Shown: positions 1 to 42,936 of the stretch, one piece after another
Layout of the letters: the number at the start of each line of letters is the position of its first letter
Numbering within the stretch: position 1 is the first letter of the stretch
NCBI GenBank assembly: GCA_945897825.1
Contig: CAMDGX010000033.1
Coordinates: forward strand, 1 to 42,936
From: Asaia bogorensis
Lineage (GTDB): Bacteria > Pseudomonadota > Alphaproteobacteria > Acetobacterales > Acetobacteraceae
Reading direction: 5' to 3'
Length of the DNA stretch: 42,936 nucleotides
Notes under the pieces: generated by a model
What the model was told of the DNA's origin: nothing
Seen by the model: only the letters and a program-made list of their open reading frames with translations
Database searches by the model: none
Made by a program: the position numbers and the translations under genes

Positions 1-198
1 TGCGGCATGTGAGGCTATGAGGCGCGCGCCCGTGTGGCCCGCACCCTGATTGCCTCGCGCCGGCCCGACGCGAACGTGACGCTGCGCAAATCCGGCGGCG
101 GCGTGTTCGAGATCACGGTGGATGGCGCGCTGCGCTATTCCAAGCGCGCGGCGGGCGCGTTTCCGTCGGATGCGGAGGTTCTCGCGTCGATTGGGTAG
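1..198 (+). CDS. SelW-like (Rdx family) selenoprotein, 5' truncated by the window
   Basis: Frame 1 reads C-G-M-(TGA)-G-Y-E and then stays open to TAG at 196-198. With TGA read as selenocysteine this gives CGMUGY, matching the CxxU redox motif of animal selenoprotein W (CGAUGY). The rest fits the short thioredoxin-like Rdx fold: a helix after the motif (ARARVARTLIASRRPDA), then GGGVFEITVDG and a YSKR...AFPSD segment, equivalent to the family's GxFEV..dG / SKK..gFP. The N-terminal strand (about 8-12 residues) lies before base 1. Family members are small thiol/selenol redox proteins, probably cytoplasmic; the substrate is unknown. Support for Sec insertion comes from the tRNA-Sec gene at 17214-17309 and a hairpin just after the TGA. 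A standard gene caller would break or drop this gene. The alternative, a pseudogene stopped at codon 4, is less likely because the downstream frame is fully conserved. Confidence 0.85.
10..12 (+). other. In-frame TGA, predicted selenocysteine codon
   Basis: This TGA is the fourth position of the CxxU redox motif, where Rdx proteins carry Cys or Sec. It is flanked by codons for C-G-M and G-Y and is followed by 61 sense codons of recognisable SelW sequence. Recoding needs SelA, SelB and SelD, which are not in the window; the tRNA is. Confidence 0.8.
24..42 (+). promoter_or_regulatory. Candidate bacterial SECIS hairpin
   Basis: GCG (24-26) pairs with CGC (40-42), a C/C mismatch follows, and GCC (28-30) pairs with GGC (36-38), leaving the apical loop CGTGT (31-35). 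The loop contains GT and lies about 19 bases after the TGA. Bacterial SECIS elements sit inside the coding region shortly after the UGA, with a G(U) in a small apical loop. The fold was drawn by hand; the GC-rich context allows other pairings. Confidence 0.45.
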
Positions 199-674
199 AA
201 TCGGCCGACGCATTTTGTTTCGAAATCGCTATTATTATGGACGTGCGCCGGCGCCCCTCGGTTGAGGGGTGTTTGGCGCTGTACGGGGCTTGCGGCGGGC
301 GGTGCGCGCGCGGGGCGGCTGCGACGGCGCGGGCGTACGGGGCGGGCGGCCGGACGGAGGCCGCGATTGCGCATACCGGAAAGAACCCAATCCGGAACAA
401 GACCCGCCTCGACGACGGCGGCGTGCGGGGCACGGCCCATGGTGGGCCTGATGATGAAAAAAGCGGCGCGCTCGTCCTCGTCGAAATCGTCGGGGGCGTG
501 ATGCCAGGCCGGCGCGGCGCGCGCGAACAGTCGGGCGAGCAGCACGAGGATCAGTGCCTCCAGCGCCGCGGCAAGGCCCAGGCCCCCGGCGTGGCCCGGA
601 CGCGCGGCCGCGGCGTCGGCCCGAAGGCCGGCACGCAGGCCTGCGGGGGCCGTGGGGTTGGGGAAACTGGGCAT
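135..674 (-). CDS. Hypothetical single-span membrane protein
   Basis: The frame encodes about 179 residues from ATG at 674; a TTG at 710 in the same frame is an alternative. The N-terminal part has a hydrophobic span around residues 33-55 (LGLAAALEALILVLLARLF), then an acidic patch DDFDEDER and a basic, Pro/Arg-rich tail. Codon third positions are GC-rich in the first two thirds, as in real genes here, but the last 50 residues look less protein-like and are antisense to the 3' end of the SelW-like gene (135-198). No Shine-Dalgarno precedes the ATG, but GATAAT lies 9 bases upstream, which would fit a leaderless mRNA. I do not recognise a family. It may be a real small membrane protein or a chance frame. 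Confidence 0.4.
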   Translation of the reverse strand: MPSFPNPTAPAGLRAGLRADAAAARPGHAGGLGLAAALEALILVLLARLFARAAPAWHHAPDDFDEDERAAFFIIRPTMGRAPHAAVVEAGLVPDWVLSGMRNRGLRPAARPVRPRRRSRPARAPPAASPVQRQTPLNRGAPAHVHNNSDFETKCVGRFYPIDARTSASDGNAPAARLE

Positions 675-737
675 GGACGGAAAATTATCCCGCTTCAGCG
701 GCCGCTTCAAAGAAATTTTTCATGAGTCGGATACATT

Positions 738-765
738 TTGAGGTTCCGGCCATCTGGCCTATATC
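738..765 (+). promoter_or_regulatory. Possible sigma-70 promoter upstream of the reductase gene
   Basis: TTGAGG at 738-743 and TATATC at 760-765 are separated by 16 bases in a locally AT-rich stretch (about 690-785). Transcription from here would carry the 792-810 hairpin in its leader. This is a consensus match only. Confidence 0.3.
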
Positions 766-791
766 CTATTGATTTCCTTAATAAGTGAGGT

Positions 792-810
792 CCAGGGGCT
801 CGGCCCCTGG
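792..810. repeat. Palindromic intergenic repeat (copy 1)
   Basis: CCAGGGGC and GCCCCTGG form a perfect 8-bp stem around TCG. The element is preceded by AAGTGAGGT and followed by CGGG. The same arms recur at 40122-40140, and a single arm with a similar flank (AGTAAGGTCCAGGGGC) lies at about 40199-40214, so this is a dispersed REP-like element. Confidence 0.6.
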
Positions 811-929
811 CGGGTCTGGGCGGAGCCCGGCCTTGGCTTTCCTTGCGCCCCTGGTGCAGGGTCTGCGCCGGCGGAGCGGGGCGGTGGCTCCCTTGTTGCT
901 TTCTTCGCCCATCGGGGAGTCTTGCCGGC

Positions 930-1907
930 ATGAGGATTGCGGTTTTTGGTGCGGGGGCGATCGGGTCGCATGTGGCGGCCAGGTTGGTTCGCGGGGGGGC
1001 CGAGGTTTCGGTGGTGGCGCGGGGCGCGCAGTTGGCGGCGGTTCAGGCGCGGGGGATCCGGGTGGTGGCGCCGGATTGGGACGAGGTGGTTCGGGTGGCG
1101 GCGGCGTCGGACGATCCGGCGGCGCTGGGGGTTCAGGATGCGGTGATCGTGACGGTGAAGGCGCCGGCGCTGGCGAGCGTGGCGGCGGGGATCGGACCGT
1201 TGCTGGGGCCGGAGACGGCGGTGGCGTTCGTGATGAACGGGATTCCCTGGTGGTATTTCCATGGCCATGGCGGCGCGTGGGATGGGCGGCGGCTGGGGCG
1301 GGTGGATCCGGGCGGGGCGGTGTGGGATGCCGTCGGGCCGGGGCGGGCGGTGGGTGGCGTGGTGTATTCCGCGTGCACCGTGGTGGAGCCCGGGGTGGTG
1401 AGTGTCGCGAACCGGCGCAACCGGATCGTGCTGGGCGAGCCGGACGGGCGGATGGGCGGGCGTATCGCGGCGATGGCCGCGCCGCTGCGGGAAGGTGGGT
1501 TCGCGGTGGACGAGACGGCGCGCATTCGCGATGCGATCTGGGAGAAGCTGCTGGGCAATCTGGCGATGGGGCCGGTGTGCGTGCTGGGCGGGGCGGCGCC
1601 GAAGGACCTGTATGGCGATCCCGTGGTCGAGCGCGCGGTGCGGGCGGGGTATGCCGAGGCGATGGCGGTGGCGGCTGCCGTCGGGTGCCGAGTGTCGGTG
1701 GATGTGGACGCGCAGATCGGGCATGGGCGGGCCATGGTGCATCGGCCGAGCATCCTGCAGGACCTGGAGCTGGGCCGGCCGATGGAGATCGACGGCATCT
1801 ACGATGCGGCGCTGTCGCTGGCGCAGCTGGCGGGGGTGGCGACGCCGGTGCTGGACCGGCTGGTGGCGCTGGTGAAGGTGCGGGCGCGGATGGCGGGATT
1901 GTACTGA
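930..1907 (+). CDS. 2-dehydropantoate 2-reductase (ketopantoate reductase) family protein
   Basis: The 325-residue protein begins MRIAVFGAGAIG: the GxGxxG NADP-binding loop (residues 7-12) is at the extreme N-terminus, as usual for the family. The C-terminal helical domain keeps W-x-K-x(3)-N (WEKLLGN), which holds the catalytic lysine, and the stretch RPSILQDLELGRPMEIDGI, which holds the conserved Ser and Glu that bind ketopantoate. Length is typical (about 290-330). Family members reduce ketopantoate to pantoate in coenzyme A synthesis, but many alphaproteobacterial paralogues act on unidentified 2-keto acids, so panE is not assigned. The ATG at 930 is chosen because GGGGAG lies about 10 bases upstream and the Rossmann loop must start there; the open frame extends further upstream without homology. 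Confidence 0.88.
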   Translation: MRIAVFGAGAIGSHVAARLVRGGAEVSVVARGAQLAAVQARGIRVVAPDWDEVVRVAAASDDPAALGVQDAVIVTVKAPALASVAAGIGPLLGPETAVAFVMNGIPWWYFHGHGGAWDGRRLGRVDPGGAVWDAVGPGRAVGGVVYSACTVVEPGVVSVANRRNRIVLGEPDGRMGGRIAAMAAPLREGGFAVDETARIRDAIWEKLLGNLAMGPVCVLGGAAPKDLYGDPVVERAVRAGYAEAMAVAAAVGCRVSVDVDAQIGHGRAMVHRPSILQDLELGRPMEIDGIYDAALSLAQLAGVATPVLDRLVALVKVRARMAGLY

Positions 1908-2007
1908 CCTTCAACCCGGCGCCCGGGCACCGCACGCGGGCAGTTTACTTCCGCAATGGTGGGCGTGCGCGCATACTGCCGTAGGTGGCGGTTCTGGGGA
2001 GAAGGCA

Positions 2008-2397
2008 ATGCCGATCCAGGTGGTGAACGGGGCGCAGCTGATGTGCAGCTTCGGGATGGCGCCATCGGCGCTGACGGTGCTGCCGGTGCGGCGCGTGAAC
2101 GTGGCGAACCAGCCTTCCGCGACGATCATGGACCACAAGCCGATGGTGAACATCAAGCCGTTCGGCAGCTGCATGTCGATGGCCAACCCGACCGTGGCCT
2201 CGGCCACCTCGGCGGCGATGGGGGTGCTGACGCCGATGCCGTGCATCCCCAACACGCCATCGCCCTGGACGCCGGGGGGGATCACGGTGAACAACACCAA
2301 CGAGGTGACGCTGGACAACCCGTCGATGTGCAACTGCGTCTGGGGCGGGGTGATCACCATCGCGTTTGCCGGCCAGACGCAGACGATGGTTCCCTGA
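2008..2397 (+). CDS. PAAR-like DUF4280 protein (T6SS spike tip)
   Basis: The protein has 129 residues. It begins with GAQLMCSFGMAPS (residues 8-20), continues with NIKPFGSCMSMANP (about 48-61) and CIPNTPSPW (79-87), and ends with CNCVWGGVITI (108-118). This pattern of five cysteines (13, 55, 79, 108, 110) and glycine turns is that of DUF4280, a PAAR-like domain. PAAR proteins cap the VgrG trimer as a metal-stabilised sharp cone and help load effectors. GGAGAAGG lies just upstream of the ATG. The gene ends 13 bases before vgrG, so both are probably co-transcribed and the two products should assemble. There is no effector extension; the toxin is on VgrG. Confidence 0.85.
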   Translation: MPIQVVNGAQLMCSFGMAPSALTVLPVRRVNVANQPSATIMDHKPMVNIKPFGSCMSMANPTVASATSAAMGVLTPMPCIPNTPSPWTPGGITVNNTNEVTLDNPSMCNCVWGGVITIAFAGQTQTMVP

Positions 2398-2410
2398 GCC
2401 GGCCGCGCGG

Positions 2411-5344
2411 ATGACAACGCTCACCCAGGATGACCGGACGCTGCGGTTCGACTCGTCGGCGGGCTTGCCGAAGGACACGCTGCTGCTGCTGGCGGTGATC
2501 GGGCAGGAGGGCATGTCCCGGCCGTACAGCTACAAGGTCGAGCTGCTGTGCGAGGATATCCACCGGGTGATCGACCCCGGCACGATGATCGGGGCCAGCG
2601 CCTCGATCGGCATGCGGATGGACAAGGACAAGCCGTTCCACTTCCGGGCCGGCTTCGTGCGCGGCTTCCAGTCCGCCGGGATGCGGGGCAAGAAATTCCG
2701 CGTGTATCGCGCCGAGATCGTGCCGTTCCTGTCGCTGCTGAACTTCTCCACCGATTTCCGCATCTTCCAGGACATGACGGTGGTGGATGTTCTGCAGGCG
2801 GTGTTCAAGGAGCACGGGCTGAACCTGGTCGACTTCTCGAAGTTGAGGACCGGCGATTTCCCGAAGATGGAATACTGCGTCCAATGCCGGGAGACGGCGT
2901 TCGACTTTGTTTCGCGGCTGATGGAAGAGAACGGCATCTTCTATTTCTACCGCCACGAGGAGACCGGCAGCACGCTGGTGCTGGGCGACGACTACATGCA
3001 TTGCGGCAGGCTGGATCCGTTCAACCTTTCGGCCGGCAACGACCAGAAGGAAGGACGCATCCATGCCTGGGAGCATGCCTATGACCGGCGCACCGGGTCG
3101 TGGATGCTGGGCGATTTCAGCTTCACGCAGCCGGCCAACCCGCCCGTTTCCCAGGAGGCGAAGACCAAGGTCAAGATTCCGGCCGCCAACAACGTGTTCA
3201 AGCGCTACGACTTTCCGCAGCACATCGAGATCGCCGGCGACCTGCAGCGCTTCACGGGCATCCGCATGGAGGCGGAGGAAGGCCAGGTGCATGCGGTGCA
3301 GGGCGGCAGCCAGGTGGTGCCGTTGGCCGCCGGGCTGCGCTTCATGCTGGCGGAGCACGAGGCGTTCCCCGAGGAGAAGGGCAAGTCCTACCTGGTCACC
3401 TCGGTGCAGTTCACCGCGATGGACCGCAGCTATGACAACTCGTCGATCGGCGACGTGCTGAACGGGCTGCTGCACGGGCTCTGGAGCACCGACACCGCCA
3501 AGACACTCGGCATGGCCGCGGGCAACGAGGCCAAGAATACGGTCGGCAGCATCGGCGAGGTGCTGAGCCGCAAGATCGGCGACACGCTGGCCAACCTGGG
3601 CAAGGCGGCCCTTTCCGGCGGGCTCGCGGGGCTGCTGAGCTTCCTGACGGACCCGCTCATCAACTTCTTCAAGGGGCTGCTGGAGAAGAAGAGCGAGTTC
3701 TCGAACAGCTTCATCGCCATTCCCGGCCAGGTGACGTTCCGCCCGCCGCGCACCACGGCCAAGCCGCGCATCATGGGGCCGCACACCGCCATGGTGGTGG
3801 GGCCGAACGGGATGGACCGGCCGGGCGGGGCGGAGATCCACACCGACCAGTGGGGCCGGGTGAAGGTGAAGTTCCCCTGGGACCGCGACGAGGCGAACGA
3901 CTCCACGGGGCGGACATCCGCCTGGCTGCGCGTGACCGAGGGGTGGGCCGGCGGCAAGTGGGGCACGCAGTTCCCGCCGCGCGTGGGCCAGGAGGTGCTG
4001 GTCGAGTTCATCGACGGCGATCCGGACCGGCCGATCGTGACCGGGCGGCTGTACAATCCCGGCAGCCAGCAGCCGTTCGATCCACCGAGCGGAGCGCCCG
4101 CCAGCCCGCCGCCGGGGCCAGTGCGGCCGGAGAATTCCGTGGTGCAGACCACGCAGCGGCGCAGCGGCATCAAGACCCAGTCCACCCCACGGCCCGACAG
4201 CGCCAAGTCGCGCTTCCACATGCTGCGCTTCGACGACAGCTGGCACGAGGAGCAGCTGCTGATCCGCAGCCAGGGGCGGATGGATGTGACGGCGTTCAGC
4301 AACTACTTCGAGCGCGTCTACGGCAACCGCCACATCAACATCGGCGGCAAGGACCCGGACACCAACAAGGGCGGCGGCGCCTTTGTGATGACCACGGGGG
4401 GCACCTACGACCTGCATGTGGGCGATGCGCGCTACGAGGGCGTGGATGCGGCGATGCAGATCAGCGTGAAGAGCGACGTGGCGTTCGACTTCCAGGCGAA
4501 GTGGAACACCATCGTCGGCGGCGAGGCCACGATCAACGCGCCCAAGGTGGTGGTGGAGGCGAGCCAGAAGATCACGCTGAAGGTGGGCGGGAACTTCGTG
4601 GTGATCGATCCCGCCGGCGTGTGGATCAAGGGCAGCATGGTGCAGATCAACTCCGGTGGGTCGCCCGACAGCACCGGCAACGTGACGATCACCGAGCCGC
4701 TGGATGCCTCCGTCGCCGACCCCGGCGATCCGCCGAACTGGCTGGCGCTGCATCCGCCGGGCAAGGGGGGCGGGCGGCGGACGCATACGGCGCAGGCGAA
4801 GCACGGGGTCAGCCTGACGCCGCGGCCGGATGGGACCTGGCAGTACACGCCGGGGGTGATCATCAACAGCACCGATCCGGCCTATGTGGATGCGGTGGCG
4901 CAGGACCTGGCCGTGATCAACGACACGCCGAGCGGCAAGGCCATGCTCGACAACATCGGCGCGAGCGGCAAGACGACCACGATCCAGACCCTGCCGCCGG
5001 ACCAGGACATGTACGGCACCGGCGCGAGCGCGACCGATCCCAGTAAGTCTGGCGACCGCACCAATGGGGTGGGCACCGACACGACGGTCGAGTACCGCCC
5101 GTCCGACTGGCCCGATACCAGCGGCCGCACCCAGGCGCCCAGCGACGTGACGCTGTTCCACGAGATGACGCACGCGGAACACAATGCCTACGGCACCAAC
5201 CAGCGCGACAACGTGCGCACCGATCGCTACGACAACGACGAGGAGTTCAACACCATCCAGGCCGAGAACCAGTACCGCGACGAGCGTGGCCCCTGGCCAG
5301 GCATGCCCGCGGACAGCCATATCCACGGCCACGACGAAACCTGA
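2411..5344 (+). CDS. vgrG: Evolved VgrG with C-terminal M91/NleD-like zinc metallopeptidase
   Basis: The protein has 977 residues. The N-terminal gp27-like region runs to about residue 430. The gp5 OB-fold is unmistakable: HTDQWGRVKVKFPWDRD starts at residue 477, followed by GGKWGTQFPPRVGQEVLVEF and DGDPDRPIVTGRLYN. A beta-helical needle stretch follows to about residue 770. The C-terminal 200 residues are an effector: TLFHEMTHAEH holds the zinc motif HExxH (H917, E918, H921), and a later EEFNTI...ENQYRDERG supplies the downstream acidic/Asn motif seen in M91 (NleD-type) peptidases. An unusual insert of about 85 residues (about 345-430), partly hydrophobic, sits in the gp27-like region. VgrG trimers form the T6SS spike and would deliver the fused peptidase into a target cell. 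No core T6SS genes are in the window. The start follows the PAAR gene closely. Confidence 0.93.
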   Translation: MTTLTQDDRTLRFDSSAGLPKDTLLLLAVIGQEGMSRPYSYKVELLCEDIHRVIDPGTMIGASASIGMRMDKDKPFHFRAGFVRGFQSAGMRGKKFRVYRAEIVPFLSLLNFSTDFRIFQDMTVVDVLQAVFKEHGLNLVDFSKLRTGDFPKMEYCVQCRETAFDFVSRLMEENGIFYFYRHEETGSTLVLGDDYMHCGRLDPFNLSAGNDQKEGRIHAWEHAYDRRTGSWMLGDFSFTQPANPPVSQEAKTKVKIPAANNVFKRYDFPQHIEIAGDLQRFTGIRMEAEEGQVHAVQGGSQVVPLAAGLRFMLAEHEAFPEEKGKSYLVTSVQFTAMDRSYDNSSIGDVLNGLLHGLWSTDTAKTLGMAAGNEAKNTVGSIGEVLSRKIGDTLANLGKAALSGGLAGLLSFLTDPLINFFKGLLEKKSEFSNSFIAIPGQVTFRPPRTTAKPRIMGPHTAMVVGPNGMDRPGGAEIHTDQWGRVKVKFPWDRDEANDSTGRTSAWLRVTEGWAGGKWGTQFPPRVGQEVLVEFIDGDPDRPIVTGRLYNPGSQQPFDPPSGAPASPPPGPVRPENSVVQTTQRRSGIKTQSTPRPDSAKSRFHMLRFDDSWHEEQLLIRSQGRMDVTAFSNYFERVYGNRHINIGGKDPDTNKGGGAFVMTTGGTYDLHVGDARYEGVDAAMQISVKSDVAFDFQAKWNTIVGGEATINAPKVVVEASQKITLKVGGNFVVIDPAGVWIKGSMVQINSGGSPDSTGNVTITEPLDASVADPGDPPNWLALHPPGKGGGRRTHTAQAKHGVSLTPRPDGTWQYTPGVIINSTDPAYVDAVAQDLAVINDTPSGKAMLDNIGASGKTTTIQTLPPDQDMYGTGASATDPSKSGDRTNGVGTDTTVEYRPSDWPDTSGRTQAPSDVTLFHEMTHAEHNAYGTNQRDNVRTDRYDNDEEFNTIQAENQYRDERGPWPGMPADSHIHGHDET

Positions 5345-5366
5345 GCGCAGGCGAAGGACATCATCC

Positions 5367-5963
5367 ATGCCACTGCCCCCCACGCTGCAACAGGATATCG
5401 TGCTCACCTGCTCGCCCGAGAAGGTGGAGGACCGGATCGTCCTGTCCTACAGCTTGAGCAACCGCGGCGCGGTCGCGGTGTACGTGATGGACGCGCTGGC
5501 GGGCATGGACCCCGTCTCGCGTGCGCCCGTGGTGCATCCTGGCCGGGCCACGGTTTGGCTGGGTCGCGACAGCCATGCGCATGTGCTGATCGGGCTTGCC
5601 CTCCTGCCGCCCGACCGCGACGTGCGCGTGCGCGCGGTTCCCGTGGCATTGCGGCTCGAACCTGGCGCGACCCTGTCGCGCACCATCGAACTGCGCGAAC
5701 CCCTGGCGGAGATGAGCCCCTATTACGCCCCGGGCCCGGTTCGCGACTATCGCGTTGTGGCCATCGAGGGCCTGACCCTGCATGTGGATGTGTTGCCGCT
5801 GAGCGCGCCCGGCCTGCGGGAGGAACCGCTTGCCTTCGCGCCGGAATATACGCGGGTTGGCGCGAACAATCTGGCGGCGGCCCTGCAGCGGCTGACCGTG
5901 TCGTTCCGCACCAAGGGCCTGCATCTGCTGGTCCGCAACGACAACTATCCCCGCCCTGAATAG
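5367..5963 (+). CDS. Hypothetical protein, candidate immunity protein (paralogue 1)
   Basis: The protein has 198 residues, no signal peptide and no membrane span, so it is predicted cytoplasmic. It is rich in short beta-strands (IVLTCSPEKV, RIVLSYSLSNRG, VAVYVMDAL) and ends LLVRNDNYPRPE. GAAGGA lies 8 bases before the ATG, 22 bases after the vgrG stop. The next gene encodes a clear paralogue: both share LTC near the start, S/A-N-x-G, TVWLG/TTWLG, PLAE-x-SPY, RLT-x-SFR and the NDNYPRPE/KDDYPRPE end. I recognise no named family. Position directly downstream of a VgrG-effector, small size and duplication suggest an immunity protein that neutralises the M91 domain; an adaptor role is the main alternative. 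Function is inference from context only. Confidence 0.8.
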   Translation: MPLPPTLQQDIVLTCSPEKVEDRIVLSYSLSNRGAVAVYVMDALAGMDPVSRAPVVHPGRATVWLGRDSHAHVLIGLALLPPDRDVRVRAVPVALRLEPGATLSRTIELREPLAEMSPYYAPGPVRDYRVVAIEGLTLHVDVLPLSAPGLREEPLAFAPEYTRVGANNLAAALQRLTVSFRTKGLHLLVRNDNYPRPE

Positions 5964-5971
5964 TCCGGCCC

Positions 5972-6604
5972 ATGCCCAGCACCAGCGCCGCCTCGGGCGG
6001 CATCACGCTCACCTGCGACATCGCCCGGGTGGGGGACGACATCGTGTTCACCTATACGGTGGCCAACCAGGGACGCGCGACGGTGCTGGTGATGGATGCC
6101 TATCCGGTGCGCGACGGGGGGACCGGCAGGCTGGCCGCCGCGGCGGGGGCGACCACGTGGCTGGGGGCGGATGGGCAGGCGCATGTGCTGAAGGGCACCG
6201 CGACGCCGCCGGCATCGGCCGATCCGGAGGCGCCGATCCTGGCGCTGGGGGTGCGGCTCGATCCGGGCAAGGTGCTGGAGCGGCGCCATGCCGAGCGGCT
6301 GCCGCTGGCGGAGCACAGCCCCTATGTGCCCATCGGAATCGTTCCCGAGTATCGGCTGGCGCCGATCCAGGGCGTGGCGCTGACCGTCGAGGTGTTGCCG
6401 GCGTTGCCGGGGCTGGTGGCGGAGGCGCGCGAGATTGCGCGCGGCTGGTGGCGGGTGGCGGACCCGGAGGCGGCGGCCGGGCTGGTTCAGCGGTTGACGT
6501 GTTCCTTCCGCGCCCGCGGGCTGTTCATCCTGGTGCGCAAGGACGACTATCCGCGCCCCGAATTCCCGCCACCGCCGGCCGTGGCGGAGGGCAGCGCGGT
6601 CTGA
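5972..6604 (+). CDS. Hypothetical protein, candidate immunity protein (paralogue 2)
   Basis: The protein has 210 residues, is paralogous to the product of the preceding gene and starts 8 bases after its stop. Shared positions include ITLTCDIARVGDDIVFTY, ATVLVMDAYP, TTWLG, PLAEHSPY, LVQRLTCSFRARGLF and VRKDDYPRPE; it has an extra proline-rich tail (FPPPPAVAEG). There is no signal peptide. A predicted all-beta domain fits the strand-turn pattern. As the second copy it may have diverged to recognise a different toxin allele, which is common for immunity arrays. Its last 58 bases overlap the 3' end of the convergent DUF429-like gene, so one of the two C-termini may be over-extended. Confidence 0.78.
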   Translation: MPSTSAASGGITLTCDIARVGDDIVFTYTVANQGRATVLVMDAYPVRDGGTGRLAAAAGATTWLGADGQAHVLKGTATPPASADPEAPILALGVRLDPGKVLERRHAERLPLAEHSPYVPIGIVPEYRLAPIQGVALTVEVLPALPGLVAEAREIARGWWRVADPEAAAGLVQRLTCSFRARGLFILVRKDDYPRPEFPPPPAVAEGSAV

Positions 6605-7524
6605 CCGAGCACCCATCCCTCCCAGCTTCGCAGCCAGGGATCGGGCGGGGGGGCGTCGGGGCGGTGGCCGGCCAGCACATTGATCACGGCGAGCACGCCG
6701 AGCACGCAGTCCAGCCGGTCCTCGCCGTCCGGTCGGGTGCCGAAGCCGTTGGAGAGCGCGGCGGACAGGTCGGGTGCGGGCGCCACGCCCAGGCGCGCCA
6801 TGGCCGCGCGCAACGGCTGGGCCAGCGCGGCGCGGTCGGCCTGGCGGCGCTTGCTGCCGGCGAGTTTCAGGCCCAGGTGGCGCAGCGCCTCGGCGGGGTA
6901 GGTTTCGGCCACGGCGACGGCGCCCGGGGCCAGCAGCGTGCGGAAATCGCCGTCGAACGGCCATAGGCGCGGCGGGCGCGGGCCGGCCAGGGCGGGGACC
7001 AGCCAGTCGCGCCAGGCGGAGATCGCGGCCTTGCCGGTCTGGTTGGCGCCCAACGTCCAGAACAGCGGCGCGCCGGCGGGGCGTTCGGCGGTGGCGCGGT
7101 CGCACAGGCGCGACAATCCGGCGGGCCCGTCGAGCCCCAGGGCGGCGGCATGGGCGGCGCGGGTCATGCCGCGCAGGCCGCGCGCGGGGTAGAACGGGCG
7201 GTCGCAGCCGATATCGCCGAGTTCGGCGCAGACGTCGAAGAATGCCGGACGGGCGGCGAGCCCGCGCAGGAAGCCGGGAAAATTGCCGGACAGTCCGTGG
7301 CGGGCGACATAGCCACGCGGCAGGCCGAGCGGCAGGTCCACGCCCAGCGCCACTGCGCCCGCGCCGGCCCATGCCCGCAGCCGCGCGCAGAGCGTCGCGA
7401 CCTCGCCGACCGGCCGCGGTTCATCCAGGTGCCACACGTCGCCGTCGCGGCGCGCCACGGCCATCCAGCGCTTGCGCGCATCCATGCTCCAGTCGGCATG
7501 GGCGGCAATTGTTGCGGACGCCAT
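6547..7524 (-). CDS. DUF429-like (predicted RNase H-fold) protein
   Basis: The protein has 325 residues. Near the N-terminus it has an acidic start (DARKRWMAVARRDG), followed by VALGVDLPLGLPRGY at about residues 58-72, the strand-Asp-x-Pro-x-G-x-P pattern of DUF429 proteins, which are predicted to have an RNase H-like nuclease fold. Later motifs are AVAETYPAEALRHLGLK and GEDRLDCVLGVLAV, corresponding to the family's E-x-YP and D-x-xDA-like acidic positions. No activity is established here. The final glycine-rich residues overlap the neighbouring gene tail to tail. It stands alone and points away from the b561 genes, which share its 59-base upstream gap. Confidence 0.6.
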   Translation of the reverse strand: MASATIAAHADWSMDARKRWMAVARRDGDVWHLDEPRPVGEVATLCARLRAWAGAGAVALGVDLPLGLPRGYVARHGLSGNFPGFLRGLAARPAFFDVCAELGDIGCDRPFYPARGLRGMTRAAHAAALGLDGPAGLSRLCDRATAERPAGAPLFWTLGANQTGKAAISAWRDWLVPALAGPRPPRLWPFDGDFRTLLAPGAVAVAETYPAEALRHLGLKLAGSKRRQADRAALAQPLRAAMARLGVAPAPDLSAALSNGFGTRPDGEDRLDCVLGVLAVINVLAGHRPDAPPPDPWLRSWEGWVLGQTALPSATAGGGGNSGRG

Positions 7525-7583
7525 GCCGACTATGTGAGCGTGGCGGACCGCGCCCGCCCTGCCCCGCGAGAAGGCACCGAACC

Positions 7584-8114
7584 ATGACCGAAGATGGCCG
7601 CTATGTCGCCCCCGCCCGCTGGCTGCACTGGCTGACCGCCGGGTCGATCCTGGTGATTTTCGTCACCGGGATCTGGATGGTGTTCCTCGAACCGGCCAAC
7701 GAGGCATTCAAGTTCCGGCTGTACAACACCCATGAAAGCTTCGGGGTGCTGGTGTTCGTGATGGTGCTGGCGCGGCTGTGGGTGCGCTGGCGCAACCCGC
7801 CGCCGCCGCTGCCGGAGATGCCGGGGTGGATGAAGCTGGCGGCCGGGCTCAACCATGGGGCGCTCTATGTGCTGATGGTGGTGCAGCCGGTGGTGGGGTT
7901 CCTGGCGACCAATGCCTGGGGCTTCCCGCTGAAATGGTTCTGGCTGGTGCCGCTGCCCTCGCCGATCGGGCGACATGAGGTTCTGGCGCCGATCCTGTCG
8001 CAGATCCACTGGCTGGGGGCGCTGGCGATGGGCGTGCTGCTGGTGATGCATATCGGGGCGGTGGTGCAGCATACCTTCATCCGGCGCGACGGCATTCTCG
8101 CGCGGATGGCGTAG
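7584..8114 (+). CDS. Cytochrome b561 family protein (copy 1)
   Basis: The protein has 176 residues and four predicted membrane spans (about 17-36, 52-68, 93-110 and 143-161). The opening RYVAPARWLHWLTAG is the b561/CybB signature. Histidines at 15, 50, 142 and 156 are placed in or beside the helices and can ligate two hemes b; H91 is additional. Members of the family pass electrons from ubiquinol, or act as the membrane anchor of a periplasmic redox partner. GAGAAGG is upstream of the ATG. The next gene encodes a paralogue and begins 2 bases after this stop, so the two may form a heterodimer. Confidence 0.9.
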   Translation: MTEDGRYVAPARWLHWLTAGSILVIFVTGIWMVFLEPANEAFKFRLYNTHESFGVLVFVMVLARLWVRWRNPPPPLPEMPGWMKLAAGLNHGALYVLMVVQPVVGFLATNAWGFPLKWFWLVPLPSPIGRHEVLAPILSQIHWLGALAMGVLLVMHIGAVVQHTFIRRDGILARMA

Positions 8115-8116
8115 CA

Positions 8117-8650
8117 GTGGCGTCGGAGGCGCGCTATGCGGCGCCGGCGCGGCGGCTGCATTGGCTCACCGCGGCGGTGATCGTGGCGATCGGGCTGTCG
8201 GGGCTGGCGATCACGCGGCTGCCTTTGGGGGATGTTCCCTGGCGTGGCAAGTTGTATGCGCTGCACGAGACGCTCGGCGTGCTGCTGCTGTTCCTGGCGC
8301 TGGCGCGCGTGTGGGTGCGGTTGCGCCATCCGCCGCCGCCGTTGCCGGCCGGGATGCCGGGGGCGATGCGCGGGGCGGCGCACGGGGTGCACCTGGTGCT
8401 GTATGGGCTGATGCTGTCGTTGCCGGTGATCGGCTATGTCGCCACCGATGCCGGCGGGAACCACATCAAGCTGTTCGGCTTGCTGACCCTGCCCTCGCCG
8501 GTGGGCAAGGACGAGGCGCTGGCGGCGCGGCTGGTTCACCTGCACTTCGTCGGCACGCTGACGCTGCTGGGGCTGGTGGCGGTGCATGTGCTGGCGGTGG
8601 CGTTCCACGCCGTGGTGCGCCGGGACGGGGTGTTGCGGCGGATGGCTTGA
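8117..8650 (+). CDS. Cytochrome b561 family protein (copy 2)
   Basis: The protein has 177 residues from a GTG start 2 bases after the upstream b561 stop, implying coupled translation. It has the same architecture: ARRLHWLTAAVIVAIGLSG (H15 in span 1), LHETLGVLLLF (H50 in span 2), VHLVLYGLMLSLPVIGYVATDAGG (span 3) and a last span with H-x-L-A-V-A-F-H. The PPPPLPAGMPG loop is also shared with copy 1, as is the C-terminal RRDGxLxRMA, so the pair arose by tandem duplication. It is an inner-membrane diheme electron carrier; the partner is unknown. Confidence 0.88.
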   Translation: MASEARYAAPARRLHWLTAAVIVAIGLSGLAITRLPLGDVPWRGKLYALHETLGVLLLFLALARVWVRLRHPPPPLPAGMPGAMRGAAHGVHLVLYGLMLSLPVIGYVATDAGGNHIKLFGLLTLPSPVGKDEALAARLVHLHFVGTLTLLGLVAVHVLAVAFHAVVRRDGVLRRMA

Positions 8651-8654
8651 GCCG

Positions 8655-8867
8655 TCAGGACAGCGGCTTCTGCGCCTTTTCCAGCAGGCGGGCGAAGAAG
8701 CCGGGCTTCTTGGGCGGCGGGGGCGGCTTGGCGGCTTCCTCGCGGGCCTTCGCCTCCTGCGCGCGCTCCTTCTCCTTGGCGGCGAGCCACTTGTCCAGGC
8801 TCATGCCGGCCTTGGCGGCCCGCTTCGCCTCGTAGTCGCGCTGGCCCTTGGTCAACTGCTTCGTCAT
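8655..8867 (-). CDS. Small highly charged protein
   Basis: The protein has 70 residues. It begins MTKQLTKGQRDYEAKRAAKAG and continues with a Lys/Glu/Ala-rich helix (WLAAKEKERAQEAKAREEA), a polyproline run (PPPPPKKPG) and an amphipathic tail FFARLLEKAQKPLS. Composition suggests a cytoplasmic, partly disordered helical protein. It lies between the convergent b561 pair (4 bases away) and the ABC operon (47 bases downstream of the permease stop on the same strand), and could be the last gene of that operon. I recognise no named family. Confidence 0.65.
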   Translation of the reverse strand: MTKQLTKGQRDYEAKRAAKAGMSLDKWLAAKEKERAQEAKAREEAAKPPPPPKKPGFFARLLEKAQKPLS

Positions 8868-8914
8868 GGCATCCTCATCGCTGGCACCTCTATTGGCAGC
8901 CCGCCCCGGCCGCT

Positions 8915-9673
8915 TCAAGTACCCCCCGCTTCGCCGCGGCGGCGCAGCAGCCAGCGCCCGAACACGCCCAGCACGGCATGGATCGCGATGCCGGCGGCGG
9001 ACAGCAGCACGAGGGCGGCGAACATGCGCGGGATCTGCAGCCGGTAGCCGGATTCCAGGATGCGGTAGGCGAGGCCCGAGGCGAAGCCGCCCGCGCCGGC
9101 GACGAACTCCGCCACCACCGCGCCCACGAGCGCGAGCCCGCCGGAGACGCGCAGGCCGGCGAGGAAATACGGCAGGGCCGCCGGCAGGCGCAACAGGCGC
9201 AGCGTGGCCCAGCTGCCGGCGCCATTGAGGCGGAACAGGTCCAGCAACTCGGGCGGGGGGGAGGCGAGGCCGATCGTGGTGTTCGAGAAGATCGGGAAGA
9301 ACGCGACGATCGTGGCGCAGGCGACCAGCGCGGCGAAGGGGTCGCCGACCCAGGCGATGATCAGGGGGGCGATGGCGACGACCGGCGTCACCTGCAACGC
9401 CACCGCCCAGGGCTGGATGGCGGCGCGCGCCCAGCGGCTGGCGGTGATCGCCACGGCCATGCCGACGCCGAGGACGGTGGAGACGGCCAGGGCCGTGAAG
9501 GTGACGACGAGGGTGGAGGCGAGGGACCCCAGCAGCAGCAGGGGCGCGGCCACGAAGGCCTGGACGATGGCGATCGGGCCGGGGATGAGATAGGCCGGCA
9601 CGCCTGTCGCCCACACCGCGCCCTGCCACAGGGCGAGCGCCACCAGGCCGGCGATGACGGGGGGCCAGCTCAT
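8915..9673 (-). CDS. ABC transporter permease (SsuC/ThiX type)
   Basis: The protein has 252 residues and about six membrane spans. The BPD_transp_1 domain shows the cytoplasmic EAA-like loop at ELLDLFRLNGAGSWATLRLLRLPAALPY, followed by LAGLRVSGGLALVGAVVAEF, as in the nitrate/sulfonate/taurine and pyrimidine-precursor permeases. Its ATG overlaps the ATPase stop by 4 bases (ATGA at 9670-9673). It forms the inner-membrane channel with the ATPase and the binding protein encoded upstream in the same operon. Substrate is not readable from the permease. Confidence 0.9.
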   Translation of the reverse strand: MSWPPVIAGLVALALWQGAVWATGVPAYLIPGPIAIVQAFVAAPLLLLGSLASTLVVTFTALAVSTVLGVGMAVAITASRWARAAIQPWAVALQVTPVVAIAPLIIAWVGDPFAALVACATIVAFFPIFSNTTIGLASPPPELLDLFRLNGAGSWATLRLLRLPAALPYFLAGLRVSGGLALVGAVVAEFVAGAGGFASGLAYRILESGYRLQIPRMFAALVLLSAAGIAIHAVLGVFGRWLLRRRGEAGGT

Positions 9674-10416
9674 GTGGGTGCCATCGCGCCGCGCAGCACG
9701 CCGGTGATCTCGCGCACCAGTGCGCCGTATTCGGCGGTGAAGCGCGTCGCCGGCTCGGGTGCGAGGGGCGAGGCCAGTTCGGTGGCGATGCGGCCGGGGC
9801 GCGGCGTCATCACCACGATGCGGCGCGCCAGGAAGGCGGCCTCGTAGATCGAGTGGGTGACGAACACGATGGTGCAGCCGACCTCGCGCCACAGCGCCAG
9901 CAGGTCGTCCTGCAGGGCGTGGCGGGTGAATTCGTCGAGGGCCGCGAAGGGCTCGTCCATCAGCAGCACGCGCGGCCGGCCGACCAGGGCGCGGGCGATG
10001 GAGACGCGCATGCGCATGCCGCCGGAGAGTTCGCGCGGGCGGGCGCCCTCGAAGCCGGCCAGGCCGACGCGGGCCAGCGCGGCGCGCACCTCGGCGCTCG
10101 CGGCCTCCCGCGCGATGCCGCGCAGGCGCAGCGGCAGCCACACGTTTTCCTCGGCGGTGGCCCAGGGCAGCAGCGTCGCGTCCTGGAACACGACGCCGAT
10201 CTCGCCCGGGCCAGGCGCGCCGCCGGCCCAGCGCAGCGCGCCAGAATCGGGTGCGTCGAGCCCGGCGATCAGCCGCAACAGGGTGGACTTGCCGCAGCCG
10301 GAGGGGCCGAGCAGGGCGACGAAATCGCCGGCCGCGATGGCGAGGTTGGCACCGCGCAGGGCCTCGGTGCCGTTCGGGAAGCGGCGGCCGACGCCCTCGA
10401 TGGCCAGCAGCGTCAT
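9670..10416 (-). CDS. ABC transporter ATP-binding protein (SsuB/ThiZ type)
   Basis: The protein has 248 residues. Walker A is GPSGCGKST (37-45), the Q-loop is VVFQDATLLPW (about 75-85), the signature is LSGGMRMR (130-137), Walker B is LLMDEPFAALDE (151-162) and the switch histidine is in FVTHSIYEA. The LPW after the Q-loop and the MTPRPGRI tail are usual for the nitrate/sulfonate/taurine-type importers. The gene overlaps its neighbours on both sides by 4 bases (with the PRTase-HAD stop at 10413 and the permease start at 9673). It powers uptake by the operon's permease. Confidence 0.93.
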   Translation of the reverse strand: MTLLAIEGVGRRFPNGTEALRGANLAIAAGDFVALLGPSGCGKSTLLRLIAGLDAPDSGALRWAGGAPGPGEIGVVFQDATLLPWATAEENVWLPLRLRGIAREAASAEVRAALARVGLAGFEGARPRELSGGMRMRVSIARALVGRPRVLLMDEPFAALDEFTRHALQDDLLALWREVGCTIVFVTHSIYEAAFLARRIVVMTPRPGRIATELASPLAPEPATRFTAEYGALVREITGVLRGAMAPT

Positions 10417-11360
10417 CGCCGGGATGCGGCGCCGACGATCCAGTGCCGGGCCTCCGCGGGCGACCACCAGCTGACCACCAGGTGCTGCGCGTGCGCGGCG
10501 ATGCGGATCGCCTGTTCGGGTTCGCTTTCGACGAAATGGGTGCAGCCCCAGCGTGTGGCGGCCTCGGCCTTGTAGCGGGCGACGGAATCGAGGTCGGTGG
10601 GCGTGCCGGCCGGGCGCATCTGGAGCGGCAGGCCGCCATGGCCGTGGCGGGCGAGCCAGCTTCGCGTCGGCTGCTCGTCGATGTCGGGCCGGCCGGTGAT
10701 GACCACGGCGCGATCGGCGGAGAAATCGGGCAGCGTGGCGAAGGGGGCCAGTTCGGCGCGGCGGGCCAGGGCGGCCGCGAGGTCGGAATCGTAGTCGGCG
10801 CGGGTGATGTCGGGCAGGAAGATGCCGTCGAGATCGAGGCCGAAGAAGGGGGCTTCGTGCGCGCGGTCGGCGGGCTCGCCCAGGGCGCGGCGGGCGCGGG
10901 CGGCGGGCGTGGCCTCGCCGCGCTCCCATGGCAGGCGGAAGAATTCGGTCATCGGGTGCGACAGGTCGGGGATGAGGCCGGTGGTCTGCGGGTCGTGCAC
11001 GATGGTCAGGCTCAGCGTCTCGGACCCTGCTGCGGCGCAATCGGCCAGCACGGCGCGCATGGTGGCGCCGGTGGCGCAGCAATCGTCGACCACCAGCAGC
11101 CGGCCGCGCGGGCGCTCGCCGAGCCAGGTGACGGTGTTGGCGCGCCGGTCCCAGGCGACCATCGCCATCGGCAGGGCGAGCATCGCGGCGGCCATGGTGG
11201 CCGGCACCAGCCCGCCGCGGACGATCGCCACCACGGTGTCCGGCTGCCACGCGGCGGCGCGGTCCATCAGGGCGGCGACCATGCGCTCGGCCTGGTCGTA
11301 GCCGATGAAATGCGGCATGCGGCTGGTGTCGAGGCCCTTCCAGGGCGCGGGAGCCGTCAC
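10413..11360 (-). CDS. Phosphoribosyltransferase-HAD hydrolase fusion
   Basis: The protein has 315 residues from GTG at 11360, which overlaps the binding-protein stop (GTGA). Residues 1-160 are a type I phosphoribosyltransferase: VVAIVRGGLVPA (43-54) and the PRPP-binding motif RLLVVDDCCATGATM (87-101). Residues 170-315 look like a HAD-type hydrolase: GLDLDGIF (174-181) supplies the DxDG nucleophile motif and VVITGRP the second motif; a lysine follows in RYKAEAATRWG. A PRTase turns a nucleobase plus PRPP into a nucleotide; a HAD domain can remove the phosphate. Sitting between the binding protein and the ATPase, it probably processes the imported compound, arguing for a nucleobase or pyrimidine-like substrate. 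That link is inference. Confidence 0.8.
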   Translation of the reverse strand: MTAPAPWKGLDTSRMPHFIGYDQAERMVAALMDRAAAWQPDTVVAIVRGGLVPATMAAAMLALPMAMVAWDRRANTVTWLGERPRGRLLVVDDCCATGATMRAVLADCAAAGSETLSLTIVHDPQTTGLIPDLSHPMTEFFRLPWERGEATPAARARRALGEPADRAHEAPFFGLDLDGIFLPDITRADYDSDLAAALARRAELAPFATLPDFSADRAVVITGRPDIDEQPTRSWLARHGHGGLPLQMRPAGTPTDLDSVARYKAEAATRWGCTHFVESEPEQAIRIAAHAQHLVVSWWSPAEARHWIVGAASRR

Positions 11361-12346
11361 CGCTTCAGCTCGATCCCCACGCGCCGGTTCACGAAGCGCG
11401 TCGTGTAGGCCTTGGCGATGTCGATGCCGGGCTTGTGGACGCCGATGGCCACCTGGGAGTCGTAGAACGCCTTCCAGCGTTCGTCGGTCATGGCGCCGAT
11501 GCCCAGCTTCAGCGCGTCGCCGGAATCGAGGATACCGCGCTCCTTCATGACGCGATGGCCGTAGTCGATCAGGTCCTGCGCCATCTCGGGATTGGCCTCG
11601 CGGATCAGCCGGTTGGCCGGGGCGGGGTCGCCGTAGAGGTAGGAATACCAGCCCTCGATCGAGGCATCGATGAAGCGCTGCACCAGGTCGGGCTTCTGGT
11701 CGACGAGGCGGCGCGAGGTGGTGACGATGTTGGCGTAGCCGAGGTAGCCCGCGTCGGACAGCATCAGCACGCGCGGCACGATGCCGGATTCCTTCTGGAT
11801 CAGGAACGGCTCCGACGAGACGTAGCCCTGCTGCACCAGGTTCCGGTTGGCGATGAACGGGGCCATGTTGAAGGTGTAGGGCCGGATCTGGCTGTCGGTG
11901 TAGCCGTATTTCGCGGCGAGGAAGCGCCACCAGCCGGCGCGGGTGTCGGCGCCGATGGCGATCGGCTTGCCCTTCAGCGCCTCGAAGCTGTCATTGCCCA
12001 CGTTCGGGTGGGCGATCAGCACCGCGGGTTCCTTCTGGTACATCGCGGCCACGGCGAGGTAGGGCAGGCCCTCGGCGGCGAACTCGATGGCGCGGCCGCC
12101 GGCGAGGTTGAAGTCGATCTGGCCGGCGATCATCAACTGCATGTGGTTCACCTGCGGCCCGCCCTGGCGGATCGTCACCTGCAGGCCGCGCTTGGCGTAG
12201 AGGCCGGTGGCGACGGCCTGATAGTAGCCGCCGTATTCCGCCTGGGCGACCCAGTCGAGCCCGAAGGTGACCCGCTCCTGCGCCCGGCCGGGCGCCGCGA
12301 CGGCCAGGGCCAGCATCGCCAGCGCCACGACAGTACTCAGCCTCAT
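11357..12346 (-). CDS. NMT1/THI5-like ABC transporter substrate-binding protein
   Basis: The protein has 329 residues with a signal peptide (LSTVVALAMLALAVAAPGRAQ, cleavage after GRA). The mature start RVTFGLDWVAQAEYGGYYQA matches the LDW...(H/Y)GG-Y pattern of THI5/NMT1-type pyrimidine-precursor binding proteins (ThiY-like), followed by GLYAKRGLQVTI and GQIDFNLAG. It acts in the periplasm and delivers ligand to the permease. GGGGAT lies about 9 bases upstream of ATG 12346; an in-frame ATG at 12361 is possible. It is the first gene of the four-gene operon. I looked for a TPP riboswitch upstream and saw none, so thiamine-precursor uptake is possible but not supported by regulation. Confidence 0.85.
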   Translation of the reverse strand: MRLSTVVALAMLALAVAAPGRAQERVTFGLDWVAQAEYGGYYQAVATGLYAKRGLQVTIRQGGPQVNHMQLMIAGQIDFNLAGGRAIEFAAEGLPYLAVAAMYQKEPAVLIAHPNVGNDSFEALKGKPIAIGADTRAGWWRFLAAKYGYTDSQIRPYTFNMAPFIANRNLVQQGYVSSEPFLIQKESGIVPRVLMLSDAGYLGYANIVTTSRRLVDQKPDLVQRFIDASIEGWYSYLYGDPAPANRLIREANPEMAQDLIDYGHRVMKERGILDSGDALKLGIGAMTDERWKAFYDSQVAIGVHKPGIDIAKAYTTRFVNRRVGIELKR

Positions 12347-12767
12347 TGGTTCAATCCCCATCGATGCACCACCGGGCGAGCATGTTGGCTTGCCACCCCG
12401 CTTGTCGAGTGCCGCCGCGGCGCCCGCGCGCGATTGCAGTATTTTATTCTGATATCGTTTCATCCTGACCGCTGCAGGATCCATGGCGACGCTATTTTTC
12501 GCCCCATTTCCGTCTTGAGAAACTATTCAAGTTTTTCCAGACGCTCCATGTGACCATAAAATCAAGCAATCACCCAAGATATCGAGTCCCAGGAATCGCA
12601 TCACGTTTGCGAGTGACAGCACTTCAACTGTTCGTCATAAGGGCCACGACACACCACGACGGTTTGTTGTTCCGCAAGATGAATTCTTGCGACTCACTTA
12701 TGATCGACTGCCCCTTGGCTGCGCCACGGCCGCGGGAAGGTCGGACCTCTGCTGGGAGACCCACCGC
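12347..12767. other. Intergenic region between divergent operons
   Basis: The stretch is noticeably AT-richer than the genes around it. On the minus strand TAAAAT (12446-12441) is a good -10 for the ABC operon, giving a leader of roughly 90 bases; no convincing -35 accompanies it. On the plus strand TATGAT (12699-12704) may serve the beta-helix/Hint gene. No RNA gene, riboswitch or repeat is seen. Confidence 0.5.
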
Positions 12768-14717
12768 ATGGCTCTGCTGAACGTTGGCGCCGGACAGGCC
12801 TATCTCACCATCGCCGCCGCCGTCGCGGCATCGTCCCCGGGCGACACGATCCTGATCGCCGCGGGCACCTACACGAACGACTTCGCCTATATCGGCCACG
12901 ACCTGACGCTGAAGGGCGTCGGCGGCCTGGCAAAGCTCGAGGCCACCACCGCGCCGCCGAACGGCAAGGCCATCCTGACGACCAATGCCAATGTCACCAT
13001 CGACCACCTGGAGTTCACCGGCTGCGCGGTGCCGGACGAGAACGGCGCCGGCATCCGCTACGAGGGCGGCAGCCTCACGGTCAGCCACTCCTGGTTCCAC
13101 CACAACCAGAACGGCATCCTGGCCGCATCCTCCCCCGGCGGCCAGATCTCGATCGACCACAGCGAGTTCGACCACAACGGCAACAACGACGGCAAGACGC
13201 ACAACATCTACGTCAACGACATCGCCCGCCTGTCCATCACCAACAGCTTCTTCCACGATGTCAGCCAGGGCCACCACATCAAGAGCCGCGCGCAGGAGAC
13301 GGTTGTCACCGGCAGCCGGCTGGTCGACGGCGCCACCTACGGCGGCAGCTACAGCATCGACCTGCCCAATGGCGGGGTCGCGACCATCACCGGCAACTAT
13401 ATCGAGCAGGGGCCGCTCGCACCCAACCGCACGCTGATCCACCTGGGCGGCGAGCCGTACGCCTCCTACCCCGGCACCAGCCTGACGATGACCGGCAACA
13501 TCTTCGTCAACCTCGCCACCAGCGGGCCGCCGGTGCTGTTCCGGAACGACTTCTGGCTCGACGGCGTTAACGCGCCCGCGACGATCAGCGGCAACACGCT
13601 GTACGGCATCACCCCCGACCAGATGGTCGTCGGCACCGCCACCATCGGCGCGAACAGCTTCCCGACGGGCCCATTTCCGACACCCGACCTGTCATCGCCG
13701 ATCGATGCTGCCTGCTTCCGGGCCGGCACCCGGCTCGCCACGCCGGAGGGGCCGGTGGCGGTGGAGGACCTCGATCCCGGCGACGAGGTGACGACCGCCT
13801 TCGGCGCCCGGTTGAAGGTGCGCTGGATCGGCCATCGCACGCTGGATTGCCGCCGCCATCCGCGGCCGTGGGACGTGATGCCGGTGCGCATCGAAGCCGG
13901 CGCCTTCCGCCCCGGCATGCCACGCCGCGACCTGTGGCTGTCGCCCGACCACGCCCTGTTCGTGGACGGCGTGCTGATCCCGGTGCGCTACCTGATGAAC
14001 GGCGCCACGATCCTCCAGGAAGAGACCGACGAGGTCACCTATTTCCACGTCGAGACGCAGAACGCGACCGGTGCCGCCAGCCACACCGTGCTGCTGGCCG
14101 AGGGCCTGCCCGCCGAAAGCTACCTCGACACGGGCAATCGCCGCGCCTTCGCCAATGGCGGCGGCGAACTGCAGCTGCATCCCGATTTCGCGCTCGACAT
14201 CTGGAAGCGGGCCGGGATCGCGCCGCTGGTGCTGGAGGGCCCGATCCTGCGCGCGGTGCGCCATCGCCTGGCCATGCGCGCCATCGCCATGGGCCATCGC
14301 CTGGTGAACAACCCGTGCCTCACGCTGGAAGTGGATGGGCGCGTGGTGCCGCAGCAGCCGGGGGAAGGCCCGTCGGTGTTCCTGCTACCGCCCGGCGCGC
14401 GGGAGGCACGGCTGCATTCGCGCACCTTCGTGCCGGCGCATGTGATCGCCGGCAGCGACGACCATCGCCCCCTGGGGGCTGGCATCACCCGCCTGGCGCT
14501 GGACTGGCAGCCGGTCGACCTCGCGGCGCTCGGGGATGGCTGGCACACGCCGGAGCCCGGGCACCGCTGGAGCAACGGCGCCGGGCGGATCGTGCTGAAC
14601 GGCGCAAGGCGGGTGGACGTGGAGGCGGGCGTGCCCGGCCTCTACTGGGAACGCGAGGTGCCGGCGCTGGCCCCGCCGGCCCGTCGCCCCAGCACGTGGC
14701 GGCCCATGGCGGTCTGA
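12768..14717 (+). CDS. Parallel beta-helix protein with C-terminal Hint domain
   Basis: The protein has 649 residues. Residues 1-300 resemble a right-handed parallel beta-helix (pectate-lyase-like): LNVGAGQAYLTIAAAVAAS, then repeated short strands with NG, DH and HN turns (GNNDGKTHNIYVNDIARL, HHNQNGI). The Hint domain (Hint_2 type) starts at Cys316 in DAACFRAGTRLATPEG, continues VEDLDPGDEV, and has LSPDHALFVDGVLIPVRYLMNGATI and SYLDTGNRRAF. A further 200 residues follow. There is no standard signal peptide, so export, if any, would use a C-terminal route. Hint domains self-cleave at their N-terminal Cys; release or ester-linking of the beta-helix part is plausible. GGGAGA precedes the ATG. 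A second Hint protein is at 34024-35595. Confidence 0.85.
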   Translation: MALLNVGAGQAYLTIAAAVAASSPGDTILIAAGTYTNDFAYIGHDLTLKGVGGLAKLEATTAPPNGKAILTTNANVTIDHLEFTGCAVPDENGAGIRYEGGSLTVSHSWFHHNQNGILAASSPGGQISIDHSEFDHNGNNDGKTHNIYVNDIARLSITNSFFHDVSQGHHIKSRAQETVVTGSRLVDGATYGGSYSIDLPNGGVATITGNYIEQGPLAPNRTLIHLGGEPYASYPGTSLTMTGNIFVNLATSGPPVLFRNDFWLDGVNAPATISGNTLYGITPDQMVVGTATIGANSFPTGPFPTPDLSSPIDAACFRAGTRLATPEGPVAVEDLDPGDEVTTAFGARLKVRWIGHRTLDCRRHPRPWDVMPVRIEAGAFRPGMPRRDLWLSPDHALFVDGVLIPVRYLMNGATILQEETDEVTYFHVETQNATGAASHTVLLAEGLPAESYLDTGNRRAFANGGGELQLHPDFALDIWKRAGIAPLVLEGPILRAVRHRLAMRAIAMGHRLVNNPCLTLEVDGRVVPQQPGEGPSVFLLPPGAREARLHSRTFVPAHVIAGSDDHRPLGAGITRLALDWQPVDLAALGDGWHTPEPGHRWSNGAGRIVLNGARRVDVEAGVPGLYWEREVPALAPPARRPSTWRPMAV

Positions 14718-14775
14718 GGCGAAGAAGTCGCCGGCCGGCCTTGCCAAGCCGCCGGCGCCGCCGCAACTGTGCGGG

Positions 14776-15555
14776 ATGAGCACGCCCGCCCCTCACCCGG
14801 CCCCCCACCCCGCCTATGGCATCTCCGCCACCATCTCCTTCGGCCTCGCCGGCCGGCGCGCCATCGTCACCGGCCATCGCGGCGGCATCGGGGGCGCGGT
14901 CGCCGCGCTGTTCGCCGCCGACGGTGCGGAGGTGATCGGCCTCGACCTGCCGGAGTTCAACCTCGCCGATGCCGCGACCGTGGAGGCGCGCGCCGCCGCC
15001 ATGATCGCCGAGCGCGGCCCGGTGGACATCCTGGTCAACTGCGCCGGCATCACCGTGCTGGGCAGCGTGCTGGAAACCGACCTGGACGAGGTGCAGCGGG
15101 TTTTCGCGGTGAACTTCCTCGCCCCCTACGCGCTGATGCGCGCCGTGCTGCCGGGCATGATCGCGCGGGGCAAGGGCGCGATCATCAACGTTGCCTCCGA
15201 CCAGGCGCTGATCGGCAAGCCGCTCTCGGCCGCCTATGGCGCGAGCAAGGCGGCCATCGCCCAGCTTTCGCGCTCGGCCGCGCTGGACTGGGCGGCGCAC
15301 GGCATCCGCGTGAACGCGATCGCGCCGGGCAGCACCGATACCGTGATGCTGAACCAGGTGATCGGCCAACTCGCCGCCAAATACCCCGACCGTTTCCCCA
15401 CCGATTCGGCCGGCGCCTACACAGACGCGGTGCCGATGAAGCGCTTCGCCGACCCCGGGGAGATCGCGGCCGCCATCGCCTTCCTCGCATCGGACGCCGC
15501 AAGCTTCGTCACCGGCGTGGTCTTCCCGGTGGACGGGGGCACGACGGCAGCATGA
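14776..15555 (+). CDS. SDR family oxidoreductase
   Basis: The protein has 259 residues. It has the classical SDR pattern: cofactor loop TGHRGGIGG (32-40), NCAG (88-91), catalytic S141, Y154 and K158 (YGASK), then PG for the cofactor nicotinamide, and a C-terminal FVTGVVFPVDGGTT. The cofactor loop has H-R in place of the common G-S. After the first beta-alpha unit an acidic residue (GLDLPEF) suggests NAD rather than NADP. The 25 residues before the Rossmann fold are Pro/His-rich. Gene order with a second SDR 10 bases downstream suggests an operon for a sugar or hydroxy-acid oxidation; the substrate is unknown. Confidence 0.9.
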   Translation: MSTPAPHPAPHPAYGISATISFGLAGRRAIVTGHRGGIGGAVAALFAADGAEVIGLDLPEFNLADAATVEARAAAMIAERGPVDILVNCAGITVLGSVLETDLDEVQRVFAVNFLAPYALMRAVLPGMIARGKGAIINVASDQALIGKPLSAAYGASKAAIAQLSRSAALDWAAHGIRVNAIAPGSTDTVMLNQVIGQLAAKYPDRFPTDSAGAYTDAVPMKRFADPGEIAAAIAFLASDAASFVTGVVFPVDGGTTAA

Positions 15556-15565
15556 GGGGGGCGGC

Positions 15566-16279
15566 ATGAACGGTCCCACCACCCGACTGGCCGTCGTCAC
15601 CGGCGGCACGCGCGGCATCGGGCTGGCGATCGCCCGCCGCCTGGTATCCGACGGCTTCGGCGTCATCGCCGCGTCCCGCGCGCCGGTGGACGACCTGCCC
15701 TGGGGCATCACCCATGCTCGGCTCGACGTGACGGACCGCGCCGCAGTCGACGCGCTGTTCGAGCGCCTGCCGAAGCTCGACCTTCTGGTGAACAATGCCG
15801 GCCTTGCCGGCGCGCAGGACAACGACGCCGACGACGCGCTGTGGCACGCGATCCTAGCCACCAACCTGACCGGCGCCTGGTATTGCAGCCGCGCAGCACT
15901 GGCCCGCCTGCCCGACCGCACCGGGCGGATCGTCAACATCGCCTCCGTCCTCGGGCTGCGCGGCGTGCCGGACCAGCCGGCCTATGTCGCCGCCAAGCAC
16001 GGGCTGGTCGGGCTGACGCGCGCCATGGCGATGCAGGCAGCACCCCGCGGCATCACGGTCAACGCCATCTGCCCCGGCTGGGTCGAGACCGACATGGCCG
16101 CCCAGCGCTATGCCGAGATTGGCATCACCGCTGAACAGGCCGCCGCCGGCGTGCCGATCGGCCGCGTCGCCTCGTCGTGGGAAGTGGCCGACATGGTCGC
16201 CTTCCTGGCACGGGCCGGCGCCGGCAGCATCACCGGCCAAGCGATCCCGCTCGACGGCGGAAGCACCGCCCGTGCCTGA
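15566..16279 (+). CDS. SDR family oxidoreductase (FabG-like)
   Basis: The protein has 237 residues. TGGTRGIGLA (12-21) is the cofactor loop, with NNAG (76-79), S127, Y140 and K144 (YVAAK) as the catalytic set, and CPGWVETDM and ITGQAIPLDGG at the C-terminus. It is close in pattern to 3-oxoacyl-ACP and sugar-dehydrogenase type SDRs. GAGGGGGGCGG lies before the ATG, 10 bases after the previous SDR stop, and the next gene overlaps its stop. Both SDRs probably act in one oxidative pathway; the substrate cannot be read. Confidence 0.9.
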   Translation: MNGPTTRLAVVTGGTRGIGLAIARRLVSDGFGVIAASRAPVDDLPWGITHARLDVTDRAAVDALFERLPKLDLLVNNAGLAGAQDNDADDALWHAILATNLTGAWYCSRAALARLPDRTGRIVNIASVLGLRGVPDQPAYVAAKHGLVGLTRAMAMQAAPRGITVNAICPGWVETDMAAQRYAEIGITAEQAAAGVPIGRVASSWEVADMVAFLARAGAGSITGQAIPLDGGSTARA

Positions 16280-16607
16280 AGCGCGGGTCAAGGCGGCGAT
16301 CTGGGTGTCCATGGCGCTGCGCATGGGCAACGGCGCCGGGCGCTACGGCGTGGTGCTGCGCAAGGGCGACCCCGATTCCGGCGGCATCCTGGTCGTGCTG
16401 CACGGCAAGCTCGGAATGTCGGTGTTGAGCCAGATGCGCGGTGCGGAGGGCGAAGCCGCCTGGCTGCGGGCAACCGGCCCGGACCCGGTCGACCAGGCCA
16501 CGGCCGACGCCTATGTGGCGCGCCAGACCGGCTTCGACCCCGATTTGTGGGTGCTGGAGTTCGAAAGCCCCGACCTGCTGCCGCCCTTCGAGGCGCGCAT
16601 CGTCTGA
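16272..16607 (+). CDS. DUF1491 family protein
   Basis: The protein has 111 residues from a GTG start that overlaps the SDR stop by 8 bases. It shows the DUF1491 layout: ARVKAAIWVSMALRMGN, VLRKGDPDSGGILVVL, then AAWLRATGPDP and YVARQTGFDPDLWVLEFES. The family is common in Alphaproteobacteria and has no known function. Its usual neighbours in this clade vary; here it ends the SDR operon. Confidence 0.85.
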   Translation: MPEARVKAAIWVSMALRMGNGAGRYGVVLRKGDPDSGGILVVLHGKLGMSVLSQMRGAEGEAAWLRATGPDPVDQATADAYVARQTGFDPDLWVLEFESPDLLPPFEARIV

Positions 16608-16622
16608 GACCCCAGGGCCGCG

Positions 16623-17144
16623 TCAGCCGGGCGTGGTGTGACGCCACTGCTCAGCCTCGATGGTGCCGAACAGGGTGACGGTGCCGACCCGGGCGGCGCC
16701 CAGCTTCTCCAGCACGCGGCAGGAGCGCTGGTTGCCGGGCACGACGTAGCTGACGAGCGACGTCATGTTCTTCTGCAGGAAGGCCCAGCGATGCAGGATG
16801 GTCGCCGCCTCGGTGGCATAGCCGCGGCCCCAGTAGGGCTGGTCGAAGCCGTAGGCCAGTTCCGGCTCCTCCCACTCATAAGGGTGCAGGATGCCGGCGC
16901 GGCCCATGAAGCGGCCGGTGCTGTTATCCACCACCGCGAACATGCCGTAGCCGCGCAGCGCCCATTGGCCCAGCATGCGCGCCATGCCGTCCCACGTCTC
17001 GGCCCGGCTGCGGACCACGCCGGTTCCGAGCGTTTTCATCACCTCCGGGTTCGCGTGCATCGCCGCGAAGGCGTCCAGGTCGCCGGCCTGCAGGCCACGC
17101 AGGGTCAGCCGGGGGGTCAGCAGGGTGGGAATCGGTGTCGTCAT
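16623..17144 (-). CDS. GNAT family N-acetyltransferase (RimJ/RimL type)
   Basis: The protein has 173 residues. TPRLTLRGLQAGDLDAF opens the Acetyltransf_3 fold; GRAGILHPYEWEEPELAYGF and WGRGYATEAATILHRWAF form the acetyl-CoA pyrophosphate loop (R/Q-x-x-G-x-G/A is here YWGRGYATEA), and VVPGNQRSCRVLEKLGA is the conserved C-terminal motif. Such enzymes acetylate N-termini of ribosomal proteins, or small amines. GGGGCGG precedes the ATG. It converges on the DUF1491 gene and is transcribed away from selC, with 69 bases between them. Confidence 0.88.
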   Translation of the reverse strand: MTTPIPTLLTPRLTLRGLQAGDLDAFAAMHANPEVMKTLGTGVVRSRAETWDGMARMLGQWALRGYGMFAVVDNSTGRFMGRAGILHPYEWEEPELAYGFDQPYWGRGYATEAATILHRWAFLQKNMTSLVSYVVPGNQRSCRVLEKLGAARVGTVTLFGTIEAEQWRHTTPG

Positions 17145-17213
17145 GGCCGCCCCATAGCATGGAAATCGCCTGGCGGGCTTCGCGCCCCGAAGAATTCGGT
17201 TACTCTCGGCGGT

Positions 17214-17309
17214 GGAGGAGAATCGGCCCCGGTGGGTCGGCCGGCCTTCAAAGCCGGTTGGGGCCGCCATGCAGTCCCGGGTGGGTTCGACTCCCGCTCT
17301 CCTCCGCCA
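17214..17309 (+). tRNA. selC: tRNA-Sec (selC), anticodon TCA
   Basis: This is a 96-base tRNA with the special Sec features. The 8-bp acceptor stem pairs GGAGGAGA (17214-17221) with TCTCCTCC (17298-17305), followed by discriminator G and an encoded CCA. The anticodon arm is CCGGC-CTTCAAA-GCCGG, with TCA in the loop. A long variable arm carries GGGGCCGCCA and AGTCCCGGG, and the T arm has GGTTCGACTCC. The anticodon-loop/variable-arm junction TTGGGGCCGCCA is the same as in E. coli selC. The 3' side (GTTCGACTCC) is also nearly identical. It reads UGA as selenocysteine with SelB. selA, selB and selD are not in the window. Confidence 0.97.
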
Positions 17310-17539
17310 GCGGGCCCGCGGGATAGGCGGGCGTTTCGGCGAAGCCACAGTCTGTGTCTTTTTAGCCACAGTGATGAATGTAAACGAGCTATAACACTTT
17401 GGTGAGCCTCTGCGGGCTGGTCCGGCCGCATCCCCGGGGCTAAATACCGTTTCAGGATTCGGGTGCTAAGGCCCTGGAATCACCAAGCCGCGTTCCCCTC
17501 CCGGTTTTACGGCAGGGGCACATTGAGGAGAAGACACTG

Positions 17540-18538
17540 ATGAACTTGCGCAATGCGCTGCTCGCCGCCGCGATTGTGGCCGCCCCGGTCGCGATGGCCC
17601 CGGCTTCGGTCCAGGCCCAGCCCCTCAACGGCGTGTATGTCGGCGCCGGTGCCGGTGTGAACTGGCTGACGGACACCAACATCCGCGCGCCCGGCACCGG
17701 CAAGATCAAGTCGGATATCGGCTTCGTCGGACTCGGCAGTGTCGGCTACGCCTTCGGCAACGGCTTCCGCGTGGAGCTCGAGGGCAACTACCGCTACCAG
17801 GAAGTGAAGGCGAACGGTGTCGGTGGCCGCCTGCAGAGCTACGGCCCGATGGTCAACGCCCTGTACGACTTCGACGCCGGCCTCGGCTGGGCCACCCCCT
17901 ATGTGGGCGTGGGCGTCGGCTACCAGTGGGGCGAAGTCAGCGGTGGTGGCACCAACACCAGCTCCAAGGGCGCATGGGCCGGCCAGGGCATCCTGGGCGC
18001 CGCCTTCGCGATCCCCGACGCTCCCGGCCTGGCCGTGACCGCCGAGGCCCGCGTGCTCGGCACCTTCGAGAAGGTGCGTTATGGGAACACCGGCTCCACC
18101 GACCCGCAGCTGAACGTGTCGGGCCTGCTCGGCCTGCGCTACAACTTCGGCGCAGTGGGCGCCCCCGCGGTGGCCGCTGCTCCGGCCGCCGTTCCCGCTC
18201 CGGCCCCGGCCCGCACCTACCTGGTGTTCTTCGACTGGGACAAGGCTGACCTGACCCCGCGCGCCCGCCAGATCATTGCGGACGCCGCCCAGGCCTCCAC
18301 CCGCGTCGCCACCACCCGGATCGAAGTGGCCGGCCACGCCGACCGCACCGGCACCGCGCAGTACAACCAGGCCCTCTCGCTCCGCCGCGCCAACGCGGTC
18401 GCCGCCGAGCTGGTTCGCCTGGGCGTTGCCCGCACCGCGATCGACATCCAGGCCTTCGGCGAGAGCCGCCCGCTGGTCCCGACCGCCGCCAACGTGCGCG
18501 AGCCGCAGAACCGCCGCGTCGAGATCGTCCTGCGCTAA
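17540..18538 (+). CDS. OmpA family outer-membrane protein
   Basis: The protein has 332 residues. It has a signal peptide (LLAAAIVAAPVAMAPASVQAQ), then an eight-strand beta-barrel (residues about 28-210; GVYVGAGAGVNWL, FVGLGSVGYAFGNGFRVELEG, LGLRYNFG at the end), an Ala/Pro linker (APAAVPAPAPA) and an OmpA_C peptidoglycan-binding domain (about 228-332; TYLVFFDWDKADLTPRA, VAGHADRTGTAQYNQALSLRRA, FGESRP, QNRRVEIVL). It anchors the outer membrane to the cell wall. GAGGAGAA is upstream of the ATG. A TATAAC at 17390-17395 could be its -10. A strong terminator follows at 18563. Confidence 0.94.
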   Translation: MNLRNALLAAAIVAAPVAMAPASVQAQPLNGVYVGAGAGVNWLTDTNIRAPGTGKIKSDIGFVGLGSVGYAFGNGFRVELEGNYRYQEVKANGVGGRLQSYGPMVNALYDFDAGLGWATPYVGVGVGYQWGEVSGGGTNTSSKGAWAGQGILGAAFAIPDAPGLAVTAEARVLGTFEKVRYGNTGSTDPQLNVSGLLGLRYNFGAVGAPAVAAAPAAVPAPAPARTYLVFFDWDKADLTPRARQIIADAAQASTRVATTRIEVAGHADRTGTAQYNQALSLRRANAVAAELVRLGVARTAIDIQAFGESRPLVPTAANVREPQNRRVEIVLR

Positions 18539-18562
18539 GCAGAGCGTCTCTTCCCGATCAGG

Positions 18563-18592
18563 AAACCGGCCCCGAAAGGGGCCGGTTTTTTT
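18563..18592 (+). terminator. Rho-independent terminator of the OmpA gene
   Basis: An 11-bp perfect stem AAACCGGCCCC / GGGGCCGGTTT closes a GAAA loop and leads straight into T-run TTTTTTT. It starts 24 bases after the ompA-like stop. Confidence 0.93.
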
Positions 18593-18614
18593 GTTGCCCG
18601 ATCCGCGACAGGCA

Positions 18615-18668
18615 GCCGCAACGAGAAACGCCAGGAAGGTCTCCCTTCCTGGCGTTTCTCGTTGCGGC
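18615..18668. repeat. Perfect 25-bp inverted repeat with 4-base loop
   Basis: The left arm 18615-18639 (GCCGCAACGAG...CCAGGAAGG) and right arm 18644-18668 are exact reverse complements around TCTC. The element sits between the OmpA terminator and the stop codon (18682) of the convergent lipoprotein gene. No T-run follows on either side, so it is not a standard terminator. As RNA it would form a long duplex, a typical RNase III substrate or 3'-end stabiliser. Confidence 0.9.
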
Positions 18669-18681
18669 CCGGTCGATGCCG

Positions 18682-19236
18682 TCAGCGGCGCGTCGCAGCC
18701 GGGCGCGATTGCCGTGGCGCCGGCGCGGGCGTCGCGGGGCATTCGTTCACGTTGAACGGCTGCGAGATCGTGCGGCTGGCCGCCAGCGCCGGCACCTCCG
18801 TCGAGGATTTCAACGCAGCGACATCGGCATACAGCTTCTGCCCGTCGGTGCAGAACCGCGCGTTGTCGATGATCCGCCGCCGGGACTGCGCGTTGGCCAG
18901 GTTGGTGATGTACTGGTCATACTCGGTCTGGCCGCGCCGGCCGTAGTGCCGGGCGAACCAGCTGCTCAACTCCCGCTCCTGCGGCAGCAGCGCCGTACGG
19001 TGGGCGGCAATGAAGGCGTTGTATTTGTCGGTGGCGTCGCAGGCCAGGGCCGTGACCATCAGCCGGCTCTTGAGCCCCGCGACCTGGAACGCCGCCTTTT
19101 CGGCTGGCCGGGCGCAGAACGGCGCATCCGGCACCGGCTCCTCCGCCACGATGGGCAATTCGGCGCGCTGCGCCGGCGGCGGGGGCGCACACTGGGTCAA
19201 TCCCAGGACAAGAAGACAGGCTAGTGCGGGGCGCAT
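18682..19236 (-). CDS. Hypothetical lipoprotein
   Basis: The protein has 184 residues. The signal sequence MRPALACLLVLGLTQC carries a lipobox (LTQC, Cys16), followed by a proline-rich start APPPPAQ. The mature part is mostly helical (KAAFQVAGLKSRLMVTALACDATDKYNAFIAA) with paired cysteines (FCARPAEKAA, LACD, ARFC), and it ends in a Pro/Arg-rich tail. GGAGTGG precedes the ATG. A QVAGLKSRLMVTALACD-like core is found in alphaproteobacterial uncharacterised lipoproteins, but I cannot name the family. It is probably anchored to the outer membrane and stands alone. Confidence 0.85.
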   Translation of the reverse strand: MRPALACLLVLGLTQCAPPPPAQRAELPIVAEEPVPDAPFCARPAEKAAFQVAGLKSRLMVTALACDATDKYNAFIAAHRTALLPQERELSSWFARHYGRRGQTEYDQYITNLANAQSRRRIIDNARFCTDGQKLYADVAALKSSTEVPALAASRTISQPFNVNECPATPAPAPRQSRPAATRR

Positions 19237-19415
19237 CGACCACTCCAGTGCGAACTCAGGGCTGCGGCCTTTGCCCGATGCGGGCCCGGCCGCGCCCTCA
19301 ATACAGGCGGCGGCGTGGCCACGACAACAGTGGATGGTGAAGGCAAGCGGCGGATGGCCCGCATGGCTGCGGCAAGGCAGAGTGCGGGAACCTGAACCGC
19401 ACGAGGAGACAGGGC

Positions 19416-20468
19416 ATGACCACCCTGGACGACACCCGCTGGAACCTGGTGGCAACCCGCACCCAAGCCGATTTCCTCTATGCCGTCGCCACGATGGGGA
19501 TCTACTGCCGCCCCGGTTGCCCCTCCCCCCGGCCGCGGCGGGAGAACGTGCGCTTCTTCGCCACGGTCGGCGATGCCGAGGCCGCCGGCTTCCGCGCCTG
19601 CCGCCGGTGCGACCCCAAGGGGGAGCGCGAGGCCATCGCGCGCGCCGTGGTGCAGGCCGCCTGCGCCACGATCGAGGCCAGCGAGGCCATCCCCTCGCTG
19701 GAGGCGCTCGCCCGGCAGTCCGGCTTCTCGCGCTTCCATTTCCTGCGCCTGTTCCGCGACCACACCGGGGTGACGCCGCGCAGCTATGCCGAGGGCGTGC
19801 GCGCCCGCCGGCTGCAGGCCGCCCTCACCCAGGGCGCCCGCGTCGCCGATGCGATCCAGGAGGCCGGTTTCGGCTCCGAATCCCGGGTCTACGAGGATAC
19901 CGGCCGGCTGCTGGGCATGACCCCCGGCGCATTGCGGCGCGGCGGCGCGGGGGAAGTGATCCGCACCGCCTTCGCCGACTGCCCGTTCGGTCGGCTGCTG
20001 GTGGGTGCCACGGCGACCGGAGTCTGCTTCCTGGGATTCGCCGAGCCGGATGACGCCCTGATGGGCGACCTGCGCCGCCGCTTCCCCCGCGCGACCGTGG
20101 TGGCGGACGACGCCGCCCTGGCCGAGATGGTAGCCGCCGTGCTCGCCTTCATCGAGGAACCACGCCAGGCGCTCGCGCTGCCGCTGGACCTGCGCGGCAC
20201 GGCGTTCCAGGTGCGGGTGTGGGAGGCGCTCCGGCAAATTCCCCCCGGCGAGACCCGCACCTATGGCGCCCTGGCCAGGATGATTGGCGCGCCCAAGGCC
20301 GTGCGGGCCGTCGCCCGTTCCTGCGCCACCAACCCGGTTTCGCTGGCGGTGCCCTGCCATCGGGTCGTCGGCAGCGACGGCGACCTGACCGGCTATCGCT
20401 GGGGCGTGCCGCGCAAGCGGGAGATGCTGGCACGCGAGCGGCGGGCGGCCACGCGGCCAGCGGGGTGA
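19416..20468 (+). CDS. ada: Ada: bifunctional methyltransferase / transcriptional regulator
   Basis: The protein has 350 residues in three parts. Residues 1-80 form the Ada zinc/methyl-acceptor domain: GIYCRPGCPSPRPRRENVRFF with C31 and C35, and ACRRCDP with C62 and C65. Residues 85-180 form an AraC-type HTH (SLEALARQSGFSRFHFLRLFR, GVTPRSYAEGVRARRLQ). Residues 185-350 form the O6-alkylguanine-DNA methyltransferase, with VWEALRQIPPGETRTYGALA and the acceptor PCHRV (C314). Methyl phosphotriester transfer to the N-terminal Cys switches it to an activator of alkylation-repair genes. GAGGAGACAGG precedes the ATG. No alkB or alkA is adjacent. Confidence 0.95.
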   Translation: MTTLDDTRWNLVATRTQADFLYAVATMGIYCRPGCPSPRPRRENVRFFATVGDAEAAGFRACRRCDPKGEREAIARAVVQAACATIEASEAIPSLEALARQSGFSRFHFLRLFRDHTGVTPRSYAEGVRARRLQAALTQGARVADAIQEAGFGSESRVYEDTGRLLGMTPGALRRGGAGEVIRTAFADCPFGRLLVGATATGVCFLGFAEPDDALMGDLRRRFPRATVVADDAALAEMVAAVLAFIEEPRQALALPLDLRGTAFQVRVWEALRQIPPGETRTYGALARMIGAPKAVRAVARSCATNPVSLAVPCHRVVGSDGDLTGYRWGVPRKREMLARERRAATRPAG

Positions 20469-20496
20469 CATCGACGGGCCGGAAACGCGCAAAATC

Positions 20497-20518
20497 GCGA
20501 CGACCCGAAGGTCGCCGC
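20497..20518 (+). terminator. Probable terminator of ada
   Basis: GCGACGACC and GGTCGCCGC pair around CGAA with one A/C mismatch, starting 29 bases after the ada stop; GTTCTTG follows, a weak T-tract. Confidence 0.4.
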
Positions 20519-20548
20519 GTTCTTGTGCTCAGATACAGGCGGGATCAG

Positions 20549-20568
20549 CCGGGCGCCGAAGCGCCCGG
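20549..20568 (-). terminator. Stable TTCG-loop hairpin 3' of the PEP-CTERM gene
   Basis: On the minus strand CCGGGCGC-TTCG-GCGCCCGG forms a perfect 8-bp stem with the extra-stable UUCG loop, 6 bases after the stop. No T-run follows, so it may protect the mRNA end or act with Rho rather than terminate alone. Confidence 0.5.
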
Positions 20569-20574
20569 GCGGTC

Positions 20575-21243
20575 TCAGCCGCGGCGGCGGCGGGCGAAGC
20601 CCAGCGCCAGCATGCCGGCACCGAGCAGCGCCATCGAGGCGGGCTCCGGAGTCGTCACGCCGTAGGTGTACACCACCGTTGCACTGGCGGTAGCAGTGGT
20701 AACCTGACCGGCGATCGAGTTGCCACCGGCGAAGTTGTTGAGCAGGCCGGTCTGGGTGCCGACGTTGATGTTGAAGGAGCCACCGCCCGGAATGGCGTAG
20801 GACGAGAAGTCGAAGGGAATGAGGGGACCCGAGTTGCCCGAAGCGAGCACCGGACCAACGACGGTCGACGCACCGGCGGCGAGCGATACGGGACCCGTCG
20901 ATGCATTCAGCGTGAAGATCGGGTTGGTCACCGTGAAGCCGGTCAGGGCCCCAACGTTGAACTGCGAGATGGTGGTCGCGGACCCACCCTGAGTGTCCAA
21001 GTTCGTATTCGTCAGCGAGATCGTGGTCTCGATCGAACCGGTGATCGTCAGGACCATCGAGGTCAACGGACCCAGATTGGCGTCGAAGGCCGTGCACGAG
21101 AAAGTGCCGGGCGTCGAGCCACCCAGTTCGGTCAGGCCGGACACGTTGCCGCACACGCCGTTGACCACCGTGGCGGACGACGGAGCGGCCATGGCCACCG
21201 TGCCAACCAGCGCGACCGCTGCGAGCTTGAGGAATGTGTTCAA
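20575..21243 (-). CDS. PEP-CTERM sorting domain protein
   Basis: The protein has 222 residues from a TTG start at 21243, chosen because AGGAGA lies 6 bases upstream and a signal peptide follows directly (FLKLAAVALVGTVAMAAPSSA). The mature part is Thr/Ser/Gly/Asn-rich and beta-strand-like, with one Cys pair near its start. The C-terminus is a PEP-CTERM tripartite signal: TPEPASMALLG, a hydrophobic span and a basic FARRRRG end. Exosortase cleaves such proteins and the system is linked with exopolysaccharide and biofilm formation. No exosortase gene is in the window, but an exopolysaccharide cluster lies just upstream. Transcription is probably sigma-54 dependent (see 21285-21300). Confidence 0.9.
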   Translation of the reverse strand: MNTFLKLAAVALVGTVAMAAPSSATVVNGVCGNVSGLTELGGSTPGTFSCTAFDANLGPLTSMVLTITGSIETTISLTNTNLDTQGGSATTISQFNVGALTGFTVTNPIFTLNASTGPVSLAAGASTVVGPVLASGNSGPLIPFDFSSYAIPGGGSFNINVGTQTGLLNNFAGGNSIAGQVTTATASATVVYTYGVTTPEPASMALLGAGMLALGFARRRRG

Positions 21244-21284
21244 GAGACTTCTCCTAGAAACAAACGCATTTGGGAAGATGGATA

Positions 21285-21300
21285 AGCAAGCGGTGTGCCA
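21285..21300 (-). promoter_or_regulatory. Sigma-54 (RpoN) -24/-12 promoter
   Basis: The minus strand reads TGGCACACCGCTTGCT, matching TGGCAC-R-N4-TTGCW at every defined position, with exact GG-to-GC spacing. It lies 41 bases upstream of the TTG start, giving a leader of about 30 bases with the AGGAGA ribosome site. PEP-CTERM genes in several Proteobacteria are controlled by RpoN with the PrsK/PrsR two-component system. Confidence 0.85.
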
Positions 21301-21656
21301 GAGTGAATTCCTCTTTGGATTCAATGGCCTGACCGAAGCGCTCGGGAACCGGAGCACCAATTCGTAAAATTTCCCGACTCACGGGCCAACCGCCGGCCTG
21401 CCGGAGCGCCGGCGACGCGCCCGGACAGGCGACTTTGCCCCCTTGTAAGATATTGAAAATATTGATCCGCCTCCATCCAGACTGCACGCGCGACCGGAAC
21501 CGCCGGGTCCACGTGCCGTGCGATGATGTAAAGAATGCTGACAAGGGCACCCCGAACTCCGGACCTGGGAACGGTCGCCGACAGTTCCCCGCTGCCGAAG
21601 TCCGTTCGGATCAAGCACATGCAAGTGCTAGCGAAACCGACGGACGTTCGGCCGCC
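21301..21656. other. Intergenic region upstream of the sigma-54 promoter
   Basis: No gene is seen. It contains an AT-rich palindrome ATATT-GAA-AATAT at 21450-21462, about 150 bp upstream of the sigma-54 promoter, where an enhancer-binding activator would sit. AGCAC/GTGCT arms around 21615-21630 form a small hairpin shortly after the glycosyltransferase stop (21657, minus) and may mark the end of that operon. Confidence 0.4.
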
Positions 21657-22775
21657 TCAGGCGCAGGGCCGCCGCTCGCCGTCCATGGCGCCCCGAACCG
21701 CGGCAACCAGCCGCTCCCGGAACAGCGCGGGGGCGAAGCGCAAGGCCGCCTCCCGGCAGCGCGCGGCGTCGAAGCCCGCGCGTTCCAGCCGGTCCACGGC
21801 CGCGACGATCGCATCCGGCGCCTGGCGGTCGAACAGGATGCCGGTTCCTTCGGCCACGATGTCGCGCGCACCGCCGCTGCCGAATGCAACCACCGGCGTG
21901 CCGCAGGCCAGCGCCTCGGCGAGCACGATGCCGAAATCCTCCTCGCCGGCGAACACGAAGGCGCGCGCGGCGCGGAGCAACTCCACCAGTTCCTCCTGCG
22001 GCACGGCGGGGCGAAAGGTGATGTTCGCCGCCCCGGCCGCCGCCGCGCGCACCCGCCCATGCGCCGGCCCGTCGCCGACGATCAGCAGCTTCCGCTCAGG
22101 CATCGCGGCAAACGCCGCGGCAACCAGGTCCACCCGCTTGTAGGCCACGTGACGGGAGGCCACGAGATAGGTGTCGCCGCGCGCCCCGCCCGGGGTGAAC
22201 ACGTTGATATCGACCGGCGGCGGCACCACCAGCGCCTCCCGCCGGTAGGTCTTGCGGATGCGCCGCGCGATGTAGGTCGAGTTGGCCAGGAACACATCGA
22301 CGCCGTTCGCCGTCCCCTGGTCCCACCGCCGCAGCCGCGCCAGCAGCAGCCGCGCGGCGATGCCCCGCAGCCCCCGGTCGAGGCCGGATTCGCGCAGGTA
22401 CTGGTGCTGCAGGTCCCATGCATAGCGCATCGGCGAATGGACGTAGCTCACATGCACCGTGTCCGGCCCGGTCAGCACGCCCTTGGCCACCGCGTGGCTG
22501 TTCGACAGCACGAGGTCGTAGCCGGAGAGGTCGAGTTGCTCCATCGCCAGCGGCATCAACCCGAGGTAGTGCCGGAACCAGCGCCGGGCGAATGGCAGGC
22601 GCTGGATGAAGCTGGTGCGCGGCGTGCGGCCATGCAGGAAGAAGCGGCGCTCCGCCGGCAGGAAATCCACCACCGCGAACAGGTCCGCCTCGGGGTAGCA
22701 GAGCAGCATCTGCTCCAGCACGCGCTCGGAGCCCGCATACTCCTGCAGCCATTCATGCACGATCGCGACCTTCAT
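21657..22775 (-). CDS. Glycosyltransferase family 4 protein
   Basis: The protein has 372 residues, GT-B fold. The N-terminus MKVAIVHEWLQEYAGSERVL is a WbaZ/mannosyltransferase-like acceptor domain start (VHEW...GSERV). The C-terminal donor domain has VGDGPAHGRVRAAA, then the E-x7-E motif in GEEDFGIVLAEALACGTPVVAF. It would add a sugar, often mannose, from a nucleotide sugar to a lipid-linked repeat unit at the cytoplasmic membrane face. Its ATG overlaps the upstream glycosyltransferase stop by 4 bases. It is the last gene of the minus-strand exopolysaccharide unit. Confidence 0.92.
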   Translation of the reverse strand: MKVAIVHEWLQEYAGSERVLEQMLLCYPEADLFAVVDFLPAERRFFLHGRTPRTSFIQRLPFARRWFRHYLGLMPLAMEQLDLSGYDLVLSNSHAVAKGVLTGPDTVHVSYVHSPMRYAWDLQHQYLRESGLDRGLRGIAARLLLARLRRWDQGTANGVDVFLANSTYIARRIRKTYRREALVVPPPVDINVFTPGGARGDTYLVASRHVAYKRVDLVAAAFAAMPERKLLIVGDGPAHGRVRAAAAGAANITFRPAVPQEELVELLRAARAFVFAGEEDFGIVLAEALACGTPVVAFGSGGARDIVAEGTGILFDRQAPDAIVAAVDRLERAGFDAARCREAALRFAPALFRERLVAAVRGAMDGERRPCA

Positions 22776-23827
22776 GCGGCCTTGTCCGCGCTCGCAAGAC
22801 CGGCCGCAACCCCGGCAAGGCGACGGGCGGCAGCCTCCCAGGTGTAACCGGCCGCCCGCGCCCGCCCCGCTTCCCGCAGCCGGTCGGCGAGCCCCGACTC
22901 GTCCAGCACGCGCGCGACGGCCGCGGCAATGTCATCCGGGTTGCCGGGATCGGCCAGCAGCGCCGCATCGCCGCACACCTCCGGCAGCGCCCCGGCACGG
23001 GCAGCGACGACGGCGCAGCCACATGCCATGGCCTCCACCGCCGGCAGGCCGAAGCCTTCGTAGCGCGAGGGGAACACGAAGCACGCCGCCTGCTCGTAGA
23101 GTGCGCGCAGCCCGGCATCGTCCACCCGGCCGACGGCGCGCGCCGGGTGCGGCAGGTCGGCGCCGGCGAACACGCGGCCATCGAGATCGCCGGTCACCAC
23201 CAGGGTGCCCCCGCGCGCGGCCAGCATGCGGGCCGTGGCGCCCAGGGCGGCGAGGTTCTTGTGCGGCGCCAGGCTGCCCACCGCCAGGACATAGGGGCCC
23301 GCGAGGCCGAGCCTGCCAAGGATGCCCGGATCAGCGGGCACCCGCGTCATGTGCTCCGCGCCCTCCCCCACCACCGCGATCGCACCCGCGGCCACCCCGA
23401 GGTGGCGCGCAAGCTCGGTGCGCGAGAACGCGGAGACGGTCGCCAACGCCACGCCGTGCCACGCCAGCCCGCGGTGCAGCCAGTGATACCAGGTGCGGAA
23501 GCGCCAGCCATAGGAACCCGGAACCGCCATCGTCGCGGCATCGTGGATCACCACGACCTGCCGCCGCAGCCCCAGCGGGGCGGTGTTGCCGAGGTTCAGC
23601 AGTACGCCACCGCGGGCATGGCGCGGCAGGTCGAGTTGCTCCCAGGCCTGTCCGCGCAGGAAACCGACCTGCCGCACCGGCAACCCGTCCTCCGAGCGTG
23701 CGCCGCGCGGCGCCAGTACCTCCAGCGGTTCCTGCTTGGCCAGGGCGCGCGCCATCTCCACGCCGAAGCGCTGCACCCCGGTCATGCCCTGGGCCAGGAA
23801 GCGACCATTGACGAAAAGCGGGCTCAA
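22772..23827 (-). CDS. Glycosyltransferase family 4 protein
   Basis: The protein has 351 residues from a TTG start whose codon overlaps the polymerase stop (TTGA). This start is needed to include LFVNGRFLAQGMTGVQRFGVEMARAL, the usual N-terminus of this GT4 group. The donor domain has VLAVGSLAPHKNLAAL and SRYEGFGLPAVEAMACGCAVVAARAGALPEVCGDAA with the E-x7-E pair. It is predicted cytoplasmic, building a repeat unit on undecaprenyl phosphate together with the next glycosyltransferase. The initiating phosphoglycosyltransferase is not in the window. Confidence 0.9.
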   Translation of the reverse strand: MSPLFVNGRFLAQGMTGVQRFGVEMARALAKQEPLEVLAPRGARSEDGLPVRQVGFLRGQAWEQLDLPRHARGGVLLNLGNTAPLGLRRQVVVIHDAATMAVPGSYGWRFRTWYHWLHRGLAWHGVALATVSAFSRTELARHLGVAAGAIAVVGEGAEHMTRVPADPGILGRLGLAGPYVLAVGSLAPHKNLAALGATARMLAARGGTLVVTGDLDGRVFAGADLPHPARAVGRVDDAGLRALYEQAACFVFPSRYEGFGLPAVEAMACGCAVVAARAGALPEVCGDAALLADPGNPDDIAAAVARVLDESGLADRLREAGRARAAGYTWEAAARRLAGVAAGLASADKAA

Positions 23828-25245
23828 GGCGTCGCCAAGGCAAGCCGTCGCCCCGCCTGCCGCGCCTGCTGCCGCGCATCCGCCTCCACCCGCGCCGCGC
23901 AGGCGATCAGTGCGCCTATCAAGAGATAGAGGTCCGGCGCATTCAGCGCCGGCGCAGACATGACCGCCGCCGTCACATGCCCCAGAACGGCGGCCGAGAG
24001 CCCGTCCAGCGCCATCAACTGCCCGCGCGTCGGCGCCAGGCGCCGGGCCCGCCCAACCTGGCGCACCAGCCTTACGATGAACCAGATCAGCAGCCCGCAG
24101 CCGAACAACCCGAGATTGGCCAGCAACCCCGGCACCAGGCTTGACGCCCGCACACTCCCCCAGCCGGCCCCCAGCCCGAAGCTGGGATACAGCACCCCGA
24201 CGCTGTCCAGGTCGAGCCCCGTACGGTTCTGGAACGATTCACCCTCCGCCTTGCTCAGGCTCTGCCGCGTCACCAGCGCGATCGACTCCTCCACCCGCGA
24301 CGAGAGCGTGGCGATCGAAAGGGCCGCGGCAATGGCGATCGCGGCCAGCGGCACCGCGAACACGAAGATGCGCAGCGCAACCTTGTTCGGCGCCAGGGCA
24401 AGGCCGTAGGCCACCAGCGCCACGCTGCCCACGGTCAGCACCGCGAAGCCGGTGGTCGATGTGGACAGCAGCAGCGCCCCGACCGCCAAGGGCAGCAGCA
24501 GCAGCGCCATCCGGTTGCGATGCCCGCGCAGCACCAGCCAGGTGCAGCAGTAGATCGGGCCCGACAGGTAGTAGGCCAGGGCCGCCGGCTCGCTGAACGG
24601 GCCGTTGATGCGCGGGACGATGCCCATGGTCTGGCCCGGAAAGATCGCCCAGCCCGGGTTCGAATACAGGAACGCGGAAGGATACCAGACGCCGCCCAGC
24701 TTCTGCGCCAGCTGCCACGCGCAGATCGCCGCCACCACGAAGCCGCAGGCAAGGTAGGCCTGGAGGATCCGCAGCGGATCCACCCGCGAGCGCCCCAGAT
24801 GCAGCGCCACCCCCACCAGCACCGCCCCGTCGATCAACAGGTAGAACGACTGCGTCACGTTCGACATGCTCGGATAAAGCGGCACCGCGATGTCGTACGG
24901 CGGCGCCAGCTTCTGCGGCCACACGGTGAAGCTGCCGGCGAACAGCCGCGGCACCAGGATGGCCGTCACCAGCGCGTAGGCGGCGGTCAGCAGGAACGGC
25001 TCCAGCGTCCGCCACGCCCGGTCGGCGGCCGGAAACCGCGCGCCCAGGAAGAACTGCAACGCGACATAGGCCAGGAACAGGCAGGCCGGGATCACCCCGG
25101 GCGGCAACCCATAGGTGCCGATCACCAGCGGCGTCGCCGCCCCGAAGGCACCGGCCAGCAGCACCAGGTACAGCTGCCAGGTCGGCTGCAAGATCGCCGC
25201 GGCGCACAACGGCAGCAGGGCGTAGCCGAACATCGTCAGCTGCAT
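23824..25245 (-). CDS. O-antigen polymerase/ligase-like membrane protein (Wzy-type)
   Basis: The protein has 473 residues and around ten hydrophobic spans (e.g. LLPLCAAAILQPTWQLYLVLLAG near the start, LLLLPLAVGALLLSTSTTGFAVL in the middle). The LLSTSTTGFAVL stretch and a following span are where Wzy_C-type proteins hold their conserved motif, preceded by a long periplasmic loop. Late residues LGAGWGSVRASSLVPGLLANLGLFGC fit the same family's G-x-G-x-G-S pattern. It would polymerise or ligate exopolysaccharide repeat units in the periplasm. The ATG at 25245 lacks a clear ribosome site; upstream in-frame residues do not look like a membrane protein. It begins 76 bases after the Wzc-like gene. 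Confidence 0.82.
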   Translation of the reverse strand: MQLTMFGYALLPLCAAAILQPTWQLYLVLLAGAFGAATPLVIGTYGLPPGVIPACLFLAYVALQFFLGARFPAADRAWRTLEPFLLTAAYALVTAILVPRLFAGSFTVWPQKLAPPYDIAVPLYPSMSNVTQSFYLLIDGAVLVGVALHLGRSRVDPLRILQAYLACGFVVAAICAWQLAQKLGGVWYPSAFLYSNPGWAIFPGQTMGIVPRINGPFSEPAALAYYLSGPIYCCTWLVLRGHRNRMALLLLPLAVGALLLSTSTTGFAVLTVGSVALVAYGLALAPNKVALRIFVFAVPLAAIAIAAALSIATLSSRVEESIALVTRQSLSKAEGESFQNRTGLDLDSVGVLYPSFGLGAGWGSVRASSLVPGLLANLGLFGCGLLIWFIVRLVRQVGRARRLAPTRGQLMALDGLSAAVLGHVTAAVMSAPALNAPDLYLLIGALIACAARVEADARQQARQAGRRLALATP

Positions 25246-25321
25246 GGGCGGTGGGGTGCGAGCCCCTCTCCCCGCAACGCCTGGCGACCGCAGAGGAAGC
25301 CCAGCGTCATCGCGTGGTGCC

Positions 25322-27556
25322 TCAGCGCAGGTAGCTGCCGTATTTGCGGTGGACATAGGCATGGCTGCCCTCGGAGGCCGCCAGCGCCCGCAGGTTCGCC
25401 TGCGTCACCACCACGCCCGCCACCTTGGCGCCATACACCCGCAGCTGCTTCAGCGCCTGCAGCACCAGCATGCGCGGCGTGCGGCGCCAGCGCACCACCA
25501 TCACCACCGCATCGGCCATCAGCGACAGCACCCGGCTGTCCACCACCGCCAGCACTGGCGGCGAGTCGATCACGATGATGTCGTACTGCCCCCGCGCCTC
25601 GGTGATCAGCGCCCGCAGCGCATCGGAGGAAACGATCGTCTGCACGTTCTCGCGCGTGCCAGCCGCGGTGATCACGTCGATCTGCGTCGCCTCGTCGCGC
25701 TGCGCCAGCTCCGCCACCGCTTGCCCGGCCACCAGGGCCGCCACCCCCGGGCGCGGCGCGATCCCCAGCGTCGTGGCGACACCTGGGCGACGCAGGTCGC
25801 AATCGACCAGCAGGCTGCGCCCCCCCGCCCGCGCCACGCTGCGCGCCAGCGCCACCGCGAAGAACGTCTTGCCCTCGTCCGGCAGCGCCGAGGTGATCAG
25901 CACCACCTTCGGCCGCCCGGCCACATCGGCCATCTGCAGCGCCCCGCGCACGGTGTTCACCGCCTCCACGAACGGAAGGTCGCGGTCGTCCAGCATCAGC
26001 GCGGTCGAACGCTCCCGCGCGCGCGGGATGAAGCCCAGCGCGGACAGCCCGGTCTCCTCCTCCACCTGCTCGGCGGTGCGAAACCCCGTCTCGAGCCGGT
26101 CGCGCACCAGGGCGGCAATCACCGCCACCAGGCAGGCGGCGAAGAACGACAGCACCAGCAGCTGCCGCTTGGTCGGCGGTGCCGCCGACAGCGGCACGGT
26201 CGCCGGCGAGACCATCGAGGCATCCGGCTGCTGCCCGTCGCGCTGGTTGGCGTTCTGCTCGGCGCGGTTCAGCGTTTCCGTATAGACAAGGCGCGCGGCC
26301 TCGGCCTCGCTCTCCAGCTCGCGCAGCCGGATCTCCGCCCGCCCCTGCTCGGTCACCTGACCCTGCAGCTCGCCCAGGCTCTGCCGCAGCGACGCCTCGC
26401 GCGCCCGCGCGGCGGCCACCTCGCTCATGATCGAGCCGACGATCTTGGCCACCTCGTCGTCGATGCGCGCGCGCACGTCGCGCTCCTCGGCGCGCAGCGC
26501 AACCACGGCGGGGTTCGCTTCCAGCCGGCTCTGCGCCAGGTTGGCCTGCCGCGCGCTGATCTCGGCCTGCTGCGTGCGCAGCCGCTGCACCAGCGGCGAG
26601 GCGACCACTTCCGGGATGGAATACAGGCTGCCCCGGCCGCGCTGCGCCTCACGAATCTGATCCAGGCTCACCTCGCGCTGCAACCGCGCCGCCGTCGCCT
26701 GCACGAGCTGGGTGTTGATCTGCGCCAGCTGCTGGCCCAGCACGGTCGCCCGCCGTTCGCCGGCGCCGGTACCGCTGCCGCTCGCGGTGCGGTCCTCGAT
26801 CAGCCCGGCCTGCTCGCGGTAGTTCGCCACCTCGCGCTCCGCCTCGCGCAGCTTCTGCTTCAGCGGGGCGATGCGCTGGTCGAGGAAGTCGTTGGCGCGC
26901 TGGACGGCGCTGTCCTTCAGCTGCTTGTTGAAGGCGAGATAGACCTCGGCATAGGTGTTGGCGATCCGCGCCGCCAGTTCCGGGTCCTCGGTGCGCGCCT
27001 GCACCGCGATCACGTAGGAGCGGCTGTCGTTCGAAACCGTCAGCTTGTCGTTCGCCAGGATGGCGGCGGCCCCGCGCAGCTTCTCGTCCTCGGTCAGGGC
27101 GCGCGGCGGCGGCGGCGGCCGTCCGGCCAGGGCCAGCAGCGGCGCGAACTGCGCGGCCATCCCCCCGGGCGGGCGAACCAGGGCGCCGGCGAACTCCGGC
27201 TCGCGCATCAGGTCCAGCTGCCGCGCCACATCGATCGCCAGCGCCGGCGAACGCAGGATGTCCACCTGCGTCTGCACCTGCAGCAGGTCGGACTGGCTGC
27301 CGGTGACGATCGCCTGCAGGTCGGTCATCGCATTGCGCCGCGTGTCGATCAGGATCAGCGCGCGTGCGTCATAGGCCGGCACCATGCTGGCGATCTGCAC
27401 CGCGGCCCCGGCCATCAGCACCACCACGATGCAGAAGATCAGCAGCCGCCGCCGCCACAGCACATCGATGATGCGAAACGGCGACACCGTCTCGGGCGCG
27501 CGCGCCTCGTTCAGGATATCGACCTGCAGGCCATCGGACGGGCGGGTCAGCGACAT
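25322..27556 (-). CDS. Polysaccharide co-polymerase / tyrosine autokinase (Wzc/GumC/ExoP type)
   Basis: The protein has 744 residues. The Wzz domain (about 22-120) contains the first span (LLIFCIVVVLMAGAAVQIA) and a periplasmic start (YDARALILIDTRRNAM). A long coiled-coil region (about 210-430) precedes the second span (LLVLSFFAACLVAVIAAL). The cytoplasmic BY-kinase domain has a Walker A-like SALPDEGKTFFAV, Walker A' LLVDCDLRRP and Walker B DIIVIDSPP, and the C-terminus carries tyrosines in SHAYVHRKYGSYLR, fewer than in classic Tyr clusters. It controls chain length and export with the outer-membrane Wza-like protein encoded on the other strand. It is the first gene of the minus-strand unit. 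Confidence 0.93.
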   Translation of the reverse strand: MSLTRPSDGLQVDILNEARAPETVSPFRIIDVLWRRRLLIFCIVVVLMAGAAVQIASMVPAYDARALILIDTRRNAMTDLQAIVTGSQSDLLQVQTQVDILRSPALAIDVARQLDLMREPEFAGALVRPPGGMAAQFAPLLALAGRPPPPPRALTEDEKLRGAAAILANDKLTVSNDSRSYVIAVQARTEDPELAARIANTYAEVYLAFNKQLKDSAVQRANDFLDQRIAPLKQKLREAEREVANYREQAGLIEDRTASGSGTGAGERRATVLGQQLAQINTQLVQATAARLQREVSLDQIREAQRGRGSLYSIPEVVASPLVQRLRTQQAEISARQANLAQSRLEANPAVVALRAEERDVRARIDDEVAKIVGSIMSEVAAARAREASLRQSLGELQGQVTEQGRAEIRLRELESEAEAARLVYTETLNRAEQNANQRDGQQPDASMVSPATVPLSAAPPTKRQLLVLSFFAACLVAVIAALVRDRLETGFRTAEQVEEETGLSALGFIPRARERSTALMLDDRDLPFVEAVNTVRGALQMADVAGRPKVVLITSALPDEGKTFFAVALARSVARAGGRSLLVDCDLRRPGVATTLGIAPRPGVAALVAGQAVAELAQRDEATQIDVITAAGTRENVQTIVSSDALRALITEARGQYDIIVIDSPPVLAVVDSRVLSLMADAVVMVVRWRRTPRMLVLQALKQLRVYGAKVAGVVVTQANLRALAASEGSHAYVHRKYGSYLR

Positions 27557-27904
27557 GCCGCCACCCTGCGCGCGCCTCTGTCCCGCCGCGCGCACTCTCG
27601 CGCGACTCTACCCGCCCCGCGCGCAATCTTGCGCGACGCAGGGTCTGCGCAAGGACGCGGGACGGCGGCGTCGCTCATGACCCGATGGTGTTCCCGTGGC
27701 GCTGGATGAACATGAAACGAGCGCAGAGGATACCGGCATTCCATGCGAAGGTCCAATGTCTGCTCCCGCATCGCGCCACCGGGGCCGAACGGCGATGCCT
27801 GCAACCAGGGGGCGAGGCACAAAATGTTGCAATGCCTCATCTCGCGGGAATAAGCCCGCAAGGCGTCGATTGCAAGACGAGCGCGCCGGGGCGACCATGG
27901 AACA
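27557..27904. promoter_or_regulatory. Divergent exopolysaccharide promoter region with palindromes
   Basis: The region lies between the Wzc-like gene (minus) and the BBP2-like gene (plus). CGCGCAA-TC-TTGCGCG (27620-27635) is a perfect palindrome about 65 bp upstream of the Wzc-like start. GAGGCA-N13-TGCCTC (27814-27838) is an operator-like inverted repeat with an inner TTGCAA. GCGGG-AATAAG-CCCGC (27844-27859) forms a small hairpin. No gene is seen. Specific regulators cannot be named. Confidence 0.45.
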
Positions 27905-29194
27905 GTGAAGTACCGGCGCATCACCCCTTGGAATGGACGGCCGGCCGTGCGCGCCGCCGCGCTGTTGCTCGGCCTCGCCGCCGCGCCCGCGCAGGCGCAG
28001 CTCATCGACCGCTACTTCCCTCCCGGCGTGCCCGGCTTCGGCGCCGCCGCCGGCGTCACCGTGCTGTCCCGCGCCCGCCAGGCCTACGAACCGCCCGGCG
28101 TCCGGGTCGGCGGCGTGGTGGTCCGCCCGACCCTCTCCACCGGCCTCGGCTTCACCAGCAACGCCATCGGCCAGCGCGGCGGCCGCGGCAGCGCGCTCGC
28201 GCAAACCTCCGCCAGCCTGCTCGCCGGCACCGACTGGGGCCGCCACGCCATCGGCGGCTATCTCAGCATCGACGACCAGCGCCTGCCCTCCGCCGCCAAC
28301 CAGTCCGCCACCGCCTGGACCGCGGCCCTTGGCGGCACGGCCGAGATCGGCCAGCACCGCCTGGTGCTCGGCGCCGCCCATCTCGACCTGTTCCAGACCG
28401 CCCGCTCGCTCGACGGCCTGCCGATCGACCGCCCCGGCCGCTTCCGCGTGAACAACGCCCGTGCCAGCTTCGCCTGGCGCTCCGGCCGCCTGTCCGTCAC
28501 CCCCGGCCTGTCGCTGAGCGACACGCGCCACGACGACGTCTTCGTCGCCGGCCGCCGCGTGGTGCAGCGCTACCGCGACCGCACCGCCATCGAGGGCAAC
28601 CTCACCCTGCGCTGGGAACTCGCCCCGCTGCGCGACCTCGTGCTCGACCTGCGCGCCGTCGGCTTCGACCATGCCCGCCGCGAACCCGGCCAGCCCAGCC
28701 GCGACGCCACCACCCTCGCGCTGCTCGCCGGCATCGACTACGCCACCGACGCGGTCTGGCGCGTGCGCGCCCTGGCCGGCCTCCAGCGCCGCGCCTTCGC
28801 CGACCCCACCCTCGCCCCCGTCACCGGCCCGATGGCCGAGGCCTCGCTGACCTGGACCCCCTCCGGCCTCACCACCGTCACCGCCACCCTCTCCCGCCGC
28901 ATCGAGGACGCCGCCGAACTCTCCACCGTCAGCTACACCTTCACCGGCGCCCGCCTGGCCGTGGACCACGAGCTGTTCCGCAACCTGCTGCTGGCCGGCT
29001 CGCTCGACCTGCAGCAGGCGGAGTACCAGCAGCGCGGCGGCCGCGACCGGCTGATCGGGTTCGGACTGGGCGCCACCTGGCTGATCGACCGCCGCCTGCG
29101 CGCGTCAGCCACCTGGGACTACACGACGCGCCACCGCCAGGGCGGCACGGTCGAGGAAGGCGTGGCCCTCCTGCGCCTGCGATTTGCGATGTAG
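27905..29194 (+). CDS. Outer-membrane beta-barrel protein (BBP2-like porin)
   Basis: The protein has 429 residues. A signal peptide ends at AAAPAQAQ. The rest alternates hydrophobic and polar residues in barrel strands (GVRVGGVVVRPTLSTGLGFTSNA, TAWTAALGGTAEIGQHRLVLGAAH) and ends in a hydrophobic-aromatic strand LLRLRFAM. This fits the putative beta-barrel porin 2 family found in exopolysaccharide operons. The chosen GTG at 27905 has a weak ribosome site; a GTG at 27947, just before AAALLLGLAAAPAQA, is an alternative with a better signal peptide length. It is followed by the Wza-like gene, so it probably takes part in polysaccharide secretion across the outer membrane. Confidence 0.85.
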   Translation: MKYRRITPWNGRPAVRAAALLLGLAAAPAQAQLIDRYFPPGVPGFGAAAGVTVLSRARQAYEPPGVRVGGVVVRPTLSTGLGFTSNAIGQRGGRGSALAQTSASLLAGTDWGRHAIGGYLSIDDQRLPSAANQSATAWTAALGGTAEIGQHRLVLGAAHLDLFQTARSLDGLPIDRPGRFRVNNARASFAWRSGRLSVTPGLSLSDTRHDDVFVAGRRVVQRYRDRTAIEGNLTLRWELAPLRDLVLDLRAVGFDHARREPGQPSRDATTLALLAGIDYATDAVWRVRALAGLQRRAFADPTLAPVTGPMAEASLTWTPSGLTTVTATLSRRIEDAAELSTVSYTFTGARLAVDHELFRNLLLAGSLDLQQAEYQQRGGRDRLIGFGLGATWLIDRRLRASATWDYTTRHRQGGTVEEGVALLRLRFAM

Positions 29195-29226
29195 GATAGG
29201 AACCATCGAATGCCGGAACAGGCGGA

Positions 29227-29799
29227 ATGCGCATGACACGTCGCGGATGGCGAACAGGCTGGACCTTGGTGGCCCTGGTGCTGCTGGCTGCATGCAGCCG
29301 GGTGAAGGACCTGCCGCCGCTGCCGCAGGGCGCAGACGCCGCCTACCGCCTCGGCGTCAGCGACCAGGTCCGCCTGCTGACCTTCGGCGAGGACTCGCTG
29401 TCCGAAATCTTCCGCGTGAACGATGCCGGCAACATCGCCCTCCCCCTGCTCGGCCCGATCCGCGCCCAGGGCCTCACCACCGACGAACTCACGCGCGCCA
29501 TCACCGCCGAACTGAGCGGCCGCGGCCTGATCCGCGACGCCAGCGTCTCGGTCGAGGTCGTGGAATACCGCCCGGTCTTCGTCCTCGGCGAGGTGAACCG
29601 TCCCGGCCAATACCCCTACCAGCCCGGCATGACGGTGCTCAGCGTCGCCGCCGTCGCCGGCGGCTTCACCTACCGCGCGGTGCAGGACCAGGCCGCGGTG
29701 GTCCGCCTCGTCGACGGCAAGCCCATCGAAGGCAAGGCCACCCCGCTGACCGTGCTGCGCCCCGGCGACGTGGTGACGATCTACGAACGGCTGTTCTGA
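29227..29799 (+). CDS. Polysaccharide export lipoprotein (Wza/GumB-like)
   Basis: The protein has 190 residues. The signal peptide has a lipobox LAAC (Cys23). The Poly_export domain covers about 38-115 (YRLGVSDQVRLLTFGEDSLSEIFRVNDAGNIALPLLG...RGLIRDASVSV), followed by an SLBB domain (about 117-165; FVLGEVNRPGQYPYQPGMTVLSVAAVAGGFTYRA). It lacks the large C-terminal part of E. coli Wza, as in GumB. It multimerises at the outer membrane and forms the exit with the Wzc-type protein. AACAGGCGGA is a plausible ribosome site. It is the second gene of the plus-strand unit, 32 bases after the barrel gene. Confidence 0.94.
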   Translation: MRMTRRGWRTGWTLVALVLLAACSRVKDLPPLPQGADAAYRLGVSDQVRLLTFGEDSLSEIFRVNDAGNIALPLLGPIRAQGLTTDELTRAITAELSGRGLIRDASVSVEVVEYRPVFVLGEVNRPGQYPYQPGMTVLSVAAVAGGFTYRAVQDQAAVVRLVDGKPIEGKATPLTVLRPGDVVTIYERLF

Positions 29800-29814
29800 C
29801 CCGCCGACCGGCCC

Positions 29815-30663
29815 CTACCAGCTGAACGAGTAGCTGAGCGACAGCGCCGTGAACACCTGGTTCGGGTCGCCGCGCCCGCCCGCCACCAGCGGCGAATCGG
29901 CCGCCCCGTTCTGCAGCCGGCTGTACTCCACCACCCCCGTCAGGCTCAGCCGGCTGGTGAGCGCATAGGTCGCGAACATCGCCGCCCCCACCGACGTCAC
30001 GCCGCCGCCGGGCCGATGCACCGGATAGCCGGTGCGCGCCGCCTGTTGCGCGTCGACGCCGAAATAGCGCCGCGCAAAACTCTCGTCGCCCAGGTTCAGC
30101 CGCGGCCCGAACGACAGCACCATCCCCTCGATCGGCCGCACCACCGCGTCCGCGCGCAACTCCGCCACGATGCCGTCGTGATCGCCCACGCCGCGCCGGA
30201 TCTCACCGCCCAGCCGCAGGAACCCGGCCCGGTATTCCAGGAAGCCGCCAATCTCTGGCGTCAGGGCCACGTTCCCCATGCCGCGCAGCACGGCATTCGC
30301 ACTTTCCTGGCGCGGGAACCGCAGCCGCACCACCGGCCCGGCCCGCCAGCCCGCCTCGTTGATGACGTTCACCCCGATCGACGGCAACCCGCCGGCGGTC
30401 GACAGGAACAGCGAGTCGCGATAGCGCACATCCACCACCGGCGCCGGTAGCGCCACCAGGCTGCGCGACCCGGCATAGTCCGGCCGCAGCGCCACCCCCA
30501 TGCCCAGCGAGATGCGCAGATTGCCCTGGTGCACCGCGCCCGGCTCGGTCACCGGGTCGGGGGCGGCCACGGTCGGCGCCTGCGCCCGCCCCGGGGCGGG
30601 CGCCATGGCGGCCGCCACCATGATCAATGCCAGACCAGCCCGACGAACTCTGTGTGCCACCAT
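29815..30663 (-). CDS. MipA/OmpV family outer-membrane protein
   Basis: The protein has 282 residues. The signal peptide ends at PAPGRAQA. Family features are SLGMGVALRPDYAGSRSLVALPAPVVDVRYRDSLFLST, with the typical G-x-x-P-x-Y-x-G-S motif, then AGPVVRLRFPRQ and a C-terminal barrel strand LSLSYSFSW ending in Trp. MipA/OmpV barrels bind cell-wall enzymes or act as porins. GGGGG precedes the ATG. It converges on the Wza-like gene with 15 bases between the stops, so the two share a very short 3' gap. Confidence 0.9.
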   Translation of the reverse strand: MVAHRVRRAGLALIMVAAAMAPAPGRAQAPTVAAPDPVTEPGAVHQGNLRISLGMGVALRPDYAGSRSLVALPAPVVDVRYRDSLFLSTAGGLPSIGVNVINEAGWRAGPVVRLRFPRQESANAVLRGMGNVALTPEIGGFLEYRAGFLRLGGEIRRGVGDHDGIVAELRADAVVRPIEGMVLSFGPRLNLGDESFARRYFGVDAQQAARTGYPVHRPGGGVTSVGAAMFATYALTSRLSLTGVVEYSRLQNGAADSPLVAGGRGDPNQVFTALSLSYSFSW

Positions 30664-30761
30664 GAACCCCCGATCACTCGAAGATCGGAACCCCAGGCGC
30701 GTTTTGCAATGCACAAATCCTGCAGGGCAGGCCGCACGGCGATCAATTCCGTGCGGATGCC

Positions 30762-31238
30762 CTATCCGTTGCCCAGCGTTCGCCGCGCCGCGGTCGCCAA
30801 CCGGTCCGCCCGCTCGTTCATCGCATCCCCGGCATGCCCGCGCACCCATCGCCAGTCGATCTTGTGCGGCTTGGCCGCATCCAGAATGCGCCGCCACAGA
30901 TCCATGTTCGCCACCGGATCCCCCGCCGCGTTGCGCCAGTTCTTGCGCACCCAGCCCTGGTGCCACCGCGTGATGCCGTTGCGCAGGTATTCGCTGTCGG
31001 TATGCAGCAGCACCTGGCACGGCCGCTTCAGCGACTCCAGCGCCATCGCCGCCGCCGTCAGCTCCATGCGGTTGTTGGTGGTCACGGGGTCCGCCCCGGA
31101 CAGCTCGCGCTCCGCCTCCCGGAAGCGCAGGATCGCCGCCCATCCCCCCGGCCCCGGGTTCGGCTTGCACCCCCCGTCCGTCCAGATCTCGACCACCGCC
31201 TCGGTCGACTCGGACACCAGGTCAGATGCCGAGGGCAT
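30762..31238 (-). CDS. rnhA: Ribonuclease HI
   Basis: The protein has 158 residues, the usual length. Catalytic residues are visible: D21 in [17 protein letters not shown]59 in [10 protein letters not shown]81 in [10 protein letters not shown]145 in NERADRLA, with H135 in WVRGHAGD. The basic handle region is present ([14 protein letters not shown]). It degrades RNA in RNA:DNA hybrids. The start overlaps the end of thrB by 17 bases. The ispH-thrB-rnhA order is conserved in Alphaproteobacteria. Confidence 0.97.
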
Positions 31239-32196
31239 GTTCGTCCCGTGCGGTCAGGAAGAAGCGCAGTCGGCGGATGTATTCCATCGGGTCCTTGCGG
31301 GTCACCATCGCCCCGGCCGGCGTGTTGATCCAGTCGAACAGCCGGGTCAGCGCGAAGCGGATCGCCGCCCCCCGGCACAAAACGGGCAGCGCCGCCCGCT
31401 CCGCCGCCGACAGCGGCCGCACCGCCCCATACGCCCCCAGCAGCGCCCGCGCCTTGGTCACGTTGAACATGTAGTCCGGCTCGAAGCACCAGGCGTTCAG
31501 GCACACCGCGATGTCGTAGGCCAGCAGGTCCGTCGCCGCGAAGTAGAAGTCGATCAGCCCCGACAGCCGCCCTTCCAGGAAGAACACGTTGTCGGGGAAC
31601 AGGTCGGCATGGATATGCCCCACCGGCAGTCCTTTCGGCCACGCCGCCAGAACCCCGCCCAGCGCCGCCTCCAGCTCGTCGCACAGCGAAGAGGTCGCGC
31701 CATCCGCCCCGGTCGCCGCCAGCGAATCCCGCGCCCGCCCCAGCAGCGGCCCCCACCCCGCCGGCCCCAGCGCATTGGCCCGCGTCGCCGCATAGCCCTC
31801 GCCGGCCAGATGCAGCCGCGCCAGCGCCTCGCCCAGCGGCGCGCAATGCTCCGGGCGCACCCGCCGCGGCCACACGCCCGGCAGAAACGTCGTCACCGCC
31901 GCATGCCGCCCGGCCAGCCGGCGCAGCGCCGCCCCGTCGCGCCCGCGCACCGGCTGCGGGCAGGTGATGCCGCGCGCCGCCAGGTGCTCCATCAGCCCCA
32001 GGAACCACGGCAGCTCGGCCGGATCCACGCGCTTCTCGTACAGCGTCAGGATGAAGTCGCCCGCCGTGGTGCGCAGGGAGAAGTTGCTGTTCTCCACCCC
32101 CTCCGCGATGCCGCGGAACGCCACGGCCGCGCCGATGTCGTATTCCTCGAGGAACGCGGCCAGCGCCTCGTCGGTCACTTCGGTATAGACGGCCAT
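31222..32196 (-). CDS. thrB: Homoserine kinase (ThrB, aminoglycoside phosphotransferase-like)
   Basis: The protein has 324 residues, of the APH-like type found in Alphaproteobacteria rather than the GHMP type. It has the N-terminal [24 protein letters not shown], the catalytic [13 protein letters not shown] (HxDxxxxN), the metal-binding GLIDFYFA and the C-terminal ALTRLFDWI and [12 protein letters not shown]. It phosphorylates homoserine in threonine synthesis. It lies between ispH (36 bases upstream) and rnhA (17-base overlap). Confidence 0.95.
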
Positions 32197-32232
32197 GGCG
32201 CGCTCAGCCGGCGCCCGGGCGCGGCAAGGCGG

Positions 32233-33231
32233 TCACTTCGCCAGCCCGGCGGGCAGCTTGAACACGACGTCCTCCTGGGTGACGACCCGCTCCTCCACCG
32301 TCAGCCGGTACCGCTCCCGCAACCGCCCCAGCAGCGCGTCCACCAGCACCTCCGGCGCCGAGGCCCCGGCGGTGATGCCGATCGTCCGCACCCCCTCCAG
32401 CATGTCCCAGTCCAGCGCCGCCGCCGTCGGCAGCAGCAGCGCCCGCCGCGCGCCCGCCCGCTCCGCCACCTCGCGCAGCCGCTGCGAATTGGACGAATTG
32501 GCGCTGCCGATCACCACCACCAGGTCCGAATCCGCCGCGATCGCCTTCACCGCCGCCTGCCGGTTGGTCGTCGCGTAGCAGATGTCCTCCCGCTTCGGCC
32601 CCTGGATCAGCGGAAACCGCGCGCGCAGCGTGGCCACGATCTCGGCGGTGTCGTCCACCGACAGCGTGGTCTGCGTCACGAAGGCCAGCTTCGCCGGATC
32701 CTCCGGCTGAACCGCCAGCGCCTCCTCCACGCTCTGTACCAGCGTCATCGCCCCCGCCGGCAACTGCCCCATGGTGCCGATCACCTCGGGATGGCCGGCA
32801 TGGCCGATCATCAGGATATGGCTGCCGCCATGGCCATGGTGCCGCTCCACCTCGCGATGCACCTTCGATACCAGCGGGCAGGTCGCGTCGAGATAGGTCA
32901 GGTTCCGCCGCTCGGCCTCTGCCGGCACCGCCTTGGGCACGCCATGGGCGGAGAAAACCACCGGCGCGTCCTGCGGCACCTCGTCGAGCTCCTCCACGAA
33001 CACCGCCCCCTGCGCCTCCAGTGCCTCGACCACGGTGCGGTTGTGGACGATCTCGTGGCGCACGAACACCGGCCGGCCGTGCCGGCGCAGCGCCTCCTCC
33101 ACGATCCGGATCGCCCGGTCCACGCCGGCGCAGAAGCCGCGCGGGCCGGCGAGCAGCACGTTGAGCGGCGGAAGCTCCGCCGTGGCCGGCATGCCGGCGG
33201 CTGGGGTGGATTTGTGTTGCATGTTGTCCAT
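32233..33231 (-). CDS. ispH: 4-hydroxy-3-methylbut-2-enyl diphosphate reductase
   Basis: The protein has 332 residues. The three cluster cysteines are C34 ([13 protein letters not shown]), C118 (LDATCPLV) and C218 ([11 protein letters not shown]). Other family motifs are [18 protein letters not shown] and GSANSSNS. It performs the last step of the MEP isoprenoid pathway, using a [4Fe-4S] cluster. The start could also be the ATG at 33222 (MQHKST), which has a weak GGA upstream. It is the first gene of the ispH-thrB-rnhA group. Confidence 0.96.
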
Positions 33232-33357
33232 CGGGCGGGTCGGCGCCAGTATGCCCGCGCCGCTGGCGGCAAACAATCTGCCCGCGGCGAATGCCGCTCC
33301 GATGCCCGCGGCGGAAGCCGCCCGCCGTGCCTCCCCGCCGCCGACCTGGAGTACCCG

Positions 33358-33897
33358 ATGCCCCGCCTCGCCGCCTCCCTGCGCCGCCTCTCCGGCGCCG
33401 TCCTCGCCGCCGCCCTGCTGGCCGGCTGCGGCAGCAGCGAGCTGCAATACGCGCCCGCCTGCCCCCAGCTCTCCCTGCTGGCCGAAGGGGCGGACCTCAT
33501 CCGCTTCAACGGCCCCGGCCGCGACGTGACCGACCGCGTGCTGGAGGCGCGCATTTCCGGCGTGGATGCCGCCTGCCGCAGCGGCCGCAACGGCGACGTG
33601 CTCGCCACCATCACCGTGCGCGCCGACATGGCGCGCGGCCCCGCCGCCCAGGGCCGCCGCGCGCAGGTGCCCTACTTCGTCGCGGTGATGGACGGCGAGA
33701 CGATCCTTGACCGCCAGGCCTTCGTGCTCGACGGCACCTTCCCCCCCAACGTCGAGAGCATCCGCGCCGCCGGCAGCGAGCTGGAGCTGCGCTTCCCCGG
33801 CACGGCCGGCCGCGGCGCCAGCCGCTACCGGATCATCGTCAGCCTGCAACTCACCGAAGAGGAGCTCGCCCATAACCGCCGCGGCGCCCAGCGCTGA
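33358..33897 (+). CDS. Hypothetical lipoprotein
   Basis: The protein has 179 residues. The signal peptide ends in lipobox LAGC (Cys24), then [26 protein letters not shown]. The mature part has an [19 protein letters not shown] segment with a second Cys pair, a [17 protein letters not shown] strand stretch and a C-terminal [18 protein letters not shown]. It looks like the alphaproteobacterial family of lipoproteins next to ispH, with a likely beta-sandwich. GGAG precedes the ATG. No function is assigned. It is divergent from ispH with 126 bases between them. Confidence 0.88.
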
Positions 33898-34023
33898 CCG
33901 TCGGGGCACGCCCCGCCCCACCGCGCCCGACCGCGGGCGGTGCGGGGCGCGCGTGGTTTCTCATGTGCGAGAAACATCCCAAAATTTCGACATTTTGACA
34001 CATTTTTAAACGGGTCGCGCGAT

Positions 34024-35595
34024 ATGGACGCTGGTCAGTTCCAGGGGTTCGGCAGCGTGCCCATTACCTTTACCAACACCATTTACGGCCCCGGCCGCTG
34101 GGGCGTGATCTACATGTTCCACCATCTCGGCACGGTGGACTTCGTGAGCCCCGACCGCATCGTGCTGAACGGCACGATCAGCGCGATCGGCGACGCGGTC
34201 AGCGTCATCTACAATGACGCGACCTACACCTTCACCGTCACCGGCTACGACAACGCCGGCGCCCTGGTGCTGCAGTTCGACGGCCACCTCTACGTGATCT
34301 CCAACACCGACCTCACCAAGGGCCAAGTGCTCACCCTCAACACCAACGGCCCCGCCGAATACGCCCCGCCCCCCTGCTTCGTCGAAGGCACCCGCCTCCT
34401 CACCCGCAACGGCGAAGTCCCGGTGGAGGCGCTCAAGCCCGGCGACGACGTCGTCGCCGTGCTCGCCGGCCAGCTCCTGCCGGTGATCTGGGTCGGCCGC
34501 CGCGTCGTGGACTGCACGCAGGAGGACCGCCCCGCCGAGATGTGGCCCTTCCGCGTCCGTGCCCACGCCTTCGGCCCCGGCCGGCCGCACCGCGACCTCT
34601 ACCTCTCCCCCGACCACGCCGTGCATGTCGACGGCATGCTGGTGCCCATCCGCTACCTGGAGAACGGCGCCACCATCCTGCGCGAGCGCCGCGACCGCGT
34701 CGCCTACTACCATGTCGAGCTCGCCCGCCACGACATCGTGCTCAGCGAGGGCCTCGGCAGCGAAAGCTACCTCGACACCGGCAACCGCGACGATTTCGTC
34801 CGCCTGCGCCGCGCCCCCGGCGAATCCGCCGCCCAGGCCGAGGAAGCCGCCCGCCAGATCTGGGCCGACCGGGCCTGCCTGAAGCTGGTCACCGAAGGCG
34901 CCGCCCTGCGCACCGTGCGCACCAAGCTGGCTGCCCGCGCCATCGCCCTCGGCCACGCCGCCACCGACGACCCGGGCCTCGTGGTGCGCGCCGGCGGCAT
35001 CGACCACCATGGCGTGTTCGATGGCGAGGCCTGGCACTTCGCCCTCGACTCGCTGTGCGACGATGCCCGCCTGGTCTCGACCGCCTTCGTCCCCGCGGTC
35101 ATCGCGCCCGCCGCCGCCGACCGCCGCTGCCTCGGCGTCGCCGTCACCCGGCTGATGGCCGACGGCCGCATCGTGCCGCTGCACCACCCCGCCTTGGGCT
35201 CCGGCTGGCACCTGCCGGAGCAGGACCTGCGCTGGACCGCCGGCGACGCCGCCCTGCCGCCGGCCCAGCGCCTCTCGGTGGTGATCGCCCCGATCGGCCG
35301 CACCGCGTCGCACCCCCGCCTGGCCCCCACCACCACGTCGCACGCCGCCGTACCCGCCACGGCCCCCACGCCCCCACCGGCCACCACGGCGCTTGAACGC
35401 CAGCCGATGTTCCGCCATACAAGCGGTGTTCGGATCAGTCCGGGCGGAAGAGAGCGGCCATGGGGCGCAGCAATGCCCTTCATACCGCCGCCGAAGGCGC
35501 AACCGGCCCCCGGAAACGCTCAGGCACCCAAGACCGCCCGGAGGCACGGACCTCTGGAAAGCCGGCCAGCATCCCTGGCCGCACCGACGGAGTAA
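34024..35595 (+). CDS. Hint domain protein whose 3' end overlaps a glycine riboswitch
   Basis: The frame gives 523 residues. Residues 1-117 are a small beta-rich domain (ITFTNTIYGPGRWGVIYMF, GTVDFVSPDRIVLNGTI, YNDATYTFTVTGYDNAG). The Hint_2 domain starts at Cys118 (PPPCFVEGTRLLTRNGEV) and continues with VEALKPGDDV, LYLSPDHAVHVDGMLVPIRYLENGATI and SYLDTGNRDDF. The C-terminal part is shared with the Hint protein at 12768. Residues from about 473 on lie over the tandem glycine aptamers and are Pro/Arg/Ala-rich without obvious fold; the TAA is inside aptamer 2. There is no classical signal peptide. The upstream region (33950-34020) is AT-rich and probably holds the promoter. A real stop may have been lost, leaving this tail. 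Confidence 0.82.
   Translation: MDAGQFQGFGSVPITFTNTIYGPGRWGVIYMFHHLGTVDFVSPDRIVLNGTISAIGDAVSVIYNDATYTFTVTGYDNAGALVLQFDGHLYVISNTDLTKGQVLTLNTNGPAEYAPPPCFVEGTRLLTRNGEVPVEALKPGDDVVAVLAGQLLPVIWVGRRVVDCTQEDRPAEMWPFRVRAHAFGPGRPHRDLYLSPDHAVHVDGMLVPIRYLENGATILRERRDRVAYYHVELARHDIVLSEGLGSESYLDTGNRDDFVRLRRAPGESAAQAEEAARQIWADRACLKLVTEGAALRTVRTKLAARAIALGHAATDDPGLVVRAGGIDHHGVFDGEAWHFALDSLCDDARLVSTAFVPAVIAPAAADRRCLGVAVTRLMADGRIVPLHHPALGSGWHLPEQDLRWTAGDAALPPAQRLSVVIAPIGRTASHPRLAPTTTSHAAVPATAPTPPPATTALERQPMFRHTSGVRISPGGRERPWGAAMPFIPPPKAQPAPGNAQAPKTARRHGPLESRPASLAAPTE
35393..35423 (+). promoter_or_regulatory. Possible promoter of the gcv riboswitch-operon
   Basis: TTGAAC (35393-35398) and TACAAG (35418-35423), 19 bases apart, lie inside the Hint frame just before the first aptamer (35440), so a start near 35430 would yield the riboswitch leader. 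The spacing is longer than ideal. Confidence 0.3.
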
Positions 35596-35655
35596 GGCCG
35601 CGGCCCCCTTCGGGGCCCTGTCCGAATCTCTCAGGTCCCGCAGACAGAGGGGGGT
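35440..35655 (+). promoter_or_regulatory. Tandem glycine riboswitch (two aptamers)
   Basis: Aptamer 1 spans 35440-35541: CCGGGCGG (35440-35447) pairs with CCGCCCGG (35534-35541), and inside are GGAAGAGAGC, CCGCCGAAGGCGCAACCGG and GAAACGCTCAGGCA. Aptamer 2 spans about 35549-35653: CCTCTG (35551-35556) pairs with CAGAGG (35645-35650), enclosing GGAAAGCC, ACCGACGGAGTAAGG and GAATCTCTCAGGT. These are the conserved glycine-aptamer elements in their usual order, 50-60 bases before gcvT. Glycine binding normally turns the cleavage system on. Confidence 0.93.
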
Positions 35656-35706
35656 CGCAATCCACCGGCATATCGCCGGCGGGCGACCTGTGTGCGGAGC
35701 GACCCA

Positions 35707-36813
35707 ATGACCGACGACACCCTGCTGACAACGCCGCTGGACGCCCTGCACCGCGAGCTGGGGGGCAAGATGGTCCCCTTCGCCGGCTACTCCATGCCCG
35801 TCCAATACCCCGCCGGCATCCTCACCGAGCACCTGCATTGCCGGGAGAAGGCCGCCCTGTTCGACGTCTCGCACATGGGCCAGGCCAGCATCCGCGGCCC
35901 CGGCGCCGCCGCCGCCCTTGAACTGCTGGTGCCCGGCGACATGCAGGGCCTCGCCCCCTGGCGCCAGAAATACACCCTGCTCACCATGGAGCACGGCGGC
36001 ATCATGGACGACCTGATGGTCGCCAACCTGGGTGACGACCACCTGTTCCTGGTCGTGAACGCCAGCCGCAAGCACATCGACCTGCCGCACATCGCCGCCC
36101 ACCTTCCCGACGGCCTGCGCCTCGAACCCCACGAGGACCGCGCGCTCCTCGCCCTCCAGGGCCCCGCCGCCGCCGCCGTCATGGCCACCCTGGCCCCCGA
36201 GCTCGCCGCCCTGCCCTTCATGGGCGTCGCCGCCGTCACCCTGGCCGGCGCCGCCTGCCTCGCCAGCCGCTCCGGCTACACCGGCGAGGACGGCTTCGAG
36301 ATCTCCATCCCCGCCGACGACGCCGAGGAGGTCGCCCGCCTCCTCCTCGCCCAGCCCGGCGTGATGCCCGCGGGCCTCGGCGCCCGCGATTCCCTGCGCC
36401 TGGAGGCCGGCCTCTGCCTCTATGGCAACGACATCGACGAAACCACCAACCCCGTCGAAGCCGCCCTGATGTGGACCATCCCCAAGCGCCGCCGCGCCGA
36501 GGCCAGCTTCATCGGCGCCGCCCCGATCCTCGCCGCCCTCGCCGCCGGCCCCGCCCGCAAGCGCGTCGGCATCCTGCCCGAGGGCCGCGCCCCCGCCCGC
36601 GGCCACACCCCCATCACCGACGCCGCCGGCACCCCGCTCGGCGAAATCACCTCCGGCGGCTTCGGCCCCAGCTTGGGCGCCCCCTGCGCCATGGGCTACG
36701 TCCGCACCGACCTGTCCGCCCCCGGCACCGCTCTTTCGCTCATGGTCCGCGGCAAGCCCCTGCCCGCCCACGTCGCCGCCACCCCCTTCGTGCCGCACCG
36801 CTACGTGCGCTGA
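35707..36813 (+). CDS. gcvT: Aminomethyltransferase (glycine cleavage T protein)
   Basis: The protein has 368 residues. N-terminal [26 protein letters not shown], then [52 protein letters not shown] and the C-terminal [13 protein letters not shown] are all GcvT hallmarks, including the YTGEDGFEI folate-site stretch. It transfers the methylene group from lipoyl-bound aminomethyl to tetrahydrofolate, releasing ammonia. GGAG lies 9 bases before the ATG; an in-frame GTG at 35692 is less likely. It is the first gene of gcvTHP, controlled by the riboswitch. Confidence 0.97.
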
Positions 36814-36859
36814 GCCCAACCACACCCATCTGTCCATCGTTACCCAAGGGAATCCCGAC

Positions 36860-37233
36860 ATGACCACCGTGCGCTACACCAAGGAACACGAATGGGTGCG
36901 GCTCGAAGGCGGCGTTGCCGTCGTGGGCATCACCGAGCACGCCCAGGACGCCCTCGGCGACGTGGTCTTCGTCGAACTCCCCGAGCCCGGCCGCGAAGTC
37001 GACGAAGGCGAGGCCATCGCCGTCGTCGAGAGCGTCAAGGCCGCCTCGGACGTCTACGCCCCGCTCGCCGGCCGCATCACCGAATCCAACCAGGCCATCG
37101 TCGAAGACCCCGGCCTGGTGAACCGCGACAGCGCCGGCGAAGGCTGGTTCTTCAAGATGGCCCTCGCCGACGAAGCCGCCTTCAACGCCCTGCTCGACGA
37201 AGCCGCCTACAAGGCCTTCCTGGAGACCCTGTG

Positions 37234-37234
<1 letters not shown>
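36860..37234 (+). CDS. gcvH: Glycine cleavage H protein
   Basis: The protein has 124 residues, the normal size. [34 protein letters not shown] is the standard N-terminal half, and the lipoylated lysine is K60 in [14 protein letters not shown]. It shuttles the aminomethyl and dihydrolipoyl intermediates between the P, T and L proteins. The stop TGA overlaps the ATG of gcvP, so the two are coupled. The L protein (lipoamide dehydrogenase) is not in the window. Confidence 0.98.
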
Positions 37235-40107
<2,873 letters not shown>

Positions 40108-40121
40108 AAGCGAAGGCAAGG

Positions 40122-40140
40122 CCAGGGGCGCTGCCCCTGG
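40122..40140. repeat. Palindromic intergenic repeat (copies 2 and 3)
   Basis: CCAGGGGC-GCT-GCCCCTGG is a perfect 8-bp hairpin starting 15 bases after gcvP; it may help end the gcv transcript. The arms match the element at 792-810. A further single arm with the same upstream flank (AGTAAGGTCCAGGGGC) lies at about 40199-40214, near the start of the decayed region. Confidence 0.6.
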
Positions 40141-40239
40141 ACCCCGCCAAGACAGGCCAAAGCCTGCCGGATATTCAATCTCCATCATGCCTTGAATGAG
40201 TAAGGTCCAGGGGCTTGGACACCGCTTTACCGAACATCA

Positions 40240-40864
40240 TTGTCTGACCCGTAGGAGTTGAGCCTCCCGTTCGGCCCAGGACGCGAGACATGGAGCCCGG
40301 ACACAACCTGCGCCACCGCCTCATGCCAGTTGCCCGGCACTGGCTGCTGCACGTGGTTCAGGGATGGGTACCAGGGCGAGTCTGTTCGGTTGAGTAGCCA
40401 GGGCCATTCGGCGGCATGGTCGAGCAGCAGGAAGGTGCGGCGGCCCGGGGCACCCGCGAGGTAGGTAACGGCGGTGTCCACCGTGACGACGGGATCGAGC
40501 GAGGCGATGATGCGGGCAAGGCGGCGAATGCGTTGAGCGGGATCGGCGGTGTTTGCAGTAGCGGGGCAAATTCGGGCAGCAGGCGGGGGTGCAGATCCGG
40601 GACGTCGAGGCGGTGCTCGTAGTCGGCCCATCCCTCGGGGAAGCGGCCGGCGAGCAGGTGAGCCATGCCACGGTGATACGGCGCGCGGGCGGGAGCCGGG
40701 CTGCGCCGGGCGCCTCGGTGAAGGCGGCCACGGCGTCGTATGGGCAATGCGCATCGACCAGCGCCTTGCCCAGGCCTTACCTGCCATCCTTGAGGGAAGG
40801 GCCGGCGCCGAATGACCTGCTGGAAGTGATGTAGCGTCGGGGCGCTGTCCCGTTGTTGCAGCAA
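40240..40864 (-). pseudogene. Remnant of a TPR / GT9-like glycosyltransferase gene
   Basis: Recognisable pieces occur in different minus-strand frames. A TPR-like stretch GRFPEGWADYEHRLDVPDL is near 40620. A C-terminal GT9-like stretch, IIASLDPVVTVDTAVTYLAG and LLLDHAAEWPWLLNRTDSPWYPS, is at about 40330-40520. The fragments ALVDAHCPYDAV and AAFTEAPGAA near 40720 are in yet another register. The central part of the enzyme is missing and at least two frameshifts are present, so this is a decayed gene. Intact relatives in Acetobacteraceae make large TPR-glycosyltransferases of surface glycans. Confidence 0.65.
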
Positions 40865-40908
40865 GGCGGCACCGAGCAGCAGGAGACGACGCGGGACCGG
40901 TGGCCACT

Positions 40909-41220
40909 GCGCGGGGCATAGAGAGCGTCGTGGCCATGCCAGTCCTGGCCCGGGGGCAGGACGTGGGCAAACTTCCAGAACTGCTGCAGCGTTGCAACGT
41001 GCAGCGTGCCAGCCGAGGCCACCAGCCCCATGCTGTGTTCCAGCATGCGCTCGAAGACGGAGAGCCGGCCATCAGGCCGCAGACCGAGCAGGAAAGGCTT
41101 GCCGGCCTGGTAGGTCGTGACAGCGAGGCTGAGCCGGTGCTCGGCGAGGAAGTTGGGCAGGCGGCCCGCCGGCCCGGCATACAACCAGTGGCAGGAAATC
41201 CGCAAAAGACTGCAGTTCAA
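40909..41220 (-). pseudogene. N-terminal fragment of a TIGR03032 (DUF4915) protein
   Basis: About 104 residues match the start of this family: LPNFLAEHRLSLAVTTYQAGK, LLGLRPDGRLSVFERMLEHSMGLVASAGTLHVATLQQFWKF and LPPGQDWHGHDALYAPR. The conserved sequence ends abruptly at about 40909 and the frame continues into unrelated sequence toward the glycosyltransferase remnant. The intact family is a beta-propeller-like protein of several hundred residues, of unknown function, often beside TPR-glycosyltransferases. A deletion appears to have joined the two genes. Confidence 0.65.
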
Positions 41221-41343
41221 CGCGATATGTTGCGCACACTATCGTTCTTTTGCCATAGTTGGACCGGCACCGTTCTTGCCATGCCCCCTGCCGTCGGCGG
41301 ATTTATGCCAGATCACTGCGGGGGCCAACCGGGAGAGTGGCGC

Positions 41344-42936
41344 ATGGCCGTCGCACCGATCGACCTTGCGGCCATTGCGCTGGGCACTGGCGGGTTCGTG
41401 ATCCATGGGCAGGACGCACATGACGGGTCCGGCTGGTCGGTCGCCTCCGCGGGGGATGTAAATGGCGACGGGTTCGACGACCTGATCATCGGTGCGCGCT
41501 ACGGCGATGCGGCCGGCAATGCAAAGACGGATGCCGGGGACAGCTACGTGGTGTTCGGCACGTCCGGCGGGTTCGGCGCTGCGATCGACCTTGCCTCCTT
41601 TACCACCGGCACCGGCGGCTTCGTGATCCATGGGCAGGACGCCAGCGACCTGTCCGGCTGGTCGGTCGCCTCTGCGGGGGACGTGAACGGCGATGGGTTC
41701 GATGACCTCATCATCGGCGCGCGGTGGGGTGACGCGGCCGGCAACGCGAAGGACCGCGCCGGGGACAGCTACGTGATGTTCGGCAAGTCCGGTGGTTTCG
41801 GTGCTGCGATCAGCCTCGCCACCATCGCTACCGGCACCGGCGGGTTCGTGATCCATGGGCAGGATCCAATTGACCAGTCCGGTATCTCGGTTGCCTCTGC
41901 GGGGGACGTGAACGGCGACGGGTTCGACGACCTGATCATTGGGGCGCCGAGTGGCAGCGCGGCCGGCAACGCGAAGAGCGGTGCCGGTGACAGCTACGTG
42001 GTGTTCGGCAAGTCCGGTGGGTTCAACGCTGCGATCGATCTCTCCAGCGTCGCCGCCGGGTCCGGTGGCTTCGTGATCCATGGGCAGGACGCATTTGGCT
42101 ACTCCGGCAGGTCGGTCGCCTCCGCGGGGGACGTGAACGGCGACGGGTTCGACGACCTGATCATCGGCGCGTATTTCGGCGATGCGGCCGGCAACGCGAA
42201 GACGAATGCCGGGGACAGCTATGTGATCTTCGGCAAGTCCGGCGGGTTCGGCGCTGCGATCGACCTCTCCAGCGTCGCCGCCGGCTCCGGTGGCTTCGTG
42301 ATCCATGGGCAGGATGCGAATGACTGGTCCGGCAGGTCAGTCGCCTCCGCGGGGGACGTGAACGGCGACGGGTTTGACGACCTGATCATCGGCGCGCGCC
42401 AGGGCGATGCGGCCGGCAACGCGAAGACGAACGCCGGGGACAGCTACGTCGTGTTTGGCCAGGCCGGCGGGTTCGGCGCTGCGATCGACCTCGTCACCGT
42501 GGCCGCCGGCACAGGCGGGTTCGTGATCCATGGGCAGGATGGGGGCGACCAGTCCGGCTGGTCGGTCGCCTCTGCGGGGGATGTGAACGGCGACGGGTTT
42601 GACGACCTGATCATCGGGGCGCCGTCTGGTGACGCGGCCGGCAACGCAAAGTCGGTTGCTGGGGACAGCTACGTGGTGTTCGGCAAGTCCGGCGGGTTCG
42701 GCGCTGCGATTGACCTTGCCACCATCGCCGCCGGCACCGGCGGCTTCGTCATCCATGGGCAGGACGCAAGTGACCAGTCCGGCCTCTCGGTCGCCTCTGC
42801 GGGGGACGTGAACGGCGATGGGTTTGACGACCTGATCATCGGTGCGCGCTACGGCGATGCGGCCGGCAACGCGAAGACGGATGCCGGGGACAGCTACGTG
42901 ATCTTCGGCCAGGACTTCCTATCCACCGTCACCCAT
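41344..42936 (+). CDS. Seven-repeat FG-GAP (integrin-alpha-like) beta-propeller protein, 3' truncated by the window
   Basis: At least 531 residues are encoded without a stop. From residue 6 the protein consists of 75-residue repeats: IDL-x5-GTGGFVIHGQD, then SVASAGDVNGDGFDDLIIGA, GDAAGNAK, AGDSYVVFG and SGGFGAA. DVNGDGFDD is the calcium-binding DxNxDGxxD loop of FG-GAP repeats. Seven complete copies are present, after which the pattern breaks (FGQDFLSTVTH), so this would close a seven-bladed propeller before a new C-terminal region. GGGAGAG precedes the ATG. There is no N-terminal signal peptide, so export would need a C-terminal (type I/RTX-like) signal outside the window. A surface adhesin or secreted ligand-binding protein is likely; function is unproven. 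Confidence 0.88.
   Translation, partial: MAVAPIDLAAIALGTGGFVIHGQDAHDGSGWSVASAGDVNGDGFDDLIIGARYGDAAGNAKTDAGDSYVVFGTSGGFGAAIDLASFTTGTGGFVIHGQDASDLSGWSVASAGDVNGDGFDDLIIGARWGDAAGNAKDRAGDSYVMFGKSGGFGAAISLATIATGTGGFVIHGQDPIDQSGISVASAGDVNGDGFDDLIIGAPSGSAAGNAKSGAGDSYVVFGKSGGFNAAIDLSSVAAGSGGFVIHGQDAFGYSGRSVASAGDVNGDGFDDLIIGAYFGDAAGNAKTNAGDSYVIFGKSGGFGAAIDLSSVAAGSGGFVIHGQDANDWSGRSVASAGDVNGDGFDDLIIGARQGDAAGNAKTNAGDSYVVFGQAGGFGAAIDLVTVAAGTGGFVIHGQDGGDQSGWSVASAGDVNGDGFDDLIIGAPSGDAAGNAKSVAGDSYVVFGKSGGFGAAIDLATIAAGTGGFVIHGQDASDQSGLSVASAGDVNGDGFDDLIIGARYGDAAGNAKTDAGDSYVIFGQDFLSTVTH
41359..42909 (+). repeat. Tandem array of seven 225-bp repeats
   Basis: ATCCATGGGCAGGA recurs at 41401, 41626, 41851, 42076, 42301, 42526 and 42751, exactly 225 bp apart each time. 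Most differences between units are third-base or clustered in two variable segments (after GGGCAGGA and around AACGCGAAG). The array lies inside the FG-GAP gene. The strict length and high base identity indicate recent expansion or gene conversion. Confidence 0.95.

Follow-up and report, generated by a model that had tools for sequence, protein, structure and literature searches.

The window analyzed here, 42,936 nucleotides in length, begins with the 3' part of a gene for a 72-residue SelW-like (Rdx) protein, and the UGA at codon 11 of this gene is, judging from the sequence, very probably decoded as selenocysteine (Sec). The gene, its in-frame TGA, the conservation of this TGA, the machinery for Sec insertion and the co-occurrence of this machinery with the TGA form of the gene are all observed directly. 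The window corresponds to contig C33 of a 4.93-Mb genome assembly (G000) that comprises 208 contigs and is 96.7% complete. The coordinates of the features are given in Table 1.

Table 1. Features of the window that bear on the SelW-like gene and its surroundings.
Feature	Position	Strand	Basis
SelW/Rdx gene, 3' part, codons 8 to 72 plus TAG (locus L001)	1..198	+	Frame, family match; codons 1 to 7 on contig C24
In-frame TGA, predicted Sec, in CxxU motif	10..12	+	TGA in 55/56 loci; aligns with second Cys of CxxC
Overlap between contigs of the assembly; same sequence as the end of C24	1..149		Sequence identity
Predicted SECIS-like hairpin; core 24-42, apical loop 31-35 (CGUGU)	11..56	+	Folding; covariation in sister group only
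PanE/ApbA-like ketopantoate reductase, next gene identified downstream	930..1907	+	Outside the Sec system
tRNA-Sec gene (selC), anticodon TCA	17214..17309	+	78.9 bits, gathering score 47; Rfam match spans 17214-17305

Frame 1 of the window reads CGM-TGA-GYEARARVARTLIASRRPDANVTLRKSGGGVFEITVDGALRYSKRAAGAFPSDAEVLASIG-TAG at positions 1 to 198, with 61 sense codons 3' of the TGA (13 to 195) and the TAG stop at 196 to 198, which is exactly the frame C-G-M-TGA-G-Y that had been described in the earlier note. The gene runs off the contig at the window start and is incomplete for this reason. A search of the same genome located a second piece of it where contig C24 ends; the final 149 bases of that contig (reverse strand) are identical to positions 1 to 149 of the window, and the two pieces were therefore read as one gene split at a contig boundary. 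Contig C24 supplies ATG CAG GTC GAG ATC GAA TAC, the seven codons ahead of the window, and with them the upstream start codon that the earlier note had proposed to look for; a Shine-Dalgarno-like GAAGGG is found 8 bases 5' of this ATG. The joined protein begins MQVEIEYCGMUGYE..., with the TGA as codon 11. A mechanical open reading frame listing with table 11 yields only a 54-residue GTG-start frame at positions 34 to 198, which does not contain the CxxU motif, in agreement with the earlier statement that the gene is missed by standard calling. For a relative (L072), the table 11 listing likewise yields fragments on both sides of the TGA.

The read-through peptide was matched by the Pfam family Rdx (PF10262; E-value 3.1e-12, 47 bits, cut-off 22.6) and by the NCBIfam family CXXU_selWTH (TIGR02174; 42.3 bits, cut-off 34.2). 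Both matches are far above chance and exceed the curated cut-offs, which bears out the SelW/Rdx-type identity assigned previously, whereas the narrower equivalog NF041051 (SelTWH_Campy) scored 53.8, below its cut-off of 88. The CxxU motif is located near the N terminus (MQVEIEY-CGMU-GYE), and CGxUGY is the motif of animal SelW. Solved chains of the SelW family were matched by the sequence profile of alignment A1, among them animal selenoprotein W (2NPB; positions 2-58, E-value 1.3e-5). The best match among solved chains was C17orf37 (2LJK; E-value 1.8e-14), a eukaryotic protein also called MIEN1, which has a Cys where Sec is predicted here. Atu0228 (2FA8), a Cys-type alphaproteobacterial Rdx protein, belongs to the same family but has CxxC (mostly CTQC in the Cys forms) in place of CGMU. 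Among plasmids, a search revealed a single Rdx place, which is in Thermomicrobium roseum and shows 39.7% identity.

A pattern scan of a collection of genome contigs, carried out with alignment A1, returned 56 loci, 55 of which have TGA at the codon in question. The lone exception is L117 of Bradyrhizobium sp. CER78 (43% identity), which has TGC. The scan patterns carried a Cys at the Sec site, so that TGA was not favored. The TGA is kept down to 38% identity (alignment A4) and is present in all seven further genomes of the genus that have a SelW match; 11 of the 13 TGA loci of relatives were taken as identical to records in the pattern-scan list. The titles of the scan records name Acetobacteraceae, Rhodospirillales, Rhodopila globiformis DSM 161, Desertibaculum subflavum, and other Alphaproteobacteria, together with a few Gammaproteobacteria and one member of the Paenibacillaceae. 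The titles Asaia bogorensis (L064 and L067) and Klebsiella pneumoniae (L113), which are given to metagenome bins, look doubtful in view of what these genes are related to.

In bacteria, Sec is synthesized on tRNA-Sec by SelA and SelD, and SelB, bound to a hairpin after the UGA, delivers it to the ribosome. The genome was found to encode SelA on contig C50 (577.4 bits, cut-off 267.9), SelB on C13 (338.1 bits, cut-off 242.25), and SelD on C19 (286.2 bits, cut-off 125; the match is free of stops), and the tRNA-Sec gene lies inside the window. All four components, including the selA, selB, and selD genes for which the earlier note had suggested a search, are thus present above curated cut-offs. 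A second place matched by the tRNA-Sec model (L038; contig C50, 18695-18780) scored 51.1 bits, over the gathering score, and may be an ordinary long-arm tRNA; the model also responds to ordinary tRNAs of control genomes. In the predicted mechanism, SelA and SelD would make Sec on the tRNA encoded in the window, SelB would bind the hairpin just 3' of the UGA and bring the Sec-tRNA to the ribosome, and Sec would be inserted at codon 11, generating the CxxU redox motif CGMU. SelW would then most likely be a small thioredoxin-like reductase or redox sensor that undergoes a selenenyl-sulfide cycle.

The TGA form of the Rdx gene co-occurs with this machinery. Among 100 genomes, consisting of the window's own, 8 from the same genus, a further 51 from the family, and a further 40 from the class, an Rdx match was found in 27, of which 14 have one in-frame TGA and 13 are free of stops. 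All 13 stop-free forms have CxxC at the same place, and the alignment of these Cys relatives, another check suggested beforehand, places the TGA on the second Cys. SelA was over its cut-off in 12/14 TGA genomes, in 19 of the 73 genomes that have no Rdx match, and in none of the 13 Cys-type carriers, from which the window's SelA-bearing genome differs in this respect (Fisher P 6e-6 for 12/14 versus 0/13, uncorrected for the relatedness of the genomes). Searches for tRNA-Sec (E-value up to 1e-10) and SelB (E-value up to 1e-60) covered 28 genomes, that is, the 27 with Rdx and G007, a genus member without a SelW match. Each of the two was detected in 12/14 TGA genomes as compared to 0/13 Cys genomes; G007 gave a match for SelB and none for tRNA-Sec. 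Three TGA-SelW genomes count against Sec: in G041 (82% complete) neither SelA nor tRNA-Sec was found in the assembly, with SelB present, in G070 (77% complete) SelA, tRNA-Sec, and SelB are all missing from the assembly, and in G002 (88% complete) SelB is missing. These absences may be assembly gaps. The TGA-SelW genes of G041 and G070 are loci L019 and L025.

Several readings other than Sec insertion have to be weighed against these data. Standard translation ends at codon 11, as would be expected if a premature TGA had disrupted what was once a Cys-type Rdx gene; however, the frame remains open for 61 more codons of family-typical sequence, the TGA persists at all scan loci except one and in distant relatives, and the genome has the Sec machinery, all of which makes a pseudogene exceedingly improbable. 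Conversion of TGC or TGT into TGA by a sequencing or assembly error, a concern already raised in the earlier note, might be suspected from the position of the site, 10 bases from the contig end. Contigs C24 and C33 stem from one assembly and are not independent witnesses of the TGA, because the overlap is common to both. Yet the same codon is TGA in each of the seven further genus genomes with SelW as well as in the 55 scan loci, and the chance that an error is responsible is very small.

The open frame, and nothing beyond it, would also fit a TGA that is read as another amino acid by a reassigned code or by suppression. This explanation is very improbable: 23 of 58 TGA genes use TGA as their terminal stop, and UGA is therefore a stop elsewhere in these organisms. 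In addition, the genome has a tRNA with the anticodon TCA that matches the tRNA-Sec model, and the site corresponds to a redox-motif Cys in the Cys forms. Sec insertion at this TGA, which the earlier note had put forward as inferred, is well supported by TGA conservation, machinery, and co-occurrence, and continues to have the status of a prediction.

The own sequence folds as a hairpin starting from the UGA, the five-base loop CGUGU of which begins 18 bases after the UGA, with z values of -2.1 for 51 bases and of -1.2 and -0.8 for longer stretches. The TGA genes fall largely into two groups. Covariation is clear in the sister group (alignment A3; 30 sequences, 28 distinct), which has a five-pair stem, mostly CCCUC/GAGGG, and the loop CGUGC or CGUGU. 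Its paired cells amount to 98.6%, as compared to 93.6% in shuffled and at most 63.6% in slid alignments, and changes on both sides occur in 6 cells versus 0.9 in shuffled ones, a value reached by 0 of 500 shuffles. Of the five covariation measures employed, two were reached by more shuffles, namely the number of pairs with changes on both sides (two; 44/500) and the number of further pair types (4 versus 2.6; 41/500). In the own group (alignment A2; 24 sequences), a six-pair stem is 87.5% paired versus 85.8% shuffled (31/500) and at most 55.6% slid, and varies too little for covariation to become visible.

A set of 58 TGA genes, made up of the 55 scan loci, the own gene, L019, and L027, was used for the analysis of hairpins; it was assembled for having TGA and is therefore no test of conservation. 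The resulting hairpin numbers are descriptive because related sequences are not independent: when synonymous codons were resampled, with the loop positions widened after a first version of the test, hairpins were counted in 15/25 sequences of the own group (9.25 expected), 23/30 of the sister group (10.45), 1/3 of three others (0.87), and 6/13 Cys forms (5.05), and with the widest loop positions the respective values were 17/25 (12.36), 26/30 (13.72), 1/3 (1.36), and 8/13 (6.31). The excess in the own group is modest, and twelve controls within the genes (six offsets in two groups) ranged from 4.0 below to 3.6 above expectation. For loop positions that had been chosen after inspection of the data, the counts were 36/58 for TGA genes (4.39 expected) and 5/13 for Cys forms (2.77), an effect that shrinks once the loop positions are widened and the controls are added. 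Folding energy relative to synonymous codons does not make the TGA region distinctive (mean z of -0.56, compared with -0.68 to +0.06 elsewhere in these genes). The hairpin contains unusual codons: CGT occurs at +8 in 31/58 genes and AGG at +10 in 23/58, while these account for 11% and 4%, respectively, of Arg codons in the neighborhood. Across L062 to L114, at bases 19 to 34 (numbering starts with the T of the TGA), a CGUG loop is common to many members of both SelW groups, one codon apart and on different stems. A G in the small apical loop has been described as typical of bacterial SECIS elements (PMC1088965), which are located directly after the UGA, whereas animal SelW has a eukaryotic SECIS in the 3' untranslated region (PMC1088965).

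As for other potential users of the machinery, FdnG-type formate dehydrogenases (E-value up to 1e-60) were found in 16 of the 31 genomes with SelA, each best match having one TGA, and in the genus such a gene is present in one of eight SelA-bearing genomes (G004). In 16 genomes, eight of them from the genus, TIGR01591-type matches (E-value up to 1e-40) contain no stops except in the same G004 gene, and the three such matches of G000 are all stop-free. The own genome is therefore without a Sec formate dehydrogenase visible to these two models, and the same applies to 7/8 SelA-bearing genomes of the genus. Every one of the eight genus members whose SelA exceeds the cut-off carries TGA-SelW, and SelW may thus sustain the machinery in those seven. 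That SelW is the only or main selenoprotein of the genus, for which the whole Sec machinery is kept instead of for formate dehydrogenase, is a tentative and rather doubtful proposal drawn from a search with two formate dehydrogenase models. A precedent for machinery kept for one protein is provided by H. mustelae, which was reported to keep the Sec trait with SelD as its sole selenoprotein (PMC4607533). The relatives presumably have further selenoproteins, since seven of the 31 genomes with SelA lack both TGA-SelW and TGA-FdnG. G004 (contigs C222, C85, and C64) stands out by two SelB matches (418 and 322 bits) in addition to its TGA-bearing FdnG, the only one in the eight genus genomes, and perhaps has a second Sec system acquired by transfer or reflects a mix in binning.

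The neighbors of the SelW gene do not include any that suggest a dedicated partner. Upstream, in divergent orientation on C24, is a gene of the mannose-1-phosphate guanylyltransferase type, homologues of which were detected by tblastn at 24/69 loci (17 distinct records); for the PanE/ApbA-like protein encoded downstream, homologues were detected at 4/69 loci (3 distinct records). Elsewhere in the window, a glycine riboswitch (54.3 bits; 35435-35546) precedes gcvT-/gcvP-like genes (35692-40107) in the usual arrangement, and Hint_2 domains were matched in two open reading frames (12687-14717 and 33940-35595). Many of the 40 proteins scanned against Pfam were antisense or wrong-frame open reading frames without a match.

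Published descriptions of SelW-like selenoproteins from bacteria go back to 2005 or earlier (PMC1088965; see also PMC1794560 and PMC2398784), and the SelW of this window is new as a record and ordinary as a kind. It shares the family, the CxxU motif, a predicted SECIS after the UGA, and the large predominance of Sec over Cys with the proteins described in the Sargasso Sea and Global Ocean Sampling (GOS) surveys (PMC1088965, PMC2398784); what differs is that here a complete gene from one genus has been obtained and its machinery located, which is no difference in kind. One survey mentions very few Cys forms of SelW-like proteins in Sec-using organisms (PMC1794560), 427 SelW-like Sec genes as opposed to 56 Cys homologues were given for GOS (PMC2398784), and SelW-like genes were stated to represent 11.3% of the selenoprotein genes in marine samples (PMC9402790). 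SelW genes of Epsilonproteobacteria have also been reported as missed in annotation (PMC4607533). No publication was found on Sec-containing selenoproteins of Acetobacteraceae, or on alphaproteobacterial SelW since 2009, in a search that left most subscription journals outside its scope, and such work may therefore have been published.

This analysis provides the correct model of a gene that standard translation breaks off at codon 11. It also documents selenoproteins of the SelW type in Alphaproteobacteria, for which a 2006 survey names formate dehydrogenase as the sole selenoprotein of the Sec-decoding members then known (PMC1794560). Furthermore, if it is true that SelW alone sustains the machinery in this genus, the function of SelW could be approached directly by deleting selA in a cultured relative.
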